Shown one piece after another: positions 1 through 64,000 of a DNA stretch of 64,000 bases. The translations under genes were made by a program, and so were the position numbers. Source of the DNA: an uncultured Lachnospiraceae bacterium (GTDB taxonomy: Bacteria; Bacillota; Clostridia; Lachnospirales; Lachnospiraceae). The stretch's first letter is position 1; the number at the start of each line of letters is the position of its first letter. A model generated the notes under the pieces. It made no database searches. It was not told where the DNA came from and saw nothing but the letters and a program-made list of their open reading frames with translations. Where the stretch lies: the NCBI GenBank assembly GCA_944384025.1, contig CALWRS010000001.1, positions 124,001-188,000 of the forward strand. Reading direction: 5' to 3'.

Positions 1-1
1 C

Positions 2-1111
2 GAATACGACGAAAATTACTTTAAGAAAATAGATGCCATCACGCCGGAAGAAACTGCAGACGGACGCGGCTTTTTCGTAACAGTCAAGCCGTATTCGCTT
101 GTGACGGTTTCTACGCTTTGCGTGAAAGAAGAAACATATCGCCACAAAGAAGGCGCAATGCTTCGCTTGCCGTATTTTGACAACTACGCGTATTCCGAGG
201 AATTCCTTTTTGCAAGAGGCGGCGCGCCCAAATACACGACCGATGCGGGCGGTGCGTTTGAAGTTGTAAATGACGGCGGCGAAAACGTGCTTATGCAAGT
301 AATTACCGCCGATAAAAAGCCCGAAGAATGGGGCTGGACGCCGGAACCGACAACGAGCTTTGGTGACGACAGATGGTTTAACTACGCGGTATCCGCCGAC
401 ATACGGCTGGAAGAAGGCTACGCAGGCGTAGGTCTTAGGTATTGTCTTGGCGGCGCGGGCTACAGCGGCTACTGGGCGAAGCTTATGAAAAGCGGCGAAG
501 TATCGCTGATGAAAAACGGAAGTGAGCTGAAAAAAGCAGCGCTTGCAGGCGGGGTGAGCGCCTTGTGGAACCGCGTTCGGGTAGAGGCCGCAGGCGATCG
601 CGTACAAGTTTTTGTAAACGGGGAATCGGTAATTCGCTACGCTGCTGCAGGCGAGGCGATGGCTGCCGCAGGAAGGGCCGCGCTTTACAGCTCGTATGAC
701 AGAAACTGTTTTCGAAATTTTGCGGCGGAGCCGCTTAAGAACATGCGATATTACGTCGCACGATACGACGATATGGACGGCGTCCTTTCCTACGAAGGAG
801 ACGTACATTTTATTACTACGGGAAGCTGGAAAAATTACAATCGTACTTCCTCGGAGCTTGCAAGCGGCGCATCCGCTTCGTTTCGTTTTACCGGAAGCGG
901 GTTTTCCTTGCTTGGAGAGAACAAAGCAGGCGTTTATTTGCTCGTTCAAATCGACGGCAAAACCGAGCGTTTTACAACAAGGCAGACGGAAGCGAGGGAA
1001 GCATTTTATTACAAACATTCTCTTGCAGGCGGCGCGCATACGGTTCGGATAACGGTGCTTGCCGGAAAGCTTGCAATTGATGCGCTGGAAGTTGTGGAAG
1101 AAGCAAATTGA
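2..1111 (+). CDS. C-terminal part of a glycoside hydrolase, GH59 (galactosylceramidase)-like, 5' truncated by window edge
   Basis: The reading frame is open from base 2, so about 369 C-terminal residues are visible and the catalytic barrel lies outside the window. The text PYSLVTVSTL followed by LRLPYFDNY and then a beta-rich jelly-roll stretch (WFNYAVSADIRLEEGYAGVGLRY) is the pattern I associate with the end of the barrel plus lectin-like domain of GH59 galactosylceramidases. A second beta domain, about the last 120 residues (DGVLSYEGDVHFITTGSW to the end), resembles a carbohydrate-binding module. It probably releases galactose from glycolipid or mucin-type glycans. Family assignment rests on remembered motifs only; another clan-A glycosidase is possible. 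The next gene begins about 30 bases downstream. Confidence 0.5.
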   Translation, partial: EYDENYFKKIDAITPEETADGRGFFVTVKPYSLVTVSTLCVKEETYRHKEGAMLRLPYFDNYAYSEEFLFARGGAPKYTTDAGGAFEVVNDGGENVLMQVITADKKPEEWGWTPEPTTSFGDDRWFNYAVSADIRLEEGYAGVGLRYCLGGAGYSGYWAKLMKSGEVSLMKNGSELKKAALAGGVSALWNRVRVEAAGDRVQVFVNGESVIRYAAAGEAMAAAGRAALYSSYDRNCFRNFAAEPLKNMRYYVARYDDMDGVLSYEGDVHFITTGSWKNYNRTSSELASGASASFRFTGSGFSLLGENKAGVYLLVQIDGKTERFTTRQTEAREAFYYKHSLAGGAHTVRITVLAGKLAIDALEVVEEAN

Positions 1112-1141
1112 CTTTCCTATCTGAAAGGTGAGGTGAAAAAA

Positions 1142-1606
1142 ATGGAATACTTGCCGATGGTTGCCGCAGCGGTCGTCGCTTTGTCTTTTTTTGCTGCGGA
1201 AGGGAAGGCGAAAAAAGAGGCGCTGCTTTTTCGGGTACTTTTTTCGTGCCTTTTTGTTTTATTGCCTGTCGTTTTTTTAATCGCAAAGGGGCGCATTGCG
1301 GCGCCGCTTACGTTTGCTCTTCCGGCATTTTTAGCCGGAAAGAAACTCTTTTTGGTATATCTGGGCGTTTTAAACGCGCTTACGTTTGCTGTTTTTGGTT
1401 TCGACAAGCTTGCGGCGGTAAGGCAGCGAAAAAGAATCCGGATTGGCACGCTTCTTGGACTTTCCTTTCTTGGCGGCTCGCTTGGCGGACTGCTTGCGAT
1501 GTATGTGTTTCGCCATAAGACGCAAAAAAGTTATTTTACCGTAGGAATTCCGGCGATTATTATAACGCAGGCGCTTGTGGTCTTTTTCTGGATGAACGCT
1601 CGCTGA
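1142..1606 (+). CDS. DUF1294 family membrane protein
   Basis: Small protein (154 aa from ATG 1142) with four to five hydrophobic segments. The C-terminal half carries the DUF1294 signature: FGFDKLAAVRQRKRIR, then LLGLSFLGGSLGGLLAMYVFRHKT and FTVGIPAII. Function of the family is unknown; it is an inner-membrane protein. GTG 1133 is an alternative start, but GGTGAGG at 1127-1133 lies 8 bases before ATG 1142 and fits that codon better. The gene may be cotranscribed with the upstream glycosidase; the next gene has its own promoter. Confidence 0.8.
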   Translation: MEYLPMVAAAVVALSFFAAEGKAKKEALLFRVLFSCLFVLLPVVFLIAKGRIAAPLTFALPAFLAGKKLFLVYLGVLNALTFAVFGFDKLAAVRQRKRIRIGTLLGLSFLGGSLGGLLAMYVFRHKTQKSYFTVGIPAIIITQALVVFFWMNAR

Positions 1607-1624
1607 CGGGATGGCGAAAATAGC

Positions 1625-1653
1625 TTGACGTTCCTTTTTTGCCGCCGTATAAT
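1625..1653 (+). promoter_or_regulatory. Sigma-A promoter of serC-serA
   Basis: TTGACG (1625-1630), 17-base spacer, TATAAT (1648-1653). The leader of about 95 bases before serC contains a short CCTGC/GCAGG hairpin but no terminator or recognisable riboswitch. Confidence 0.75.
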
Positions 1654-1756
1654 GAGACAATGGGCGCAACAAGGCAGATAGTATCTCACCCGATTCCTGC
1701 GACCCGTTTTACCTGCGCTAGCAGGCCGATAAATTCTATTTTTGGAGGAAAAATTT

Positions 1757-2839
1757 ATGGGAAGAGTGTATAACTTTTCGGCAGGCCCGGCAGTTTTGCC
1801 GGAAGAAGTGTTAAAGGAAGCCGCAGCAGAAATGCTTGACTACCGGGGAAGCGGCATGTCCGTAATGGAAATGAGCCACCGCTCCAAAGTTTTCGAAACA
1901 ATTATCAAAGAAGCAGAGCAGGATTTGCGGGACCTTCTTGAAATTCCGGACAACTACAAAGTGCTGTTTTTGCAGGGCGGCGCTCATTTGCAGTTTGCCA
2001 TGGTGCCTATGAACTTCATGAAGCACGGCAAGGCGGACTACATTGTAACCGGGCAGTGGGCGAAAAAAGCTTTTAAGGAAGCGCAGAAGTTCGGAGATGC
2101 CAGATGCATCGCTTCGAGCGAGGATAAGACGTTTTCCTACATTCCGGATTGCTCGGATTTGCCGATTGACGAAGACGCAGATTATGTTTACATATGCGAA
2201 AACAACACAATTTACGGAACGAAGTTCCATGAGCTTCCGAACACCAAAGGCAAGGATTTGATTTCCGACGTATCGTCCTGCTTTTTGAGCGAGCCTATGG
2301 ACGTTTCCAAATACGCGATGATTTACGGCGGCGCACAAAAGAACATTGGGCCGGCCGGTGTTGTCGTAGCGATTATTCGCGAAGATTTGATTACGCCGGA
2401 CGTTCTTGAAGGAACTCCGACAATGCTTCAGTACAAAACTCACGCAGACGCAGATTCGCTTTTCAACACGCCTCCGTGTTACGGAATTTATATATGCGGA
2501 AAAGTGTTCAAATGGCTGAAAAAGCAAGGCGGATTGTCCGCTATGAAAGCGTACAACGAAAAGAAAGCGGCAATTTTATATAATTTCCTTGACGAGAGCA
2601 AGCTCTTTTACGGAACCGTAGAAAAAGGCTCCCGCTCGCTGATGAACGTGCCGTTTGTAACCGGAGATGCCCAGCTTGACGAGAAATTTATTAAAGAAGC
2701 TACGCAGGCCGGTTTCGTAAACCTGAAAGGACATCGCAGCGTTGGCGGAATGCGCGCTAGCATCTACAACGCAATGCCCATTGAAGGCGTAGAAAAACTA
2801 GTTGCGTTCATGAAAAAATTCGAAACGGAGAACGCGTAG
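1757..2839 (+). CDS. serC: Phosphoserine aminotransferase SerC
   Basis: Converts 3-phosphohydroxypyruvate and glutamate to phosphoserine, second step of serine synthesis; also usable in pyridoxal phosphate synthesis. The 360-aa protein begins with YNFSAGPAVLPEEVL, typical of class-V aminotransferases of the SerC type. The PLP lysine is K195 in GGAQKNIGPAG; GHRSVGGMRAS near the end contacts substrate phosphate. Start ATG 1757 is chosen over the in-frame TTG 1742 because GGAGG at 1744-1748 sits 8 bases upstream. serA follows after 13 bases, so the two are an operon. Only the phosphoserine phosphatase step is missing here. Confidence 0.95.
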   Translation: MGRVYNFSAGPAVLPEEVLKEAAAEMLDYRGSGMSVMEMSHRSKVFETIIKEAEQDLRDLLEIPDNYKVLFLQGGAHLQFAMVPMNFMKHGKADYIVTGQWAKKAFKEAQKFGDARCIASSEDKTFSYIPDCSDLPIDEDADYVYICENNTIYGTKFHELPNTKGKDLISDVSSCFLSEPMDVSKYAMIYGGAQKNIGPAGVVVAIIREDLITPDVLEGTPTMLQYKTHADADSLFNTPPCYGIYICGKVFKWLKKQGGLSAMKAYNEKKAAILYNFLDESKLFYGTVEKGSRSLMNVPFVTGDAQLDEKFIKEATQAGFVNLKGHRSVGGMRASIYNAMPIEGVEKLVAFMKKFETENA

Positions 2840-2852
2840 GGGGGAATTGAAA

Positions 2853-4013
2853 ATGATAAAGTATCATTGCTTAAACGCTATTGCAAAAGTCGGCTTAGAC
2901 GTATTTGACGCAAAGTACGAAGCGACAGAAAATATGGAGGAGGCGAACGTTGCGCTTGTTCGAAGCGCCGTTATGCACGAAATGAACTTTCCGGAATCGC
3001 TCTTAGCGATTGCAAGAGCCGGTGCGGGCGTGAACAACATTCCGCTTGATCGCTGCGCAGAGCAGGGCATCGTCGTATTTAACACGCCCGGCGCAAACGC
3101 AAACGCTGTAAAGGAGCTTGTTCTTGCAGGCATGCTTTTAGCTGCCCGCGACATTAAAGGCGGCATTGACTGGGTACAGTCGATTAAAGACGACGAAAAC
3201 GTAGCGAAGCTTGTAGAAAAGGGCAAGTCCAAGTTTGCGGGAAGCGAACTTCGCGGAAAGAAGCTGGGCGTTATTGGCCTTGGCGCAATTGGCGTGCTTG
3301 TCGCAAACGCTGCGCTGGAGCTTGGCATGACGGTTTACGGCTGCGACCCGTATATTTCCATTGCCAACGCGTGGAAGCTAAACCGAAGCGTTATCGAAAT
3401 GGATAACCGCGAAGACGTATTCAAAGAGTGCGACTACATTACGGTGCATACGCCGCTTCTTGACGATACGCGCAAGATGATTAACCGCGACACCATCGCC
3501 ATGATGAAAGACGGCGTCGTAATTTTAAATTATGCGCGCGACCTGCTCGTTGACGACGAAGCAATGGAAGAGGCGCTTGCAAGCGGAAAAGTAGCGCACT
3601 ACATGACCGACTTCGCAAATCCGAGAAGTGTAAAAATGAAAGGCGCTATTGTAACGCCGCACCTTGGCGCATCTACAAAGGAATCGGAAGATAACTGCGC
3701 AATTATGGCTGCTAAGCAGATAAGAGATTACGTAGAAAACGGAAACATCATTAACTCGGTGAACTATCCTTCTTTGGACGCAGGCGTTTGCCGCGTGGCG
3801 GGAAGAATCTGCATCCAGCATAAGAACATCCCGAACATGCTCTCGCAGTTTACGACAGCGCTTGCAAACCGGAACATCAACATCGAAAACATGTACAACA
3901 AAAGCCGCGGGGACTACGCTTACAGTGTTTTGGACGTATGCGACCAAGTAGGAGAAGATATGATTGCAAAACTTTCCGAAATTGCCGGGGTTTTGAAAGT
4001 GCGGTTGCTGTAA
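2853..4013 (+). CDS. serA: D-3-phosphoglycerate dehydrogenase SerA (short ACT type)
   Basis: First committed step of serine synthesis: oxidises 3-phosphoglycerate with NAD+. The 386-aa protein has the substrate domain, then a Rossmann domain with GLGAIG (142-147), catalytic R229 (NYARD) and H270 (TPHLGAS), and an ACT domain in about the last 70 residues that probably binds serine. The usual DVFExEP segment carrying the catalytic glutamate reads YMTDFANP, a variant of this short subfamily. A run of G (2838-2844) 8 bases before ATG 2853 supports that start; TTG 2847 is in frame but too close. The stop overlaps the start of the next gene. Confidence 0.92.
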   Translation: MIKYHCLNAIAKVGLDVFDAKYEATENMEEANVALVRSAVMHEMNFPESLLAIARAGAGVNNIPLDRCAEQGIVVFNTPGANANAVKELVLAGMLLAARDIKGGIDWVQSIKDDENVAKLVEKGKSKFAGSELRGKKLGVIGLGAIGVLVANAALELGMTVYGCDPYISIANAWKLNRSVIEMDNREDVFKECDYITVHTPLLDDTRKMINRDTIAMMKDGVVILNYARDLLVDDEAMEEALASGKVAHYMTDFANPRSVKMKGAIVTPHLGASTKESEDNCAIMAAKQIRDYVENGNIINSVNYPSLDAGVCRVAGRICIQHKNIPNMLSQFTTALANRNINIENMYNKSRGDYAYSVLDVCDQVGEDMIAKLSEIAGVLKVRLL

Positions 4014-5419
4014 TGGAGAAAACGTTAAATGAGCTGATGAAGATTTGCAAAGAAATTTGCCTGACGATCAGCCGCCTGAATATCGGAGGTGTACTTTCTT
4101 TAAGTACACCTCTGCAGGTTTTATTGAAAAAAGAATTTCTGGAATACGCCATTTACCTTGCTGACGCAGACGCGGAGCTGACGATGGAGGAGCAGGAGCT
4201 GATTCGTGATTTGCTGGACATCTCCCCTAAGGCGGTGGAAGTGAACGAAATCCGCAACATGCTCGCTATTAGCGGCAGAGCGTACGAATCGACCAGACCA
4301 AAGGCGCTTAAATACTTTATTTTGGCGGACGCTGGAAGAAAAATCGGCGGCGATCCTTACCAATACCAAAACGCGCAAATTTTGGTCGATACGTATCGGC
4401 TTTTCGGCGAACATCTGCTCGCCGTTACCGCAGTTGCCGGAGAAGAAGCAAACCGAAGGTTTACCGGCTACGTGCGGATGCTTGAAAACTTCCTGAAAGA
4501 GTACGGCGTGTTTTACACGGGAGCGCAGAAGCTAATTGTGCCAAAGCCGTTTTTTGCTGCGGCAAAACCGGTGGACGTAGAAAAAGAAGCGGATGTGGAC
4601 GACCTTTTAGAAGAGCTAAACGCGCTTGTTGGGCTTACGCGCGTAAAACACGAAATTGCCAGCTTGGTCAATCTAATTCGCGTGCAGAAACTGCGGGAAA
4701 AGCGAGGCTTAAAAACGGCGGACATTAGTAAGCACATGGTGTTTTACGGGAATCCGGGAACCGGAAAGACAACGGTGGCGCGGCTTCTTGGAAAGATTTA
4801 TCAAGGGCTTGGCGTTTTGCGGGGCGGACAGCTTGTAGAAGTTGACAGAGGCGGTCTTGTGTGCGGCTACGTAGGACAGACGGCGCTTAAGACGCAGGAA
4901 GTGCTTGATAAAGCGCTTGACGGCGTGTTGTTTATTGACGAAGCGTATACGTTAAACGTAGGAAAAGGAGAAAATGATTTCGGACAGGAAGCCGTCGATA
5001 CGATTCTAAAAGCGATGGAAGATAAGCGCGACCGATTGGTCGTTATTGTCGCAGGGTACGAAGCGCCAATGGAGGAGTTTTTGTCGTCCAACCCGGGACT
5101 GAAATCGCGGTTTAACAAATACATTCAATTTGACGACTATACGTCCGGGGAGCTTTTGGAGATTTTAGAAAGTATGAGTCGGGCGAAGGATTACCACTTG
5201 GCGCCGGAAGCGCTTTTGTGCGCCCGCACCTACTTTGAACGGTGCCTTGCCGTGCAGGGAGATCACTTCGGGAACGCGCGGGAAGTACGCAACTTCCTAG
5301 AGCGCGCGATAACAAATCACGCGTCGCGCGTTGTAAATATCAGCAATCCGACAGAAGAAGAGCTGACGACGATCTGCTGCCCCGACGTGGAGAACATAAC
5401 ACCGAATGAAATAACTTAA
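4013..5419 (+). CDS. AAA+ ATPase of the CbxX/CfxQ (SpoVK) type with TerB-like N-terminus
   Basis: ATG 4013 overlaps the serA stop (TAATG), implying translational coupling. Of 468 residues, the N-terminal 170 or so are helical and include YLADADAELTMEEQELI, which resembles TerB-type domains. The C-terminal half is one AAA+ module: Walker A GNPGTGKT (246-253), Walker B VLFIDEA (305-311) and sensor/arginine-finger region SNPGLKSRFNKYIQF. The family includes rubisco activase CbxX and sporulation protein SpoVK, hexameric remodelers. No rubisco is nearby, so the client is unknown; coupling to serA suggests a link with serine enzymes but is only context. A long shadow start at 3938 inside serA was discarded. 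Confidence 0.8.
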   Translation: MEKTLNELMKICKEICLTISRLNIGGVLSLSTPLQVLLKKEFLEYAIYLADADAELTMEEQELIRDLLDISPKAVEVNEIRNMLAISGRAYESTRPKALKYFILADAGRKIGGDPYQYQNAQILVDTYRLFGEHLLAVTAVAGEEANRRFTGYVRMLENFLKEYGVFYTGAQKLIVPKPFFAAAKPVDVEKEADVDDLLEELNALVGLTRVKHEIASLVNLIRVQKLREKRGLKTADISKHMVFYGNPGTGKTTVARLLGKIYQGLGVLRGGQLVEVDRGGLVCGYVGQTALKTQEVLDKALDGVLFIDEAYTLNVGKGENDFGQEAVDTILKAMEDKRDRLVVIVAGYEAPMEEFLSSNPGLKSRFNKYIQFDDYTSGELLEILESMSRAKDYHLAPEALLCARTYFERCLAVQGDHFGNAREVRNFLERAITNHASRVVNISNPTEEELTTICCPDVENITPNEIT

Positions 5420-5421
5420 AT

Positions 5422-5739
5422 TTATGCCACTCTTGTTTTGGGAAGAGTGGCTTTTTTTGTGCCCTCCTGCTCCCGCTTATGATCAAGATGGCTGTTGTAG
5501 AAATAAATTATAAGATTCATCATTACCATAACTACGTTGATAAAGTAGATAACAAGAACGTAGTTGATCTGGTTGTTGATGAATTTTGCGGAAATACCTG
5601 CAATGTAGCCGGTAATAATAAGCAAAATAAAGGCAAGGCTCATTCCCTTAGCGGACTTTGCCCGGTAGTTTTTCACTACGGAGATGGGCCAAGAAAAGCC
5701 GAAGCAAATTAGCATAATCGATTCTAAAATTTCTGCCAT
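5422..5739 (-). CDS. PQ-loop (SemiSWEET-like) small membrane protein
   Basis: 105 aa with three hydrophobic helices: ICFGFSWPISVVKNY, ISLAF/ILLIITGYIAGI region, and YVLVIYFINVVMVMMNLIIYFY. The segment SWPISVVKNYRAKSAKGMSL resembles the first PQ-loop helix and following loop of SemiSWEET-type half-transporters, which work as dimers on small sugars or similar solutes. Start 5739 is chosen because AAGGGGG (5748-5754 on this strand) is 8 bases away; the ATG at 5745 is too near. It is divergent from a LysR gene 190 bases away, which may control it. The C-terminus runs into the terminator of the convergent operon. Confidence 0.6.
   Translation of the reverse strand: MAEILESIMLICFGFSWPISVVKNYRAKSAKGMSLAFILLIITGYIAGISAKFINNQINYVLVIYFINVVMVMMNLIIYFYNSHLDHKREQEGTKKATLPKTRVA
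5426..5458 (+). terminator. Rho-independent terminator of the serC operon
   Basis: Nine-base stem GCCACTCTT / AAGAGTGGC (5426-5434, 5443-5451) followed by seven T. It also overlaps the last codons of the convergent PQ-loop gene. Confidence 0.85.
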
Positions 5740-5861
5740 GAACATTTCCCCCTTACCACAGGTCTGTGATTTTCTAATGCGGTTTTTATTATAGTTGTGC
5801 GCTGCGCATAAGTCTAATATATAAAAAAGCCAGAAACGATAACGCATATGTTATAAAAGCC

Positions 5862-5891
5862 TTGACAAAAGGAGGCGGCATCGCGTAGGAT
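5862..5891 (+). promoter_or_regulatory. Possible promoter of the LysR gene
   Basis: TTGACA (5862-5867), 18-base spacer, TAGGAT (5886-5891). The -10 is imperfect but the position fits a short leader before TTG 5926. Confidence 0.5.
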
Positions 5892-5925
5892 AGGTTTGCA
5901 AAGAATTTTTGGGGAGGAAATTGCC

Positions 5926-6825
5926 TTGGAACTAACGCAGTTAAAATACTTTTACGAGGCGGCGTGCACGGAACATATTACAAGAGCGGCGCAGCAGCTG
6001 CACATTGCCCAGCCTGCGCTTACGCAGGCTATTCACCGGCTGGAAGGAGAGCTGCAAGTTCCGCTTTTTGAGCCAAAAGGGAGAAACATTGCGCTTACCG
6101 CGTACGGGCAGTACTTGAAAATGAAGCTCGAGCCATTTATGGAAACGCTTGAGAAGCTGCCGGAGGAGCTAGAGCGCATGGCGCATTTGCAAAACGCGAC
6201 GATTCATATGAACGTTATGTCGGCGTCCTCGCTTGTCACCTCGTCCATTATTTCCTACAAAAGGCAGACGGAAAACGTGTATTTTCAGCTCTCGCAAAAC
6301 CAGGCGATGTCTTTTTGCGACATTGAAATCTATACTCGTATGCCCGGTCGGCGAAAAGAAAAGAAGTCCGAAGTGGAGTACGTATTTTCGGAGCAGATTT
6401 TTCTGGCGGTGCCAAATACAGGGCAATACCGAAGGCATAAGGAAATTGCACTGGAGCAAATGCGTCAGGAAGGCTTTATTTGCCTTGCCGGCTTTAAACA
6501 GTTTCGACAGATTTGCGACCAGTTTTGCGCCCGCGCCGGATTTTTGCCGAGAATCATTTTTGAAAGCGATAACGTAGCGTCGGTAAAAAATATGATTGCG
6601 GCCGGAATCGGGATTGGCTTTTGGCCGCAGTTTACCTGGGGGGAGTTAGATATGCACGACGTTTTGCTGCTGCCGCTTCAGTCGCCGGAGTGCTACCGGG
6701 AGATTGTCGTATGCTGCAACACAAAACCGGGCGAGCGCCCGGAAGTGGACCGTTATTTTTCTTATCTTTTGGGATACTTAAAGGAGTGGCAGGCGCTTTT
6801 TCCAGCAAAGAGCATCGAAGTATAG
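5926..6825 (+). CDS. LysR-family transcriptional regulator
   Basis: 299 aa. The N-terminus MELTQLKYFYEAACTEHITRAAQQLHIAQPALTQAIHRLE is a complete LysR winged helix (residues 1-60), followed by a linker helix and a periplasmic-binding-like effector domain with the LAVP segment near residue 150. Start is TTG 5926: GGGGAGGA at 5912-5919 lies 6 bases upstream, and the protein then begins exactly like its family; the longer frame from 5896 lacks a site. It is divergent from the PQ-loop gene, the common arrangement for a LysR regulator and its target. Effector unknown. Confidence 0.88.
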   Translation: MELTQLKYFYEAACTEHITRAAQQLHIAQPALTQAIHRLEGELQVPLFEPKGRNIALTAYGQYLKMKLEPFMETLEKLPEELERMAHLQNATIHMNVMSASSLVTSSIISYKRQTENVYFQLSQNQAMSFCDIEIYTRMPGRRKEKKSEVEYVFSEQIFLAVPNTGQYRRHKEIALEQMRQEGFICLAGFKQFRQICDQFCARAGFLPRIIFESDNVASVKNMIAAGIGIGFWPQFTWGELDMHDVLLLPLQSPECYREIVVCCNTKPGERPEVDRYFSYLLGYLKEWQALFPAKSIEV

Positions 6826-6831
6826 AAAAAA

Positions 6832-6866
6832 CCTGTCTGCGCACGTACACAGACAGGCTTCTTCTC
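6832..6866 (+). terminator. Terminator after LysR gene
   Basis: CCTGTCTG / CAGACAGG stem (6832-6839, 6850-6857) followed by a T-rich tail (CTTCTTCT). Confidence 0.65.
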
Positions 6867-6943
6867 ATCACTGTTACAACCCACCCAATCATAGATAAAA
6901 AAAGAAAATCCTTATATTTAACTCAAGATCGGTTTGTAAGTGA

Positions 6944-7144
6944 TTATAACTTTGTTACATTTGCGGCCTGAGGGCCCTTTTCGCCTTCAACAACCTCGAA
7001 TTCAACAGCGTCGCCGTCTTCAAGCACCTTGAAGCCGTCCATCTGAAGAGCAGAGTAATGAACGAATACGTCATTTCCTTCTTCGTCCGAAATGAAGCCG
7101 AATCCTTTCTTGGCGTTAAACCACTTAACGGTACCTTTCTTCAT
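6944..7144 (-). CDS. csp: Cold-shock protein (CspA family)
   Basis: 66-aa single OB-fold protein with RNP1 KGFGFI and RNP2 VFVHY, plus the usual [10 protein letters not shown] start. Such proteins bind single-stranded RNA and DNA and act as RNA chaperones. AGGAGG 8 bases before ATG 7144 supports the start. The leader is about 75 bases from the predicted promoter, which suits post-transcriptional cold control but is not proof of it. Confidence 0.95.
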
Positions 7145-7227
7145 GGTATGCCTCCTGAAAAATTAAAAAAATAAGTATGAAGCTGCCACAAATCACATCG
7201 GATTATGTAAATTTATGACACGGGAAA

Positions 7228-7256
7228 AAAGTATCACATTTTCGCGCGAAAGTCAA
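7228..7256 (-). promoter_or_regulatory. Promoter of the cold-shock gene
   Basis: On the minus strand: TTGACT (7256-7251), 17 bases, TACTTT (7233-7228). The -10 is weak. Confidence 0.5.
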
Positions 7257-7330
7257 TCAAAAATCACGGTTTTATTCCCGAAAAATAGTGGTTTTTTGAA
7301 AAAGATTCCTGTTTGACGCTCTACGAGCTC

Positions 7331-7359
7331 TTGCATTTTCGTGCGAATTCTGGTATGCT
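7331..7359 (+). promoter_or_regulatory. Promoter of the M16C peptidase gene
   Basis: TTGCAT (7331-7336), 17-base spacer, TATGCT (7354-7359), about 40 bases before ATG 7401. A nearby TTGACG at 7313 has no partner at correct spacing. Confidence 0.65.
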
Positions 7360-7400
7360 GAAAAAAATGTAATAAATCTGATTCGCAATGAGAGGTAAAT

Positions 7401-10331
7401 ATGAAAGAATTGCATGTTTCAAATCCGGCTTATGAAGTCGTTTTACAAGAAGAATTAAAAGACCTAAACAGCAAAGGAATGCTGCTTCGCCACAAAAAAT
7501 CCGGCGCGCGCATTTGCCTGATTTCCAACGACGACAACAACAAGGTTTTCTGCGTTGGCTTTCGAACCATTCCAAAAGACAGCACCGGCGTACCGCACAT
7601 TATTGAACACACCGTGCTTTGCGGCTCGGACAAATTCCCGTTAAAGGATCCGTTTATTGAACTGGCGAAAGGCTCGCTGAATACGTTTTTAAATGCGATT
7701 ACGTACCCGGACAAGACCATCTACCCGATTGCCAGCTGCAACGACAAAGATTTCCAGAACCTTATGCACGTCTACATGGACGCGGTATTTCGGCCAAACA
7801 TCTACAAGACGGAAAACATCTTCAAGCAGGAAGGATGGCATTACGAGCTGCCAAGTCCGGAGGCGGAGCTGACGATTAACGGCGTTGTTTACAACGAGAT
7901 GAAAGGGGCAATGTCCTCGGCAGAGGAAGTTGTTGCTCTAAATCTTATGGAGGCGCTTTACCCGGATACGACGTACGGCGTAAATGCCGGAGGAGACCCG
8001 GACGTTATTCCGGAGCTGACGTACGAGCAGTATCTGGATTTTCACAGAACGTATTATCACCCGTCGAACAGTTATATTTACCTTTACGGCGACATGGACA
8101 TGGAAGAAAAGCTCGCTTGGCTGGACGAGGCATATCTGTCCTCCTACGACTGCCAGCCGGTGGATTCGGAAGTGACGCTGCAAAAGCCGCTTGGATTCAA
8201 AAAAAAGCAGGCAGTGTACTCCGTTGGAGAAGAGGAGGAAACCGAAAACCGTACGTTTCTTGGATACGCGACGGTAGTCGGCTCTTCGCTTGACGTAAAG
8301 CGCTGCGTGGCGTGGGACGTGCTGGCAAACGTGCTGCTTGTTTCGCCGGGAGCGCCGCTTAAGCAGGCGCTTATTGACGCGGGCATCGGCTCGGATATTT
8401 TGTGCGACTACGGCAGCTATATTCGCCAGCCGTATTTGGCAGTTATCGCAAAAGACGCGTCGGATAAGCAGGAAGAGCAGTTTTTAGACATTGTTCGCCA
8501 AACGCTTACGTCGCTTGCAAAAAACGGCCTGAACCGCAAGTCTTTGCTTGGCGCTATTAACAGTCAGGAGTTCCGCTACCGCGAGTCCGATTACGGCACA
8601 AGTCCGAAGGGATTGATTTTACTGCTGAATCTTAGCGCCGGCTGGCTCTACGACGACACGGCGGTATTTTCGTACTGCCACTTAAACGACGTTTACAAAG
8701 AGCTAAGAGAAGAGGTGGATACCGGATACTTCGAGCAATTGATTCGCGAAGACTTCTTAGAAAGCCAGCACGCGGTCAGTGTGACGGTAACGCCTGAGAG
8801 AGGGCTTACAACGAAAAAAGAAGAAGCGCTTGCAAAGAAGCTTGCAGCGTACAAGGCGTCTTTAAGCAAGGAGAAAGTAGAGGAGCTTGTTTCTAAGACA
8901 CAGGAGCTTCGCGCGTACCAGAAAGAAGAGACGACCGATGAGCAGCGCGCCTGCCTGCCTCTTTTAACGCTTGCTGATTTGGACGCAAAAGTGGAGCCGT
9001 TTTCAAACTGCGAGCATTCGGTAGAAGACGTAACGGTTGTGCATCACGACGAATTTACAAACGGAATTGCTTATATTAACCTGCTGTTTGACGCTACGGA
9101 TGTTCCAGCGGAGGAACTGCCGTATTTGGGACTGCTTGCGGGCTGCCTTGGCGCCATGGATACCAAGTCGCACACGTATCTGGAGCTGACGGACGAGGGC
9201 AATATCCATACCGGCGGAATTGATTACGATACGGAAACCTTCAGCAGCGTTTCGGAGCTTGATAGCTTTCGCGGCTTTTTGCAGGCGGCTACAAAAGTTC
9301 GCTACGCAGAGACAAAAAAAGCGCTTTCGCTGATTTCGGAAACCTTGACGACCACTTGCCTTTCGGACGGAAAGCGGCTTCGCGAGCTTTTAGCGGAAAA
9401 CTGCGCGAGGTACCGGATGCGCTTTGAAAACGCGGGACATTCGGCCGCAGTGAATCGGGCGATGTCCTACTTTAGCCCGCAGGATTATTTTAATCAGCAG
9501 GTCAGAGGCATTGCCAACTACGCGTTCCAAAGAGAGCTGCTGCAAGACTTTGACGCAAGAAAAGAGGAAATTGTCGCGCATTTGACCGGGCTTTTGTCGC
9601 ATATAATAAAAAAAGAACGGCTGATTGTCAGCGTGACCGGAGAGAGCGAAGGATTTAAGGCGCTTGCACAGGCGCTTCCCGGCTTTTTTGAAGAGCTTAA
9701 ATCCGCACCGCAGGCAAGAGCGCTTTCGAAAAAAGAGCCGTATCCGCTGGAGCGAAGAAACGAAGGCTTCACGTTTGCGGGACAGGTGCAGTACCTTGCC
9801 CGCTGCGGCAACTTCAAAAAAGCGGGCGTCGCGTTTACCGGCGCAATCCGTGTAATGCGCACCATCCTTTCGCTGGATTATCTGTGGACGAATATCCGCG
9901 TTTTGGGCGGCGCGTACGGCTGCATGTGCGAATTTAATTCTATAAATGGAAATGCATTCTTTGTTTCCTACCGCGACCCGAAGCTTGCGCAGACAAACGA
10001 CGTGTTTGAAAAGGCGGCGGATTATATTGCATCGCTTCCTCTTTCGGAGCGGGAGATGACAAAATACATTATCGGGACAATCAGCAACGACGTTCCGCCG
10101 CTTACGCCAAAGCTAAAGGGAAGCCGTGCAATGAACCTTTATCTGACCGGATACACGCTGGAAGACTTGCAAAGAACCAGAAACGAAATTCTTTCCACAA
10201 CGGAGGAAGACGTTCACAAGGCGGCGGAGGCTGTTCGAGCGTTTGTGGCGCAGAATTACACGTGCGTTGTCGGAAGCGAGGCTACGGTACGCTCGTGCAG
10301 CGAAATGTTCCAAGAGATAAAACCGCTTTAG
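7401..10331 (+). CDS. M16C family zinc metallopeptidase (presequence-protease-like)
   Basis: 976 aa, the full length of single-chain M16C peptidases. Inverted zinc motif HIIEH (66-70) with the distal glutamate in GVVYNEMKGAMSS, about 70 residues later; the C-terminal half is the inactive M16 repeat that closes the chamber. These enzymes degrade peptides up to about 70 residues inside a clamshell; mitochondrial PreP is the eukaryotic relative. There is no signal peptide, so it acts in the cytosol on peptides. ATG 7401 is preceded by GAGAGG. It is followed after 21 bases by era and probably starts that operon. Confidence 0.9.
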   Translation: MKELHVSNPAYEVVLQEELKDLNSKGMLLRHKKSGARICLISNDDNNKVFCVGFRTIPKDSTGVPHIIEHTVLCGSDKFPLKDPFIELAKGSLNTFLNAITYPDKTIYPIASCNDKDFQNLMHVYMDAVFRPNIYKTENIFKQEGWHYELPSPEAELTINGVVYNEMKGAMSSAEEVVALNLMEALYPDTTYGVNAGGDPDVIPELTYEQYLDFHRTYYHPSNSYIYLYGDMDMEEKLAWLDEAYLSSYDCQPVDSEVTLQKPLGFKKKQAVYSVGEEEETENRTFLGYATVVGSSLDVKRCVAWDVLANVLLVSPGAPLKQALIDAGIGSDILCDYGSYIRQPYLAVIAKDASDKQEEQFLDIVRQTLTSLAKNGLNRKSLLGAINSQEFRYRESDYGTSPKGLILLLNLSAGWLYDDTAVFSYCHLNDVYKELREEVDTGYFEQLIREDFLESQHAVSVTVTPERGLTTKKEEALAKKLAAYKASLSKEKVEELVSKTQELRAYQKEETTDEQRACLPLLTLADLDAKVEPFSNCEHSVEDVTVVHHDEFTNGIAYINLLFDATDVPAEELPYLGLLAGCLGAMDTKSHTYLELTDEGNIHTGGIDYDTETFSSVSELDSFRGFLQAATKVRYAETKKALSLISETLTTTCLSDGKRLRELLAENCARYRMRFENAGHSAAVNRAMSYFSPQDYFNQQVRGIANYAFQRELLQDFDARKEEIVAHLTGLLSHIIKKERLIVSVTGESEGFKALAQALPGFFEELKSAPQARALSKKEPYPLERRNEGFTFAGQVQYLARCGNFKKAGVAFTGAIRVMRTILSLDYLWTNIRVLGGAYGCMCEFNSINGNAFFVSYRDPKLAQTNDVFEKAADYIASLPLSEREMTKYIIGTISNDVPPLTPKLKGSRAMNLYLTGYTLEDLQRTRNEILSTTEEDVHKAAEAVRAFVAQNYTCVVGSEATVRSCSEMFQEIKPL

Positions 10332-10352
10332 GATATCGGAAAAAGGAAGAGT

Positions 10353-11267
10353 ATGAAACAGACAAATGCATATCGTTCGGGCTTCGCCGCGCTGATTGGC
10401 CGCCCGAACGTAGGAAAATCTACGCTGATGAACCGGCTGATTGGCCAAAAGATTGCGATTACGTCCAGCAAGCCGCAGACGACGCGCAACCGAATTCAAA
10501 CCGTATATTCCGACAAGACGGGGCAGATTATTTTTCTGGATACGCCCGGCATTCATAAGGCGAAAAACCGCCTTGGCGAATATATGGTGGAGGTCGCGGA
10601 GCGGACGCTTAACGAGGTAGACGTTATTCTCTGGCTTGTAGAGCCAAGCAGCTTTATCGGCGCGGGGGAGCGGTACATTTTAGAGAAGCTTCAAAAAACG
10701 AAGACGCCGGTTTTCCTTGTTATCAACAAAATCGATAAAGTCAAAAAAGAAGAAATCCTAGCCTTTATTGACGTTTACCGAAAAGAGTATCCGTTTGCGG
10801 AAATTGTGCCTGTATCGGCGCTTCAAGGCGAAAATACAAAGGAACTGATTGTTACTATGTTTCGCTATTTGCCCGAAGGACCGATGTATTACGACGAAGA
10901 TACGATTACGGACCAGCCGGAGCGACAGATTGCCGCCGAGCTTGTGCGCGAGAAGGCGCTTCGCAACCTGTCCGATGAAATCCCGCACGGCATTGCCGTT
11001 ATGATTGACCGGATGAAGGAGCGTGCAGACGGAACGCTTGTGGATATTGACGCAACGATTGTCTGCGAGCGCGAGTCGCACAAAGGCATTATTATCGGCA
11101 AACAGGGAGCGATGCTCAAAAAAATCGGTCAGCAGGCGCGCTTTGAGATAGAAGCGCTGCTTGGATGCCGCGTGAACCTCAAGCTTTGGGTCAAAGTACG
11201 AAAGGACTGGCGTGATAGCGAGTTTCTGATAAAAAATTACGGCTACCGTTTAGAAGACGGCGAGTGA
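10353..11267 (+). CDS. era: GTPase Era
   Basis: 304-aa ribosome-assembly GTPase that binds 16S rRNA near its 3' end. G1 GRPNVGKS (16-23), effector TTRNRI, G3 DTPGIHKAKN, G4 NKID, and a C-terminal KH domain with GIIIGKQGAMLKKIG. Length and motif order are standard. GGAAGA upstream of ATG 10353. It lies between an M16C peptidase gene and the yqzL-recO pair, the usual order in Firmicutes. Confidence 0.97.
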   Translation: MKQTNAYRSGFAALIGRPNVGKSTLMNRLIGQKIAITSSKPQTTRNRIQTVYSDKTGQIIFLDTPGIHKAKNRLGEYMVEVAERTLNEVDVILWLVEPSSFIGAGERYILEKLQKTKTPVFLVINKIDKVKKEEILAFIDVYRKEYPFAEIVPVSALQGENTKELIVTMFRYLPEGPMYYDEDTITDQPERQIAAELVREKALRNLSDEIPHGIAVMIDRMKERADGTLVDIDATIVCERESHKGIIIGKQGAMLKKIGQQARFEIEALLGCRVNLKLWVKVRKDWRDSEFLIKNYGYRLEDGE

Positions 11268-11358
11268 TTGCTTAAATACAAAATCGCATAAATTCTCCCG
11301 GAGGGGGAAAAATAAACAGCAGCGGGAAGTAGGATGCTTGTTTGACGGGGGAATTGCA

Positions 11359-11547
11359 ATGAAGGATGATAAGTGGACAAAATTTGTACAGACGGGAAGC
11401 ATTTACGACTATTTGGAATACACTGCCTGTACGTTAGAGGGGAAAGAACGTGACAGACAGAATTACGGTAATGGGACTGGTGCTGTCCGTGATGCCAATC
11501 GGCGAATACGACCGGCGACTGGTGATTCTGACAAAGGAACGCGGTAA
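11359..11547 (+). CDS. yqzL: YqzL-like small protein overlapping recO
   Basis: 62-aa frame starting MKDDKWTKFVQTGSIYDYLEY, the form of YqzL, a short protein of unknown role encoded between era and recO in many Firmicutes. A GGGGGAATT site precedes ATG 11359. The first 35 or so residues are family-like; the rest (NYGNGTGAVRDANRRIRP...) is read from the recO start region in another frame, giving a 98-base overlap. The tail is therefore probably incidental and the family core is the N-terminal part. Confidence 0.6.
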   Translation: MKDDKWTKFVQTGSIYDYLEYTACTLEGKERDRQNYGNGTGAVRDANRRIRPATGDSDKGTR

Positions 11548-12208
11548 AATTTCCGTGTTTGCCAAAGGTGCGAGGAGGCAAAACAGCCCGTTTTTAGCCT
11601 GCTCGCAGCCTTTTGTGTTCGGAAATTTTACGCTCTTTGAAGGGAGGACGTCGTACACGCTTTCTTCTGTGGAAGTCGAAAATTTCTTTCTAGGCTTGCG
11701 CACAAACGCAGAATTTACGTTTTACGGCTTGTATTTTTGCGAAGTGGCCGATTATATGACGCGGGAAGGAAACGACGAAAGAGAGATCTTAAAGCTTTTG
11801 TACCAGTCTTTGCGTGCGCTCTCGCATGTGAAGATTGGCGTTCGCCTTACAAGGCTGATTTTCGAGTGGAAAATCTTTTACTTAAATGGTGAAGGACCGC
11901 AGGCGGACGCCTGTGTTTACTGCCGCAAGGAAAAAGCAGACGGCGTCTTTCGCGTACGCGCGGGGGGCTTCGTTTGCAGCAGCTGCGCTAAGAACGAGGA
12001 GCGCCGCACGCTAAACGATCCGGATTGGCACCTTTCGGAGGGCGCGTGGTACGCGCTGCGCTTTATTGCGTCAACGCCGCCGCAGAAGCTGTTTACGTTT
12101 ACGCTAACGGACGCGGTACGGCAGGAACTGAGCAAGCTGGCAGCGGCTTACCGGAAAGAGTATTTGCGTCACAATTTTCGGAGCTTGGAGATGTTGGAGG
12201 AAGATTAG
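11450..12208 (+). CDS. recO: DNA repair protein RecO
   Basis: 252 aa. Recombination mediator of the RecFOR pathway that anneals DNA and loads RecA. N-terminal OB fold (1-80: LVLSVMPIGEYDRRLVILTKERGKISVFAKGARR), helical domain, and a four-cysteine zinc knuckle C155-C158 / C176-C179. GTG 11450 has GAGGGG 8 bases upstream. It is the last gene of the era operon, closed by a terminator at 12251. Confidence 0.93.
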   Translation: MTDRITVMGLVLSVMPIGEYDRRLVILTKERGKISVFAKGARRQNSPFLACSQPFVFGNFTLFEGRTSYTLSSVEVENFFLGLRTNAEFTFYGLYFCEVADYMTREGNDEREILKLLYQSLRALSHVKIGVRLTRLIFEWKIFYLNGEGPQADACVYCRKEKADGVFRVRAGGFVCSSCAKNEERRTLNDPDWHLSEGAWYALRFIASTPPQKLFTFTLTDAVRQELSKLAAAYRKEYLRHNFRSLEMLEED

Positions 12209-12250
12209 TTCCCACTATTAATCTAAACACTGTATAAAGACACATAGAAA

Positions 12251-12276
12251 AGTCTCGGCGAAGCCGAGGCTTTTTT
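12251..12276 (+). terminator. Terminator after recO
   Basis: GTCTCGGC / GCCGAGGC stem with GAA loop (12252-12270) followed by six T. Confidence 0.9.
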
Positions 12277-12336
12277 GCACAATTAGAGAAGAGTATCACA
12301 AACCGCCAAAAAAATAGAAAAAAATCAAGTTAATAA

Positions 12337-12365
12337 TTGACAAAAAGAGAAGTGGAGGGTAAAAT
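12337..12365 (+). promoter_or_regulatory. Promoter before the unknown secreted-protein gene
   Basis: TTGACA (12337-12342), 17 bases, TAAAAT (12360-12365). A nine-base G run at 12415-12423 downstream serves as the ribosome site of ATG 12433. Confidence 0.7.
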
Positions 12366-12452
12366 AATAAACGGAATCACGTAAAAGCGTGAAAAAATAA
12401 AAACAAACAATAAAGGGGGGGGGAAACAGAAAATGAAGAAGTAAAAAGTAAA

Positions 12453-13115
12453 ATGATTGTGTTGCTTGTAATGACGTTGTCGATGCTGACATCGTCTGTA
12501 GGAAGCGCGGCAAGCGTTGGAAGATATCTCGAATATTACCACAGCGCAGTGTATCGTAAATTAGTGGCAACCACTCCCATTCGCGCATTAAGCCCAACTT
12601 CACAGAAGGGGCCAAGTTTCCAGTATTATAAAGTATATGACGCGAATTCAAAGCTTACATATTCATGCGACTGGAAGAAGCTATGCTTGCCATTTGTATT
12701 TGACAAGGAAACAAAGTCGTATAATCTAGACAGCATAACCTTAGGCGTTCAGCAAGGTGTTTCGTGGGGAAGTACAACAACGAATTCTTTTGGGACTAGT
12801 CAGGGTGTTGAAGTTGGTTTTTCAGCTCCCTCAGATGTACTCTCTTGCACATCTTCTTTTTCTTATGATCGCACGTATTCAAAGGCATATACGACTACGA
12901 GACAAGACGCGCAGTTCTATAAAGCAAAATTTACTAATAGCACTAGAGAAGGAGTGTACTATTGGGCAGCGATTATGTATTATGACGCTTATGAGTATGA
13001 ATGCTATTATAAAGCAGCCGGAACTAATAGCTATAAATTAGTCAAGAAGGCAACATTTTTTACATTTAAATATGATACGCCTTTTATCAAATTGGTACGT
13101 CAAAATTTACCGTAG
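12453..13115 (+). CDS. Unknown secreted protein, start region probably frameshifted
   Basis: 220 aa, no family recognised. The start MIVLLVMTLSMLTSSVGSAA is a signal-peptide core and cleavage region without its basic N-terminus. The mature part is rich in Tyr, Ser and Thr with alternating polar/hydrophobic stretches (SITLGVQQGVSWGSTTTNS) suggestive of beta structure. The only good ribosome site (G9 at 12415-12423) precedes ATG 12433, which reads Met-Lys-Lys-stop; adding one base there would join it to this frame and restore a normal signal peptide. So the gene is either freshly inactivated or starts inefficiently at 12453. The region is AT-rich compared with neighbours. Confidence 0.55.
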   Translation: MIVLLVMTLSMLTSSVGSAASVGRYLEYYHSAVYRKLVATTPIRALSPTSQKGPSFQYYKVYDANSKLTYSCDWKKLCLPFVFDKETKSYNLDSITLGVQQGVSWGSTTTNSFGTSQGVEVGFSAPSDVLSCTSSFSYDRTYSKAYTTTRQDAQFYKAKFTNSTREGVYYWAAIMYYDAYEYECYYKAAGTNSYKLVKKATFFTFKYDTPFIKLVRQNLP

Positions 13116-13283
13116 ATTACAGTGATAGAACTAGAATTAATAAAGTAAAAAGGCTTGAAAAGCTTGAAAGAATATCTACATAGGTATTTGTGTTGGAAAC
13201 ATTATGAATAAGTTCTGGCGACAGGCGCAGATTGTAGTCTGACGTCTGTCTCGTCGCGAACACTCTAGAACAGGGAGGGGAAA

Positions 13284-14165
13284 ATGAATAACCTAAAAAA
13301 AATCAGTCTGGGACTCTTATTTTTATTGCTGTGCTGCCTTGTTTTTTCGTGCAGCAAAAGTGAAAATGAAGATGGTAATAATGAAGATGAAGAAAAAAAA
13401 CAGGCGAAGTCGTCGCTTTCTCTTTCAGGAGGCGAAGAACTGGTTATGAAAGACCATATATTACAGGGGAACATCGCAGAGATGAGCCTGTATACAAGGC
13501 AGAATGAACAGCAAATAAGAATTACATTTATGATGATTTCCGACAAGAAATTCTCTTCTGTCGATATAGATAAAACGCGGTGGAACTTGGGTGATACGGA
13601 GCTTCTTTCCACGTATTGCGGCGAAGGGGAAGAATATTCCGGATACTATATTTACCTAATGGCTGCCGATGTAAATCATCCAGAGGACGCCTGCAGTATG
13701 AACACGTTGCCGCTTATAATTGACGGGCAGCAAATAACATACGAATTCGGAACCTTCAGTTTTAAGGAATACGGAAAAGATTTCTATTCGGACGACGACG
13801 AGGAGGAGGGCTTGTTTTACCGGGACAATGTATTCGAGGTTAGCGCTCCTACCATAGACGAACTTCCTGAAACGAATTTGGTCGCCGAAAAGAAAGTAGA
13901 AGTAAAGGATATATGCATATCTTCCGGCGAATTAACTATCTCTGAAGATGAGCTGCAGAATGTTTTGGGAGTTCGCGAAGCCGGAGAAGAGTTCCCGGTG
14001 GCGCTTTCCTTTGAAAATGAGAAAACCCCCCGTTATTATTGCTTTGAGATGGTGGTTGACTACTTGACGGAAAGCGGCGAGGAAATAGCGATACCGGCTA
14101 TGTGTCCTACAAGAAACGCGCCTAAAACAGTTGCAAGAGACATTATTGACCGACTGGTGCAGTAG
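13284..14165 (+). CDS. Lipoprotein of a MacAB-type export operon
   Basis: 293 aa. Signal peptide with lipobox LVFSC (Cys at about 23), then a very acidic Glu/Asp-rich spacer and a beta-rich domain I do not recognise. It should be anchored on the outer face of the membrane. AGGGAGGGG precedes ATG 13284. Three exporter genes follow closely (adaptor, ATPase, permease), so it is probably an accessory or sensor lipoprotein of that system, or its cargo. Upstream, 13212-13252 forms a long imperfect hairpin of unknown meaning. Confidence 0.65.
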   Translation: MNNLKKISLGLLFLLLCCLVFSCSKSENEDGNNEDEEKKQAKSSLSLSGGEELVMKDHILQGNIAEMSLYTRQNEQQIRITFMMISDKKFSSVDIDKTRWNLGDTELLSTYCGEGEEYSGYYIYLMAADVNHPEDACSMNTLPLIIDGQQITYEFGTFSFKEYGKDFYSDDDEEEGLFYRDNVFEVSAPTIDELPETNLVAEKKVEVKDICISSGELTISEDELQNVLGVREAGEEFPVALSFENEKTPRYYCFEMVVDYLTESGEEIAIPAMCPTRNAPKTVARDIIDRLVQ

Positions 14166-14204
14166 AACGGAACATAAAAAGGCATATGGGAAAAGGGGGA
14201 TTGC

Positions 14205-15014
14205 ATGAAAAAAGCGATTGGATTGCTGCTTTTTATTAACCTTCTTCTGCTCTTCGGCATTATGTCCCTGTTAAAAGACAATGTCGAAACAGAAGAAAGA
14301 GAAATAAACATTGAAACAGAAGACGCCGTGGAGCTTATGAAATTTTTTTTGCCAAAGGGCGAATTTAAGGACAGTGCAGTTATAAGCGCTACCTGCGTAC
14401 AGGAAAATGCGCAGAAGGCTTTGGATGTTCCTGTACAGAAAAACTTCGAAATAAAAGTAAAAAAAGGGGAGACATGCAAGGCGGGAGACGTGCTGATGAC
14501 TGCAGACGGGAAGGAAATCAAGCTGGAGGCGGACGCACGGATTCTGGATTATGTACAAACCAAGGAAAGCGTGACGATTCAATATCTGGATTTTAGCGAA
14601 ATGTGGCTGGAAGCGTACGTTCCGCTAAGCGTGTTCCAAAATTTGAGTTATGAATCGGAAGTGCAGGTTATCGTCGAAGACGAGGAATACGAAGGAAAGA
14701 TTATCTGGCTGGACTGGCAGGTAAACGGCGGGGAAGTTTTGGTCCGGATGCAGTCGGAAGTGGACGTACTTCCCGGAACGGAAGTCTCGGTTGCACTTGT
14801 AAAAAAGGTTTACCAAGACGTAGTCTTCATTGGGAACAGCTATATCATGGAAGATAACGTAGGCACTTACATATATTATTATGAAGAAGACGAACCTGAT
14901 GCGGAGCCCCAGAAGGTATATTTGAAAGTTCTAAACAAGGGAGAAAAATACAGCATAATCGAGATTGACGAGGGGTATGTGAATGGGTATATGTACACAG
15001 AGTACTGTTATTGA
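14205..15014 (+). CDS. Membrane-anchored periplasmic-adaptor-like (HlyD/MacA) protein
   Basis: 269 aa with one N-terminal membrane segment (IGLLLFINLLLLFGIMSLL), then a lipoyl-like half motif (VKKGETCKAGDVLMTADG) and beta-barrel region (WLEAYVPLSVFQNL...VIVEDEEYEGKIIWLDW) as in adaptors of ABC exporters. It lacks a long coiled coil, as expected in Gram-positive versions. Its end overlaps the ATPase start by 32 bases, so the two are made together. Confidence 0.65.
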   Translation: MKKAIGLLLFINLLLLFGIMSLLKDNVETEEREINIETEDAVELMKFFLPKGEFKDSAVISATCVQENAQKALDVPVQKNFEIKVKKGETCKAGDVLMTADGKEIKLEADARILDYVQTKESVTIQYLDFSEMWLEAYVPLSVFQNLSYESEVQVIVEDEEYEGKIIWLDWQVNGGEVLVRMQSEVDVLPGTEVSVALVKKVYQDVVFIGNSYIMEDNVGTYIYYYEEDEPDAEPQKVYLKVLNKGEKYSIIEIDEGYVNGYMYTEYCY

Positions 15015-15660
15015 AATCAACTCCCTGAGAAAACGGTATGGAACGAAAGAAGTGCTCAAGTCTTTGGATATGAACGTTTGCTGCGGAGACTTTGTAGCAA
15101 TTATGGGGAAGTCCGGAAGCGGGAAGAGCACCCTGATCAATATTATCGGTTTACTGGAAGAAGATTACGAGGGAGAATACCGCTTATTCGGCGAGGACAT
15201 GAAGAAAATGTCGGACCGGAAGCTTACGAAGCATCGCTGTAAAGATATCGGCTACGTCTTTCAGGCGTATAATCTGATTAATGACTGCACGGTGAAGGAA
15301 AATGTTTTGCTGCCGGCCTCCTACGCAAAGAATAAGGTTTCGCCGGAGACGCTTGAGGCGCTGTTTGAGGAGCTGGAGATTGCGGAGCTGGCAAATAAAA
15401 GGGCCGAGCTTTTAAGCGGCGGAGAAAAACAGCGGGTAGGCATTGCCAGAGCGATTATCAACAATCCGAGACTAGTGATTGCCGACGAGCCGACGGGCAG
15501 TTTGGACGAAGAAAATTCCGAGAAAATTTTTCGGATTTTAAAGCGGCTAAACGCCAACGGCACGACCATTATTTTAGTGACGCACAATCATCAGCTGGCG
15601 GAAAAGGCGGGACGGCAGCTTGTGCTGTCGGATGGTATTTTAAAGGAGCAGCGTTCATGA
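14983..15660 (+). CDS. ABC transporter ATP-binding protein, LolD/MacB type
   Basis: 225 aa. Walker A GKSGSGKS, Q-loop VFQAYNL, signature LSGGEKQR, Walker B LVIADEPTGSLD and switch histidine in VTHNH. The arrangement is that of MacB/LolD-type ATPases, which drive mechanotransmission rather than classic channel export. GAGGGG lies about 8 bases before ATG 14983. The permease start overlaps its stop (ATGA at 15657). Confidence 0.93.
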   Translation: MGICTQSTVIEINSLRKRYGTKEVLKSLDMNVCCGDFVAIMGKSGSGKSTLINIIGLLEEDYEGEYRLFGEDMKKMSDRKLTKHRCKDIGYVFQAYNLINDCTVKENVLLPASYAKNKVSPETLEALFEELEIAELANKRAELLSGGEKQRVGIARAIINNPRLVIADEPTGSLDEENSEKIFRILKRLNANGTTIILVTHNHQLAEKAGRQLVLSDGILKEQRS

Positions 15661-16946
15661 AAAACGGAAGTATGTTTCGGCTGTGGCTGAATATAAAACG
15701 AATTTTTAACCGCCCGTTTCGACTTGTCTTAACGCTTTCCGGCATTTTTTTTGCGCTTTTGTTGTTTTGGGGGAGTTATCTGCTGCTGGATTCGATTTAT
15801 TACTCCAAGTTTGACGCAATAGAGTTCTGGCGGAAAAACGACTTGCTTTCTTTTTCCCTTGCCTCGGATCATTCGTCGATGGCGTCGGATAAAGAGAAAA
15901 TGACGGCCTTGTTTGGGAATTCTTATCTGAGTTTTGAGAGTTCGGACATTTCCACTCTGCAGTATCCAGCGATGATAGAGGAGCAGGCTTGCTATTTGTC
16001 GGTTAAGCTTTTTAAAACCAACAACAACTTTGACGCGTCCCTGATTGTAGCAGACGACGACTTCCAGCCTTCCGAAATGCTGCAAGGATCGGGCTTTTCC
16101 AAAGAGCAAATAGAAAATGCCGAGGAAGTTATTGTTATTAGCGATATCTTATCGGAATTGCTGTTTGACGGAGACGCCTGCGGGAAAAACATAAAAATTC
16201 CTTACACGGTGACGCTTGACGAGTCGGAGGATGGCTCGGTAATTCAGGTCGGACAGGATTATAAGTCGTTTCTTATTGTAGGCGTTTATAAAGATACAAA
16301 GTCGGTTGCGGATTATTTGTCCGATTTCAAGGAAAACGGCAGCATTTGTACGTCGGCATATATTCCTACAACGGTGTCGTTGTACGAAGACTCTTCGTCG
16401 TACGGAAATGTGGAATTTGTTTATCCGGGAAAAGGGTCTGCTAAAGAGCAGCTCCGGGAGTTTGTGGCAAGCGCACCCTCTATGTCGGAATACCAAAACT
16501 ACACAACCAAGAGAAATCAGATTATTCTTGCTTACAGCTCGCTGCGCGATATGGCAAATCTCGTGACGGCGGCGCTTCTTATGATATCTGCGTTTTTGAT
16601 TGGCCAGACGATGGTGTTCTGCGTAAAGGAACGTTTGCCGGAGTTTGGAATCAAAAGAGCGCTTGGAGCAAGAGCGGGCAGTATAGCACTTGATTTAGTA
16701 ATGGAAGCGCTTGTCTATGCGATTTTAGCGTTTTTGCTGGCGCTTTTGTATGGAACGCTTGCGGTGCTGATTTGCCTGAACGTTGGTGCGAACACCGAGT
16801 TTTTGCAAGGCGTGAGCTTATGCATTCAGACAAAAAGCGTCTGTGTTACGTTCCTTTTGTCGATTATGACCTGCCTTTTGGCGGTTATCGTCCCGATTAT
16901 CTATCTGGACCGCGTGAGCATTGTAGAGACAATTCGATTTGAATGA
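15657..16946 (+). CDS. FtsX/MacB-like ABC permease
   Basis: 429 aa. One N-terminal membrane helix (LVLTLSGIFFALLLFWGSYLLL), an extracellular domain of about 240 residues, then three C-terminal helices (LVTAALLMISAFLIGQTMVF; VMEALVYAILAFLLALLYG; VTFLLSIMTCLLAVIVPIIYL) with the typical ERLPEFGIKRALGA coupling helix. This is the MacB fold. With the ATPase, adaptor and lipoprotein it forms a complete exporter, possibly for a peptide or for relief of a cell-surface stress; substrate unknown. Confidence 0.88.
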   Translation: MKNGSMFRLWLNIKRIFNRPFRLVLTLSGIFFALLLFWGSYLLLDSIYYSKFDAIEFWRKNDLLSFSLASDHSSMASDKEKMTALFGNSYLSFESSDISTLQYPAMIEEQACYLSVKLFKTNNNFDASLIVADDDFQPSEMLQGSGFSKEQIENAEEVIVISDILSELLFDGDACGKNIKIPYTVTLDESEDGSVIQVGQDYKSFLIVGVYKDTKSVADYLSDFKENGSICTSAYIPTTVSLYEDSSSYGNVEFVYPGKGSAKEQLREFVASAPSMSEYQNYTTKRNQIILAYSSLRDMANLVTAALLMISAFLIGQTMVFCVKERLPEFGIKRALGARAGSIALDLVMEALVYAILAFLLALLYGTLAVLICLNVGANTEFLQGVSLCIQTKSVCVTFLLSIMTCLLAVIVPIIYLDRVSIVETIRFE

Positions 16947-16963
16947 TTTATACAGAATGGTTC

Positions 16964-16992
16964 TTGACATCGTCTGCGGGGCTCATTATAAT
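16964..16992 (+). promoter_or_regulatory. Consensus promoter of glyQS
   Basis: Perfect TTGACA (16964-16969), 17 bases, TATAAT (16987-16992). Confidence 0.9.
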
Positions 16993-17082
16993 AGCGGCAT
17001 AAAGCAAACAGGGAAGGCGCCTTGGAGCATTGGTTCGAGAAAGAAACGAGTAGTAAGCGAAAAAAAACGGACAGAGCGTTCG

Positions 17083-17126
17083 CCCTAAGCTTGACTGAAA
17101 GCAGTCGGGCTTAGGGCTTTTTTTCA
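17083..17126 (+). terminator. Intrinsic terminator inside the glyQS leader
   Basis: GCCCTAAGC / GCTTAGGGC outer stem with an inner GACTG/CAGTC stem, followed by seven T, lying between the strong promoter and the gene. It would end most transcripts about 125 bases after the start, so either it is an attenuator or a short RNA is made. The T-box core motif is not visible. Confidence 0.75.
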
Positions 17127-17174
17127 CAAAAAGAGCGTTTCGGCGAATCGAAAAAGAAAAAGGAGAGTGCAGTA

Positions 17175-18563
17175 ATGGAAAAAACAATGGACAAAATCGT
17201 TGCGCTAGCAAAAGCAAGAGGTTTTGTGTATCCCGGTTCGGAAATTTACGGCGGGCTGGCAAACACATGGGACTACGGAAACCTTGGCGTAGAGCTAAAA
17301 AACAACGTAAAAAAGGCGTGGTGGAGCAAGTTTATTCAGCAAAACCCTTACAACGTGGGCGTGGACTGCGCAATTTTAATGAATCCGCAGACGTGGGTTG
17401 CGTCGGGGCATTTGGGAAGCTTCTCCGACCCGTTAATGGACTGTAAAGAGTGTCACGAGCGCTTCCGCGCAGACAAGCTCATTGAAGATTACGCGGCGGA
17501 AAACGGCATTGCGCTTGACGGCTCTATCGACGGCTGGAGCCAAGAAAAAATGAGAGCGTTTATCGAGGAACACGCTGTGCCGTGCCCAACTTGCGGCAAG
17601 CATAACTTTACCGATATCCGTCAGTTTAACTTAATGTTTAAGACGTTTCAGGGTGTGACGGAAGATGCGAAAAACACCGTTTATCTGCGTCCGGAAACTG
17701 CGCAGGGTATTTTTGTCAACTTTAAAAACGTGCAGAGAACGAGCCGCAAAAAGATTCCGTTTGGCATCGGCCAGATTGGAAAGTCGTTCCGAAACGAAAT
17801 TACTCCGGGAAATTTTACGTTCCGTACCCGCGAATTTGAGCAGATGGAACTGGAATTTTTCTGCGAGCCGGATACGGACCTTACGTGGTTTGCTTACTGG
17901 AAGCAGTTTTGCATTGACTGGCTTAAGTCGCTTGGAATGAAGGACGAGGAAATGCGCGTGCGCGACCACGAAAAGGAAGAGCTTTCTTTTTACTCCAAGG
18001 CGACTACGGATATTGAATTTTTGTTCCCGTTTGGCTGGGGAGAACTGTGGGGAATTGCGGATCGTACCGACTACGACCTGACGCAGCATCAAAACGTATC
18101 CAAAGAAGACCTGACTTACTTCGACGACGAAAAGCAGTGGCGCTACACGCCTTACGTTATCGAGCCTTCGCTTGGCGCAGACCGCGTAGTTTTGGCGTTT
18201 CTTTGCTCGGCTTACGACGAGGAGACGCTTGAGGGCGGCGACGTGCGTACGGTGCTGCATTTCCATCCGGCGCTCGCTCCGGTAAAGATTGGCGTATTGC
18301 CGCTTTCTAAGAAGCTCTCCGAAGGAGCGGAGAAAGTTTACGCAGAGCTCTCTAAGTGGTACAACTGCGAGTTTGACGACAGAGGGAATATTGGCAAGCG
18401 CTACCGCAGACAGGACGAAATCGGAACGCCGTATTGCGTAACTTACGACTTTGAGTCCGAAACCGACGGCGCGGTAACGGTGCGCGATCGCGACAGCATG
18501 GAGCAAGAACGCGTGAAAATTGCTGATTTGAAGTCATATTTCGAAAAGAAATTCGAGTGGTAG
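17175..18563 (+). CDS. glyQS: Glycyl-tRNA synthetase, single-chain class IIa type
   Basis: 462 aa, homodimeric type found in Gram-positives and archaea rather than the alpha2beta2 type. Motif 2 [28 protein letters not shown], motif 3 [14 protein letters not shown], and a C-terminal anticodon-binding domain ([21 protein letters not shown]...). A zinc-binding-like [14 protein letters not shown] pair sits in the insertion domain. AAAGGAGAG precedes ATG 17175. Regulated by a leader with a terminator (see 17083). Confidence 0.95.
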
Positions 18564-18592
18564 AGGAAATTAGAAAAACCGGCGTATTGCGT

Positions 18593-18621
18593 TTGTGTTT
18601 TGGAGTTTTCTGTGCTACAAT
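18593..18621 (+). promoter_or_regulatory. Promoter of ppdK
   Basis: TTGTGT (18593-18598), 17 bases, TACAAT (18616-18621). Confidence 0.6.
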
Positions 18622-18681
18622 AATAACAGTGCCTGACCGTATTCGGGCAGGCGAATAAAACATGAGGAGGACCATACTTAT

Positions 18682-21309
18682 ATGGCAAGAAAATGGGTAT
18701 ACCTTTTCACCGAAGGAAATGCAGGAATGCGTGAGCTGCTCGGTGGAAAAGGCGCAAATCTGGCAGAAATGACAAACCTCGGGCTGCCTGTTCCTCAGGG
18801 CTTTACAATTACGACAGAAGCCTGCACACAGTATTACGAAGACGGACGGAAAATCAACGACGAAATACTGGCTCAAATTATGGAGTACATAAAGAAGATG
18901 GAGGAGATTACCGGGAAGCGTTTTGGCGATCTTTCCAATCCGCTGCTTGTATCGGTTCGAAGCGGTGCCAGAGCGTCTATGCCGGGCATGATGGACACCA
19001 TCTTAAACCTTGGTCTAAACGAAGACGTTGTTAAAGTGCTTGGAGAAAAATCCGGAAATCCGAGATGGGCGTGGGACTGCTACCGCAGATTTATTCAGAT
19101 GTACTCCGACGTTGTTATGGAAGTCGGAAAGAAGTACTTTGAAGAGCTGATTGACCGCATGAAGCAGGAAAAGGGCGTTACGCAGGACGTTGAGCTTACG
19201 GCGCAGGATTTGCAGCTTCTGGCGAATCAGTTTAAAGAAGAGTACAAAGCGAAAATCGGAAAGGATTTCCCGGAAGATCCGAAGGAACAGCTGATTGGCG
19301 CTATTGAAGCCGTGTTCCGTTCCTGGGACAACCCGCGTGCAAACGTATATCGCCGCGACAACGACATCCCGTATTCTTGGGGAACGGCCGTTAACGTGCA
19401 AATGATGGCGTTTGGAAACATGGGAAATACTTCCGGAACCGGCGTTGCATTTACGAGAAATCCTGCCACCGGCGAGAAAGAGCTGATGGGAGAATTCCTT
19501 TTGAACGCGCAGGGCGAAGACGTAGTTGCGGGTGTGCGTACGCCGGAGCCGATTGCGCACCTGAAAGAAATTATGCCCGAGGTATATGCGAAATTCACCG
19601 AGATTTGCAATACGCTGGAAGACCATTACCGCGACATGCAGGACATGGAGTTTACGATCGAAGACCGGAAGCTTTACATGTTGCAGACAAGAAACGGCAA
19701 GCGTACCGCGAAGGCAGCGCTTAAAATAGCCTGCGACTTGGTGGACGAGGGCATGATCAACGAAGAAAAAGCCGTTATGATGATTGACCCCAGAAATCTG
19801 GATTCCCTGCTGCACCCGCAGTTTGACGCTGCCGCAATCAGCAAGGCAGTTCCGATTGCAAAAGGTCTGGCAGCGGCTCCCGGAGCGGCGTGCGGCAAGA
19901 TTGTATTTACCGCAGAAGACGCAAAGCGGGAAGGCGCAAAAGGCGAAAAGGTTGTTCTGGTTCGTCTGGAGACTTCTCCGGAGGACATCGAAGGAATGAA
20001 GGCAGCGCAAGGCATTTTGACGGTTCGCGGCGGTATGACAAGCCACGCGGCAGTTGTTGCACGCGGAATGGGCGCATGCTGCGTATCCGGCTGCTCAGCG
20101 ATTGCCATGGACGAAGCGAACAAAGTGTTCCGGATTGGCGAGCGCGAATTCCACGAAGGCGACGTCATCTCCTTTGACGGCGTGACCGGCTACATTTACG
20201 ACGGCGCCATCCCTACGGTGGACGCAACGATTGCCGGAGAGTTTGGACGCATTATGAACTGGGCGGACAAGTACCGCAAGCTGAGAGTCCGCACGAACGC
20301 GGACACGCCTGCCGACGCGAAAAAAGCAAGAGAGCTTGGCGCGGAAGGCATCGGACTTTGCCGCACGGAGCACATGTTCTTTGGCGGAAACCGGATTGAC
20401 GCGTTCCGTGAAATGATTTGTTCAGACATGTTAGAGGAAAGAGAAGAAGCGCTTGCAAAGCTGCTTCCGCTGCAGCAGGGTGACTTTGAAGAGCTCTTTG
20501 AGGCTATGGAAGGCGACCCGGTTACGATTCGCTTCTTGGATCCTCCGCTGCACGAATTCGTTCCGACCGAGGAAGAAGATATCCGCAAGCTCGCGCAGTC
20601 CAAAGGAAAGAGTGTGGAAGATATCCGCAAGTTTATTGCCTCCCTGCACGAAATGAACCCGATGATGGGCCACAGAGGCTGCCGCTTAAGCGTTACGTAT
20701 CCGGAAATTGCACGGATGCAGACGCAGGCAGTAATTCGCGCGGCGATTCGCGTTTTAAGTGCGCATCCGGATTGGAAGCTCGTTCCGGAAATTATGATTC
20801 CGCTTATTGGCGACAACAAGGAATTGAAGTTTGTTAAGAAGGTCGTAACCGAAACCGCAGACGCAGAAATTGCGGCTGCCGGCGTTTCCATGAAGTACGA
20901 AGTCGGAACGATGATTGAAATCCCGCGCGCAGCGCTTACCGCAGACGAAATCGCAAAAGAAGCGGAGTTCTTCTGCTTTGGTACGAACGACCTGACCCAG
21001 ATGACATACGGCTTCTCGCGCGACGACGCTGGCAAGTTCTTGGAAGCATATTACGAAGCGAAGATTTTCGAGAACGACCCGTTCGCAAAGCTGGATCAAA
21101 ACGGCGTAGGCCGCCTGATGAAAATGGCGCTTGCGGCCGGCAAACAGGCAAGACCGTCCCTGCACTGCGGCATCTGCGGCGAGCACGGCGGAGACCCGTC
21201 CTCGGTAGAGTTCTGCCATCAGATTGGACTGGATTACGTCTCCTGTTCCCCGTTCCGCGTACCGATAGCACGGCTTGCAGCAGCACAGGCTGCTATCGCA
21301 CAGGGCTAA
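18682..21309 (+). CDS. ppdK: Pyruvate, phosphate dikinase
   Basis: 875 aa, full length. Interconverts pyruvate + ATP + Pi with PEP + AMP + PPi; in anaerobic Clostridia it mostly serves PPi-linked glycolysis or gluconeogenesis. N-terminal ATP-grasp domain (GGKGANLAEMTNLGLPVPQGF), swivelling phosphohistidine domain GGMTSHAAVVARGMG (catalytic His), and C-terminal PEP-binding barrel ending with the catalytic cysteine in LHCGICGEHGGDP. GAGGAGG lies 11 bases before ATG 18682. glyQS-ppdK adjacency is common in Lachnospiraceae. Confidence 0.97.
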   Translation: MARKWVYLFTEGNAGMRELLGGKGANLAEMTNLGLPVPQGFTITTEACTQYYEDGRKINDEILAQIMEYIKKMEEITGKRFGDLSNPLLVSVRSGARASMPGMMDTILNLGLNEDVVKVLGEKSGNPRWAWDCYRRFIQMYSDVVMEVGKKYFEELIDRMKQEKGVTQDVELTAQDLQLLANQFKEEYKAKIGKDFPEDPKEQLIGAIEAVFRSWDNPRANVYRRDNDIPYSWGTAVNVQMMAFGNMGNTSGTGVAFTRNPATGEKELMGEFLLNAQGEDVVAGVRTPEPIAHLKEIMPEVYAKFTEICNTLEDHYRDMQDMEFTIEDRKLYMLQTRNGKRTAKAALKIACDLVDEGMINEEKAVMMIDPRNLDSLLHPQFDAAAISKAVPIAKGLAAAPGAACGKIVFTAEDAKREGAKGEKVVLVRLETSPEDIEGMKAAQGILTVRGGMTSHAAVVARGMGACCVSGCSAIAMDEANKVFRIGEREFHEGDVISFDGVTGYIYDGAIPTVDATIAGEFGRIMNWADKYRKLRVRTNADTPADAKKARELGAEGIGLCRTEHMFFGGNRIDAFREMICSDMLEEREEALAKLLPLQQGDFEELFEAMEGDPVTIRFLDPPLHEFVPTEEEDIRKLAQSKGKSVEDIRKFIASLHEMNPMMGHRGCRLSVTYPEIARMQTQAVIRAAIRVLSAHPDWKLVPEIMIPLIGDNKELKFVKKVVTETADAEIAAAGVSMKYEVGTMIEIPRAALTADEIAKEAEFFCFGTNDLTQMTYGFSRDDAGKFLEAYYEAKIFENDPFAKLDQNGVGRLMKMALAAGKQARPSLHCGICGEHGGDPSSVEFCHQIGLDYVSCSPFRVPIARLAAAQAAIAQG

Positions 21310-21310
21310 G

Positions 21311-21445
21311 CGAATTTTACAACTGCCCTTATTCCGGTACACCTTCCCCTTTGAGGAGGCGAAAGCCTTCCGCAAGGCACAGGGCCTGTATCTGAGACAA
21401 ACCCAATGGCAGGATCTGACCATGACGGTTTGGGCAAATGTATAA
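21311..21445 (+). pseudogene. Start-less 3' gene fragment at island boundary
   Basis: Directly after the ppdK stop an open stretch reads LQLPLFRYTFPFEEAKAF and RKAQGLYLRQTQWQDLTMT, then VWANV and a stop at 21443-21445. It has coding-like composition but no start or ribosome site, and it lies where core genes give way to accessory genes. It looks like the 3' end of a gene whose body was lost when the island inserted or decayed. No family recognised. Confidence 0.35.
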
Positions 21446-21456
21446 ATAGCAAAACG

Positions 21457-21492
21457 AACCCTCCCCGACTCGATGCGTTGGGGAGGGTTTTT
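21457..21492 (+). terminator. Terminator after ppdK
   Basis: Ten-base stem AACCCTCCCC / GGGGAGGGTT (21457-21466, 21480-21489) followed by T. Confidence 0.85.
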
Positions 21493-21499
21493 GTGTGAG

Positions 21500-21527
21500 G
21501 AAAAGCCGCACCTGTGGTGGTGCGGCT
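21500..21527 (-). terminator. Possible terminator of the GNAT gene
   Basis: Nine-base stem AGCCGCACC / GGTGCGGCT (21504-21527); on the minus strand it is followed by TTTTCC. Confidence 0.55.
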
Positions 21528-21561
21528 AAGATATAGAAATTGTTCGAAAAATTTAAGGTTG

Positions 21562-22320
21562 TCAGTTGTCTTCTCCAATCTTCATCGCTTCAGTTTCCAC
21601 CCAAGCTGGCTTAAATCCACTGTTGATGGCGATATTTTGCGACTGAATGTTCGCAGCTGCAGTGCCATAGAAGGGGATGTCACCCATTTCAACGATTTTG
21701 TTCTTCAGCAGCGTCACAAGATAGGAGCCAATTCCCCTTGAACGGTATTCCGGAAGTGTATCGATTCCGATCTGCTGCCAATGCGGTGCATCCTCTGAAC
21801 AACCTGCCATACCCATAATGGTATCCCCATCGACCGCAATAGCAACGATTCTGTCAGGCCGCACAGGACAGGGTACCGGAAAAGCGATTGCATTCGGAAA
21901 CTGCGGATTACCGTAGAACGGACTGATCTCGTCATCATAAAGCCACTTCACCTGATAGCGTTCTTCTGCCTCGACGTTGCGGCAAGGCAGGAACATATGA
22001 TGTGTCGGAGCCATCTGATATCCGTACCGCTTCAGTTCTTCATTCAGTTTAGTGAGTTTCCCGAATTCAAAGAGGCGGCGCCCCTCTGCATCTTTGCTCC
22101 AACCATACAGAAACTCATGCAGGCGTTCGTCCGACATAATGACGGTATTTCTGCCAAGCGTCACCATTTGTAAAAAGGGTTTATCAGGGCTGTAGTTCCT
22201 TCTGCCCTCATGAAGTTTCGAAACCGTGATGATATTCTCCTTCGCCTGAAGATCCGCTGGAGTACAGTTGAAATCAAGGGACAACTGATGCAGGAGTTTT
22301 TCATAGTATTCTTTGAACAT
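21562..22320 (-). CDS. GNAT-family N-acetyltransferase
   Basis: 252 aa from ATG 22320. The C-terminal 130 residues are a GNAT fold: GMAGCSEDAPHWQQIGIDTLPEYRSRGIGSYLVTLL with the acetyl-CoA loop RSRGIG, then AAANIQSQNIAINSGFKPAW. The N-terminal part is an extension of unknown role. AGGA 8 bases before ATG 22320 supports this start; ATG 22335 and TTG 22347 are less likely. Acceptor unknown; could be a detoxifying or self-modifying acetylase. First gene of the accessory block, codon use less GCG-rich than the core. Confidence 0.8.
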   Translation of the reverse strand: MFKEYYEKLLHQLSLDFNCTPADLQAKENIITVSKLHEGRRNYSPDKPFLQMVTLGRNTVIMSDERLHEFLYGWSKDAEGRRLFEFGKLTKLNEELKRYGYQMAPTHHMFLPCRNVEAEERYQVKWLYDDEISPFYGNPQFPNAIAFPVPCPVRPDRIVAIAVDGDTIMGMAGCSEDAPHWQQIGIDTLPEYRSRGIGSYLVTLLKNKIVEMGDIPFYGTAAANIQSQNIAINSGFKPAWVETEAMKIGEDN

Positions 22321-22420
22321 GCTTCGCTTCCTCATTTTCTCTTCCAAAAATTCTGATGGATTAACCCTATTATACCATGTACGGACCGAAAAGACAATGC
22401 CTCATGTAAACTCGAAAGGA

Positions 22421-22515
22421 GTGTCCGTTTTGGACACCCCTTTTGCCGTTATCGGCAAAAAAATTGATTTTCTGTTTCGAAACGTCTTGCATTTTTGCCG
22501 ATAATGTGGTATAAG
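22421..22515 (+). promoter_or_regulatory. Promoter and palindromic operator region of the Fic gene
   Basis: TTTTGCCG / CGGCAAAA palindrome with 4-base centre (22441-22460); a half site TTTTGCCGATAA recurs at 22493-22504 inside the promoter TTGCAT (22487-22492)-17-TATAAG (22510-22515). A second palindrome GTGTCC/GGACAC lies at 22423-22439. Repeats around a promoter of a gene with an N-terminal helix-turn-helix suggest self-repression. Confidence 0.5.
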
Positions 22516-22533
22516 GAGCTTGAGGTGATAATG

Positions 22534-23427
22534 ATGAATTATCTTTCTGCAGCAGAGATTGCCGCAAAATGGGGCATCTCCGAGCGTAGTGTCCGCAATT
22601 ACTGTGCGCAGGGGCGCATTCCCGGCGCATTTCTGACCGGCAAAACATGGAACATCCCCGAAGATGCTGTAAAACCCATCCGCAAAAACAGCAAGCAGAA
22701 AGCCCCTGAAACGCTTCTGGAGATCCTGCGTGAGCAGAAATCAAGTGAGCAGAAGGGCGGCATCTATCATAAAGTGCAGGTTGATCTGACCTACAATTCC
22801 AATCATATCGAGGGCAGCCGCCTGACACATGATCAGACTCGATATATCTTCGAAACAAACACCATCGGGATTGAAAATGCTGCTGTGAACGTGGATGATA
22901 TTGTGGAAACCGTCAACCACTTCCGCTGTATTGACATCATCATCGAACAGGCGGAGAGTCGCCTGACGGAAAAGATGATCAAATCGCTCCACGCCACGCT
23001 GAAAAATGGCACTGCGGACAGCCGGAAAGCATGGTTCGCTGTTGGCGATTACAAGCGGTATCCCAACGAGGTTGGCGGCATCGAAACCACTGCACCGGAG
23101 GAGGTATCCGCTGCAATGCAAAAGCTGCTTGCGGATTATAACGCCAAGCCCGAAAAGTCGCTGGAGGACATCATTGCGTTTCACTGGGCATTTGAGCGCA
23201 TTCATCCGTTTCAGGATGGCAACGGCCGTGTGGGCAGGCTGATCATGTTCAAGGAATGCCTGCATTACGGAATTGTGCCATTCATCATCAGTGATGATCT
23301 CAAGATGTTCTATTATCGTGGGCTGAAGGAGTGGACGCATCAGAAAGGCTATCTCACGGACACAATCCTGACCGCACAAGATCAGTTCAAGGCGTATCTG
23401 GATTATTTTAAGATCAGATATGAGTGA
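22534..23427 (+). CDS. HTH-Fic domain AMP-transferase (class II)
   Basis: 297 aa. N-terminal excisionase/MerR-like helix-turn-helix (YLSAAEIAAKWGISERSVRNYC, 3-25, to GKTWNIP), then a Fic domain with complete motif HPFQDGNGRVGR (224-235), the catalytic His included. An upstream inhibitory helix SNHIEG (89-94, S-x3-E-G) marks class II autoinhibition. Fic enzymes transfer AMP (or other NMPs) to hydroxyl side chains. GAGGTG is 6 bases before ATG 22534; ATG 22531 is equally possible. Repeats in its promoter suggest autoregulation. Function may be a toxin-like or stress switch. Confidence 0.85.
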   Translation: MNYLSAAEIAAKWGISERSVRNYCAQGRIPGAFLTGKTWNIPEDAVKPIRKNSKQKAPETLLEILREQKSSEQKGGIYHKVQVDLTYNSNHIEGSRLTHDQTRYIFETNTIGIENAAVNVDDIVETVNHFRCIDIIIEQAESRLTEKMIKSLHATLKNGTADSRKAWFAVGDYKRYPNEVGGIETTAPEEVSAAMQKLLADYNAKPEKSLEDIIAFHWAFERIHPFQDGNGRVGRLIMFKECLHYGIVPFIISDDLKMFYYRGLKEWTHQKGYLTDTILTAQDQFKAYLDYFKIRYE

Positions 23428-23430
23428 AGA

Positions 23431-23465
23431 AAGCGTCGGAGCTTGGAGGTTCCGACGCTTGTTTT
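23431..23465 (+). terminator. Bidirectional terminator between fic and the TIR gene
   Basis: Ten-base stem AAGCGTCGGA / TCCGACGCTT (23431-23440, 23451-23460); T-rich on the plus strand, TTCTTC on the minus strand. Confidence 0.8.
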
Positions 23466-23489
23466 ATGGGGCAAATTGGGGTGTGCTTC

Positions 23490-24176
23490 TTATATTGTAA
23501 CTAATTCTGCTATCTTAGCAGCAACACTTTCCATTGATTCTTCATTTGTGCTTAATCCACTGCGCGAACCAAGTAATGGACTAACATCACGCAAATCTTC
23601 AAAAGTAGTGTTATGAACAATGGGAACAAGTAAATCTCGAGCAAGCAGAGCTGAAAGCTCCTTTTCAGCAATTCCTTCCCCTTTAATACGACTTATGAAC
23701 GACGGCGTGACTAACACAATGCCAATTCGTGATTTGGAAAGTCCTTTGTCAATTTCACGAAGAAGTGTTGAACCTAAAGGAACATCTTTTTCGCTAAACC
23801 AGACAGCTACCCCCTTTGATTCAAGCAGGTCATATAACTCTTTGGCTGCACCTTTGCGATCATCCCAAGCGTGACAGAGAAAAACATCTCGTAAATCTTG
23901 AATTTCAGATCGCTTTTCAACATTTGCACGCACGATAGTCAGAGTTCTTATTTCTGCGTCAGTATATAGGACGGTAGAATTGCTCGAAGACCAACGTGCC
24001 TTACTCTTAGTTTGTTTTACGCCTCGACTACTTGACGAGGAACTGCCTACTGCGTTGTTGGAGGAAAAAGCATAAGGATATCTCGGGTAGGAAACAAAAG
24101 ACCTACCACCACATACCGGACAGTTTGCTCTTCCACTCGCAGTACGATGACCCTTAACTGGAGCTGTACATCTCAT
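23490..24176 (-). CDS. TIR-domain protein with N-terminal cysteine knuckle
   Basis: 228 aa. Residues 1-24 contain C3 and CPVCGG (a possible zinc knuckle), then a Ser-rich linker (38-68), and a TIR domain (about 97-205) beginning DVFLCHAWDD, with VAVWFSEKDVPLG (BB-loop region) and EKELSALLARDLLVPIV holding the probable catalytic glutamate (E173). Bacterial TIR domains cleave NAD+ or make cyclic ADP-ribose signals in antiphage systems. The gene lies 13 bases after a 54-aa YjzC-like gene whose stop overlaps its ribosome site, so they are cotranscribed. Next door is a broken AAA ATPase. A defence role is inferred from domain and context only. Confidence 0.82.
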   Translation of the reverse strand: MRCTAPVKGHRTASGRANCPVCGGRSFVSYPRYPYAFSSNNAVGSSSSSSRGVKQTKSKARWSSSNSTVLYTDAEIRTLTIVRANVEKRSEIQDLRDVFLCHAWDDRKGAAKELYDLLESKGVAVWFSEKDVPLGSTLLREIDKGLSKSRIGIVLVTPSFISRIKGEGIAEKELSALLARDLLVPIVHNTTFEDLRDVSPLLGSRSGLSTNEESMESVAAKIAELVTI

Positions 24177-24189
24177 TTTTTAATAATCC

Positions 24190-24354
24190 TCACTTTCCGT
24201 GTTTAGTCTTATCAACGAGTACGAATGTAGTCGCACCCTTGGGTGTCGGCGGAACGGTTTTACCCTTAACAAGTGTAATCTCCGTCTTGCTGCCAACGGG
24301 TTTATACTGACCCGAAACAGGGGCTTTCTGCCCGGTTTTTGTCTTTGTAGCCAT
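24190..24354 (-). CDS. Small YjzC-like protein upstream of the TIR gene
   Basis: 54 aa: MATKTKTGQKAPVSGQYK then PVGSKTEITLVKGKTVPPTP and KGATTFVLVDKTKHGK. The segment TGQKAPVSGQYK resembles the start of YjzC-family proteins (unknown function). AGGAGAG lies 8 bases before ATG 24354. The stop TGA (24192-24190) is inside the ribosome site (GTGAGGAT) of the TIR gene, giving tight coupling. Lys-rich, no membrane segment. It could be a partner, sensor or inhibitor of the TIR protein. Confidence 0.7.
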   Translation of the reverse strand: MATKTKTGQKAPVSGQYKPVGSKTEITLVKGKTVPPTPKGATTFVLVDKTKHGK

Positions 24355-24427
24355 TTCAGCCACTCTCCTTAAAATATATTTAAAGAGATCACACGCTTAA
24401 TTTTTACTTTCTGCCGACAAAAAACTA

Positions 24428-24456
24428 TTGCATTCTGTGAGAAAATATGATATAAT
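24428..24456 (+). promoter_or_regulatory. Promoter of candidate small RNA
   Basis: TTGCAT (24428-24433), 17 bases, TATAAT (24451-24456) on the plus strand, between two minus-strand genes. Confidence 0.7.
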
Positions 24457-24462
24457 AATAGT

Positions 24463-24545
24463 TGCTACACTGGCTAAAGTATCATATTCTGTATGAAATG
24501 CTTTTGCCTACTTAAGAGATGCCCCTCACACGGGCATCTTTTTTC
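24463..24545 (+). ncRNA. Candidate small RNA, about 80 nt
   Basis: A near-consensus promoter is followed at about 80 bases by a terminator: GATGCCC / GGGCATC stem (24518-24524, 24532-24538) extendable by A-T pairs, then six T. No credible coding region fits in between; the only ATG frame (24493) runs through the terminator. Flanking genes are both on the minus strand, so the transcript is independent. Family not recognised. It lies between a TIR operon and an ATPase gene and could regulate or be part of a defence module. Confidence 0.5.
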
Positions 24546-24556
24546 ATGTGACCACT

Positions 24557-25861
24557 TTATTGCGTATTGGTAATGATTTTAGGCATTTCTCCGAACGCAC
24601 CTTCAATCATTTTTTGACTGAGCTTATCGTAGCTTCGTAATCCTGAAATATCACTGATGTGCTTCATTGAACTCTCACCGTATTCGTTCTTGTCCATGAG
24701 CCAAACCTCATCACGCTGTACCGCCTCATTTATCAGCAAGATATTATGAGTTGTACAGATCAGTTGTGCATTATGCGGGTTAGTTTCTGGGTTATAGAAC
24801 AGTTCTATCATTTTTTTCACAACCGTAGGGTGAAGACCGTTCTCGATTTCGTCAACTATAAGAATATTCCCAGTGCTAAGTGCATCAAATATCGTTGGCA
24901 AGATGTCAAGAAGTTTGATTGTACCGTTGGATTCAATCTGAAGGAAAGGTAGTTCACTCTGAGACACTGCCTTATGATTGTCATAAATGCTATGTGTAGA
25001 CTTCACATCTACACGCACACTTTTCAAAACAACTGCTCGATTTTCAAGGTCATCGGAATCAAGAGAGTGTTTTTCAACTTTCTTCTCATTAAACTCCACT
25101 TGGATGTCTTCCAGTGTGGGATCAGCACTTTTCAGTATTCTCAGATACTCCTCTTTCTTCTCAGCCGAGAATGTTTCTTCGCTAAGATTTGAAAGTTCTC
25201 TCATAGAAGCCATATTGACGACTTGAATATCGGTGATAGCTGCCACTATAGTTGTGGCGAGTTTATTATTCAGAAATGAAGCCATTGACAAACACAGAGC
25301 ATTATCCTTTACCTCATGAACATTACCATGGAAAGACCTTAATTCAGATTTCAAAGTAATGCTCTCGAATTTTGGCGATGTGCGTTCCAGAATGGTTTCT
25401 GTACGTCTTTTCTTTTTCGTCAGTTTCTCTGAGATAACAGCATAGTTTTCGGCTATTGCGAAAGAATAGGTATATAGTACATCATCAATCAGAATTTGTA
25501 CCGAATATGATGTTGCTCGTCCCTTTCCAGATACATCAAATTTAAAATAATTTCTCTAAATAGCCAACTCATCCTTGAACGGAAGCATATCGAGAAGCTG
25601 AGGATTATTTGATGCTCTGATAAGCGAAAGCATGATGGCTCTCTGTATTTGCAAAATAATCTTACAGAAATTGGACTTGCCTGAGCCGTTAGCGCCATAT
25701 ATATAAGCAATCTTGTTAAATTGCTGGTTATCACCTGCAACAAAAGTATGGTTATCAACAATCTGTCCCTTGGGAACTGATGTCTCCATATCAAAGGTTA
25801 TTGTACCATTGAACGGTCCAAAATTTGTTGCATATATTGACTTAAGAACGGCATTTTTCAT
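24557..25861 (-). pseudogene. AAA15/OLD-like ATPase interrupted by one in-frame amber codon
   Basis: One frame of 434 codons read 25861 to 24557 is broken only by TAG at 25558-25556 (codon 102); it is open on both sides, without frameshift. Before it: MKNAVLKSIYATNFGPF and Walker A GANGSGKS (56-63). After it: RNYFKFDVSGKG..., then Walker B ILIVDEIENGLHP, the His-switch CTTHN and the family end SYDKLSQKMIEGAFGEMPKI. CAG to TAG (Gln) would explain the break. Such AAA15 proteins occur in abortive-infection modules, often with an RloB-type partner, absent here. GGAGG lies 8 bases before ATG 25861; promoter at 25912-25884. Confidence 0.8.
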
Positions 25862-25883
25862 AGCACTAACCTCCATATATCAT

Positions 25884-25912
25884 ATTACACATCATTTTGT
25901 TTAGCTTGTCAA
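25884..25912 (-). promoter_or_regulatory. Promoter of the ATPase gene
   Basis: On the minus strand TTGACA (25912-25907), 17 bases, TGTAAT (25889-25884), leaving a leader of about 15 bases. Confidence 0.75.
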
Positions 25913-26063
25913 GAGTTAAATGGCATTTTTTTGATATTCTTGCAAATGTTCTGTTTAACAGGATGAAGATGTGGCACAGTTCGTTCGATGATGTCGCAAA
26001 AATCAACTTTTCTGCGTTAATCGCCATTTCTACAACAAATCTTAAAAATCTAAGAATAGCAAA

Positions 26064-26099
26064 ATCGCCATTATCACACAAAAGTAATGGCGATCTTTC
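26064..26099 (+). terminator. Terminator hairpin used as group II intron insertion site
   Basis: ATCGCCATTA / TAATGGCGAT stem (26064-26073, 26085-26094) followed by CTTTC. Class C group II introns insert just after such hairpins; the intron begins at 26102. Confidence 0.75.
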
Positions 26100-26101
26100 A
26101 T

Positions 26102-27953
26102 GTTCGCCCGCCATGGGCGGGCTCTAACGAGTGAAAGTCCCGAGTGCGCGTAGGCAACGACGAAGCACATAGCTGAACAGCAAGGGTGTCCATCGTGAGG
26201 TGGAATCTGGAGGAAGCTGTAGGCAAACCTCTGATCTGACGGACAGAAACCACATATAAGGCTGGGAAATACGGATAAGGCGGCATGAAACGCCAAAGTC
26301 CAAAAGTTGCTGGAAGTACCAGTAAATGTGGCAGGTATATGGAGGGAAAGAGTCCGCACCTTAAGCGGGGAGGTCTCACGGGCGGTTTCAAAAGCCGTAG
26401 TAACAACGAACTGTGAGAAGTCAGCAGAGGTCGTAGTAGCGAAGAAGTTCCTGTAATGGGAATGGAGCGAAGGACCGAACAATCAATCAGTTGAAGTACG
26501 TTCCACTTCGTAGCCGGAGCAAACGCCTGTCGATGACTTCAAAGACGGCAAAGGCAAAAGGGGCAGAAAGGAAACAACGCATGGACACAAGTAGTCTCAT
26601 GGAGCAGATACTAAGCAAGGATAACCTCAATGCGGCATATCTGCAAGTCGTCAGAAACAAAGGAGCGGCAGGCGTAGACGGGATGACCGTTGAGGAACTT
26701 GATGCATACCTTTCGGAAAACGGCGAAAACATCAGGGAACAGCTGCGGACAAGGAAGTATAAACCGAAGCCAGTCAGGCGGGTGGAGATACCTAAACCAG
26801 ATGGCGGGACACAAAACCTTGGAGTACCAACGGTAGTAGACCGCTTTGTGCAACAGGCAGTTGCGCAAGTACTCACGCCAATCTTTGAGGAGCAGTTTCA
26901 CGACCATAGTTATGGGTTCAGACCGAGTCGGTGTGCACAACAGGCAGTACTGAAAGCGTTAGAAATGATGAATGACGGGCATAGCTGGATAGTGGATATC
27001 GACCTAGCAAAGTTCTTTGACACGGTAGACCATGATAAGCTGATGACGATTTTCGGACGGACCATAAAGGACGGGGACGTTATCTCAGTGGTGAGGAAAT
27101 TTCTGGTCAGCGGGGTAATGATAGATGACGAGTATGAAGATACAATCGTCGGCACACCACAGGGCGGGAATATATCGCCGCTGTTGGCAAATATCATGCT
27201 GAACGAGTTGGATAAAGAGCTGGAAGCAAGAGGGCTGGATTTCGTGCGCTATGCAGACGACCTAATCATCATGGTAGGAAGTAAGCAGGCGGCGGAGAGG
27301 GTAATGAAAAGCGTTACCCGATTTATTGAGGAAAAGCTGGGGTTGAAAGTAAATGCTGAAAAGAGCAAGGTGGACAAACCCAAAGGTATTAAGTATCTCG
27401 GATTTGGATTTTACTTTGACACATTTGCCAAGGGATATAAAGCCAGACCGCACCCGAAAGCAGTAGCGAAATTCAAAGTACAGATGAAGAAACTGACATG
27501 CAGAAGCTGGGGAGTGAGCAACAGCTACAAAGTGCAGAAACTGAACCAGCTCATCCGAGGATGGATAAATTACTTCAAAATCGGGAGCATGAAGGGATTA
27601 TGTGAGCGTCTGGATAGTAATATACGCTACCGCCTGCGGATGTGTATATGGAAACACTGGAAAACACCGCAGAATAGGGCAAAGAACCTGATGAAGCTGG
27701 ACGTGCCCAGATGGGCGGCATATAAAATCGCATACTGTGGCAACCGCTATGCGAGGCTTGCTCGTAACGGTTGGGTGCACAAAGCGATAAGCAATGAAAG
27801 ACTAGCCGCATTTGGGCTAGTCTCCATGAGCAACTACTACGCCGAGAGGCGTGTCACTTGTTAAGTTGATTGAACCGCCGCTTGCGGAACCGCATGAGCG
27901 GTGGTGTGAGAGGTCGGAAATTCCTCAATTAGAGGAATTTCCTCCTACTCGAT
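26102..27953 (+). mobile_element. Class C group II intron (about 1.85 kb)
   Basis: The 5' end GTTCGCCCGCC followed by GAGTGAAAGTCCCGA and CAAGGGTGTCC matches the domain I start of class C introns such as O.i.I1. Domain IV holds the maturase gene (26581-27864). Domain V is the hairpin starting GAACCGCCGC at about 27872-27905, followed by the class C style GTGTGAGAGGTCGG and domain VI ending CCTACTCGAT at 27953. It lies directly downstream of a terminator hairpin, the usual class C target, and upstream of a topoisomerase remnant. Boundaries are estimated to within a few bases. It appears intact and may still be mobile. Confidence 0.85.
26581..27864 (+). CDS. ltrA: Group II intron reverse transcriptase/maturase, Marathon-type
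   Basis: 427 aa from ATG 26581 (AAAGGAAAC upstream). Fingers-palm with YGFRPSRCAQQA, catalytic YADD (224-227), PQGGNISPLLANIMLNELD, and thumb/maturase X domain (RSWGVSNSYKVQKLNQLIRGWINYF, RYRLRMCIWKHWKTPQ). There is no DNA-binding/HNH endonuclease domain, as in class C. Very similar in remembered sequence to the Eubacterium rectale intron enzyme (MarathonRT). It aids splicing and reverse-transcribes the intron at new sites. Longer frame from 26491 is in intron RNA and is not likely translated. Confidence 0.95.
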   Translation: MDTSSLMEQILSKDNLNAAYLQVVRNKGAAGVDGMTVEELDAYLSENGENIREQLRTRKYKPKPVRRVEIPKPDGGTQNLGVPTVVDRFVQQAVAQVLTPIFEEQFHDHSYGFRPSRCAQQAVLKALEMMNDGHSWIVDIDLAKFFDTVDHDKLMTIFGRTIKDGDVISVVRKFLVSGVMIDDEYEDTIVGTPQGGNISPLLANIMLNELDKELEARGLDFVRYADDLIIMVGSKQAAERVMKSVTRFIEEKLGLKVNAEKSKVDKPKGIKYLGFGFYFDTFAKGYKARPHPKAVAKFKVQMKKLTCRSWGVSNSYKVQKLNQLIRGWINYFKIGSMKGLCERLDSNIRYRLRMCIWKHWKTPQNRAKNLMKLDVPRWAAYKIAYCGNRYARLARNGWVHKAISNERLAAFGLVSMSNYYAERRVTC

Positions 27954-27979
27954 TTTCAAATCGAAAGGAATGGTTTAGT

Positions 27980-29395
27980 ATGCTATTAGTGGTGGCGGAA
28001 AAGCCCAGTGTCGGTATGGCACTGGCTAAAGCTCTCGGTGTAACCGACAAGAAGGACGGATATATCGAAAGTAATGAGTATATCAGATGGGAGATGACCC
28101 CCGCCTCTATAGGCGTTGGGTAACAAATTTGTATCAGTGGCGGGTGTCAATCCCCCATCTGATATACGCTCCGCGAGGATGCGCAGGGATTCGGATAGGA
28201 AATATGTCGGCAAAAGCCGACCCGAATCCCGCGCCAAGACTCGCGAGCGAGTCTTGAACGTGTCTTGGTGTGTGGGACATCTTGTTTCCCTTGCCAATGC
28301 CGATATGTACGATGAAAAGTTCAAGAAGTGGGATATTGCAGACCTCCCCATTATCCCCGATGAGTGGCAATTTATCATTGCCGAGGATAAGGATAAACAG
28401 TTCGGTATTCTCCATCAGCTTATGGGCGATAACCGAGTAACCGAGGTCGTGAACGCTTGCGATGCAGGTCGTGAAGGTGAGCTTATCTTCCGTCTTGTGT
28501 ATAACAAGGCTCTTTGTAATAAGCCTATCAAGCGGCTCTGGATTTCCTCAATGGAAGAAAAGGCTATCCGAGAAGGCTTTGATAATCTCAGGGACGGCAA
28601 GGATTACGAAAATCTCTATCAGTCGGCTCTCTGCCGTGCAAAGGCGGATTGGATTGTGGGTATCAATGCCACAAGACTTTTCTCCAAGCTCTACAACAGA
28701 ACGCTGAATGTAGGCAGAGTTCAGACACCTACTCTTGCAATGCTTTATGAACGTGAGAACAGTATCCGCAATTTTCAGAAGGAAAAGTATTTCAATGTCC
28801 ATCTGAAATCCGTCGGATTTGACGCAGTACACGAAAAGGTCAAGGAACAGGGCGAAGCCGAGAATATCCGTAGAGATTGTGACGGCAAGGAAGCTATCGT
28901 AAAGTCGGTAAAAACGGAAAGAAAGACCGTAAATCCCCCTCATCTTTACGACCTTACCACTCTCCAGAGAGAAGCAAACAGACTTTACGGCTTCACATCA
29001 CAACAGTTTATGGTGGATATTGAAAAGCTCGTTGAGGATATTATCGCCGTTGCAAAGGAAAGCGTTGATGAAAGCAAGGTATCAAGAAACGGCGGGAGGT
29101 TATCGGCACTTGCCCAAGATGCGGCAAGAATATTGTCGTGACTCCGAAGGCATATTCCTGTGAGGACAGAAACTGCGGTTTTGTTATCTGGAAGAACGAC
29201 AAGTTCTTTGAAAAGGCACGAAAGCCGCTTACAAAGGAAATGGCAGCAAGCCTTATCAAGAATGGTAAGATTGCCGTCAAGGGACTTTATTCGGAGAAAT
29301 CGGGCAAGAACTACGACGCAACTGTTTGTCTTGACGATACTGGAAAGTATGTAAACTACAAGCTTGAATTTGCTCCGAGAAAAAAGAAGAAATAA
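27980..29395 (+). pseudogene. topB: Decayed type IA DNA topoisomerase (TopB-like) of a conjugative element
   Basis: Start MLLVVAEKPSVGMALAKALG (Toprim) at ATG 27980. After codon 35 (ATC at 28082-28084) a 175-bp insert breaks the frame; the protein resumes at GTG 28260 with VSWCVGHLVSLANADMYDEKF, exactly as in intact homologues. At about 29008 LYGFTSQQ is joined directly to FMVDIEKLVEDII, so the catalytic-tyrosine half (some 350 residues) is deleted. Near 29095 a one-base shift separates this from the zinc-knuckle end (TCPRCGKNIVV...YSCEDRNCGFVIWKND). Three independent lesions: the gene is dead. Such topB genes belong to integrative conjugative elements of Firmicutes. Confidence 0.88.
28085..28259 (+). 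mobile_element. 175-bp highly structured insertion element in topB (HEARO/omega-RNA-like?)
   Basis: Inserted precisely between two codons of topB without target duplication. On paper it folds almost entirely: AGATGGG/CCCATCT long-range stem, CGCC/GGCG hairpin, GTATCAG/CTGATA stem, GCGC-GGGATTCGG / CCGAATCCC-GCGC stem enclosing GTCGGC-AAAA-GCCGAC, and a 3' end hairpin CAAGACTCG / CGAGTCTTG. No ORF. Its first 117 bases recur at 30535. A guide-like variable flank followed by a conserved fold, insertion without duplication and end hairpins recall IS200/IS605-related RNA elements (HEARO/omega RNA), but I could not confirm the family. Confidence 0.6.
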
Positions 29396-29409
29396 TTTTC
29401 TGAAATAGG

Positions 29410-29438
29410 TTGAATTTCTCCTATAATTAGTGTATAAT
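29410..29438 (+). promoter_or_regulatory. Promoter of phd-doc
   Basis: TTGAAT (29410-29415), 17 bases, TATAAT (29433-29438). Phd-type antitoxins normally repress such promoters. Confidence 0.75.
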
Positions 29439-29463
29439 AGGGTTAAGAAAGGAGGAATTCACT

Positions 29464-29706
29464 ATGACAATAAACACAAACACGCTGGTTTCAATCACAG
29501 AAGCCAATCAGAATTTTTCCAAGGTTGCAAGGCTCGTTGACCAAAACGGCTCTGCCGTTATACTGAAAAACAATGTTCCTCGGTATATCGTACTGGAGTT
29601 CTCGGAAGTAGAAAAGGTACAAATGGCAGCGGATGAAGATATTGCAGATATTTCTCAAAGACTTATCGCAAAAAACCTTGAAGCCTACAAGGAGCTTGCG
29701 AAATGA
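29464..29706 (+). CDS. phd: Phd/YefM-family antitoxin
   Basis: 80 aa. N-terminal dimer/DNA-binding fold TLVSITEANQNFSKVARLVDQNGSAVILKNNVPRYIVL typical of Phd/YefM, then an acidic helical C-terminal tail (about 50-80) that would bind and inhibit the toxin. AAAGGAGG 8 bases before ATG 29464. The stop overlaps the toxin start (ATGA at 29703), the classic coupled arrangement. Likely maintains the element or acts in stress or phage response. Confidence 0.88.
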   Translation: MTINTNTLVSITEANQNFSKVARLVDQNGSAVILKNNVPRYIVLEFSEVEKVQMAADEDIADISQRLIAKNLEAYKELAK

Positions 29707-30077
29707 TAAGACTTACAACTAAACAGGTAATATCCCTTCACAGCTCTTTGATTGAGGCAACGGGCGGTACAGACGGTGTAAGAGATATGGGACTTCTGGA
29801 GTCTGCTCTTGAAGCTCCGTTTCAGACATTTGATGGGAAAGACCTTTATCCTGCACTTATTCAGAAAGCCGCACGGCTTGGACACTCTCTTATTTCAAAT
29901 CACCCGTTTGTTGACGGTAATAAAAGAATTGGTATTCATACAATGCTTGTTTTTCTTGCCGCAAACGGAGTTGAAATTGAATGTACTCAAAAAGAGCTGA
30001 TAGATGTCGGCTTATCCCTCGCTGACGGAACAATGAATGCGGAAAAATTATTGATTTGGCTCAGCTCACACAATTAA
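29703..30077 (+). CDS. doc: Doc-family toxin (Fic fold kinase)
   Basis: 124 aa. Doc motif HPFVDGNKRIG (67-77), where K replaces the G of AMP-transferring Fic proteins; Doc enzymes phosphorylate and block EF-Tu. N-terminal LTTKQVISLHSSLIEATGG and GLLESALEAPFQTF are standard. Full length, with all motif residues present, so probably active. Partner antitoxin is immediately upstream. It is distinct from the class II Fic protein at 22534. Confidence 0.92.
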   Translation: MIRLTTKQVISLHSSLIEATGGTDGVRDMGLLESALEAPFQTFDGKDLYPALIQKAARLGHSLISNHPFVDGNKRIGIHTMLVFLAANGVEIECTQKELIDVGLSLADGTMNAEKLLIWLSSHN

Positions 30078-30088
30078 ACAGTATGGAA

Positions 30089-30117
30089 AAGGAAGTGCTT
30101 CGGTACCTCCTTTTTTG
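30089..30117 (+). terminator. Terminator after phd-doc
   Basis: AAGGAAGTGC / GTACCTCCTT stem with a TTCG loop (one mismatch) followed by T. Confidence 0.7.
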
Positions 30118-30133
30118 TTTGAAAGGAGGCATT

Positions 30134-30402
30134 ATGCCCGAAATTGAAAAGGAAAATCAATCATACTTTTGTATAAGGAAGATATGATGACCGCCAAAGA
30201 AAACGGCGAAATGGCTGATTGGCGAATGAGTTTCAAGGAGAACTGCAACTGTGCAAAGGCTATTGATAAGGCTTTGAACGATAATTACGCAGATAATCGC
30301 CTTGAAACTGACAAAGCTCTTGATACCGTCCTTGCTGAGTATAGTGCAGAGCGTGTAACACACGTTCTTGCAGCGCAGGCTGCTATTGCAGATAAGAAAT
30401 AA
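30134..30402 (+). pseudogene. Frameshifted remnant of a DUF3849-type conjugative-element protein
   Basis: AAAGGAGG precedes ATG 30134 (MPEIEKENQSYFCIRKI-stop). In another frame from 30169 the text LYKEDMMTAKENGEMADWRMSF...ADNRLETDKALDTVLAEYSAERVTHVLA follows, resembling the DUF3849 domain seen in Firmicute integrative elements. One base change around 30164-30172 would join them. The 85-residue remains are therefore a shortened, frameshifted copy. Translation from TTG 30169 alone lacks a ribosome site. Confidence 0.6.
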
Positions 30403-30437
30403 CCAAATCTGCGCCTTAAACTTGACAGATCACAAGG

Positions 30438-30478
30438 CCCCGTATCCAACGGTCAAACCGTTAGGTACGGGGTTTTTT
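30438..30478 (+). terminator. Terminator after DUF3849 remnant
   Basis: CCCCGTA / TACGGGG outer stem and AACGG / CCGTT inner stem, followed by six T (30473-30478). Confidence 0.85.
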
Positions 30479-30479
30479 A

Positions 30480-30508
30480 TTGACAATCCGCGAAGAATGT
30501 GTTACGCT
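30480..30508 (+). promoter_or_regulatory. Possible promoter before palindrome and repeat copy 2
   Basis: TTGACA (30480-30485), 17 bases, TACGCT (30503-30508). It would start a transcript at the palindrome and run through the repeat into marR. Confidence 0.45.
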
Positions 30509-30536
30509 TACACAGTCAAGAAATTGACTGTGTAAG
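30507..30536. repeat. 13-bp-arm perfect palindrome
   Basis: CTTACACAGTCAA (30507-30519), GAAA, TTGACTGTGTAAG (30524-30536). It ends exactly where repeat copy 2 begins. Could be an operator or an element end hairpin. Confidence 0.7.
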
Positions 30537-30650
30537 ATGGGAGATGCCCCCGCCTCTATAGGCGGTGGACAACAAATTTGTATCAGTGGCGGGTGTCAAT
30601 CCCCCATCTGATATACGCTCCGCGAGGATGCGCAGGGATTCGGATAGGAA
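30535..30650 (+). repeat. Truncated second copy of the structured element
   Basis: 116 bases nearly identical to 28085-28201: differences are one missing A and three substitutions near the 5' hairpin; the last 75 or so bases are identical. The 3' half of the long GGGATTCGG stem and its inner hairpin are missing, after which GAGTCTTGAA reappears. It stands just before marR. Two copies in 2.5 kb at unrelated sites indicate a mobile or duplicated RNA element. Confidence 0.75.
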
Positions 30651-30653
30651 TTG

Positions 30654-30673
30654 AGTCTTGAATTTTTTAGACT
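30654..30673. promoter_or_regulatory. Possible MarR operator
   Basis: AGTCT / AGACT inverted repeat with 10-base centre directly before the marR ribosome site. Confidence 0.3.
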
Positions 30674-30685
30674 AGGTGGTGGACG

Positions 30686-31150
30686 ATGACAAAGGAAGAT
30701 AAGAAAAATGCGTATCTGTACTGTAAGTTTCGGGATGAGCAGTTCGCCCTCTACGATGAATACGCGAAACGTAACGGGATGATGATGAAAACATTTTTGG
30801 TGGTCAATGTGCTTTTCTATGACGCTTTTTACCAAGAAGGCGGTATGACTCAGAAGGAAATCTGTCGGCGGACATTTCAATCCAAACAGACAGTCAACCT
30901 CATCATCAAGAATCTTCTGGCTGAAAACTATGTAACCGTCACCGAAGTGCCGGAAAACAAACGGAACAAGATTGTACGGATGACCGATGCCGGAAGGGCG
31001 CGCTTTGAAAAGGTCGTGCGCCATATTACTTGGGCGGAGGATAGGGCCATGTCCAAGTTTACGCCGGAGGAACAAAAACAACTCATTGCCCTGTCGAGAA
31101 GATTCACACAGGAGCTGACAAGACTTGTAAACGAAGAAAATGCCAAATAA
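30686..31150 (+). CDS. MarR-family transcriptional regulator
   Basis: 154 aa with a winged helix (GGMTQKEICRRTFQSKQTVNLIIKNLLAENYVTVTEVPENKRNKIVRMT) flanked by dimerisation helices. GGTGG lies before ATG 30686. It is 20 bases upstream of a nitroreductase gene and probably controls this operon in response to a small aromatic or oxidant. Its leader carries repeat copy 2. Confidence 0.88.
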   Translation: MTKEDKKNAYLYCKFRDEQFALYDEYAKRNGMMMKTFLVVNVLFYDAFYQEGGMTQKEICRRTFQSKQTVNLIIKNLLAENYVTVTEVPENKRNKIVRMTDAGRARFEKVVRHITWAEDRAMSKFTPEEQKQLIALSRRFTQELTRLVNEENAK

Positions 31151-31170
31151 TACTGCAGGGAGGTTTTACC

Positions 31171-31800
31171 ATGGATTTTTACGAAGCAATAACGCGCCGA
31201 AGGACTGCCAGAGAATTTCTTGAGAAGGATGTCGATTTTGAAGCTATAAAGCGGATATTGGAAGCCGGTAACAAGGCTCCCACATGGAATCACAACCGCA
31301 ACTGGAGCTACATTATTCTGCGCACGGACGAGGAGAAGGAGTTTGCATTTGATTATGCGAAAAAGATAGCAGACAAATTCGACGTCGAAAAGTACCTTTC
31401 CGCACCGAGACCGTATCCAATTACACTCGCGCAGAAGATGTACGGCTACGCAATGCCGAGACAGTTTACTATGCTAAAAAACGCGCCTTATGTCGTTATC
31501 CCCGTATTTAAATGCAAGGAGTTAAGCAGCGAGTATGTGTCAAAGCTCAATCCGTTCTCCACGATATGGTGCGTTATTGAGAATATCTTTCTTGCGGCAA
31601 CCGCCGAGGGCTTGGCTTGCTCTATGCGGATACCGCTGAACGAGGAACACGATATTGTCAAGGAAAAGCTGAAAGTACCGCCGACATATAGGATCCCGGT
31701 GTTTATTGGGATAGGCTATGCCGACCCGAACGAGCCGGAGCTTGAGCAGAGCTACCCCGATATCGAGAAGCAGATGCATTTCGGGAAATGGAAAAAGTAA
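31171..31800 (+). CDS. Nitroreductase-family FMN oxidoreductase
   Basis: 209 aa. N-terminal RRRTAREFLEKDVDFEAIKRILEAGNKAPTWNHNRNW is the FMN-binding start of the family; AAPTAEGLACSMRIP-like segment (FLAATAEGLACSMRIP) and FIGIGYADP complete the site. Reduces nitro compounds, quinones or flavins with NAD(P)H. AGGGAGG upstream of ATG 31171. Lies between marR and a radical SAM gene, with which it is cotranscribed. Confidence 0.85.
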   Translation: MDFYEAITRRRTAREFLEKDVDFEAIKRILEAGNKAPTWNHNRNWSYIILRTDEEKEFAFDYAKKIADKFDVEKYLSAPRPYPITLAQKMYGYAMPRQFTMLKNAPYVVIPVFKCKELSSEYVSKLNPFSTIWCVIENIFLAATAEGLACSMRIPLNEEHDIVKEKLKVPPTYRIPVFIGIGYADPNEPELEQSYPDIEKQMHFGKWKK

Positions 31801-31818
31801 TTGTTAGAGGATCGACCT

Positions 31819-32706
31819 ATGTCTTTAAGAATAAACGCAATCGAAACAAAAAGTATTTTGACAAAATCCAATCTTCCGGTAAGCGATTACTCAGTCAATC
31901 CCTATGTCGGATGCACACACGCTTGCAAATACTGCTACGCCTGCTTTATGAAGCGTTTTACTAATCATCCCGAACCGTGGGGAGAATTCCTTGATGTAAA
32001 ATACTGGCAGCCCATCAAGCACCCTGAAAAATACGCCGGGAAAGAGCTGTTTTTCGGCTCTGCGACAGACCCTTACAATCCGCAGGAGGAGCAGTATCGG
32101 CGCACGCGGACTCTGCTCGAGCAGCTTAAGGGCAGCGGCATTAGGCTGAGCATCCAGACAAAATCCGACCTCGTTCTTCGGGACATCGACCTGATAAAAA
32201 CATTTCCGAACGCAAGAGTCGGATTTAGTATCAACACGCTTGACGAGAGCTTTAAAGACGATATGGACAAGGCCGTGAGCATTGCGCGCAGGCTGTCGGC
32301 CATGAAAAAGCTGCACGAGGAAGGAATACGCACCGTCTGCTTCATTTCCCCTATATTCCCCGGAATTACCGATGTAAAGGCAATCATCGAGCGAGTCAAG
32401 GACATGTGTCAGTGGGTCTGGCTGGAAAACCTCAACCTGCGGGGCAGCTACAAGGCAGTCATTATGGATTATATAAAAGAAAAATATCCTTTGCTCCTGC
32501 CGCTGTATCAAGAAATTTATAACCGAAACGACCGCAGATATTGGGAGATGCTTGATGCAGAACTGAAAAAGTATGCTTTTGAAAGCGGCCTTGCTTATGT
32601 GACAAATGAGGACAGTATGCAAAGAGACTTTAACGCCCCGCCGGTCATTGTAAATTTCTTCTACCATGAGCAAATAAAAAAATCCCGAACTCACCAACCA
32701 TTTTGA
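31819..32706 (+). CDS. SPL-family radical SAM protein
   Basis: 295 aa. Cluster motif CTHACKYCYAC (Cys-x3-Cys-x2-Cys) near residue 33, preceded by NPYVGC as in the Rv2578c/spore-photoproduct-lyase-like group; FFGSATDPYNPQE and SIQTKSDLVLRDIDLI follow. The group is widespread and of uncertain chemistry; nucleic-acid repair has been suggested from the relation to SplB. GAGG is 8 bases before ATG 31819, which is preferred over TTG 31801. Same operon as the nitroreductase. Confidence 0.82.
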   Translation: MSLRINAIETKSILTKSNLPVSDYSVNPYVGCTHACKYCYACFMKRFTNHPEPWGEFLDVKYWQPIKHPEKYAGKELFFGSATDPYNPQEEQYRRTRTLLEQLKGSGIRLSIQTKSDLVLRDIDLIKTFPNARVGFSINTLDESFKDDMDKAVSIARRLSAMKKLHEEGIRTVCFISPIFPGITDVKAIIERVKDMCQWVWLENLNLRGSYKAVIMDYIKEKYPLLLPLYQEIYNRNDRRYWEMLDAELKKYAFESGLAYVTNEDSMQRDFNAPPVIVNFFYHEQIKKSRTHQPF

Positions 32707-32756
32707 AAAACTCTCCACTATATTATCGAGAACGTTCTTAAAGCGAGGGAAAAGCA

Positions 32757-34358
32757 ATGAATAAGCAGGATGCCGATAAAATCACAGCTTCGTATATTAA
32801 GAAACTGTTTGGCTTTGCTATATCGAAGCTGTCGAAAATCGACGAGGCGGAGGAGCTTGCAGCGGAGATTACCTTTCAGGTGTATGCTTCACTTTTGCAA
32901 AACGACAGCATAGAGAATCTTGACGGTTATATCTACCGTATCGCCAGAAATGTTTATGCACGGCATATAGACGGCAGAAAGCAAACTGCTTCCGTTGACG
33001 GGCTTGGATTTCTCCCCGATGGCAGAGATTTCACGCAGGAGCTGATCGAGAGCGAAAGCTACGGCATTTTGCGGCGCGAGATAACTTATCTTTCAAAGCA
33101 GCAGCGCGAGATAATTGTCCTGCATTATTTCCACGACAAAAAGGTGGCGGAAATTGCATCGCTTCTTTCCCTTAACGAAAACACGGTAAAATGGCATTTG
33201 GCCTGCTCGCGAAAGGAGTTAAAAATGGGTATGAGTAAAACAAGAATGACAGGAAATTTAGGCGTTGAGCCGATACGGCTTTGCGATATGGGGCACAACG
33301 GTAGTCCGGGAAGCAAGGGCGATACTTCCGAATTTCTCGCAAAGGTCATCACGCAGAACATCGCTTATGCGGCATATCACAAGCCGAGGACTATCAACGA
33401 AATTGCCGAGGAGCTTGGTATCAATCCGATCTTTGTTGAGGACGAGGTCGCCGTTCTTGAAGAATACGGCTTTATGGACAAGCTGAAAAACGGAAAATAC
33501 CGCACCAATATACGAATCTATGAGCCAAACGAAACTCGGTACAGAATGTATCAGGAAATTGAACCGAAGTACACCAAACTCTTTGCCGAAAAATTCTTCG
33601 CACCGATTCTTGAGGGAATAACCGAAATTCCCGAATGGCTGCACATTCCCGAAGGAGACATCAACCTTATGAAATGGTGCCTTGTCTCTTTTATGGCGCA
33701 TAAACTTAACTTTTATGATGAAAACGAACCTTCTATGTTTAGCACCAAGCGTCCCGACGGCGGCGATTATATTGCCTTTGCAACTCTTGATGTAAAGCCC
33801 GATTGGGACACCGGCAACGATGCGTCCTATATTTACTTGTCGTGCGGCGATATGTCGCGAGCTCATATTTTCGATGACCTTTGGTGGAAGAGCTGGCAGT
33901 TTGACTGCTACTGGACCGGAAGAACAGGCGGCTGGAGGGATAACCTTGGCGACGACTTTGATAAGATGTATTTTTGGCTGAAAAATCAGCTTCCCGAAAC
34001 CGCAGCCAATGCCGAAAGCTACGCCCGCCTGCTTAAAAAGGGCTACCTGATAAAAAACGGCGACGAGTACAAATGCAATCTTATCCTTTGCGACAGCGAA
34101 AGAAAGTGGCTTGAATATATCCCCGAGGCTACAGAGGAAATAAAGAAGCTGTCCCGCCAATATGCCGCAGAAGTTGAAAAAGCGGAGCTTATCGGCCAGC
34201 CGGAGCATATGCACGAGCTGATAAGGTGTCAGAGCAAAAGCGCCGCAGGGGCACTGCATACAAGGGTGATGAAAGTCCTTCTTGATATGGGCGTGCTGAA
34301 AATGCCGACCACTGAACAGGCAAAGGGACTTTGTACGATTATGTTTATGGGCGAGTAA
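32757..34358 (+). CDS. ECF-like sigma factor with about 370-residue C-terminal extension
   Basis: 533 aa. Sigma region 2 (about 8-80: ASYIKKLFGFAISKL...LDGYIYRIARNVYARHID) and region 4 (about 112-160: EITYLSKQQREIIVLHYFHDKKVAEIASLLSLNENTVKWHLACSRKEL) make a complete group-4 sigma factor. The remaining 370 residues contain a winged-helix-like segment (KPRTINEIAEELGINPIFVEDEVAVLEEYGFMDKL) and a Trp/Tyr-rich domain of unknown fold. No anti-sigma gene is adjacent, so the extension may sense or inhibit. GAGGGAAAAG precedes ATG 32757; a palindrome AGAACGTTCT lies at 32729-32738. Confidence 0.82.
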   Translation: MNKQDADKITASYIKKLFGFAISKLSKIDEAEELAAEITFQVYASLLQNDSIENLDGYIYRIARNVYARHIDGRKQTASVDGLGFLPDGRDFTQELIESESYGILRREITYLSKQQREIIVLHYFHDKKVAEIASLLSLNENTVKWHLACSRKELKMGMSKTRMTGNLGVEPIRLCDMGHNGSPGSKGDTSEFLAKVITQNIAYAAYHKPRTINEIAEELGINPIFVEDEVAVLEEYGFMDKLKNGKYRTNIRIYEPNETRYRMYQEIEPKYTKLFAEKFFAPILEGITEIPEWLHIPEGDINLMKWCLVSFMAHKLNFYDENEPSMFSTKRPDGGDYIAFATLDVKPDWDTGNDASYIYLSCGDMSRAHIFDDLWWKSWQFDCYWTGRTGGWRDNLGDDFDKMYFWLKNQLPETAANAESYARLLKKGYLIKNGDEYKCNLILCDSERKWLEYIPEATEEIKKLSRQYAAEVEKAELIGQPEHMHELIRCQSKSAAGALHTRVMKVLLDMGVLKMPTTEQAKGLCTIMFMGE

Positions 34359-34373
34359 AAATAAACGCTATTA

Positions 34374-34402
34374 AAGGAAGTGCTTTGGCACTTCCTTTTT
34401 TT
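34374..34402 (+). terminator. Terminator after the sigma-factor gene
   Basis: AGGAAGTGC / GCACTTCCT stem with TTTG loop (34375-34396) followed by T6. Confidence 0.92.
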
Positions 34403-34440
34403 GAAAAGAGAATTTTTGTCCTTCCGTCAGAAAAAAACAC

Positions 34441-34469
34441 TTGACATGGAAATTTTTATGTTATAAGAT
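34441..34469 (+). promoter_or_regulatory. Promoter of the CAP-domain protein gene
   Basis: TTGACA (34441-34446), 17 bases, TAAGAT (34464-34469); TATAAG at 15 bases is an alternative -10. Confidence 0.55.
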
Positions 34470-34486
34470 AAAGTGTGTAATTTGAG

Positions 34487-34588
34487 ATGGAAAGAATTGC
34501 TGAACAGGCATTGCTGTGTGTTTTGGATGGATCTCAATTAAACGAATATCTGCGGAATAACGCTCCGCGGGTCTTGAACCAAAAATGA
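34487..34588 (+). CDS. Possible 33-aa upstream ORF
   Basis: MERIAEQALLCVLDGSQLNE followed by YLRNNAPRVLNQK, in the leader of the CAP-domain gene. Composition is protein-like and amphipathic, but the ribosome site is poor. It ends 16 bases before the next start. It could be a leader peptide or chance. Confidence 0.3.
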   Translation: MERIAEQALLCVLDGSQLNEYLRNNAPRVLNQK

Positions 34589-34604
34589 AAGTGAGGAGAA
34601 GAAC

Positions 34605-36332
34605 ATGAAAAAGAGAATACGAAAGTATCTCACAGTCGTTCTGACGCTGGCGCTGTGCCTTGGGCTGGTACCGGGGACGGTTAAGGCGGCAGAGGAAATT
34701 GCAATAGTTGCCGTGGAAGTTACATTTGGACAGACGGAAGCTCGGAAGATGTTGGAAATGATTAATGAATTCCGAACTGGGGATGACGCATGGGCATGGA
34801 ACTCGAGCAATACGGAAAAAGTGTACTATACCGGATTAAAAGAACTGACGTATGACTACGAATTAGAAAAAGCAGCCATGCAAAGAGCTGCGGAGATTGC
34901 TCTGTCGTTCAGTCATACCCGTCCAAATGGTGAAAAATGGTCTACTGTTTGTGGCAGTGCAAACGGGGAGAATCTTGCTGCCGGAAGCTCTTCTGCTCAA
35001 GCAACTTTTGTACAGTGGCAGGAAACGGACGATAATTACAGCGGACAGGGACACCGAAGAAATATGCTTGACTCCCGTTTTACTTCTGTTGGAATTGGAC
35101 ATGTATATTATAACGGGGTTCATTACTGGGTGCAGGAATTTGGAGTGAGCAACTCGGGAGCATCTGCAACAACCGCAAATGACAGTACTGAAAAGGTAAG
35201 TGTTGACATAGCGCTAAATAGTGTGACGAAAGTAGAAGTTACCGTGGCTCCGGAGTCTTTAACCATTCAGGTTGGAGAGTCGGTAGCTTTGCCGAAAGTT
35301 ACATCTACGATCCTCATGGAAGAAACATGGCCGGGGTATCAGCCATGTGAAGTGGATGCGTCGCCGTTTGGCTGGGAAGTGAACAATACGCAGTATGCAC
35401 AAATATCGGGAGATAAGATTACAGGAAAAGAGCCGGGGGCGACTTACATCGAAGCAACCATTCTGGGTGAGAAAGTCACGGTACCGGTTACTGTGAAAGA
35501 GCTGCATCAGCATACTTACGGAGAGCCTTTATTTACGTGGGCAGGAGATTACAGCAGCGCTGCTGCAAAGTTCACTTGTACAGATGGAGACGATATTCAG
35601 ACACTAACTTGCACCGTAACAAAAAATGTAACGGATTCGACGTGCGTGGAAGCAGGAGAAATCACTTATACGGCAACCGTTTCGTTTAACGGTAAAACCT
35701 ATACCGATACAAAGACGGCAGCGGGAGATGCGGCTACCGGCCATGTTTGGGGCGGCTGGACGAGCAACGAAGATAACACGCATACACGCACCTGCTCCGT
35801 ATGCAAAGTTACAGAAACGGAGAACTGCTCCGGCGGCGTGGCCACCTGTATAAACAAAGCGGTTTGTGAAATATGTAAAAGAGAGTACGGTACAACAGAC
35901 GCTTCCAATCACATTCCAGGCGCATCGGACTGGCATACGGATAGTGGGAACCACTGGAACGTCTGTGCGTGTGGTGAGATTATGAACAGCGCAGAACATA
36001 CCTACAAGTGGGTAATTGATGCGGAGGCTACCGCTACCCAAGCCGGTTCCAAACACGAGGAATGTACCGTATGCGGTTACAAAAAGGACGCAGTCGAAAT
36101 TCCTGCAACTGGAACAACGCCCGAGCCCACACAGCCTGCCGAGCCCACGCAGCCTGTCGAGCAACCGGATGTAACGACGCCGGCGGACGAGAAAGAGCCA
36201 TCAGGTACAAGCGAAACTCCTGCTACGGGAGATCGTTCTAATTACCTGCTCTGGAGTCTTCTGGCGCTGGTATCCGCTGCATGCATGGTAGGCGTTGCGG
36301 TTTACGGACGAAGGAAAAAACAAGACAAATAA
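34605..36332 (+). CDS. Sortase-type surface protein with CAP (SCP/PR-1) domain
   Basis: 575 aa. Sec signal peptide (1-29, ending VKAAEE), CAP domain about 42-190 (EMINEFRTGDDAWAWN, FSHTRPNGEKW, GENLAAG, GHRRNMLDSRFTSVGIGH with the usual His/Glu), an Ig-like Big_2 domain about 212-297, a repeat-rich region with several Cys-x2-Cys units (CSVCKVTETENC, CEICKREYG, CTVCGYKKD), Pro/Thr/Glu spacer, and an ETPATGD sorting-like signal plus membrane helix and RRKKQDK tail. Anchored to the cell wall facing outwards. Role probably adhesion or proteolysis/lipid binding; unproven. Confidence 0.83.
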   Translation: MKKRIRKYLTVVLTLALCLGLVPGTVKAAEEIAIVAVEVTFGQTEARKMLEMINEFRTGDDAWAWNSSNTEKVYYTGLKELTYDYELEKAAMQRAAEIALSFSHTRPNGEKWSTVCGSANGENLAAGSSSAQATFVQWQETDDNYSGQGHRRNMLDSRFTSVGIGHVYYNGVHYWVQEFGVSNSGASATTANDSTEKVSVDIALNSVTKVEVTVAPESLTIQVGESVALPKVTSTILMEETWPGYQPCEVDASPFGWEVNNTQYAQISGDKITGKEPGATYIEATILGEKVTVPVTVKELHQHTYGEPLFTWAGDYSSAAAKFTCTDGDDIQTLTCTVTKNVTDSTCVEAGEITYTATVSFNGKTYTDTKTAAGDAATGHVWGGWTSNEDNTHTRTCSVCKVTETENCSGGVATCINKAVCEICKREYGTTDASNHIPGASDWHTDSGNHWNVCACGEIMNSAEHTYKWVIDAEATATQAGSKHEECTVCGYKKDAVEIPATGTTPEPTQPAEPTQPVEQPDVTTPADEKEPSGTSETPATGDRSNYLLWSLLALVSAACMVGVAVYGRRKKQDK

Positions 36333-36339
36333 CATCGAG

Positions 36340-36372
36340 ACTGCCCTGCGGTAAATAACCGCAGGGCAGTTT
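36340..36372 (+). terminator. Terminator after the CAP gene
   Basis: Thirteen-base stem ACTGCCCTGCGGT / ACCGCAGGGCAGT (36340-36352, 36358-36370), weak T tail. Confidence 0.6.
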
Positions 36373-36456
36373 ACGGTCAATTATCTGCGAAAGCCGTATA
36401 ATGCCGGAGCGTATATCAGATTAGCGGGAAAAGCTCAAAAGGAGGTACAAGTTGAC

Positions 36457-37023
36457 ATGGCGGAATCGATGGAGCAAATAGCAGAAGTTATCTTAAGAAA
36501 TTTGCCTGCAAAACAGCGTCTGATTATCGCTATAGACGGCAGGTGTGCCGCAGGGAAAACAACGCTTGCGGCATATCTGCAAAGAAAGCTAAGCGGCAGC
36601 GTCTTTCACATGGACGATTTTTTTCTGCGCCCAAAACAGCGCACCGCGCAGCGGCTGGATACGCCCGGCGGCAATGTAGACTATGAGCGGTTTTCTTCGG
36701 AGATCCTGCTTCCGCTTTTAAGCGGTGCAAGGCGCATCGCGTACCGTCCATATGACTGTAAGACGCAGGCACTAAAGCCCCCGCTTACTTTGGACGCTTC
36801 CCCTGTTAATATCGTGGAAGGCTCCTATAGCTGCCATCCGGCGCTGTGGGACTTTTATGACATTCGAATTTTTTTGACGATTTCTCCGGAGGAACAGATG
36901 CGGCGCATCAAAGTTCGAAACGGAGAACTCCAATTCAAACAGTTTCAAACGAAGTGGATACCGTTAGAAGAGAGATATTTTTCCGTGTACAGGATAAAAG
37001 AACGCTGCGATTATTGCTTCTGA
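36457..37023 (+). CDS. Uridine-kinase-like P-loop kinase
   Basis: 188 aa. Walker A DGRCAAGKTTLA, then FHMDDFFLRPKQRT and YRPYDCKTQ, IVEGSYSCHPAL, all as in the uridine kinase-like family of Clostridia. The usual LDTPGGNVDYERF lid is present. The end (IKERCDYCF) is slightly short. AAAGGAGG is 11 bases before ATG 36457. Probably phosphorylates a nucleoside or similar small molecule. 37024-37311 (288 bases) downstream holds no recognisable gene. Confidence 0.78.
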   Translation: MAESMEQIAEVILRNLPAKQRLIIAIDGRCAAGKTTLAAYLQRKLSGSVFHMDDFFLRPKQRTAQRLDTPGGNVDYERFSSEILLPLLSGARRIAYRPYDCKTQALKPPLTLDASPVNIVEGSYSCHPALWDFYDIRIFLTISPEEQMRRIKVRNGELQFKQFQTKWIPLEERYFSVYRIKERCDYCF

Positions 37024-37311
37024 CTTCTTAACGCGGAATACTTTCCCAAATCGTCTTCGTGGTATCGTTTCGGTTGACGCTGGATATCGTTATACCTTAC
37101 AAAGTAGAAAATTGAATATGGAACATGCAGTCAGCGCATAGGCAAATGTGAGTTTTTCCTAACAATTCAAAAGAACGCTTTATTTCTGTTATTCTAAAGG
37201 TGGTTTTCGTTCGACGAGGAAAGGACGAAAAACGAAACACTTTAGCGGTGCAAAAGGAAACTCCATCCACTCCGGAAACCATATTTTTAGCGGAAGGAAG
37301 AAACACGAAGT

Positions 37312-38022
37312 ATGAGTTTAAAAGGACTTTGCAACAAAAAGTTCCTATGCATGTTCCTTGCCGTTTTCTTGTCGGCGCTGCTTTTTAGCGGCTGCGACAA
37401 GGGCGACGAGGGCAAGGCAGACAATAAGGACAAAGACGAAAAAAAAGAAGAAATTTCGCACGACATTTCGTTTGACGACGAGGGAGAGCTGGAGATTGAC
37501 GGCGAGGAATTTTTCGACTGTTGGGAATATCAGAATTCCGACCGCTGGCTGTACGTTTATCCGGACGCTACGTACGAATGGTATAACGAAGACGGCTTGG
37601 AATACGGGGGGACATACTCTATGGAGGAGGACATCCTGTATTTAGTGGATGACGATTTGCGGTTTGAAGTAAGAGACGGCGGCATTGTAGACGAGAACAA
37701 CGAATTAATGTTTGCTTCTTCCCTGCCTGATCAAATGAAGGAGCCGCTCGGTCAGGAAGTGGACGTATTTTGCGGCACATGGGCATGCGAAAGCGGAGAC
37801 ATGTGGGTGGAATTTTTTGAGTACGGTGAGTATCACACTTACTGGAACGACGGATTTCAAGCGACCGGCACCTTCACGATAGAAGACGGTGTGTTGGTTA
37901 CGCGCGGAGGCGCAAGATACGAGTATGACAGCGAGGCGGATCAGCTTTCAGAAGACGGTCAATTCTTTTATCGCTCGGAAATACCGGATGATATCCGAAA
38001 TTATGACTGGAATAACGAGTGA
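37312..38022 (+). CDS. Acidic lipoprotein with two similar beta domains
   Basis: 236 aa. Signal peptide with lipobox LFSGC (Cys about 28), a Lys/Asp/Glu spacer, and two related halves: DCWEYQNSDRWLYVYPDATYEWYNEDGLEYGGTYSMEEDILYLV and GTWACESGDMWVEFFEYGEYHTYWNDGFQATGTFTIEDGVLV. Each resembles the small lipocalin-like domains of Gram-positive surface lipoproteins. No enzyme motif. GGAAGAAACACG precedes ATG 37312. Function unknown. Confidence 0.7.
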   Translation: MSLKGLCNKKFLCMFLAVFLSALLFSGCDKGDEGKADNKDKDEKKEEISHDISFDDEGELEIDGEEFFDCWEYQNSDRWLYVYPDATYEWYNEDGLEYGGTYSMEEDILYLVDDDLRFEVRDGGIVDENNELMFASSLPDQMKEPLGQEVDVFCGTWACESGDMWVEFFEYGEYHTYWNDGFQATGTFTIEDGVLVTRGGARYEYDSEADQLSEDGQFFYRSEIPDDIRNYDWNNE

Positions 38023-38042
38023 CAAATCGGAAATTAAAGAGG

Positions 38043-38074
38043 GAAGTCTGCCGACAATCTTGTCGGCAGACTTC
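38043..38074. terminator. Bidirectional terminator between convergent genes
   Basis: Perfect 15-base stem GAAGTCTGCCGACAA / TTGTCGGCAGACTTC with a two-base loop between the lipoprotein gene (+) and the permease gene (-). Confidence 0.85.
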
Positions 38075-38080
38075 TTCCGT

Positions 38081-40306
38081 TTAGTTGGGATCAAACATGG
38101 CATCCTCGGCTTGATACTTCTCGGCAAAAGCAGTCACTTCATCGCGCATTTCGTCAGGGAAGTAGATAATCAGGTCGCCGTAGTTAATAATATTTTCATA
38201 GGCCCAGTTGTGTCTGTCTGCTTCATCGGACATAGCGTAAATCTCTTTGGTCAGATCACAAAGCTCGTAAATAGCTTCTTCGTTTCCCGGAGCACATTGA
38301 TAATAATATCCGTCAATAGAGATCGAAATGTTAGAGCTGTCAAGGAGATTGATGTTTACGTCTCCCTTTCGGTACGCTTCTATGCCGTCGGTGAATGATA
38401 AAAGGTAAAGTTCATCCACACCGAACTTTTCTTTAAGAAGCCGAACCAGGTTTGCGCAGTCCGCGCCAACAGGCAGGTAATAACCTATCAGGTTAATTTC
38501 ACCGATTGTCTTGTTTCCTTCCCAAACTTTCCAATCCCGATTCAGCCAACCCGCATTCTCTTTAGAGTCTGCAAGGACAGCGCTTAAAACCTCTGCTATA
38601 AGCTCGCCGGACGGCGGCTGGGAGAAAGAAACGTCGTTGGAAGCATTTCCTGTGTAGTAGCAGTAAGGCAGGAAAGCAATAAAGCTGTTATTCTCCCGCT
38701 CGCTCTGCTGTTCCGTTAAAGCGTCAAGAAAGTCTCGGTCGTTCAGATACTTTCCGAACACGTTGTAATAATCACCGAGGATTTTATACTCCCTGCTAAT
38801 CAGCAAGTCGTTTTTCAGCCGGTAAGTGATGGAAATACAGCCGGACGAACTTGTGCTGCTAATCTCGTGGTCTGCAATGTAGAAAATATCGTCGTCGTAT
38901 CTCTCCTTGTTTGCCAAGTAGTTGTCAAGGATATCTTCGTGCAGATTGGAAATTTTCTCGACCATCTTCGAATCGGTGAAGGTAAATTCTGTATAGCCGA
39001 GCATGGAGTTAATGATATCGTACACAGCATTATTATCGGAGTACGAATAGCAGTGAAATTCGATGCTGACGCTTTTTACGTCCTCCGCATCCGGAATTCT
39101 TGTTACCGCGCCAAAGCCCTCCGCACGGTTGCAGATAACGACAAAGCAGGTGGACAGGGCGACAAGCAGACCACCCGCCAAAAGCGACTTCAAAAAACCG
39201 CGAACGTTGTAGTTGGCTCTTCTTGTGATAATGTCGATAATCATATAAATGACAAGCGATGCGAACGCCGTGCCAATGTAAACGCCCACCGCGTCAACAA
39301 CGCCGATTGCGCTGATGCAAAGGATAATGCAAAAGGTTACAAAGTAAAACGTAAAGCGGAATACAAACGGCTTGCCGACGTCTTCGCTTTTTCTCTTTTT
39401 GTAAAGGAAAAACGTAAGCGCAAAGTAGATTGCAACAAACACAAGCATATAGGCGATTTGTGTCATAAGCGGCTTAAAAGCAAGGTACGCATTGCAAAAA
39501 GCCGCTTCGGTTGCCGCTTGCCCAAGGCCCGACAAGTAGTAAATCAAGACGCCAACCGGACTTGTCATCCGCACAAAGTTCAGCGTCAGATTGCCATAAG
39601 CTACGCCGTGTGCGTTCGAAAACAAAATAAAGAACAGGATGGCAATAACGCCGGGGAGCAGTCCGTTTATAACAACGGTGTAGACAAGCGTCTCGAAAAA
39701 CTGTCCGCAGAGAACGCATATCAGGCAGCTCACGACGTAAAACAGAAGCATTAGCGCAAACAAAAGGATATATCCCTTAATTACTGCGTTTATAGCGCTT
39801 GGCATACCGAACTCCTGAAACAATACATTGATATTCGGAGCAATTTTTGCGCAGATAAGCGTCGTAGGCAGGGTCACGAGAAATCCGACAACCTGCGGCA
39901 CAATATACGAAATAAGCCCTGCAAAGAAGTCGGCAAAAAATCGCTCGTTTGTGGAAACCGGAAGCGAGTAGTACATGTCTGTAACCGTTTTCTTGTGCAG
40001 ATAGTGAAAGCTCTGAATAGCAAAGGTTATGCCCGCAAGTACGGAGCAGATTAGAAAAATAATGGTCAGCACAAGGGCAAAAAGAGCCAAGGTAAGGAAC
40101 ACGTTCGAGACGGAGTATTCCATGGGCTCGCGTGCCTTTATTCCGCAGGTGGCAAGAATTTCCACAAGCGGCAGACCAATCACCTGCAAAATGGAGAGGA
40201 TAATCATGAATTTTCGCATCCTCTTTAGTCCCATGAAGAAGTAGTGCTTCATAAAGCTCTCCTTTTTCGTCCCGATTTTCTCAGCGGTCAATTCCGTCGA
40301 AGTCAT
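38081..40306 (-). CDS. ABC transporter permease of a Ytr/BcrB-like system, large
   Basis: 741 aa. About ten hydrophobic helices in the first 420 residues (MIILSILQVIGLPLVEILA to SLLAGGLLVALSTCFVVICN), then a soluble C-terminal domain of about 300 residues, probably extracytoplasmic, without known motif. ATG 40306 has GGAGGTG 6 bases upstream and overlaps the ATPase stop by 26 bases; the longer frame to 40345 is in the ATPase gene. With the GntR regulator and ATPase it resembles YtrABC-type systems that respond to cell-wall antibiotics. Confidence 0.8.
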   Translation of the reverse strand: MTSTELTAEKIGTKKESFMKHYFFMGLKRMRKFMIILSILQVIGLPLVEILATCGIKAREPMEYSVSNVFLTLALFALVLTIIFLICSVLAGITFAIQSFHYLHKKTVTDMYYSLPVSTNERFFADFFAGLISYIVPQVVGFLVTLPTTLICAKIAPNINVLFQEFGMPSAINAVIKGYILLFALMLLFYVVSCLICVLCGQFFETLVYTVVINGLLPGVIAILFFILFSNAHGVAYGNLTLNFVRMTSPVGVLIYYLSGLGQAATEAAFCNAYLAFKPLMTQIAYMLVFVAIYFALTFFLYKKRKSEDVGKPFVFRFTFYFVTFCIILCISAIGVVDAVGVYIGTAFASLVIYMIIDIITRRANYNVRGFLKSLLAGGLLVALSTCFVVICNRAEGFGAVTRIPDAEDVKSVSIEFHCYSYSDNNAVYDIINSMLGYTEFTFTDSKMVEKISNLHEDILDNYLANKERYDDDIFYIADHEISSTSSSGCISITYRLKNDLLISREYKILGDYYNVFGKYLNDRDFLDALTEQQSERENNSFIAFLPYCYYTGNASNDVSFSQPPSGELIAEVLSAVLADSKENAGWLNRDWKVWEGNKTIGEINLIGYYLPVGADCANLVRLLKEKFGVDELYLLSFTDGIEAYRKGDVNINLLDSSNISISIDGYYYQCAPGNEEAIYELCDLTKEIYAMSDEADRHNWAYENIINYGDLIIYFPDEMRDEVTAFAEKYQAEDAMFDPN

Positions 40307-41183
40307 ATCCGAGCACCTCCATTTCATAGATAAAGATTTCCTCAAGCGTCAGCGGAATAACGTCCATGACAACCGGCTCGAATCGGCCGATAACCGCCAT
40401 AACTTCTTCGCTTGGTCCTTTGGCGATAATGTTGCAAATGCTGTGATTTTTCTCAAAATGCAGGACGTTAACCCCCGCAAGGTCTTCTTTGCGCAGTTCC
40501 TTTTTAAACGCGCATTGGTACTTGTGAATGTTGCCTTTAACGGAATCGACCTCGCGGTTAAAGAGAATTTTTCCTCTGTGAAGAAGTGCGACCGTATCGC
40601 AGACCTCGTTAATCTCTGTGAGATTGTGCGAGGAAATGACGGCCGTCATCTTGCGGTCAAGCATTGCGTCAACAAGCATTCGCTTCACAATAATTCGCAT
40701 GGTCGGATCCAGACCGTCAAACGCTTCATCAAGCAGCAGGTAATCCGGGCAGCAGGAAAGTCCTACAAGTACAATCGCCTGCCGCTTCATACCTTTAGAA
40801 AACGTCGAAAGCCGTTTATCCACCGGCAGCTTAATGACGCCGTTTAATTTTTCAAAGAGCTCCTCGGAAAAGTTCGGGTAAAACCCTTTGTAAAAAGCCT
40901 TCAGTTCCTTTAAGGTGCTGTTTGTAAACTGAATAGTCTCATCGTTTATAAAAAATACTTTCCGCTTCACTGCCGGTGCGTTGTACACGCTGTCGCCGTC
41001 GATGAAAACTTCGCCGCTATCGGCCTGATAAATTCCCGCAAGCAGCCGCAAAATCGTCGATTTTCCGGCGCCGTTAGAGCCCAAAAGCCCGAAAGCGCTG
41101 CCCTCTGGAATTGTAAGCGCAACCTCATCAAGCGCCTTAAAACCGCCTTCAAAGGTTTTGGTCACGCCGTTTAATGTAATCAT
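40281..41183 (-). CDS. ABC transporter ATP-binding protein (YtrB-like)
   Basis: 300 aa. Walker A GSNGAGKS, signature FSKGMKRQ, Walker B YLLLDEAFDGLDP, switch His in SSHNLTE; a C-terminal extension of about 80 residues as in YtrB/EcsA types. Its start overlaps the stop of the GntR gene (ATGA at 41183-41180). Confidence 0.92.
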   Translation of the reverse strand: MITLNGVTKTFEGGFKALDEVALTIPEGSAFGLLGSNGAGKSTILRLLAGIYQADSGEVFIDGDSVYNAPAVKRKVFFINDETIQFTNSTLKELKAFYKGFYPNFSEELFEKLNGVIKLPVDKRLSTFSKGMKRQAIVLVGLSCCPDYLLLDEAFDGLDPTMRIIVKRMLVDAMLDRKMTAVISSHNLTEINEVCDTVALLHRGKILFNREVDSVKGNIHKYQCAFKKELRKEDLAGVNVLHFEKNHSICNIIAKGPSEEVMAVIGRFEPVVMDVIPLTLEEIFIYEMEVLGYDFDGIDR

Positions 41184-41563
41184 ACGCTCCCATCCTCCTT
41201 CAATTTTCTTGTCGCACAGACAAAATCAATTCTTTCCTTCAGCTCCGCAGGCGTAGCCCCCGAGTCGAGTGTTGCACGCACCGCCTTATCAAAATCGGTA
41301 AAAGCGCAGTTTCGGATACTGTCGCCGCTTACGCTGCCGATAAAGCTTCCCTTCCCTGGAAGAGAATAGATGATGCCCTCCCTTTCTAGCTGCGCGTAAG
41401 CCTTTGACACCGTGTTGGGGTTGACGCCAATATCCTTGGCAAGGCCGCGGACGCTTGGGATTTGCGAGCCTTCCGTAAGCATACCGTTTATGATAAGCTC
41501 GATTATTTTTTTGTAGAGCTGTTCATAAATTGGCGTTCGGCTTTTTAAGTCGATGTCAAACAT
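41180..41563 (-). CDS. GntR-family regulator, YtrA subfamily
   Basis: 127 aa. Winged helix PIYEQLYKKIIELIINGMLTEGSQIPSVRGLAKDIGVNPNTVSKAYAQLEREGIIYSLPGKGSFI with a short C-terminal helical dimerisation segment, the YtrA type. It heads the operon and its promoter contains a matching palindrome (41595-41617), so autoregulation is likely. Confidence 0.92.
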   Translation of the reverse strand: MFDIDLKSRTPIYEQLYKKIIELIINGMLTEGSQIPSVRGLAKDIGVNPNTVSKAYAQLEREGIIYSLPGKGSFIGSVSGDSIRNCAFTDFDKAVRATLDSGATPAELKERIDFVCATRKLKEDGSV

Positions 41564-41594
41564 AAATCCACTCCTTTCTGACGAGCTGTATTAA

Positions 41595-41650
41595 CTGTAC
41601 TAAGCGTCGTAGTACAGGTGAAGCATACACCCAGAAATTCGATTTGTCAA
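41595..41650 (-). promoter_or_regulatory. Promoter and YtrA-type operator
   Basis: Minus strand: TTGACA (41650-41645), 17 bases, TATGCT (41627-41622), then operator CTGTACTA-7-TAGTACAG (41617-41595) over the start site. The GTAC-containing palindrome is of the GntR/YtrA kind. Confidence 0.8.
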
Positions 41651-41685
41651 GAGGAAATTTTTCAAAAATCGATTGCGAACTTTGC

Positions 41686-41714
41686 TTGACCGTGTTCGTC
41701 GAAACAGGTATAAT
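41686..41714 (+). promoter_or_regulatory. Promoter of the thi operon
   Basis: TTGACC (41686-41691), 17 bases, TATAAT (41709-41714). Confidence 0.85.
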
Positions 41715-41732
41715 ACAGACAAAAAAAACAAA

Positions 41733-41818
41733 CGGGGAGCTGGCTGGAGCCGGCTGAGAGGAAGCTGTGTTGCTTCGACCCATAACCTGATTTGGATAAT
41801 GCCAACGTAGGGAAGAGC
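41733..41818 (+). promoter_or_regulatory. TPP riboswitch (THI element)
   Basis: Contains the conserved CTGAGA (41754-41759) and ACCTGATTTGGATAATGCC plus AACGTAGGGAA, the pyrimidine- and pyrophosphate-sensor arms of the thiamine pyrophosphate aptamer. It precedes four thiamine genes. When TPP binds, the terminator at 41839 should form. Confidence 0.95.
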
Positions 41819-41838
41819 GGAAGAAAAAGACAAAACTA

Positions 41839-41877
41839 TTGCGGCAGTGCCGGGAGCATTGCCGCAAATTTTTCTTT
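41839..41877 (+). terminator. Riboswitch-controlled terminator
   Basis: Twelve-base stem TTGCGGCAGTGC / GCATTGCCGCAA (41839-41850, 41856-41867) followed by ATTTTTCTTT, between aptamer and thiM: a transcriptional off-switch. Confidence 0.88.
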
Positions 41878-41939
41878 GTAACAAATGCCCGGATTTCCCG
41901 CGCGGCGGCAGAGCCAAAAGGGAGATTAAGGAGGTCTTC

Positions 41940-42761
41940 ATGTTAAAAGAATGTTTCGAAAATGTAAAAGCCTGTGTGCCGCTTGTGCACAACATTACCA
42001 ACTACGTTACGGTAAACGACGTTGCAAACGTCTTGCTTGCCTGCGGCGGCAGCCCGATTATGTCGGACGACGAAGGAGATGTGGAAGATATTACGGCCAT
42101 CTGCGGAGGGCTGAATATTAACATTGGGACGCTGAACAAAAACACGATTCCGTCTATGTTTCTTGCAGGAAAGAAGGCAAATGCGCTTGGGCATCCGGTG
42201 CTTCTAGATCCGGTTGGCGCAGGTGCAAGCGCGCTTCGCACGAACACGGCGCTCGAGTTGATGAAAGAATTAAAGCTTACGGCTATTCGCGGAAACATTT
42301 CCGAAATTAAAACGCTTGCGCTTGGCGCAGGCAGCACCAGAGGCGTAGACGCAGATGTGGCGGATACAGTAACGGAGGAGACGCTTGACGCTGCTGTTTC
42401 GTTTGTCAAGGAATTTGCGCGGCAGACGGGCGCGATTATCGCGGTGACCGGGGCGATTGACTTAGTTGCAGACGATAAGCGCTGTTTTTGTATTCGCAAC
42501 GGCCGGGCAGAGATGGGGAAAATTACCGGAACAGGCTGCCAGCTCTCGGGTCTTATGTGCGCATATTTGGTAGCAAACCCGCAAAAGCCGTTAGAGGCAG
42601 CCGCAACTGCCGTATGCTTGATGGGGCTTGCCGGAGAAATCGCAAAAGAAAACCTTTTGCCGGGCGAAGGAAACTCTACTTACCGAAACCGAATTATCGA
42701 CGCCATCTTTTGCATGGATGCGGACCGGCTGGAAAACGGCGCGAAATACGAAGTGCGGTAA
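41940..42761 (+). CDS. thiM: Hydroxyethylthiazole kinase ThiM
   Basis: 273 aa. Phosphorylates the thiazole moiety for salvage. PLVHNITNYVTVNDVANVLLACGGSPIMSDD, substrate and fold region, then DPVGAGAS, ISEIKTLA and the catalytic GKITGTGCQLSGL loop. ATG 41940 has AAGGAGG 4-5 bases upstream; the longer frame starts inside the riboswitch terminator. No thiG/thiH/thiS in this operon, so thiazole is probably salvaged or made elsewhere. Confidence 0.95.
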   Translation: MLKECFENVKACVPLVHNITNYVTVNDVANVLLACGGSPIMSDDEGDVEDITAICGGLNINIGTLNKNTIPSMFLAGKKANALGHPVLLDPVGAGASALRTNTALELMKELKLTAIRGNISEIKTLALGAGSTRGVDADVADTVTEETLDAAVSFVKEFARQTGAIIAVTGAIDLVADDKRCFCIRNGRAEMGKITGTGCQLSGLMCAYLVANPQKPLEAAATAVCLMGLAGEIAKENLLPGEGNSTYRNRIIDAIFCMDADRLENGAKYEVR

Positions 42762-42798
42762 TCTTTCCTTTCAAGGGAACTGTTTTACGGAGGTAATT

Positions 42799-44097
42799 AT
42801 GAAAAAAGAAGATCTGCTGCTTTACGCTGTGACGGACAGGCATTGGCTAAACGGCGAGCCGCTTGTCGCGCAGGTAAAGCAGGCGATTCTTGGCGGCGCT
42901 ACGTTTGTACAGCTTCGGGAAAAGGATTTGGATGAAGCGGCTTTCCTTGAGGAAGCGCTTGCGATTCAAAAGTTGTGCCGGGAATACGGCGTCCCGTTTG
43001 TAATTAACGACAACGTCGCGCTTGCGAAAAAGATTGATGCAGACGGCGTGCACGTCGGACAGGACGATATGGAAGCGCTTTTGGCGCGGAAGGAACTTGG
43101 AGAAGATAAAATTGTCGGCGTGTCGGTGCAGACGGTTGAGCAGGCGCTTTTGGCGGCGAAGCACGGCGCTGACTATTTGGGTGTCGGCTCGGTGTTTCCA
43201 ACCGGCTCAAAAGCAGACGCAATCGACGTAGACCGAAAGACGCTTGCCGCTATTTGCCGCGCGGTGTCGATTCCCGTTGTTGCGATTGGCGGAATCACAA
43301 GGGATAACGTTTTGCAGCTGGCAGATACTGGGATTTGCGGGATTGCTGTAATCAGCGCTATCTTTGGCCAGCCGGACATTTCGGCTGCCGCACGCGACTT
43401 AAAGCGGCAGACCCGCAAAGCGCTTGGAATGCGGCTGCAAGGCGTGATTTTTGACGTGGACGGCACGCTTTTGGACTCTATGCCCATGTGGGAAAACGCA
43501 GCCGCACGGTATTTGGAGGGCCTTGGCATAACGCCGGAGCCAAATCTTTCGCAGATACTGTTTCCTATGAGCCTGACGAAGGCGGCGGAATATATGAAAG
43601 AGCGTTACGGTTTGACGTTTACGGTGCCGGAAATTATGGAAGGCTTTAACGAAACGATTCACGCGTATTACCGGGACGAAGCGCCGCCAAAGCAGGGAGC
43701 GCAGGAACTTCTTGAAGCGCTGAAAAAGGAAGGAATTCCTATGACTGTGGCGACTTCTACGGATCGTTACCATATTGAGGCGGCGTTTGAGCGCCTTGGC
43801 TGGTTTCCTTTTTTCGAGGAGCTTTTGACCTGTACCGAAATCGGCGTAGGAAAAGTGCAGCCAAAAATATACGAGCTTGCCGCTAAGCATATGGGGCTTC
43901 CCTGCGAAGCGGTTTGGGTTTTTGAAGATGCGCTTCACGCGGCGCAAACCGCAAAGCGCGCCGGTTTTCCGGTTGTGGGCGTATACGACCGGGCAAGCGA
44001 AAAAAATCAGGCGCTGTTAAAGGAAACGTCGGATATTTACATGGAGCGTTTGTGGAGTGCGCAGCAGCTTTTTTCACAAATCCGGGAGGAAAATTGA
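42799..44097 (+). CDS. thiE: Thiamine-phosphate synthase ThiE fused to a HAD phosphatase
   Basis: 432 aa. Residues 1-210 are ThiE: FVQLREKD, INDNVALAKKIDADGVHVGQDD, GVGSVFPTGSKAD, VAIGGI; joins HMP-PP and thiazole phosphate. Residues 213-432 are a beta-phosphoglucomutase-like HAD hydrolase with GVIFDVDGTLLD (D219, D221), the TSTDRYH motif, K in GKVQP and FEDALHAAQTAKRAG. The linker is only a few residues. The HAD part probably dephosphorylates a thiamine intermediate, for example thiamine phosphate before a pyrophosphokinase, or hydrolyses damaged products. ACGGAGG precedes ATG 42799. Confidence 0.9.
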   Translation: MKKEDLLLYAVTDRHWLNGEPLVAQVKQAILGGATFVQLREKDLDEAAFLEEALAIQKLCREYGVPFVINDNVALAKKIDADGVHVGQDDMEALLARKELGEDKIVGVSVQTVEQALLAAKHGADYLGVGSVFPTGSKADAIDVDRKTLAAICRAVSIPVVAIGGITRDNVLQLADTGICGIAVISAIFGQPDISAAARDLKRQTRKALGMRLQGVIFDVDGTLLDSMPMWENAAARYLEGLGITPEPNLSQILFPMSLTKAAEYMKERYGLTFTVPEIMEGFNETIHAYYRDEAPPKQGAQELLEALKKEGIPMTVATSTDRYHIEAAFERLGWFPFFEELLTCTEIGVGKVQPKIYELAAKHMGLPCEAVWVFEDALHAAQTAKRAGFPVVGVYDRASEKNQALLKETSDIYMERLWSAQQLFSQIREEN

Positions 44098-44901
44098 TTG
44101 AAAACAGCACTGACTATTGCCGGGAGCGACTCTATTGGAGGCGCGGGAATTCAGGCAGACATAAAAACAATTACGATGCATGGCGTATACGCCATGAGCG
44201 CGGTTACGGCGCTTACCGCGCAAAATACGACAGGCGTGTACGGGATTTACGAAGCTCCGCCGGAGTTTATGGAAAAGCAGCTGGATTGTATTTTTACGGA
44301 TGTTTTTCCGGATGCGGTGAAAATCGGAATGCTATCTAGCGCCGGACTTATTTTGGCAATTGCGAAAAAGCTGGCTTTTTATGAAGCAAAGCACATTATT
44401 TTGGATCCGGTGATGGTTTCTACAAGCGGCTCTCGCCTGCTTGCAAACGATGCGCTTAACGCGCTTTGCACGCATCTGATTCCGCTTGCGGAGCTGATTA
44501 CGCCAAACATACCGGAGGCGGAAGTCTTGCTTGGGGGGGACATCCGCAGCGAAAAGGACATGGAAGCGGCCGCACAGGAGCTTGGCAGGCGCTATGGCTG
44601 CGCCGTTTTGTTAAAAGGCGGGCATAACGTAAACGATGCAAACGATTTGCTTTTTTCGGACGAATCGTTATACTGGTTTTATGGGGAGCGGATTTTTACG
44701 TCCAATACGCACGGAACCGGCTGTACGCTCTCAAGCGCCATAGCGGCAAACCGTGCGAAGGGGCTTGCGCTTCCGGAAGCAATCCGTCAAGCGAAAAACT
44801 ACTTGTCGGGAGCGCTTCGCGCAGGGCTTGACCTTGGCAAAGGGCCCGGGCCGATGAACCACGCTTTTTGCCTTGAAAAAAGCGATTTCCAGAAAGGATA
44901 A
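44098..44901 (+). CDS. thiD: Hydroxymethylpyrimidine (phosphate) kinase ThiD
   Basis: 267 aa. Phosphorylates HMP and HMP-P. MKTALTIAGSDSIGGAGIQADIKT is the family start; DPVMVSTSG, TPNIPEAEVLLG and the anion hole THGTGCTLSSAIAANRAKG complete it. Start is TTG 44098, directly after the thiE stop, with GGGAGGA 7 bases upstream. thiC follows after 3 bases. Confidence 0.95.
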   Translation: MKTALTIAGSDSIGGAGIQADIKTITMHGVYAMSAVTALTAQNTTGVYGIYEAPPEFMEKQLDCIFTDVFPDAVKIGMLSSAGLILAIAKKLAFYEAKHIILDPVMVSTSGSRLLANDALNALCTHLIPLAELITPNIPEAEVLLGGDIRSEKDMEAAAQELGRRYGCAVLLKGGHNVNDANDLLFSDESLYWFYGERIFTSNTHGTGCTLSSAIAANRAKGLALPEAIRQAKNYLSGALRAGLDLGKGPGPMNHAFCLEKSDFQKG

Positions 44902-44904
44902 AAC

Positions 44905-46215
44905 ATGCGAGAATATACGACCCAAATGGACGCTGCCAGAAAAGGCATTGTAACGCCGGAGCTGGCGGCTGTGGCAAAAAAGGAATTTATGAGCGAGCAG
45001 CAGTTAATGGCGCTTGTGGCAAAGGGGCAGGTGGCGATTTGCGCAAATCCTCGCCACGCCTGCTTAGATCCAAACGGTGTAGGAAGTATGCTGCGCACAA
45101 AAATTAACGTCAACCTCGGCGTTTCCCGCGACTGCAAAGATTACGACGTGGAGATGCAAAAGGTTATGAGCGCCGTCTCGCTTGGCGCGGAAGCGATTAT
45201 GGACTTATCAAGCCACGGGAACACGCAGCCATTTCGCCAAAAGCTTGTTCAGGAATGTCCGGCTATGATCGGAACGGTTCCGGTTTACGACAGTGTGATT
45301 CATTACCAGCGCGACTTAGCGACGCTTAGCGCAAAAGATTTTATCGACGTTGTGCGGATGCACGCGGAGGACGGTGTGGATTTTGTGACGCTGCACTGCG
45401 GCATTACGCGAAAAACGATGGAGCAGATTCGAAATCATAAGCGCAAGATGAACATCGTCAGCCGGGGCGGAAGCCTTGTATTTGCCTGGATGTCCATGAC
45501 CGGCGAAGAAAATCCGTTTTATGAATACTTCGACGAAATTCTCGATATTTGCGAAGCGAACGACGTTACAATTTCTCTAGGCGACGCTTGTCGGCCGGGC
45601 TGCCTTGCCGACGCAACGGACGTGTGCCAGATAGAAGAGCTTGTGCGGCTTGGAGAGCTGACAAAGCGCGCGTGGGCGCACAACGTGCAGGTTATGGTAG
45701 AAGGACCGGGGCATGTGCCGCTTGATCAGGTGGCTGCAAACATGAAGGTGCAGCAGTCGATTTGCATGGGCGCGCCGTTTTACGTGCTGGGGCCGCTTGT
45801 TACGGATATTGCCCCGGGGTACGACCACATTACCGGTGCGATTGGCGGCGCGGTTGCCGCTATGAACGGCGCGGCGTTTTTGTGCTACGTAACACCGGCG
45901 GAGCATTTGGCGCTTCCGAATGTGGAAGATGTAAAGCAGGGGATTATCGCCTCGAAAATTGCCGCTCACGCGGCGGATATCGCCAAAGGCATTCCCCACG
46001 CAAGAGATATAGACGACCGGATGGCGGATGCGCGAAGAGCGCTTGACTGGGAGGCGCAGTACGCATGCGCAATGGATCCGGAGACGGCAAAAGCAATCCG
46101 CCAAAGCCGCGCGCCGGAGGACGACCACAGCGACACGTGCAGCATGTGCGGCAAGTTCTGCGCCGTGCGCAGCATGAACAAGGCGCTTGCGGGAGAGTAT
46201 ATCGATATCCTTTAG
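44905..46215 (+). CDS. thiC: Phosphomethylpyrimidine synthase ThiC
   Basis: 436 aa. Radical SAM enzyme converting aminoimidazole ribotide to HMP-P. Barrel motifs NVNLGVSRDC, MDLSSHGNTQPFRQ, HCGITRKTM, VEGPGHVPLDQ, and the C-terminal cluster CSMCGKFCAV (C-x2-C-x4-C). Short N-terminus as in Clostridia. AAAGGAT precedes ATG 44905. It gives the cell its own pyrimidine supply, while thiazole synthesis genes are not in this cluster. Confidence 0.97.
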   Translation: MREYTTQMDAARKGIVTPELAAVAKKEFMSEQQLMALVAKGQVAICANPRHACLDPNGVGSMLRTKINVNLGVSRDCKDYDVEMQKVMSAVSLGAEAIMDLSSHGNTQPFRQKLVQECPAMIGTVPVYDSVIHYQRDLATLSAKDFIDVVRMHAEDGVDFVTLHCGITRKTMEQIRNHKRKMNIVSRGGSLVFAWMSMTGEENPFYEYFDEILDICEANDVTISLGDACRPGCLADATDVCQIEELVRLGELTKRAWAHNVQVMVEGPGHVPLDQVAANMKVQQSICMGAPFYVLGPLVTDIAPGYDHITGAIGGAVAAMNGAAFLCYVTPAEHLALPNVEDVKQGIIASKIAAHAADIAKGIPHARDIDDRMADARRALDWEAQYACAMDPETAKAIRQSRAPEDDHSDTCSMCGKFCAVRSMNKALAGEYIDIL

Positions 46216-46225
46216 GAGGAACGCA

Positions 46226-46777
46226 ATGAAAACCAAAAAAACAGCGAACCGCTTATTCAAAATTGGCGTGATTGCCATTGTGATTCTTGTCGTAGGCGCC
46301 GTGCTCTACCGCGTTTACGCGCGTCCAAACCGCTCGCCGGAAGCGTGCGGCAAGGCGGCGTTTGAGGCGATTTATTCCTGCGATTTCGAAGACTTTTTGG
46401 AGGCGTCCATTTACAACGAGACGTGCCAGACAGAGCTTGGCATGAACGCAAGCGAAGACATTGCCGTTATGGAAGCGCAGTTTGACGAAATGGCGGACTG
46501 GATGAAACAAACGGGCGAGAAGTACCGCGTAAAGAAAGTCAGCGCAGAAACGTTTGACGCGCTCGACGAAGAGTACAAAGCAGGCGTTACGCTGTTTGCA
46601 AACGTTTACGAAATTCGGGACGATAACATTATCGAAGTTGCGAAAGTGACGCTTTTTGCCGAGTCGGAATATACCGATGAGAATGGGCAAAAGCAGGAAG
46701 AGACGTTTGACGAGATGTATTGGTGTTTCCAAGTGGACGGAAACTGGTACGCATTCCCTATGCTGGATGCGGAGTAA
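46226..46777 (+). CDS. Unknown membrane-anchored protein with NTF2-like-size domain
   Basis: 183 aa. One N-terminal membrane helix (LFKIGVIAIVILVVGAVLYRVYA) then an acidic outer domain of about 150 residues with two Cys (ACGKAAFEAIYSC, ETCQTELG). Shape and length suit an NTF2-like domain but I do not recognise a family. AGGAGG immediately before, overlapping the thiC stop; ATG 46226. It sits at the end of the thi operon and directly before degV, so its expression may follow thiamine status by read-through. Confidence 0.6.
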   Translation: MKTKKTANRLFKIGVIAIVILVVGAVLYRVYARPNRSPEACGKAAFEAIYSCDFEDFLEASIYNETCQTELGMNASEDIAVMEAQFDEMADWMKQTGEKYRVKKVSAETFDALDEEYKAGVTLFANVYEIRDDNIIEVAKVTLFAESEYTDENGQKQEETFDEMYWCFQVDGNWYAFPMLDAE

Positions 46778-46811
46778 GCCGGTAAAAATAAAAAATTTAA
46801 GGAGAAGGCAA

Positions 46812-47699
46812 ATGAGAGAGTATTGCATTACCACCGATTCCAATTCCGACATGCCAAAGGAGTACTTAGAAAAGTTCGGGACCGTTATTATCCCGCAGTA
46901 TTATTCGTTTGGCGACACCGTTTACGGAGATGAACTTCACATGCCCCCGGCAGAGTTCTACGAGCGCATGAAAAACGGAGAGCTGCCGCAGTCGCAGGCA
47001 TGCAATCCGGCGGTCATTGAAGAGAAGTTCCGCGCACTTTTGGCGCAGGGGCTGGATATTATCCACATTTCCTTTTCTTCTGCGCTTAGCGGAAGCTACG
47101 GCAACGTATGTATGGTTGCAAAAGAGCTGCTAGAAGAGTACGAAGACGCTAAAATTACGGTTATCGACTCCCAGAACGTTTCTCTTGCGGAGACGATTAT
47201 GGTTATTTATGCAAATAAACTGAAGGACAGCGGCGCGAGTTGCGAAGAAGTGGCGGAGCGCCTTGAAGAATTTAAAGGACACCTGAACGTACAGTTTACG
47301 GTGGACGATTTGTTTCATTTGCAGCGGGGCGGGCGCGTTAGTAAGACTGTAGCCATTGTTGGAAGCGCCCTTAGCTTAAAGCCGTTTCTTTATGTCAACA
47401 ATGTCGGTGGTCTTACTTCCGACGGAACGGCGCGCGGCAGAAAGAAGGCGCTTCGCGTCCTTGTAGAGCGCGTAGTGGCAACGCTTTCGGAAGATGCGGA
47501 TTACACGCTTCCGCTTGGCATTGTGCACGCAAACTGTCTGGAGGACGCGCAAAATCTTTCGGAGCTGATAAAGCAGGAGACGCCGTTCCGGGAAATTATG
47601 ATTAACGACATTAGTCCAAGCATCGGAACCCATGCGGGACCGGGTGCGATCGGAATTCTTTATTACGGGAAGCCAAAGCAGCCGCCTAAGGAAAAGTAG
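46812..47699 (+). CDS. DegV-family fatty-acid-binding protein
   Basis: 295 aa. MREYCITTDSNSDMPKEYLEKF start, ISFSSALSGSYGNV (lipid carboxylate-binding Thr/Ser loop), VFTVDDLFHLQRGGRVS-like segment and GTHAGPGAIGILYYG end: the DegV fold, which binds a fatty acid and presents it to FakA-type kinase as FakB. No FakA gene is near. AAGGAGAAGG precedes ATG 46812. It ends 6 bases from the convergent lipoprotein gene. Confidence 0.93.
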   Translation: MREYCITTDSNSDMPKEYLEKFGTVIIPQYYSFGDTVYGDELHMPPAEFYERMKNGELPQSQACNPAVIEEKFRALLAQGLDIIHISFSSALSGSYGNVCMVAKELLEEYEDAKITVIDSQNVSLAETIMVIYANKLKDSGASCEEVAERLEEFKGHLNVQFTVDDLFHLQRGGRVSKTVAIVGSALSLKPFLYVNNVGGLTSDGTARGRKKALRVLVERVVATLSEDADYTLPLGIVHANCLEDAQNLSELIKQETPFREIMINDISPSIGTHAGPGAIGILYYGKPKQPPKEK

Positions 47700-47705
47700 C
47701 AGACG

Positions 47706-48758
47706 CTACTCTCCCATGTAATAAAACGCGCTGTCTGGGAGCGCACCGCCTACCGACGCAGGATTTTGGTCAAAAAGCACTTGCAAATAGCTTTGGATAG
47801 CACTTTGCATCTCTTCTCCCGTTAGATTGACAATGTTGCAGTAAGGCAGAGCCTTTTGGGCAACCGCCGCCGGGAAGATGTCAAAGTGCTCCAAAATTGC
47901 AGCGGTTTCGGCAACGTTTTCAACAGCGTAGGTCGTGCTTTTTGCATATTCTGCAAGGAAACTTTGAATAGCGGCTTCGTTTTTTTCTAAGAAGTCCCGG
48001 TTAATTACAATCACGCCGGTCACTACGGTAGAAGATTCGTTTCGAGCTTCCCATTCCTTTGTAACGTCAAGGGCGATGCGCACCGATTCGTTTTTCTGCA
48101 TTACGGTAGTTACGTACGGCTGCGGCAGCATAGCGATGATGTCCTCATCGGAAGCGGCAAGCCGTGCGGCAACTTCGGAGGCCTCAGAAAGGTAGACGAT
48201 GGAGACGTCGTTGTCCGGGTCAATGCCTGCGCTGCTTAGCAAATACCGAAGCGTATATTCGGGCGTCGTCCCTTCGCCGGTAGAATAAATGGTCTTTCCG
48301 CGAAGGTCTTCCAGAGACTGAACGGAAGAGCCGTTTTCCAGAATATAAAGCACGCCAAGCGTATTTACGGCTGCAACAACCAACTTTCCTTCGGACCGGT
48401 TATAAAGCGTAGCCGCTAAATTGCACGGAATTGCGGCAACGGCAATATCGCCCCGAATCAAAGAAGCCGTAATTTCGTCGGCAGCGCCGGCAACGGTGAA
48501 CGTGTAGCGGTTCGCAGTTTCCCCTGCTTCATTTAAAGACATTAACTGCGCCATTCCCATAGCGGTCGGTCCTTTTAAGACGGCAACAGAGATGTCGGTT
48601 GGGTCGGTCGTTTGCGGCGGCGAGCTAGGCGATGGCTGCGCTTCCTGCGACTCCGTAGGGGAGGCGGAAGGGCCTGCGTCCGGTTCCTTTTCGGACTTGC
48701 AGGCGGTAAGCGAAAACAAAAGCAGCAGCGATAAAGAAAAAAGTAGCAAGCGTTTCAT
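47706..48758 (-). CDS. NMT1/SsuA-like ABC substrate-binding lipoprotein (orphan)
   Basis: 350 aa. Lipobox SLTAC (Cys20), Ser/Pro linker, then a type-2 periplasmic binding fold: ISVAVLKGPTAMGMAQLM, LIRGDIAVAAIPCNLAATLY, VQSLEDLRGKTIYS, GVIVINRDFLEKN. Such proteins bring aromatic or pyrimidine compounds to an ABC importer; no permease or ATPase is adjacent. Nearness to the thi operon makes a thiamine precursor one candidate. GGAGGT precedes ATG 48758. Promoter at 48818-48790. Confidence 0.82.
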   Translation of the reverse strand: MKRLLLFSLSLLLLFSLTACKSEKEPDAGPSASPTESQEAQPSPSSPPQTTDPTDISVAVLKGPTAMGMAQLMSLNEAGETANRYTFTVAGAADEITASLIRGDIAVAAIPCNLAATLYNRSEGKLVVAAVNTLGVLYILENGSSVQSLEDLRGKTIYSTGEGTTPEYTLRYLLSSAGIDPDNDVSIVYLSEASEVAARLAASDEDIIAMLPQPYVTTVMQKNESVRIALDVTKEWEARNESSTVVTGVIVINRDFLEKNEAAIQSFLAEYAKSTTYAVENVAETAAILEHFDIFPAAVAQKALPYCNIVNLTGEEMQSAIQSYLQVLFDQNPASVGGALPDSAFYYMGE

Positions 48759-48789
48759 AACAGTACCTCCATGAAAATAATCCATCGCT

Positions 48790-48818
48790 ATTATAGGAGA
48801 GAAGCGTGGAAAGTGCAA
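48790..48818 (-). promoter_or_regulatory. Promoter of the binding-lipoprotein gene
   Basis: Minus strand TTGCAC (48818-48813), 17 bases, TATAAT (48795-48790). Confidence 0.75.
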
Positions 48819-48858
48819 GAGGCAGAAAATGATACGAGATAAACAGGAGGAAGGCCGT

Positions 48859-50172
48859 ATGTGGGCGGATGAGTGTATTTTTTATCAGATTTATCCTTTG
48901 GGACTTTTGGGCGCGCCGCAAAAAAACGACGGTGTTTGCGTAAACCGCTTAGAGCAGCTAGAGGAGTGGATTCCCCACTTGCAAAAGCTAGGGATTGGCG
49001 CTGTATATTTTTGCCCTATTTTTGAGTCGGACGAGCACGGGTACGATACGCGGGATTTTACAAAAATAGACTGCCGCCTTGGCAGCAACGCCGATTTCGC
49101 CGCACTTACGAAAAAGTTTCACGAAGCGGGTATCCGCGTAGTTTTAGACGGGGTGTTTAACCACGTAGGGCGCGGCTTTTGGGCGTTTGCGGATGTTTTG
49201 AAAAACGGCTGGAATTCGCGCTATAAAGATTGGTTTTACCTAAACTTTGACGGACGCTCCAATTACGGCGATCCATTTTGGTACGAAGGCTGGGAAGGCT
49301 GCTTTCACCTTGTGAAGCTCAACTTACGAAACGAAGAAGTTATTGCGCACCTTCTTAGCGCAGTAGAGGGCTGGATTCGCGAATTTGATATTGACGGCCT
49401 GCGCCTTGACGTAGCGTACAGCCTGGATTTGGACTTTGTTCGGCGGCTGCGCGGCTTTTGCGACTCAAAAAAGCCGGATTTCTGGCTTTGCGGAGAAATG
49501 CTGCACGGCGACTACAACCGGCTGCTTGGCGATGGGCTGCTGCATTCGGTGACAAATTATGAGTGCTACAAAGGCCTGTACTCTTCCTTTAATTCCATGA
49601 ACCTGTTTGAAATTGTACACTCGCTGCTGCGCCAGTTTGGGCCGGAGCCATGGACGCTTTACAAAGGAAAGCACCTGCTTTCGTTTGCGGACAATCACGA
49701 TGTGACGCGTGCGGCAAGCATTTTGCAAAACCCTCGTCATCTTCCGCTTTTGTACGGCCTTATGTTTGGAATGCCGGGAATTCCCTGCATCTACTACGGA
49801 AGCGAGTGGGGAGTACAAGGAGAAAAGTCTTGGGGCGACGCAGCGCTTCGGCCGCAAATCCCGCATCCGCAGGAAAACGAGCTCACCGAATGGATTGCGC
49901 GGCTAGGACGTGCGCGTAAAGAAAGCTGTGCGCTTTGCTACGGCGCGTTTTCCTCGCTTGTCCTTACGAACCACCAGTGTGTATTTGCGCGGGCAATCGA
50001 AAACGAGCGGGTGCTTGTATGCGTAAACGCATCAGAAAACGCATACGACGCGCACTTTAGTGCTTCGGGGCAGGAAGCAAAGGATTTGCTGACCGGTGAG
50101 GCGATCAACGTGCAAAACGGCTGTCGGCTGGAAGGGTATTCGGTTCGGTATTTGCAATTAAAAAACGCATAA
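48859..50172 (+). CDS. GH13 alpha-amylase-family enzyme, cytoplasmic
   Basis: 437 aa without signal peptide. GH13 regions: region I DGVFNHVG, region II GLRLDVA (nucleophile Asp), region III CGEML (acid Glu), region IV FADNHDVTR. MWADECIFYQIYPLG is typical of maltodextrin-degrading intracellular enzymes (neopullulanase/cyclomaltodextrinase-like). It probably trims imported maltodextrins. ATG 48859 with AGGAGGAA 7 bases upstream. Divergent from the lipoprotein gene. Confidence 0.9.
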   Translation: MWADECIFYQIYPLGLLGAPQKNDGVCVNRLEQLEEWIPHLQKLGIGAVYFCPIFESDEHGYDTRDFTKIDCRLGSNADFAALTKKFHEAGIRVVLDGVFNHVGRGFWAFADVLKNGWNSRYKDWFYLNFDGRSNYGDPFWYEGWEGCFHLVKLNLRNEEVIAHLLSAVEGWIREFDIDGLRLDVAYSLDLDFVRRLRGFCDSKKPDFWLCGEMLHGDYNRLLGDGLLHSVTNYECYKGLYSSFNSMNLFEIVHSLLRQFGPEPWTLYKGKHLLSFADNHDVTRAASILQNPRHLPLLYGLMFGMPGIPCIYYGSEWGVQGEKSWGDAALRPQIPHPQENELTEWIARLGRARKESCALCYGAFSSLVLTNHQCVFARAIENERVLVCVNASENAYDAHFSASGQEAKDLLTGEAINVQNGCRLEGYSVRYLQLKNA

Positions 50173-50206
50173 CCTGCGGGTGCGAAAAAAGGGGAAGGAG
50201 ACGAGG

Positions 50207-51262
50207 ATGAGGCTGATTCATACGGCGGATCTTCATCTGGGAATGCAGCCGGAGCGGCAGCAGCCATGGAGCGAGATGCGCGAAAAGGAAATCTGGGAGA
50301 CGTTTGTTCGGCTGATTGACGAGTGCAACCGGCTTTCGGCGGATCTTTTGCTGATTGCGGGAGATTTGTTTCATCGCCAGCCGCTTGTGCGGGAGCTGCG
50401 GGAAGTAAATTATCAGTTTTCGCGGTTGGAAAAGACGAAAGTCGTTTTGATTGCGGGCAATCACGATTACATCGGTAGCCGCTCCAACTATACGGATTTT
50501 GCGTGGGCAGAGTCGGTTACGATGCTTACAGGCGAGCAAATGCAGACGGTTTGCTTTGAAGAGCCTTACGTATCGGTAACTGGCTTTAGTTACTGTACGA
50601 GAGATATTTCCGAAGCGAGGCTTCAAAACGTGCGGGCAAAAGGGGATAGGCTTTCGATTTTGCTGGCGCACGGCGGCGATGCAAAGGACGTTCCGATCGA
50701 TTTTAAAAGACTCTCGCTTGCAGGCTTTGACTACGTGGCGCTTGGCCACATCCACAAGCCCTGTCGCTTAGGCGACGCGATGTATTACGCAGGTTCGCCG
50801 GAGCCGCTTGATAAAAACGAAACAGGAGAGCATGGGTACGTGCTTGTAGACATGGAAATGTCTTTTGACGGCACGAAAAAAACAAGCGCCGCGTTTGTTC
50901 CTTTTGCGAAACGAAAGTACGTGGATTTAACGGTAACGGTTACGCCGGAGGATACGAACGGCTCGATTTTAGAGCGCGCGAAACAACAAATACAGGCGGA
51001 AGGTGAGGAAAATCTGTTTCGGATTATTTTGATGGGCAGCCGCGAGGAGCATTTGGTTGCGGACATTGGCGCGCTTGCAAAACTGGGATACGTAACGGAA
51101 GTTCAGGACGAAACGCTTCCGGAGTACGATTTTGAGCAGATTCGGGCAGAAAACCACGACAATCTCATCGGAATGTATATCGACCGGCTGCAGGCGATGG
51201 AGCCGCAGGACGAGGTTACGAAAAAAGCGCTGTATTACGGCTTGAAGGCACTGCTTGATTAA
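50207..51262 (+). CDS. SbcD/YhaO-like DNA exonuclease
   Basis: 351 aa. Metallophosphoesterase motifs HTADLHLG, GDLFHR, GNHDY, LLAHGG and GHIHKP give the two-metal nuclease site of the Mre11/SbcD group; C-terminal domain follows (VDLTVTVTPED...). Partners with the ATPase encoded 15 bases downstream to process DNA ends. AAGGAG lies before ATG 50207, preferred over the GTG-type start at 50180. Confidence 0.92.
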   Translation: MRLIHTADLHLGMQPERQQPWSEMREKEIWETFVRLIDECNRLSADLLLIAGDLFHRQPLVRELREVNYQFSRLEKTKVVLIAGNHDYIGSRSNYTDFAWAESVTMLTGEQMQTVCFEEPYVSVTGFSYCTRDISEARLQNVRAKGDRLSILLAHGGDAKDVPIDFKRLSLAGFDYVALGHIHKPCRLGDAMYYAGSPEPLDKNETGEHGYVLVDMEMSFDGTKKTSAAFVPFAKRKYVDLTVTVTPEDTNGSILERAKQQIQAEGEENLFRIILMGSREEHLVADIGALAKLGYVTEVQDETLPEYDFEQIRAENHDNLIGMYIDRLQAMEPQDEVTKKALYYGLKALLD

Positions 51263-51277
51263 AGGAGGCGGAGGGAA

Positions 51278-53359
51278 GTGAAGATAAAAAAACTTTATCC
51301 CGAAGCTTTCGGGAAGTTTCAAAAAAGGGAATTTCAGTTTTCGGACGGGCTAAACGTCATCTACGGAGAAAACGAAGCGGGCAAATCCACGCTTACCGCT
51401 TTTTTGCGCGCGATGCTGTTCGGATTAGAAAAGCCGCGCGGAAGAGCAGGAAAGCAAGACCCTTACACGCGCTACCAGCCGCTTGATACGCCGGGAGCGT
51501 ACCAAGGGGCAATGGAGCTTGAAATCGGGGAAAAGGAATACCGCATCGAGCGGGTTTTTTACCAAAATGAGCGTCGTATTCGTCTGACAAACCGCAAAAC
51601 CGGCCGCGAAATTCCTGCCCGCTGGGAAGTGATGCAGCAGCTGCTGCCGGAACTTTCCGAGAGCGGATTTTTAAATACGGTCAGCGTTCCGCAAAGCGGT
51701 GCGGCAACCGATGCCGCGCTTGCCGCAGAATTGCAAAATTATATGGCGAATCTTTCCGCCGCTAAAAAGCAGGAAGTAGACGTCTCCGGAGCTATTTCAA
51801 AGCTTTCGGAACAAATCCGGCAGCTTGACGCTAAAAAGCTTCCGGAACAAATCCGGCAGCTGGAGCAAAAGCTGGAGCAGGAAGAGACGCAAATGCTTTT
51901 GCTTGACCAAAGAGCGCAGGAGCGAAGAGAAGCGCAAGAGCGGCTTTTGGAAGTGGAAAAAGAGCTTTCTGATTTGCAGAAAGAAAAAAGCGAGTCGCAC
52001 GATGCGGAATTTTCCGTGATGTTTGAACGCTTTCTTACGTATCGTTCGAATTTGCGCGAATACGAAGACCGGCAAAGAGAATTGCTTGCAAAAAAAGAAA
52101 GTCTTATGGAAGCGCAAGACGTAGATACGCAGGAAGAAGTCCGGCGTTTGGAGGTTTACCGGGAAAAAAAGCAGCAGATTCTTAAAAAAGAAGAAGAGAT
52201 GCGCCGCGAAGAAGAGCGCTTTTTGGAAGAGAGTAAGCAGCGGGCAAAGTCTGCGAAAAAAGCGGATCGTTGGCTTTGCATTTTGTCGGTTCTGTTTCTT
52301 TTAACAGCGGGCGCACTGTTTTTCCTGCCGGTAGCCGCCGCTGTATCGGCAGTTTGTGCACTTGCTTTGTTTGCAGCCTTCGCTGTTCGAAAAAAATGCC
52401 GCAAGCGAAAAGAAGCGCAGCTTGCCGAGGAGCAAAGACAAAGCGCTTTGCAGGCGGAAAAAGAATGCGAAGCGATGCGCATGGAGCTTGCCGATGAGCC
52501 TACCGAGGAGGAACAAAGCGAGCAAATCGCCAAGCTTAGAGAAGAAAAAGCGATTGCCCGCAGTCACCTTGAAAGCCTAGCAGCGCAGCAAAAGCGCGAG
52601 AAAAAGACCGAAGAGGATCTTCGCTTGCAAGAAGAAGCGCTTCTTGCGTATTTCCGGCAGTTTGGGGAAGTCTCTGAGCTTACGGAGCCGGAAGTAAGAA
52701 ATATACAAGGGCGATTGCTTGCACAAAGCGCAAGCAGCGAACACCGCCGCAAGGAACTGCTTTCGGAGTCCACAAACTTGCAAAACGAAATTGCGCGGCT
52801 TGACGGCGTTTTGGAACAGGGCGTGCAGCTTGAAGCAAAGAGCATGGAGTACCGCACCAGTTTGTGCGAGCTGCAAAGCCGTCTTTCGGAAGATACGCAG
52901 GAAAAACAGGCGATTTTGCTTGCGCAGGAGACGCTGAAAAAACTGTCGGAGGAAATTCACGACAGTTTCGGAAAAGAACTAAACAAAACAGCGTCCGCTT
53001 ACGTAAAGAAGCTGACAAACGGCGCGTACCGGAAGCTGACGCTTGATGAAAAATTGCAGTTAAAAGTCGATGCCAGCGGCCGCTACATCAAGCCGGAGCA
53101 GTGCAGCGCGGGTACATTGGAGCAGCTTTATTTGGCGGTTCGGCTTGCTGTCGGGGAGACGATGTATCAAAGCGAGCCGCTGCCCTTAATTTTTGACGAT
53201 GCATTTGCTTATTACGACGACGCGCGTCTTTTAGAAACGCTTAGGATGCTTGCGCAGTGCGGCAGGCAGGTGCTTTTGTTTACTTGCCACAAAAGAGAAG
53301 CAAGGCTTTTAAAAGAGGCGGGACTGGCGTTTAACGCAGTTTCTTTAGCTGAGGGATAA
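51278..53359 (+). CDS. SbcC/YhaN-like SMC-type ATPase with central membrane segment
   Basis: 693 aa, GTG start (AAAGGAGG before). Walker A YGENEAGKST (31-40), signature-like SAGTLEQLYLAVRLAV and Walker B PLIFDDAFAYYDD near the end; between them two coiled coils interrupted at about 327-372 by a hydrophobic WLCILSVLFLLTAGALFFLP and AAVSAVCALALFAAFAVRK hairpin, as in YhaN-type proteins. Shorter than classical SbcC, and the zinc hook is replaced by the membrane-like hairpin. With the nuclease it probably forms an Mre11-Rad50-like complex near the membrane. Confidence 0.85.
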   Translation: MKIKKLYPEAFGKFQKREFQFSDGLNVIYGENEAGKSTLTAFLRAMLFGLEKPRGRAGKQDPYTRYQPLDTPGAYQGAMELEIGEKEYRIERVFYQNERRIRLTNRKTGREIPARWEVMQQLLPELSESGFLNTVSVPQSGAATDAALAAELQNYMANLSAAKKQEVDVSGAISKLSEQIRQLDAKKLPEQIRQLEQKLEQEETQMLLLDQRAQERREAQERLLEVEKELSDLQKEKSESHDAEFSVMFERFLTYRSNLREYEDRQRELLAKKESLMEAQDVDTQEEVRRLEVYREKKQQILKKEEEMRREEERFLEESKQRAKSAKKADRWLCILSVLFLLTAGALFFLPVAAAVSAVCALALFAAFAVRKKCRKRKEAQLAEEQRQSALQAEKECEAMRMELADEPTEEEQSEQIAKLREEKAIARSHLESLAAQQKREKKTEEDLRLQEEALLAYFRQFGEVSELTEPEVRNIQGRLLAQSASSEHRRKELLSESTNLQNEIARLDGVLEQGVQLEAKSMEYRTSLCELQSRLSEDTQEKQAILLAQETLKKLSEEIHDSFGKELNKTASAYVKKLTNGAYRKLTLDEKLQLKVDASGRYIKPEQCSAGTLEQLYLAVRLAVGETMYQSEPLPLIFDDAFAYYDDARLLETLRMLAQCGRQVLLFTCHKREARLLKEAGLAFNAVSLAEG

Positions 53360-53382
53360 AAAGGAAAATCGGGAGGAAAGTT

Positions 53383-54324
53383 ATGTCACTTGAGGTACGG
53401 AACTTAACAAAGTCTTATGGAGATAAAGTCGTTGTTGACAATTTAAGCTTTAAAATGGAGAAGCCGGGCGTATATGCGCTCCTTGGCACAAACGGTGCAG
53501 GAAAAACGACGTCCATCCGCGTGATGCTTGGGATGCTTCAATACGACTCCGGAGAAATTCTCTGGGACGGAAAGCCTATGAAGGCTTCGGAGCGCAATAT
53601 CGGCTATCTGGCAGAGGAGCGCGGGCTCTACCCCAAGTACTCGCTGCTTGATCAGCTGCTTTATTTTGCGCGCCTAAAAAAAGTTCCAAAAGTAGAGGCG
53701 CTAAAGCGTATTCACTACTGGGCGGATCGTTTGGAACTAAACGAATATATTTTCCCGCCGAAAAAAGCGAAAGGCAAAAAAAGCAAATCCAACCAAGCCG
53801 ATCAGCTAAGCAAAGGAAATCAGCAGAAAATTCAGCTGATGGCGGCGCTTATTTCCGATCCGGAAATTCTTGTGCTTGACGAGCCGCTTAGTGGTTTGGA
53901 TCCGGTAAACACCGACCTTTTTAAAACGGTCATCCGGGAAGAGATGAACAAAGACAAGTACATTATTATGTCCAGCCACCAGATGTTCACCATTGAGGAA
54001 TTTTGCACCGATTTGACAATTTTAAATCGTGGAAAAACAGTGCTTAGCGGCAATCTGGACGAGATTAAAAAAAGCTACGGCAGAGTCAATCTGTTCGTAA
54101 AGTGTGACGAAGACATTACGGAGTATGTGAAGGAGACGGGCGTTACGGTAAAGGAGAAGCTTCCGTCGGAGTACCAGCTTAAAGTAAGCGGAGAAGAAGA
54201 GGCGATGGAGTTTTTGAAAGGCCTGATTCAGCGCAAAATTACCGTTGTGCGTTTTGAACTTAGAGAGCCGTCGCTGCACGAAATCTTTGTGGAGAAAGTA
54301 GGGGAAAACCATGAAGAAGAGTGA
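53383..54324 (+). CDS. ABC transporter ATP-binding protein (NatA-like)
   Basis: 313 aa. Walker A GTNGAGKT, signature LSKGNQQK, Walker B ILVLDEPLSGLDP, switch SSHQM. A Lys/Ser-rich insert (PPKKAKGKKSKSNQADQ, about 126-142) precedes the signature. C-terminal accessory domain as in NatA. Overlaps the next gene by 14 bases. GGGAGG upstream of ATG 53383. Confidence 0.9.
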   Translation: MSLEVRNLTKSYGDKVVVDNLSFKMEKPGVYALLGTNGAGKTTSIRVMLGMLQYDSGEILWDGKPMKASERNIGYLAEERGLYPKYSLLDQLLYFARLKKVPKVEALKRIHYWADRLELNEYIFPPKKAKGKKSKSNQADQLSKGNQQKIQLMAALISDPEILVLDEPLSGLDPVNTDLFKTVIREEMNKDKYIIMSSHQMFTIEEFCTDLTILNRGKTVLSGNLDEIKKSYGRVNLFVKCDEDITEYVKETGVTVKEKLPSEYQLKVSGEEEAMEFLKGLIQRKITVVRFELREPSLHEIFVEKVGENHEEE

Positions 54325-55708
54325 ATTTCGCGGCGCCGCAAAGGTGTTTTCCTTTACGCTTATCCAGACGCTAAAAAATAGAGCGTACCTTGTGTTTACC
54401 GCTTTAATGGTGCTCTTTTCGGCGCTTTCTATGCCGCTTATGCACGCAATACAAAACATGGGAGAGGAGTCGGGTGTTGCGAAAATCGAAAACATCCGGC
54501 AAATCCTTTGGTACGACGAAACCGAAGCGCTGTTTGGAAGCAGTTTTACGCAAATGGGGCTGCAGTTTACAAAGATGCTCGCAGAACCTGCCTTTAGCGG
54601 CGTTACGTTTGAGGAGGCAGAATTGCCGTACGAAACCGTGCTTTCGGCGCTTAAAGAAGACGAAGCGTACGCGCACACCGTAATTGCCCGCCTTTTCTCG
54701 GGCGAGCTGGGGCTTACGCTGGAAGTTGTGCGGCCCGTTGCGGGAGCCGTCACCGAAGACGAAGGCGATTACTTAGCAGACAAAATGACGGAGAGCATCG
54801 TTGCGTTTAAAGAAGAGGCGACAGGGCTTACAAAAAGCCAGCAGGAAGTGCTTAAAACGCAAGTTTCGCTGCTTGTGCAGCGCGAAGACGAAAACGGCAG
54901 CTTAAAGGCAAAGGAAGATACGGTCATATCCAATGCGCAGTACTGGATTATCTACGGTCTGGCTTTCGTCGTTATGCTTGTAAGCACAATCGCAAGCTCG
55001 CAGGTTGCCTCCTCCATCGTAGTAGATAAGTCCACGCGCGTCGTAGAGTATTTGCTTACGTCCGTCCGTCCAATGGCGCTTGTCGTTGGAAAAACGCTTG
55101 CCATGCTGCTTGCGTCCATAGGGCAGATGTTTGTTATGATTGCGATTTTGCTTACCAGCAACTGGCTGACGGGACGCATTTCCGGAGAGGAAAGCTTTTT
55201 GCAGGGCATTTTGCCGGAAGGCATTTGGTCGAACATCACGCCGCTTAATTTGCTTGTGTCCGCCATTATGATTTGCCTTGGCTTTCTCTTTTACGCAGTG
55301 CTTGCCGCTATGTGCGGCGCCATGGCAAGCCGGATTGAGCAGACGCAGGAATCGCTTATGCTTTTGACGGTTTCTAACTGCGTTGGAATTTATTTGGCCG
55401 TGATGGCGGCAAACGAGCTGCAAATTTCCGGCAAGGGAGCTTTGGTAACGTTTACGATGTTCTTTCCGCTTTCCTCGCCTTATTTGATGCCGGGGATGCT
55501 TTTAACAGGCAGCGCAGCGTGGGGGAACGCGCTCGTCTCGATTCTCTTATTGTTGGTCGTAGACGCCCTTTTGTTTAAGTTCGTAGCAACGATTTACGAG
55601 CTGCTGATTACGCACAACGGCAGTCCGATTAAGGGAAAGGAACTGCTTGGAATCTATAAAAGTCTGAAAAAAGAGCATAAAAAGGGGGAAGCAGGATGCA
55701 CTCGCTAA
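54311..55708 (+). CDS. NatB-like ABC-2 permease 1
   Basis: 465 aa. One N-terminal helix (AYLVFTALMVLFSALSMPLM), an outer domain of about 170 residues, then five to six C-terminal helices, with the conserved ASSIVVDKSTRVVEYLLTSVRP coupling segment of the NatB/YhaP-type ABC-2 family. Likely an exporter of sodium or a small toxic molecule. Overlaps both neighbours (14 and 13 bases), so expression is strictly coupled. Confidence 0.87.
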   Translation: MKKSEFRGAAKVFSFTLIQTLKNRAYLVFTALMVLFSALSMPLMHAIQNMGEESGVAKIENIRQILWYDETEALFGSSFTQMGLQFTKMLAEPAFSGVTFEEAELPYETVLSALKEDEAYAHTVIARLFSGELGLTLEVVRPVAGAVTEDEGDYLADKMTESIVAFKEEATGLTKSQQEVLKTQVSLLVQREDENGSLKAKEDTVISNAQYWIIYGLAFVVMLVSTIASSQVASSIVVDKSTRVVEYLLTSVRPMALVVGKTLAMLLASIGQMFVMIAILLTSNWLTGRISGEESFLQGILPEGIWSNITPLNLLVSAIMICLGFLFYAVLAAMCGAMASRIEQTQESLMLLTVSNCVGIYLAVMAANELQISGKGALVTFTMFFPLSSPYLMPGMLLTGSAAWGNALVSILLLLVVDALLFKFVATIYELLITHNGSPIKGKELLGIYKSLKKEHKKGEAGCTR

Positions 55709-57024
55709 AAAACTGGAAATTGGCGTATTCGTTTACGTGTAAGCAGTACATGGGGACAACGCGCTTTAAAGTAATTACCACGCTTGTAGGCGTGCTGCTA
55801 CTTGGGATTTTGGCGGCAATCATTTTGGTGACCGCTATGCCAAAAGACGATGAGGAAGAAAAGCGCGAGAACGGAATAGAGCGCTTGTGCCTTTTAAACG
55901 AAACCGAGTTTTCTTTTGCGTCGCTTAAGGAGCTGTTTTCAGAAGATGAGGAGCTTGCGGATGTGGCGCTGGAAATGGTGGAGGGAAAGACGACGGAGGA
56001 GCTTGTCGTTTACGCGGGAGAGAAGTCAACGCGTACCTGCGCCGGAATTTTAAAATGGGAAGAGGAAGAGCTCCGTTTTTATATTGGAATTCCGGAAAAC
56101 TCTCTTTTAGACGAGGACGATGTGCAAGCGTATGAATCGGCGCTGTCCGCCTGCGTTTACGACGCCGTGCTTTTGGAGGCGGGAATTGCTCCGGAGCAGG
56201 TAGCGTTTTTGAACATCCCCGTGCAGTCCGTAAGCGTGGAAGCCGGAGAAAATACAAGCCTTGCCGCTATGCTTATCCGCCTGCTCGTCCCAATGTTTTT
56301 CGGGCTGTTTATGTACATGATCATTTTGCTGTATGGGCAGGGTGTCAGCAAGGAAGTGTCGATTGAAAAGACGTCCAAATTAATGGAGACGCTTTTAACG
56401 TCGATTCACCCGTATGCGCTTATGCTTGGCAAAGTGCTCGCCATTTATACAACGGCGATGCTGCAATGCTTTATATGGATTGGCTGCATTTTGGCCGGTA
56501 TCTTTGGCTCTTCCTTTGCGGCGGCGAAGCTGTTTCCAAAAGGTGGCAGCGCCGTGACGATGGCGGTGAATTTCCTGCGCGAGGAAATCGGCAGTACGGC
56601 GCTGTCGCTTCCGTCCGTCATTTTTGCAATCGTCGTCTTTTGCGCCGGCTGTCTTTTGTATTTCGCTTTGGCAGCGGTGGCGGGAAGCATGGTTTCCAAG
56701 CCGGAAGATGTAGCGAACGCACAGGCAATTTTAGTATTCCCCGTAATTATCAGCTGGCTTGTGTCTTATTTCGCGCTGTTTATGGACAACGAAGCGGTGA
56801 TGAGGGTCTGCCGGATTGTTCCGTTTACCGCGCCGTTTTGCGTGCCGGTTGAGCTTTTGATTGGCTCTATTAGCTGGGGGAGCGGACTTTTGGCGATTGT
56901 GCTTGTCCTTCTTACGTCCGGCGCACTCGTTTTCCTTACCGCAAGAATTTACCGCGGACTGGTGCTATATACCGGGCAGAAGCTTAGCTTTAAGACGCTG
57001 TGCGGCATCATTCGCGGAAAGTAA
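55696..57024 (+). CDS. NatB-like ABC-2 permease 2
   Basis: 442 aa, paralogue of the preceding permease with the same layout: N-terminal helix (LLGILAAIILVTAM), outer acidic domain, then six helices and the coupling segment KEVSIEKTSKLMETLLTSIHP. Together the two should form a heterodimeric channel with the NatA-like ATPase. GGGGGAAGC precedes ATG 55696. It ends 5 bases from the convergent nspC gene; no terminator is visible between. Confidence 0.87.
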   Translation: MHSLKNWKLAYSFTCKQYMGTTRFKVITTLVGVLLLGILAAIILVTAMPKDDEEEKRENGIERLCLLNETEFSFASLKELFSEDEELADVALEMVEGKTTEELVVYAGEKSTRTCAGILKWEEEELRFYIGIPENSLLDEDDVQAYESALSACVYDAVLLEAGIAPEQVAFLNIPVQSVSVEAGENTSLAAMLIRLLVPMFFGLFMYMIILLYGQGVSKEVSIEKTSKLMETLLTSIHPYALMLGKVLAIYTTAMLQCFIWIGCILAGIFGSSFAAAKLFPKGGSAVTMAVNFLREEIGSTALSLPSVIFAIVVFCAGCLLYFALAAVAGSMVSKPEDVANAQAILVFPVIISWLVSYFALFMDNEAVMRVCRIVPFTAPFCVPVELLIGSISWGSGLLAIVLVLLTSGALVFLTARIYRGLVLYTGQKLSFKTLCGIIRGK

Positions 57025-57029
57025 TTTCT

Positions 57030-58235
57030 CTAGCGCCCGCCGCCAAGCCGTCCCCGGAAATCTTCGTAGCCGAATTTTCGCAGGCAGACAAGCGTTTTGT
57101 CTTCCCGCATAACGTAAATGCTTGGAAGCGGCATTCCGTTAAATGTGTTGTTTTTGCAGGTCGTATAAATCGCCATATCGCCAAATAACAGCATATCGCC
57201 TCTTTTGGGCGCGAAGAGAAACGCGTAATCGCCAATCACGTCTCCGGCAAGGCATGTTGGCCCGCCAAGACGATACCAATCAGAAGCTGTGTCCCCTGCG
57301 CTGTAAAGCGGGGGACGGTAAGGCATTTCCAGCACATCGGGCATATGGCAGGCGGCGCTGACATCCAAAATTACAAGCTTTGTCTCGCCGTTTTGAAATA
57401 CGTCTTGCACGCGGGAAGCAAGATAGCCTGCGTTTAGCGCCCACGCTTCGCCCGGCTCAAGATACACCGCTACGCCCCAGCGCTCTTTTGCCTCTTTTAT
57501 ACACTTTTTAAGCTGCAGGGTATCGTAGCCCGGCCGCGTAATGTGATGACCTCCGCCCATATTCAGCCACTGCATATGCAAAAGGACGTCGCCAAACTGT
57601 TTTTGAACGGCGTCTAAAGTAAGCTCCAGCGCGTCGGCATCCTGCTCGCACAGCGTGTGAAAATGCAAACCGTCAAGCAGGGAAATGAGCTGCGGGGTCA
57701 TTTTTTCGTCCCACAAAGCGCGCGTCGTCCCAAGACGGCTGCCGGGTGCGCACGGGTCGTAAATGGCATGTCCGTCCTGCGTGGAACATTCAGGGTTAAT
57801 CCGAAGGCCGATGCTTTTTCCCGCTTGTTTTGCGGCGGGACCAAATCTTTCCAGCTGACCTGGCGTATTAAACACAATGTGGTCGGCATACCGCAGCAGT
57901 TCGTCAAACTCCTCGTCTTTGTATGCGGCGCAAAAGACATGGACTTCCTTGCCGGGCATTTCCTCCGCGCCTAGGCGCGCTTCGTACAGGCCGCTTGCTT
58001 CCGTTCCGCAAAGGTAGTCGGATAAAAGCGGATACAAGTCAAAATTGGAAAACGCTTTTTGCGCAAGGAGAAGGCGGCAGCCGGCACTTTTTGCTAACTC
58101 CGCCAACATCGAAGCGTTTCGCCGAAGCATAGCCTCATCCAGAATGTAACAAGGCGTAGGCAATGCTCCAAACAGTTCTTCCGGCGTCCGTCCGCTTAAG
58201 CCTGCAAACGGAGGACGCGTCTCTTTTTCGCACAT
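57030..58235 (-). CDS. nspC: Carboxynorspermidine/carboxyspermidine decarboxylase NspC
   Basis: 401 aa PLP enzyme of fold III (alanine-racemase type). PLP lysine K60 in LLLAQKAFSN; LRINPECSTQD, HFHTLCEQDADAL, NMGGGHHITRPGYD and the distal CHMPDVLEMPYRPP site are those of NspC. Decarboxylates carboxyspermidine to spermidine (or the nor-form). Starts 2 bases after the lys1 stop; last gene of the polyamine operon. Confidence 0.93.
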   Translation of the reverse strand: MCEKETRPPFAGLSGRTPEELFGALPTPCYILDEAMLRRNASMLAELAKSAGCRLLLAQKAFSNFDLYPLLSDYLCGTEASGLYEARLGAEEMPGKEVHVFCAAYKDEEFDELLRYADHIVFNTPGQLERFGPAAKQAGKSIGLRINPECSTQDGHAIYDPCAPGSRLGTTRALWDEKMTPQLISLLDGLHFHTLCEQDADALELTLDAVQKQFGDVLLHMQWLNMGGGHHITRPGYDTLQLKKCIKEAKERWGVAVYLEPGEAWALNAGYLASRVQDVFQNGETKLVILDVSAACHMPDVLEMPYRPPLYSAGDTASDWYRLGGPTCLAGDVIGDYAFLFAPKRGDMLLFGDMAIYTTCKNNTFNGMPLPSIYVMREDKTLVCLRKFGYEDFRGRLGGGR

Positions 58236-58237
58236 CG

Positions 58238-59497
58238 TTATCTTACCAAAACCGGCGAGCGGTTTTCTTTCCTTGGAAGTCCGTATTTTTCAAGCGCCGC
58301 CAAAAAAGGATCGGGATTTAACTCTTCTACGGTATATACGCCCGGGCGGTTCCACTGTCCGGTTAGAAGCATCAGGGCGCCGCACATAGCGGGAACGCCG
58401 GTCGTGTAGCTGATCGCCTGACTGCCCACCTCGCGGTAGCACTCCTGATGGTCGCAGATGTTATAAATGTAATACGTCTTTTCTTTCCCGTCCTTTTTCC
58501 CGGTAAAAATACAGCCGATATTTGTCTTTCCTTTCGTGCGCGGCCCAAGGCTTGCGGGGTCAGGCAGCAGCGCCTTTAAAAACTTGATCGGCACAATGGA
58601 ATGGCCTTCAAATTCCACAGGGCTTGTGGAGAGCATTCCTACGTTTTCCAAACAGCGCATATGGTCAAGGTAGCTTTGTCCAAACGTCATGAAAAACCGA
58701 ATCCGCTTTGCTTCCGGAATGTTTTTGGCAAGGCTCTCGATTTCCTCGTGATGAAGCAGGTACATGTCTTTAAGCCCTACCTGATCGAATTCGTATTCGC
58801 GCTTGATGCTCATTGGCGGAATTTCCACCCAGCGTCCGTCTTCCCAGTAGCTTCCGGGAGCGGACACTTCCCGCAAATTGACTTCGGGGTTAAAGTTGGT
58901 TGCAAAAGGGTAGCCGTGGTCGCCGCCGTTGCAGTCCAGAATGTCAATGGTTTCGATGGAATCGAACTCGTGCTTTTTTGCGTAAGCGCAATATGCCTGC
59001 GTTACGCCGGGGTCAAAGCCGCAGCCAAGCAGCGCCATAAGACCTGCGTCCTCAAATTTCTTTTTGTACGCCCACTGCCAGCTGTAGTCAAAGTAAGCGG
59101 AAAAACCAGCTTCCTTGCAGCGCTTTTCGTAGATGGCGCGCCAAGCCGGGTCGTCGGTGTCTTCCGGTTCGTAGTTCGCCGTGTCCATGTAATTTACCCC
59201 ATACAAAAGGCAGGCGTCCATAATCGTCAAATCCTGATACGGCAGCGCAAGATTCATAACCAAATCCGGCTGATAGGAGCGAAACAGCGCCACCAGCTGC
59301 TCTACATCGTCTGCATCCACCTGCGCCGTAGTAATTTTGGTGGCGGTTTTCGGGGCCAGTTCGGCGGCAAGCCGGTCGCATTTTTCTTTTGTGCGGCTTG
59401 CAATGCAAAGCTCGGTAAACACCTCGCTTGCCTGACAGCATTTGTGAATGGCAACGGAAGCTACGCCGCCGCAGCCGATAACAAGAACTTTGCTCAT
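58238..59497 (-). CDS. lys1: Carboxynorspermidine synthase (saccharopine-dehydrogenase family)
   Basis: 419 aa. Rossmann start MSKVLVIGCGGVASVAIHKC, then the saccharopine-dehydrogenase-like body with GCGFDPGVTQAYCAYA and DYSWQWAYKKKFE. Condenses aspartate semialdehyde with putrescine (or diaminopropane) and reduces the product with NADPH. Start overlaps the speB stop (ATGA). Its pairing with nspC defines the carboxyspermidine route. Confidence 0.92.
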   Translation of the reverse strand: MSKVLVIGCGGVASVAIHKCCQASEVFTELCIASRTKEKCDRLAAELAPKTATKITTAQVDADDVEQLVALFRSYQPDLVMNLALPYQDLTIMDACLLYGVNYMDTANYEPEDTDDPAWRAIYEKRCKEAGFSAYFDYSWQWAYKKKFEDAGLMALLGCGFDPGVTQAYCAYAKKHEFDSIETIDILDCNGGDHGYPFATNFNPEVNLREVSAPGSYWEDGRWVEIPPMSIKREYEFDQVGLKDMYLLHHEEIESLAKNIPEAKRIRFFMTFGQSYLDHMRCLENVGMLSTSPVEFEGHSIVPIKFLKALLPDPASLGPRTKGKTNIGCIFTGKKDGKEKTYYIYNICDHQECYREVGSQAISYTTGVPAMCGALMLLTGQWNRPGVYTVEELNPDPFLAALEKYGLPRKENRSPVLVR

Positions 59498-60378
59498 GGG
59501 GAAATCTCCTTTCTTAAATGAGGTTTGTCAATTGCGAGAATCAGCTCCCGCACAACCTTACATGCGGTTGCGGTAGAGACTCCGCTTGTATCTAACGACG
59601 GCGCCAGTTCGTTTACGTCTGCGCCGATAACGTTTGTCGTACAGACCGTTTGGATTGCGTCAAGCAGCTGCAAAAAGCTGACGCCGCCGGCCTCAGGCGT
59701 TCCGGTTCCCGGAAATGCGGAAGGGTCAAGGCAGTCTAGGTCTATCGTAAAATAGACGGGCAGCTTGTGCGCCTTTAAATAGCTGACTGTCTCTAAAAGT
59801 CCGTCAAAATTAAATAGGTGCATACGCGTATGCGCTTTTGCAAACGCAAATTCGCTTCGGTCGCCGCTTCGGATACAAAATTGGTGAATTTTCCCTTCTC
59901 CAAGCAGTTCATAGCAGCGCCGCAAAACGCAGGCGTGGCTTAGCTTAGCGCCAAGATAGTCGTCGCGCAGGTCTGCATGGGCGTCAAAGTGGATGATTTG
60001 TAAATCCGGGTAGCGCTTTATTGCAGCGGATACAGCCGCAAGCGTAACGAGGTGCTCTCCGCCAAGCAGCAAGGGAAATTTCCCGTCGTTTAAAATCGTT
60101 TCCGCGCGGTCTTGAATGCTTGCCAGAGCGTCCTTTGCGCTCCCAAAGCAAAGCTCTAGGTCGCCGCTGTCAAAGACGGCGCAGTCGGTTAAATCCGCGT
60201 TTTGGTAAGGGCTGTACGTTTCTAGTCCAAAGCTTTCGTGCCGCATGGCGGAAGAGCCAAACCGTGCGCCGGGGCGAAAGCTCGTCGTAGAATCAAACGG
60301 CGCTCCGTAGAGGACGATGCGTGCGTCTTCGTACGCGCAGTCGCAACCAAGAAACGTTTCCACGTTTGGAGCCAACAT
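59494..60378 (-). CDS. speB: Agmatinase SpeB (ureohydrolase)
   Basis: 294 aa. Manganese-cluster motifs GGEHLVTL, DAHADLRDDYLG, and DLDCLDPSAFPGTGTPEAGG. Splits agmatine into putrescine and urea; in some bacteria close relatives act on aminopropylagmatine. Start ATG 60378, one base after the speE stop; a GGAGG-rich speE end is its ribosome site. The longer frame to 60399 is speE sequence. Confidence 0.92.
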   Translation of the reverse strand: MLAPNVETFLGCDCAYEDARIVLYGAPFDSTTSFRPGARFGSSAMRHESFGLETYSPYQNADLTDCAVFDSGDLELCFGSAKDALASIQDRAETILNDGKFPLLLGGEHLVTLAAVSAAIKRYPDLQIIHFDAHADLRDDYLGAKLSHACVLRRCYELLGEGKIHQFCIRSGDRSEFAFAKAHTRMHLFNFDGLLETVSYLKAHKLPVYFTIDLDCLDPSAFPGTGTPEAGGVSFLQLLDAIQTVCTTNVIGADVNELAPSLDTSGVSTATACKVVRELILAIDKPHLRKEISP

Positions 60379-60379
60379 A

Positions 60380-61234
60380 CTATTCCTCCACCTCCTCAAG
60401 CATCTCTTCCAAAAAGGCCGGGAGCCAAAAAGCGCCGATATGCAGCCGCGTCGTATAATAGCGGGTGTGCAGATTCAGCTTCTTCCAAGCCTCCGCGTCC
60501 AAATCGTCAATAGGGTGGTACTTTTTGCTGGCAAATCCAAACAGCCAATAACCGGCCGCGTAGGTCGGGATGTGCGCTTGATAAACGCGGCTAATCGGGA
60601 ACGTATTTACAATCCGCTTATGGCTGCGCTGCATGGCGGTTGCGTCTTCCGCGTAAAACGGGCTGCCCTGCTGATTGACCATAATGCCGTCCTCGCGCAG
60701 TGCGTTGTAGCAGTTGCCGTAAAACTCCCGCGTAAACAGGCCTTCCGAAGGGCCGAACGGATCGGTGGAATCTACAATAATTAAGTCGTAGGCAGCCTCG
60801 CGGCGGCGGATGAATTTCAACGCGTTTTCAAAGTGAATATGTACCCGTCGGTCGTCCATGCGGCAAGCGTTGCCGGGCAAATACGCGCGGCATGCCTCTG
60901 GCACTTTCGGATCCATTTCTACAAGGTCGATGTGTTCAACGCGGTCGTAGCGCGTAAGCTCCCGCACAACGCCGCCGTCCCCTGCGCCAATCACAAGAAT
61001 GTCGCGGATGCCGGGATGCACCGCCATAGGCACGTGGGTAATCATTTCGTCGTAAATAAATTCGTCGCGCTCCGTCAGCATGACATTGCCGTTTAGCGTT
61101 AAAACGCGCCCGAATTCCGGCGTTTCAAAAATGTCAATTTGCTGATAGTCGCTTTGCTTTGAGTAAAGATGTCTCGTAACGCGGATGCTGTGCTTTACAT
61201 CCGGCGTATGAAACTCGCTGAACCACATTTCCAT
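60380..61234 (-). CDS. speE: Spermidine synthase SpeE (aminopropyltransferase)
   Basis: 284 aa. WFSEFHTPDVKHSIRV start, tetramerisation strand, GAGDGGVVRELTRY (decarboxylated-SAM site), VEMDPKV, and DSTDPFGPSEGLFTREFY (catalytic Asp). Needs an aminopropyl donor made by SpeD, which is not in this operon although lys1-nspC offers another way to spermidine. AAAGGAGG-like site upstream of ATG 61234. Confidence 0.93.
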   Translation of the reverse strand: MEMWFSEFHTPDVKHSIRVTRHLYSKQSDYQQIDIFETPEFGRVLTLNGNVMLTERDEFIYDEMITHVPMAVHPGIRDILVIGAGDGGVVRELTRYDRVEHIDLVEMDPKVPEACRAYLPGNACRMDDRRVHIHFENALKFIRRREAAYDLIIVDSTDPFGPSEGLFTREFYGNCYNALREDGIMVNQQGSPFYAEDATAMQRSHKRIVNTFPISRVYQAHIPTYAAGYWLFGFASKKYHPIDDLDAEAWKKLNLHTRYYTTRLHIGAFWLPAFLEEMLEEVEE

Positions 61235-61253
61235 TTTCCGTCCTCCTTTTGCT

Positions 61254-62714
61254 TTACGCTAAGACGTTAATCGTCTGTAAATCGGGGTCTTCCGAGCCCG
61301 TCATGCTGCACCCTTTTTCCTTTGCGTAGCAGATGTGCTCTAAAATTTCTGCGGTAATGCGTTCACCCGGCGCCAGAATCGGGATGCCCGGGGGATAGCA
61401 CATAACAAATTCGCTGCATACGCGTCCTTCGCTTTGCGAGAGCGGAAGGCTGATTTTCTCGGCGTAAAACGCCTCCTGCGGGCTTGTAACTACAACCGGG
61501 TCGATGTACTCTTGGTGCAAAAGACCGGTCCCGTCTTTTTGGTAGCGGCGGCGGATTTCCGCAAGGGCGCTGACAAGGCGCTCCAGCTCCTGCGGGCGGT
61601 CGCCCATGGAAAGATAGGCAAGGATATTGCCAATGTCTCCAAATTCAATCTGGATGTCGTATTCGTCCCGTAAAAGGTCGTACACCTCAATCCCCGCCAG
61701 ACCGATGTCTAACGTGTGGATGCTAAGCTTGGTGGAATCGAAATCAAAAATAGAATTTCCGTTCATTAATTCTCTGCCAAACGCGTAGTAGCCGCCTACG
61801 GCGTTTAATTCCTGACGGGCGTATTCCGCCATGTCCGCCACCCGGTGAAACACTTCCCGCCCGCGAAAGACGAGGTTTCGGCGGCTGATATCAAGGCTGG
61901 ACATAAGGAGGTAGCTTCCAGACGTCGTCTGCGTCAGGTTAATAATCTGGCGAACATAACCGGCGTGAACGCGCGGACCAACAAGCAAAAGGCTTGACTG
62001 CGTCAGGCTGCCGCCGCTTTTGTGCATGGAGACGGAGGCCATATCGGCACCGGCCTCCATAGCGGATACCGGAAGACCGCTGCCAAAGTAAAAGTGTGTG
62101 CCGTGCGCTTCGTCGGCAAGACAGAGCATTCCGGCGTTATGCGCCATGCGTACAATCGCGCGCAAATCGCTGCAAATTCCGTAATACGTTGGGTTGTTGA
62201 CCAAAACAGCTACCGCGTTTGGATGCTCGGCAATCGCTTTTTCTACCTGCTCCCGGCGCATTCCAAGGGAAATGCCAAGCCGCTGGTCTACCTCTGGATT
62301 TACATACACCGGAATTGCGCCGCAAAGCACAAGCGCGTTAATCACGCTTCGGTGGACGTTTCTTGGCAGAATGATTTCATCGCCGCGCTTGCACGCAGTC
62401 AGGATCATGCTTTGTACGGAGCTTGTTGTACCGCCTACCATCAAAAAAGCGTGCGCCGCGCCAAAAGCGTCGGCGGCAAGCTGCTCCGCCTCGTGGATGA
62501 CCGAAACAGGGTGACAGAGGTTGTCAAGCGGCTTCATGCTGTTTACGTCCATGCCTACGCATTGCTGCCCCAAAAAGGCCGTCAGCTCCGGATTTCCGCG
62601 TCCGCGCTTATGTCCCGGCACGTCAAAGGGGACGACGCGCATACGGCGAAAAGTTTCCAGCGCTTCGTAAATCGGCGCGCGGCTTTGGTCCAGATGAAAT
62701 CGGTGGTTCTTCAT
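61254..62714 (-). CDS. speA: Orn/Lys/Arg decarboxylase, biosynthetic arginine decarboxylase type (SpeA)
   Basis: 486 aa of the short, aminotransferase-fold group. FDVPGHKRGRG, GGTTSSVQSMILTACKRGDEI, DEAHGTHFYF and PLP lysine K232 in SVSMHKSGGSLTQSS; C-terminal domain YPPGIPILAPGERIT. With agmatinase downstream, arginine decarboxylation to agmatine is the likely reaction; a lysine or ornithine activity cannot be excluded. AGGAGGAAAG before ATG 62714; the longer frame to 62813 runs into the ncRNA terminator. Confidence 0.92.
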   Translation of the reverse strand: MKNHRFHLDQSRAPIYEALETFRRMRVVPFDVPGHKRGRGNPELTAFLGQQCVGMDVNSMKPLDNLCHPVSVIHEAEQLAADAFGAAHAFLMVGGTTSSVQSMILTACKRGDEIILPRNVHRSVINALVLCGAIPVYVNPEVDQRLGISLGMRREQVEKAIAEHPNAVAVLVNNPTYYGICSDLRAIVRMAHNAGMLCLADEAHGTHFYFGSGLPVSAMEAGADMASVSMHKSGGSLTQSSLLLVGPRVHAGYVRQIINLTQTTSGSYLLMSSLDISRRNLVFRGREVFHRVADMAEYARQELNAVGGYYAFGRELMNGNSIFDFDSTKLSIHTLDIGLAGIEVYDLLRDEYDIQIEFGDIGNILAYLSMGDRPQELERLVSALAEIRRRYQKDGTGLLHQEYIDPVVVTSPQEAFYAEKISLPLSQSEGRVCSEFVMCYPPGIPILAPGERITAEILEHICYAKEKGCSMTGSEDPDLQTINVLA

Positions 62715-62777
62715 GATCTTTCCTCCTGAAAAATGGAACGGGGAGTTTTGCGGCCGGGCGTCACAAGGCGTCCGGCG

Positions 62778-62811
62778 AAAAAAAGCAGGCTGCGTTTTAA
62801 GCGCAACCTGC
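62778..62811 (-). terminator. Terminator before speA
   Basis: GCAGGTTGCG / CGCAGCCTGC stem (62811-62802, 62794-62785) with seven T on the minus strand. Confidence 0.85.
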
Positions 62812-63020
62812 ATCCATTTCTGTGTTATTTAGTACGGAACTTTTATCACACTTATTGACCGTTTCACAAGTCTGCGTACAGGCGCATTTCGGTTATGAAG
62901 TAACCAACTTATAAAATTCGAGCGGATAACTCGATCAATAAGGCAACACAAGGCTGCCAATCGGCAGTGGACCCGGCTGTCCGTATGGCCTTAACTCCGC
63001 AAGCGGAGTGGTCCAAGATT
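62778..63020 (-). ncRNA. Candidate structured non-coding RNA, about 240 nt, between prs and speA
   Basis: Bounded by promoter TTGACA-17-TAAAAT (63055-63027) and terminator GCAGGTTGCG / CGCAGCCTGC plus T7 (62811-62778). Between them lie many short hairpins: ACTCCGC/GCGGAGT, CTGCC/GGCAG, CGAG/CTCG, GGTTA/TAACC, TGCG/CGCA, and two long-range pairs TGGACC/GGTCCA and CTTATTGA/TCAATAAG that close a multibranch fold. No ORF. Not 6S, SRP, tmRNA, RNase P or a riboswitch I know. It could act in trans or as a polyamine-responsive leader, since speA starts 64 bases after the terminator. Confidence 0.6.
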
Positions 63021-63026
63021 GGGTAA

Positions 63027-63055
63027 ATTTTAGCATATCAAAACCGCTGTGTCAA
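63027..63055 (-). promoter_or_regulatory. Promoter of the ncRNA/speA region
   Basis: Minus strand TTGACA (63055-63050), 17 bases, TAAAAT (63032-63027), 9 bases after the prs stop. Confidence 0.8.
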
Positions 63056-63064
63056 CGGAAATTC

Positions 63065-64000
63065 TTAGTCGGAAATCCGTTCGCCGTTTCGGAATCTGGC
63101 AAGCAGCGTATGAATCCGGTCGGTAGGGCTTAACAGCTCGCCAATCGAGGCGTCGTGGTTTAGAGAATCAATCAAAAGGGCAATGTATTTGCTCATGTCT
63201 GCGGTAATGTACCACTCGCGGCTTAAAAGCTCCGGCGTTTGGTAAATCAGGTTTGTCGTAATGACGCGGTAGAACAGGCCTTCTTTGTAAGCAGCGTCAA
63301 ACTTCGCTGTGCCGTTTGTAAACAGGCCGAACGTAGAGCAGAGGATAATCCGCTTTGCGCCGCGTTTTTTAAGCTCTTTTGCTACGTCAAGCATACTGTC
63401 ACCGGAGGAAATCATGTCGTCAAGCACGATAACGTCTCTGCCGTCCACATTTCCGCCCAGAAATTCGTGCGCCACAATCGGATTGCGTCCGTCCTCGATT
63501 TTTGTATAATCTCTTCGCTTGTGGAACATGCCCATGTCGGCGTCCATAACGGTAGCAAAGTAAATTGCGCGGTTCATTGCTCCTAAATCCGGACTGATTA
63601 CCATCAGGTGCTCCGCGTCAATTTGGATGTCGGGGATGTGCCGGATTAACGCCTTTACAAACTGGTAGGAAGGCATTACGTTATCAAACGACTTAAACGG
63701 CGTTGCGTTTTGCACGGAAGGATTGTGCGCATCAAAAGTAATTACCGAGTCTACGCCTAAATGCGACAGCTCCTGCAAGGCGAGGGCGCAGTCTAAGGAT
63801 TCTCTAGCGGAACGCTTGTCCTGCCTGCTTTCGTAGAGATAGGGCATAATTACCGTTACGCGGCGCGCTTTTCCGCTTAACGCGGAAATTACGCGCTTTA
63901 AATCCTGAAAATGGTCGTCCGGGGACATGTGGTTGGAGTTCCCGCACACGGTGTAGGTAATGCTGTAGTTACATACGTCTACAAGAATATAGACGTCCAT
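63065..64000 (-). CDS. prs: Ribose-phosphate pyrophosphokinase (PRPP synthetase), 5' truncated
   Basis: At least 311 residues; the N-terminus lies beyond the window. PRPP motif VIVLDDMISSGDSMLDVAKELKKRGAKRI, the flexible loop region (MGMFHKRRDYTKIEDGRNP), YLYESRQDKR and FDAHNPSVQ are PRPP-synthetase sequences. Makes PRPP for nucleotides, His and Trp. The Met at the window edge is probably internal because the family has about 50-70 further N-terminal residues. Confidence 0.9.
   Translation of the reverse strand: MDVYILVDVCNYSITYTVCGNSNHMSPDDHFQDLKRVISALSGKARRVTVIMPYLYESRQDKRSARESLDCALALQELSHLGVDSVITFDAHNPSVQNATPFKSFDNVMPSYQFVKALIRHIPDIQIDAEHLMVISPDLGAMNRAIYFATVMDADMGMFHKRRDYTKIEDGRNPIVAHEFLGGNVDGRDVIVLDDMISSGDSMLDVAKELKKRGAKRIILCSTFGLFTNGTAKFDAAYKEGLFYRVITTNLIYQTPELLSREWYITADMSKYIALLIDSLNHDASIGELLSPTDRIHTLLARFRNGERISD

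Follow-up and report, generated by a model that had tools for sequence, protein, structure and literature searches.

A dispersed hairpin element of Lachnospiraceae with a candidate internal guide matching its insertion sites

The topB gene of an uncultured Lachnospiraceae bacterium is interrupted by a highly structured 175-nt insert, and this insert is one copy of a dispersed repeat. Within the window, the 64,000-nt stretch of DNA that was analyzed, it lies at 28084-28258; one C is shared by both sides, so limits of 28085-28259 are equally valid. On balance, we favor the reading that the insert is a non-autonomous transposable DNA element, here given the working name guide-hairpin element, that would be moved as single-stranded DNA by a putative trans-acting, IS200/IS605-like enzyme. 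The absence of duplication, a target kept at the left, guide pairing, structured ends, a +1 base preference, and tandem junctions together make up the pattern of single-strand transposition. More tentatively, and as a possibility rather than an expectation, the element could represent a new class of transposable DNA across Lachnospiraceae in which a 5-nt guide completes the hairpin at the junction and the enzyme at work is not among the known Y1 transposases; guide and target (TTTAT, TATAT, TTTAA, TTTTA) would then have evolved together as a case of natural retargeting, the natural counterpart of engineered IS608.

The interrupted topB gene and the anatomy of the insert

The insert is flanked by GAGTATAT on the left and CGTGTCTTGG on the right, and six topB relatives read Y(L/R/K)(V/I)SWC(I/V)GH at this site. 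The original prediction, made from the letters of the window, described an ORF-less insert of 175 nt that shifts the frame of topB and leaves no target duplication. The analysis agrees on each point: no ORF of at least 60 aa was found within the insert, the reading frame is broken, and the flanks fit the six relatives with nothing duplicated. The further claim of a clean split between codons holds if insertion was directly after ATC and fails if it was inside that codon (AT^C). The insert with short flanks (28075-28275) has a predicted folding energy of -100.4 kcal/mol (z -8.8, with 0 of 200 shuffles as good), in keeping with the extensive base pairing first noticed, and the terminal hairpin was recovered as a 10-bp inverted repeat (28235-28244/28247-28256). 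Features of the region, all on the plus strand, are as follows.

27980-28083, +: 5' part of topB (pseudogene), within ORF 27851-28123
28078-28167, +: hairpin A, with an outer stem across the junction and an inner stem GACCCCCGCC/GGCGGGTGTC
28079-28083, +: native 5-nt target TATAT, kept once 5' of the element and predicted to pair with the guide
28084-28258 (alternatively 28085-28259), +: the element, CAGATGGG...TCTTGAA, 175 nt, delimited by empty sites of other copies, tandem 175-bp units, and topB homologues
28162-28166, +: candidate internal guide ATATA at the 3' foot of hairpin A, from flank/guide covariation in 134 copies
28168-28184, +: conserved core GCTCCGCGAGGATGCGC
28181-28234, +: hairpin B, GCGC-GGGATTCGG ... 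CCGAATCCC-GCGC, inner GTCGGC/GCCGAC (13 + 6 pairs)
28235-28256, +: terminal hairpin C, CAAGACTCGC-GA-GCGAGTCTTG
28253-28258, +: right end CTTGAA, strongly conserved
28259-29141, +: middle part of topB, residues ~37-294 of a 693-696-aa homologue, from homologue alignment
29138-29395, +: C-terminal fragment of topB, residues ~614-693, with ~320 residues missing before it
30534-30662, +: second copy in the window, internally deleted, upstream of a MarR-like ORF (30686-31150; named by eye)

From 5' to 3', the element consists of hairpin A (~90 nt), the core with CTCCG, hairpin B, hairpin C, and AA. The pairing of the first hairpin extends across the junction into the 5' flank, hairpin C takes the form CAAG...CTTG, and the two ends of the element, as read from the sequence, bear no inverted-repeat relation to each other. 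Several copies in the host genome lack segments bounded by short repeats; in two of them (L034, L044) hairpin B is deleted between two GCGC words. A subfamily in genome G266 (L177, L179, L181, L183, L185, L207, L208) carries ~54 bp extra between the core and hairpin B.

Relative to homologues of 693-696 residues, the topB of the window also has an internal gap of ~320 residues (~295-613), and by this alignment it is a pseudogene irrespective of the insert. Removal of the insert would therefore not yield a complete enzyme, and the notion of a minimal intron whose loss restores topB, part of the original prediction, is left without a motive. Many copies are intergenic, and some lie in convergent intergenes, which makes an intron unlikely; the insert is probably not a hidden intron. 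As part of the transposable-element reading, we lean towards the topB copy having inserted into a gene that a large deletion has disrupted as well. Just before the topB start, within 26189-27960, there is a group II intron (Rfam RF02001, RF01998) whose ORF (26491-27864) has a YADD reverse-transcriptase motif recognized by eye, and a Phd/Doc-like toxin-antitoxin pair (29464-30077; HPFVDGNKR motif, by eye) follows the topB remnant.

Copies, distribution, and empty sites

In the host genome (G000; 1.92 Mb, 19 contigs), 49 match rows were obtained, which reduce to ~42 places once five self-antisense rows are removed and two split rows are joined; 40 of 74 first-look candidates were scored for this count. 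Thirteen of the 42 places, the window copy included, are near full length at ≥95% identity. It had been predicted that the first two thirds of the insert recur. This is true within the window (30534-30662), whereas in the genome the whole element recurs. The insert is thus not a normal part of topB genes and has other copies, contrary to both outcomes that the original prediction had named as counting against it.

Across the family, a covariance model built from 32 copies found matches in 143 of 397 genomes and in 130 of 334 genera (host counted). A pattern scan of named genomes includes Lachnospira multipara and Coprococcus comes among the matches listed, and most of the matches listed fall in Lachnospiraceae or in genera of that family. 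Such named hosts allow the direct question of which enzyme moves the element. No copy was found in 21 same-genus genomes at E≤0.001, a distant-mode search of plasmid and phage collections with the element gave no match, and the exact element pattern had 0 matches in a viral-contig collection. We found no account of a Lachnospiraceae element of this kind in the open-licence literature, where most subscription papers are absent. The element is thus present in 143 of 397 genomes of a major gut family without any family of Rfam release 15 covering it; it places hairpins in many between-gene regions, and annotators and transcriptome workers will therefore meet it.

Some copies stand head to tail. 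At one host locus (L018 3032-3452; C1:14431-14846), an exact array comprises two full 175-bp units followed by the start of a third, and exact right-to-left junctions occur in two genera (L018, L130). The array at L018 adjoins the end of a dusB-like gene. Two further candidates (L209, L350) also read CTTGAA^CAG, where the caret marks the junction, but the sequence beyond does not go on as element and the match is thus attributed to chance.

Empty sites show what insertion leaves behind. In genome G070, one of two IS605-type tnpA copies contains a 123-nt version of the element that the other lacks, with the empty copy (L235) reading TTATAT^CGAGACG and the filled copy (L245) reading TTATAT[CAGCTGG...CTTGAA]CGAGAAG. 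In the host genome, the stop codon of ruvA is split as TTTAT[..]AG, for which the empty site in G015 reads ATTTATAGGG, and the C terminus of a ComM-like gene is split as GTTTAT[..]AGG, for which the empty site in G017 reads GTCTATCGG (both genes named by eye). Seven joined loci were sought in 22 genomes and two were readable (L044, L024); alignment through the junction failed at four (L017, L018, L021, L026), and L010 had no relative among those compared. In the G070, ruvA, ComM-like, and topB cases alike, a single pre-existing 5-mer remains on the left-hand side, without any duplication. Of 128 distinct 3' flanks, only 4 open with a target word, and no repeated TTTAT was seen at insertions, the single target copy being at the left. 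Compared in this way, the sequences show insertion to be precise, without duplication, and directly 3' of a pre-existing 5-mer (TTTAT, TATAT, TTTAA, TTTTA). The base after the right end is non-random in the 128 flanks (T 78, A 30, C 19, G 1). Together, the dispersed copies and empty sites bear out the predicted mobile, non-autonomous, and precisely inserted nature of the insert.

Guide pairing, helix statistics, and orientation

The candidate guide occupies the five nucleotides immediately preceding [GC]CTCCG, where hairpin A has its 3' foot. It is complementary to the left flank, and the stem is therefore continuous through the insertion junction. Among 134 distinct copies, guide and flank match at frequencies of 0.90, 0.93, 0.96, 0.94, and 0.94 at positions -5 to -1, and the match falls to 0.17 at -6. 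Selection of these copies required a match that started no later than model position 12, extended to position 100, and agreed at 7 of 10 element-internal stem positions; the flank played no part in choosing them. All five positions agree in 102 copies, four in 24, three in 3, and two in 5. Guide types covary with flanks (TTTAT, 54 of 61; TATAT, 32 of 46; TTTAA, 12 of 12; TTTTA, 3 of 7), and the mean of 4.66 matches out of 5 compares with 3.85 ± 0.05 when guides are shuffled among copies. The element appears to pick its landing site by pairing the target 5-mer with the internal guide. Retargeting through a DNA guide, to our knowledge otherwise seen only in laboratory changes to IS608, would have left a natural record in such covariation across genera.

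The helices themselves were compared in an alignment of 30 matches from 29 sources, chosen from 50, with two rows each from the host, G266, G394, and G367 (in a wider run there were 57 matches, of which some were short or antisense). Double-sided changes occur in 37 of 52 helix pairs (30 sequences, 29 loci). The covariation score is 0.371 versus 0.098 for shuffled data, and 94.9% of cells are paired versus 79.8% when shuffled and 23.5-42.2% with slid partners, all figures being somewhat inflated because the alignment was fitted to the structure. Of 1544 helix cells, 11 are G.T, 28 A.C, and 50 other mismatches. By comparison, G.T accounts for 31 of 478 pairs in 22 tRNAs from the same loci (Fisher p = 1.5e-11), a modest control of one set in which ARAGORN admits standard pairs only and the A.C count is uninformative. 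RNA under selection is expected to pass via G.U, which is hardly seen here, pointing to helices that act as DNA rather than RNA structure. Since A.C cells outnumber G.T cells, the pairs do not reveal which strand is read.

The Rfam search that the original prediction had proposed as a check gave no family at gathering score on the element (28084-28258), including group I and II introns, HEARO, and omega RNA; element copies in ten related loci likewise had no gathering-score match. At E≤10, the region 27950-28350 produced only four sub-threshold matches, all to unrelated families. The same search does match group II models to the neighboring intron (26189-26475). With these results and almost purely Watson-Crick covariation, the suggestion of a HEARO- or omega-RNA-like mobile RNA found no support. 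Elsewhere in the window, Rfam matched a TPP riboswitch (41723-41830) and, on the minus strand, the SpF59 sRNA (62961-63014) near a decarboxylase-like ORF.

Most copies between tandem genes share the orientation of those genes. Same/same versus opposite/opposite counts, which rest on gene calls from a simple purpose-made caller, are 23:2 in G000, 19:0 in G266, 16:8 in G394, and 49:11 in other loci. In G000 the sense strand is the G-rich strand in 40 of 45 rows (which include split matches of one copy), and in G266 26 of 30 copies, counted by eye, lie on the strand expected for their chromosome half. Sixteen G394 copies are near-identical and are hence taken as recent. They divide 5 same/same to 4 opposite/opposite (6:4 with a 17th, L188), and 7 of the 16 lie as expected for their chromosome half (judged by eye, with the turn placed at ~1.7 Mb). 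These recent copies are without gene or half bias, so orientation is not decisive, and selection after insertion may explain much of the bias. A strand bias like that of lagging-strand-template use in IS200/IS605 is seen in G000 and G266 and absent in the recent G394 copies.

Known systems and alternative origins

Members of IS200/IS605 (IS608, ISDra2), which transpose by peel-and-paste, share with the element an insertion without duplication, a short T-rich target retained on the left side, recognition of that target by base pairing, structured ends, a +1 base preference, and end-to-end junctions. In the cited passages, the +1 preference of IS608 is for C (PMC5934647), and its guide lies 5' of the hairpin (PMC5934647, PMC6006769). 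In contrast, the element's guide lies at the 3' foot of a long left hairpin rather than 5' of a 20-25-nt one, its 5-bp pairing is Watson-Crick, and its right hairpin is almost at the very end. Engineered IS608 is described in the same passages as gaining specificity through extra target pairing with the 3' base of the left hairpin (PMC5934647, PMC6006769), and it is there that the natural guide of the element sits. The element also contains neither tnpA nor tnpB, and several hosts lack a PF01797 gene. With this Y1 family missing in several hosts and no gene inside, we regard the element as IS200/IS605-like in its working but do not file it there.

In the mechanism that we propose, one strand would be the active form. 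A trans-acting HUH-type, IS200/IS605-like enzyme would cut after the target 5-mer and after CTTGAA, and the ends would be joined into a circle with the junction CTTGAA^CAG, as seen in tandem copies. The guide would then pair with a new 5-mer and direct insertion, target and left end making one continuous stem over the junction. The transposase search covered PF01797 alone and gave no match in G000; among 20 element-rich genomes, PF01797 is present in 14 and absent in 6, four of the latter at least 94% complete. No gene-carrying copy was found in 368 loci, which cover a small fraction of the genomes. Two apparent split copies with genes proved otherwise: L354 consists of two separate fragments around an opposite-strand pseudouridine-synthase-like ORF (by eye), and L183 of two neighboring copies. 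Along with these absences, the 3' position of the guide, the 8 of 134 copies with a guide match at only two or three positions, the 16 unbiased G394 copies, and the excess of A.C over G.T cells, by which the strand read is not indicated, weigh against the single-stranded DNA reading.

Three other origins were weighed. An intron- or ribozyme-like mobile RNA that inserts by reverse splicing, the guide serving as an exon-binding sequence, would likewise fit the guide pairing in the 5' flank and the lack of target duplication, and the strong sense orientation of most sets agrees with this. HEARO/omega RNA and group I/II introns are indeed structured, precisely inserted, and paired with the 5' flank. 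Yet the element has no covariance-model match to them, neither nuclease nor reverse transcriptase, few G.U pairs, and DNA-like pair statistics; three hairpins would give little room for a catalytic core, the recent G394 copies are unbiased, and topB is already broken elsewhere. We consider a mobile RNA improbable. The REP/BIME repeats and their RAYTs offer another model, dispersed and mostly intergenic hairpins mobilized by TnpA-REP, and in G031 (L094) a RAYT-like gene (by eye) has a truncated element copy ~420 bp upstream. This gene is, however, bordered by its own unrelated CCGGGGACGGAG repeats, and several copy-rich genomes have no gene matching PF01797, the Y1 family that includes RAYTs. 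REPs are given as 21-65 nt with the guide 5' of the hairpin in the cited passage (PMC6006769), whereas the element is much longer, has three hairpins, carries its guide on the opposite hairpin side, and lacks the short hairpin with a 5' tetranucleotide guide. A REP-type origin thus seems to us a poor prospect.

A conventional MITE or bcr1-like repeat, whose DDE transposase or site-specific recombinase is encoded elsewhere and moves it in double-stranded form, is unlikely, though less so than either of these. The repeat bcr1 is ~155 bp long. The cited passages describe bcr1-bcr3 of the Bacillus cereus group as short, high-copy, MITE-like, present in UTRs, and tied to TTTAT (PMC6542083, PMC3446304), and the element resembles them in its shortness (18 BCRs span 100-400 bp), copy number, TTTAT, and location in UTRs or intergenes. 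The likeness is one of description; the host group differs, element queries match nothing in the plasmid collection, and the bcr repeats are described in those passages with one or more TTTAT repetitions and no mention of a guide. Against a MITE, neither end is an inverted repeat of the other, target duplication is absent (a target word opens 4 of 128 3' flanks), and a recombinase would leave the covariation of guide and target unexplained.

Finally, other structured sequences adjoin some copies. In G394 (L142), a ZMP/ZTP riboswitch (1392-1477) lies directly upstream of an element copy (1491-1679), and in G023 (L050) another, GTTGCTATAGCAAC-like hairpin repeat stands beside a fragment that shares the ACGCTCCGCGAGGATGCGCA core.
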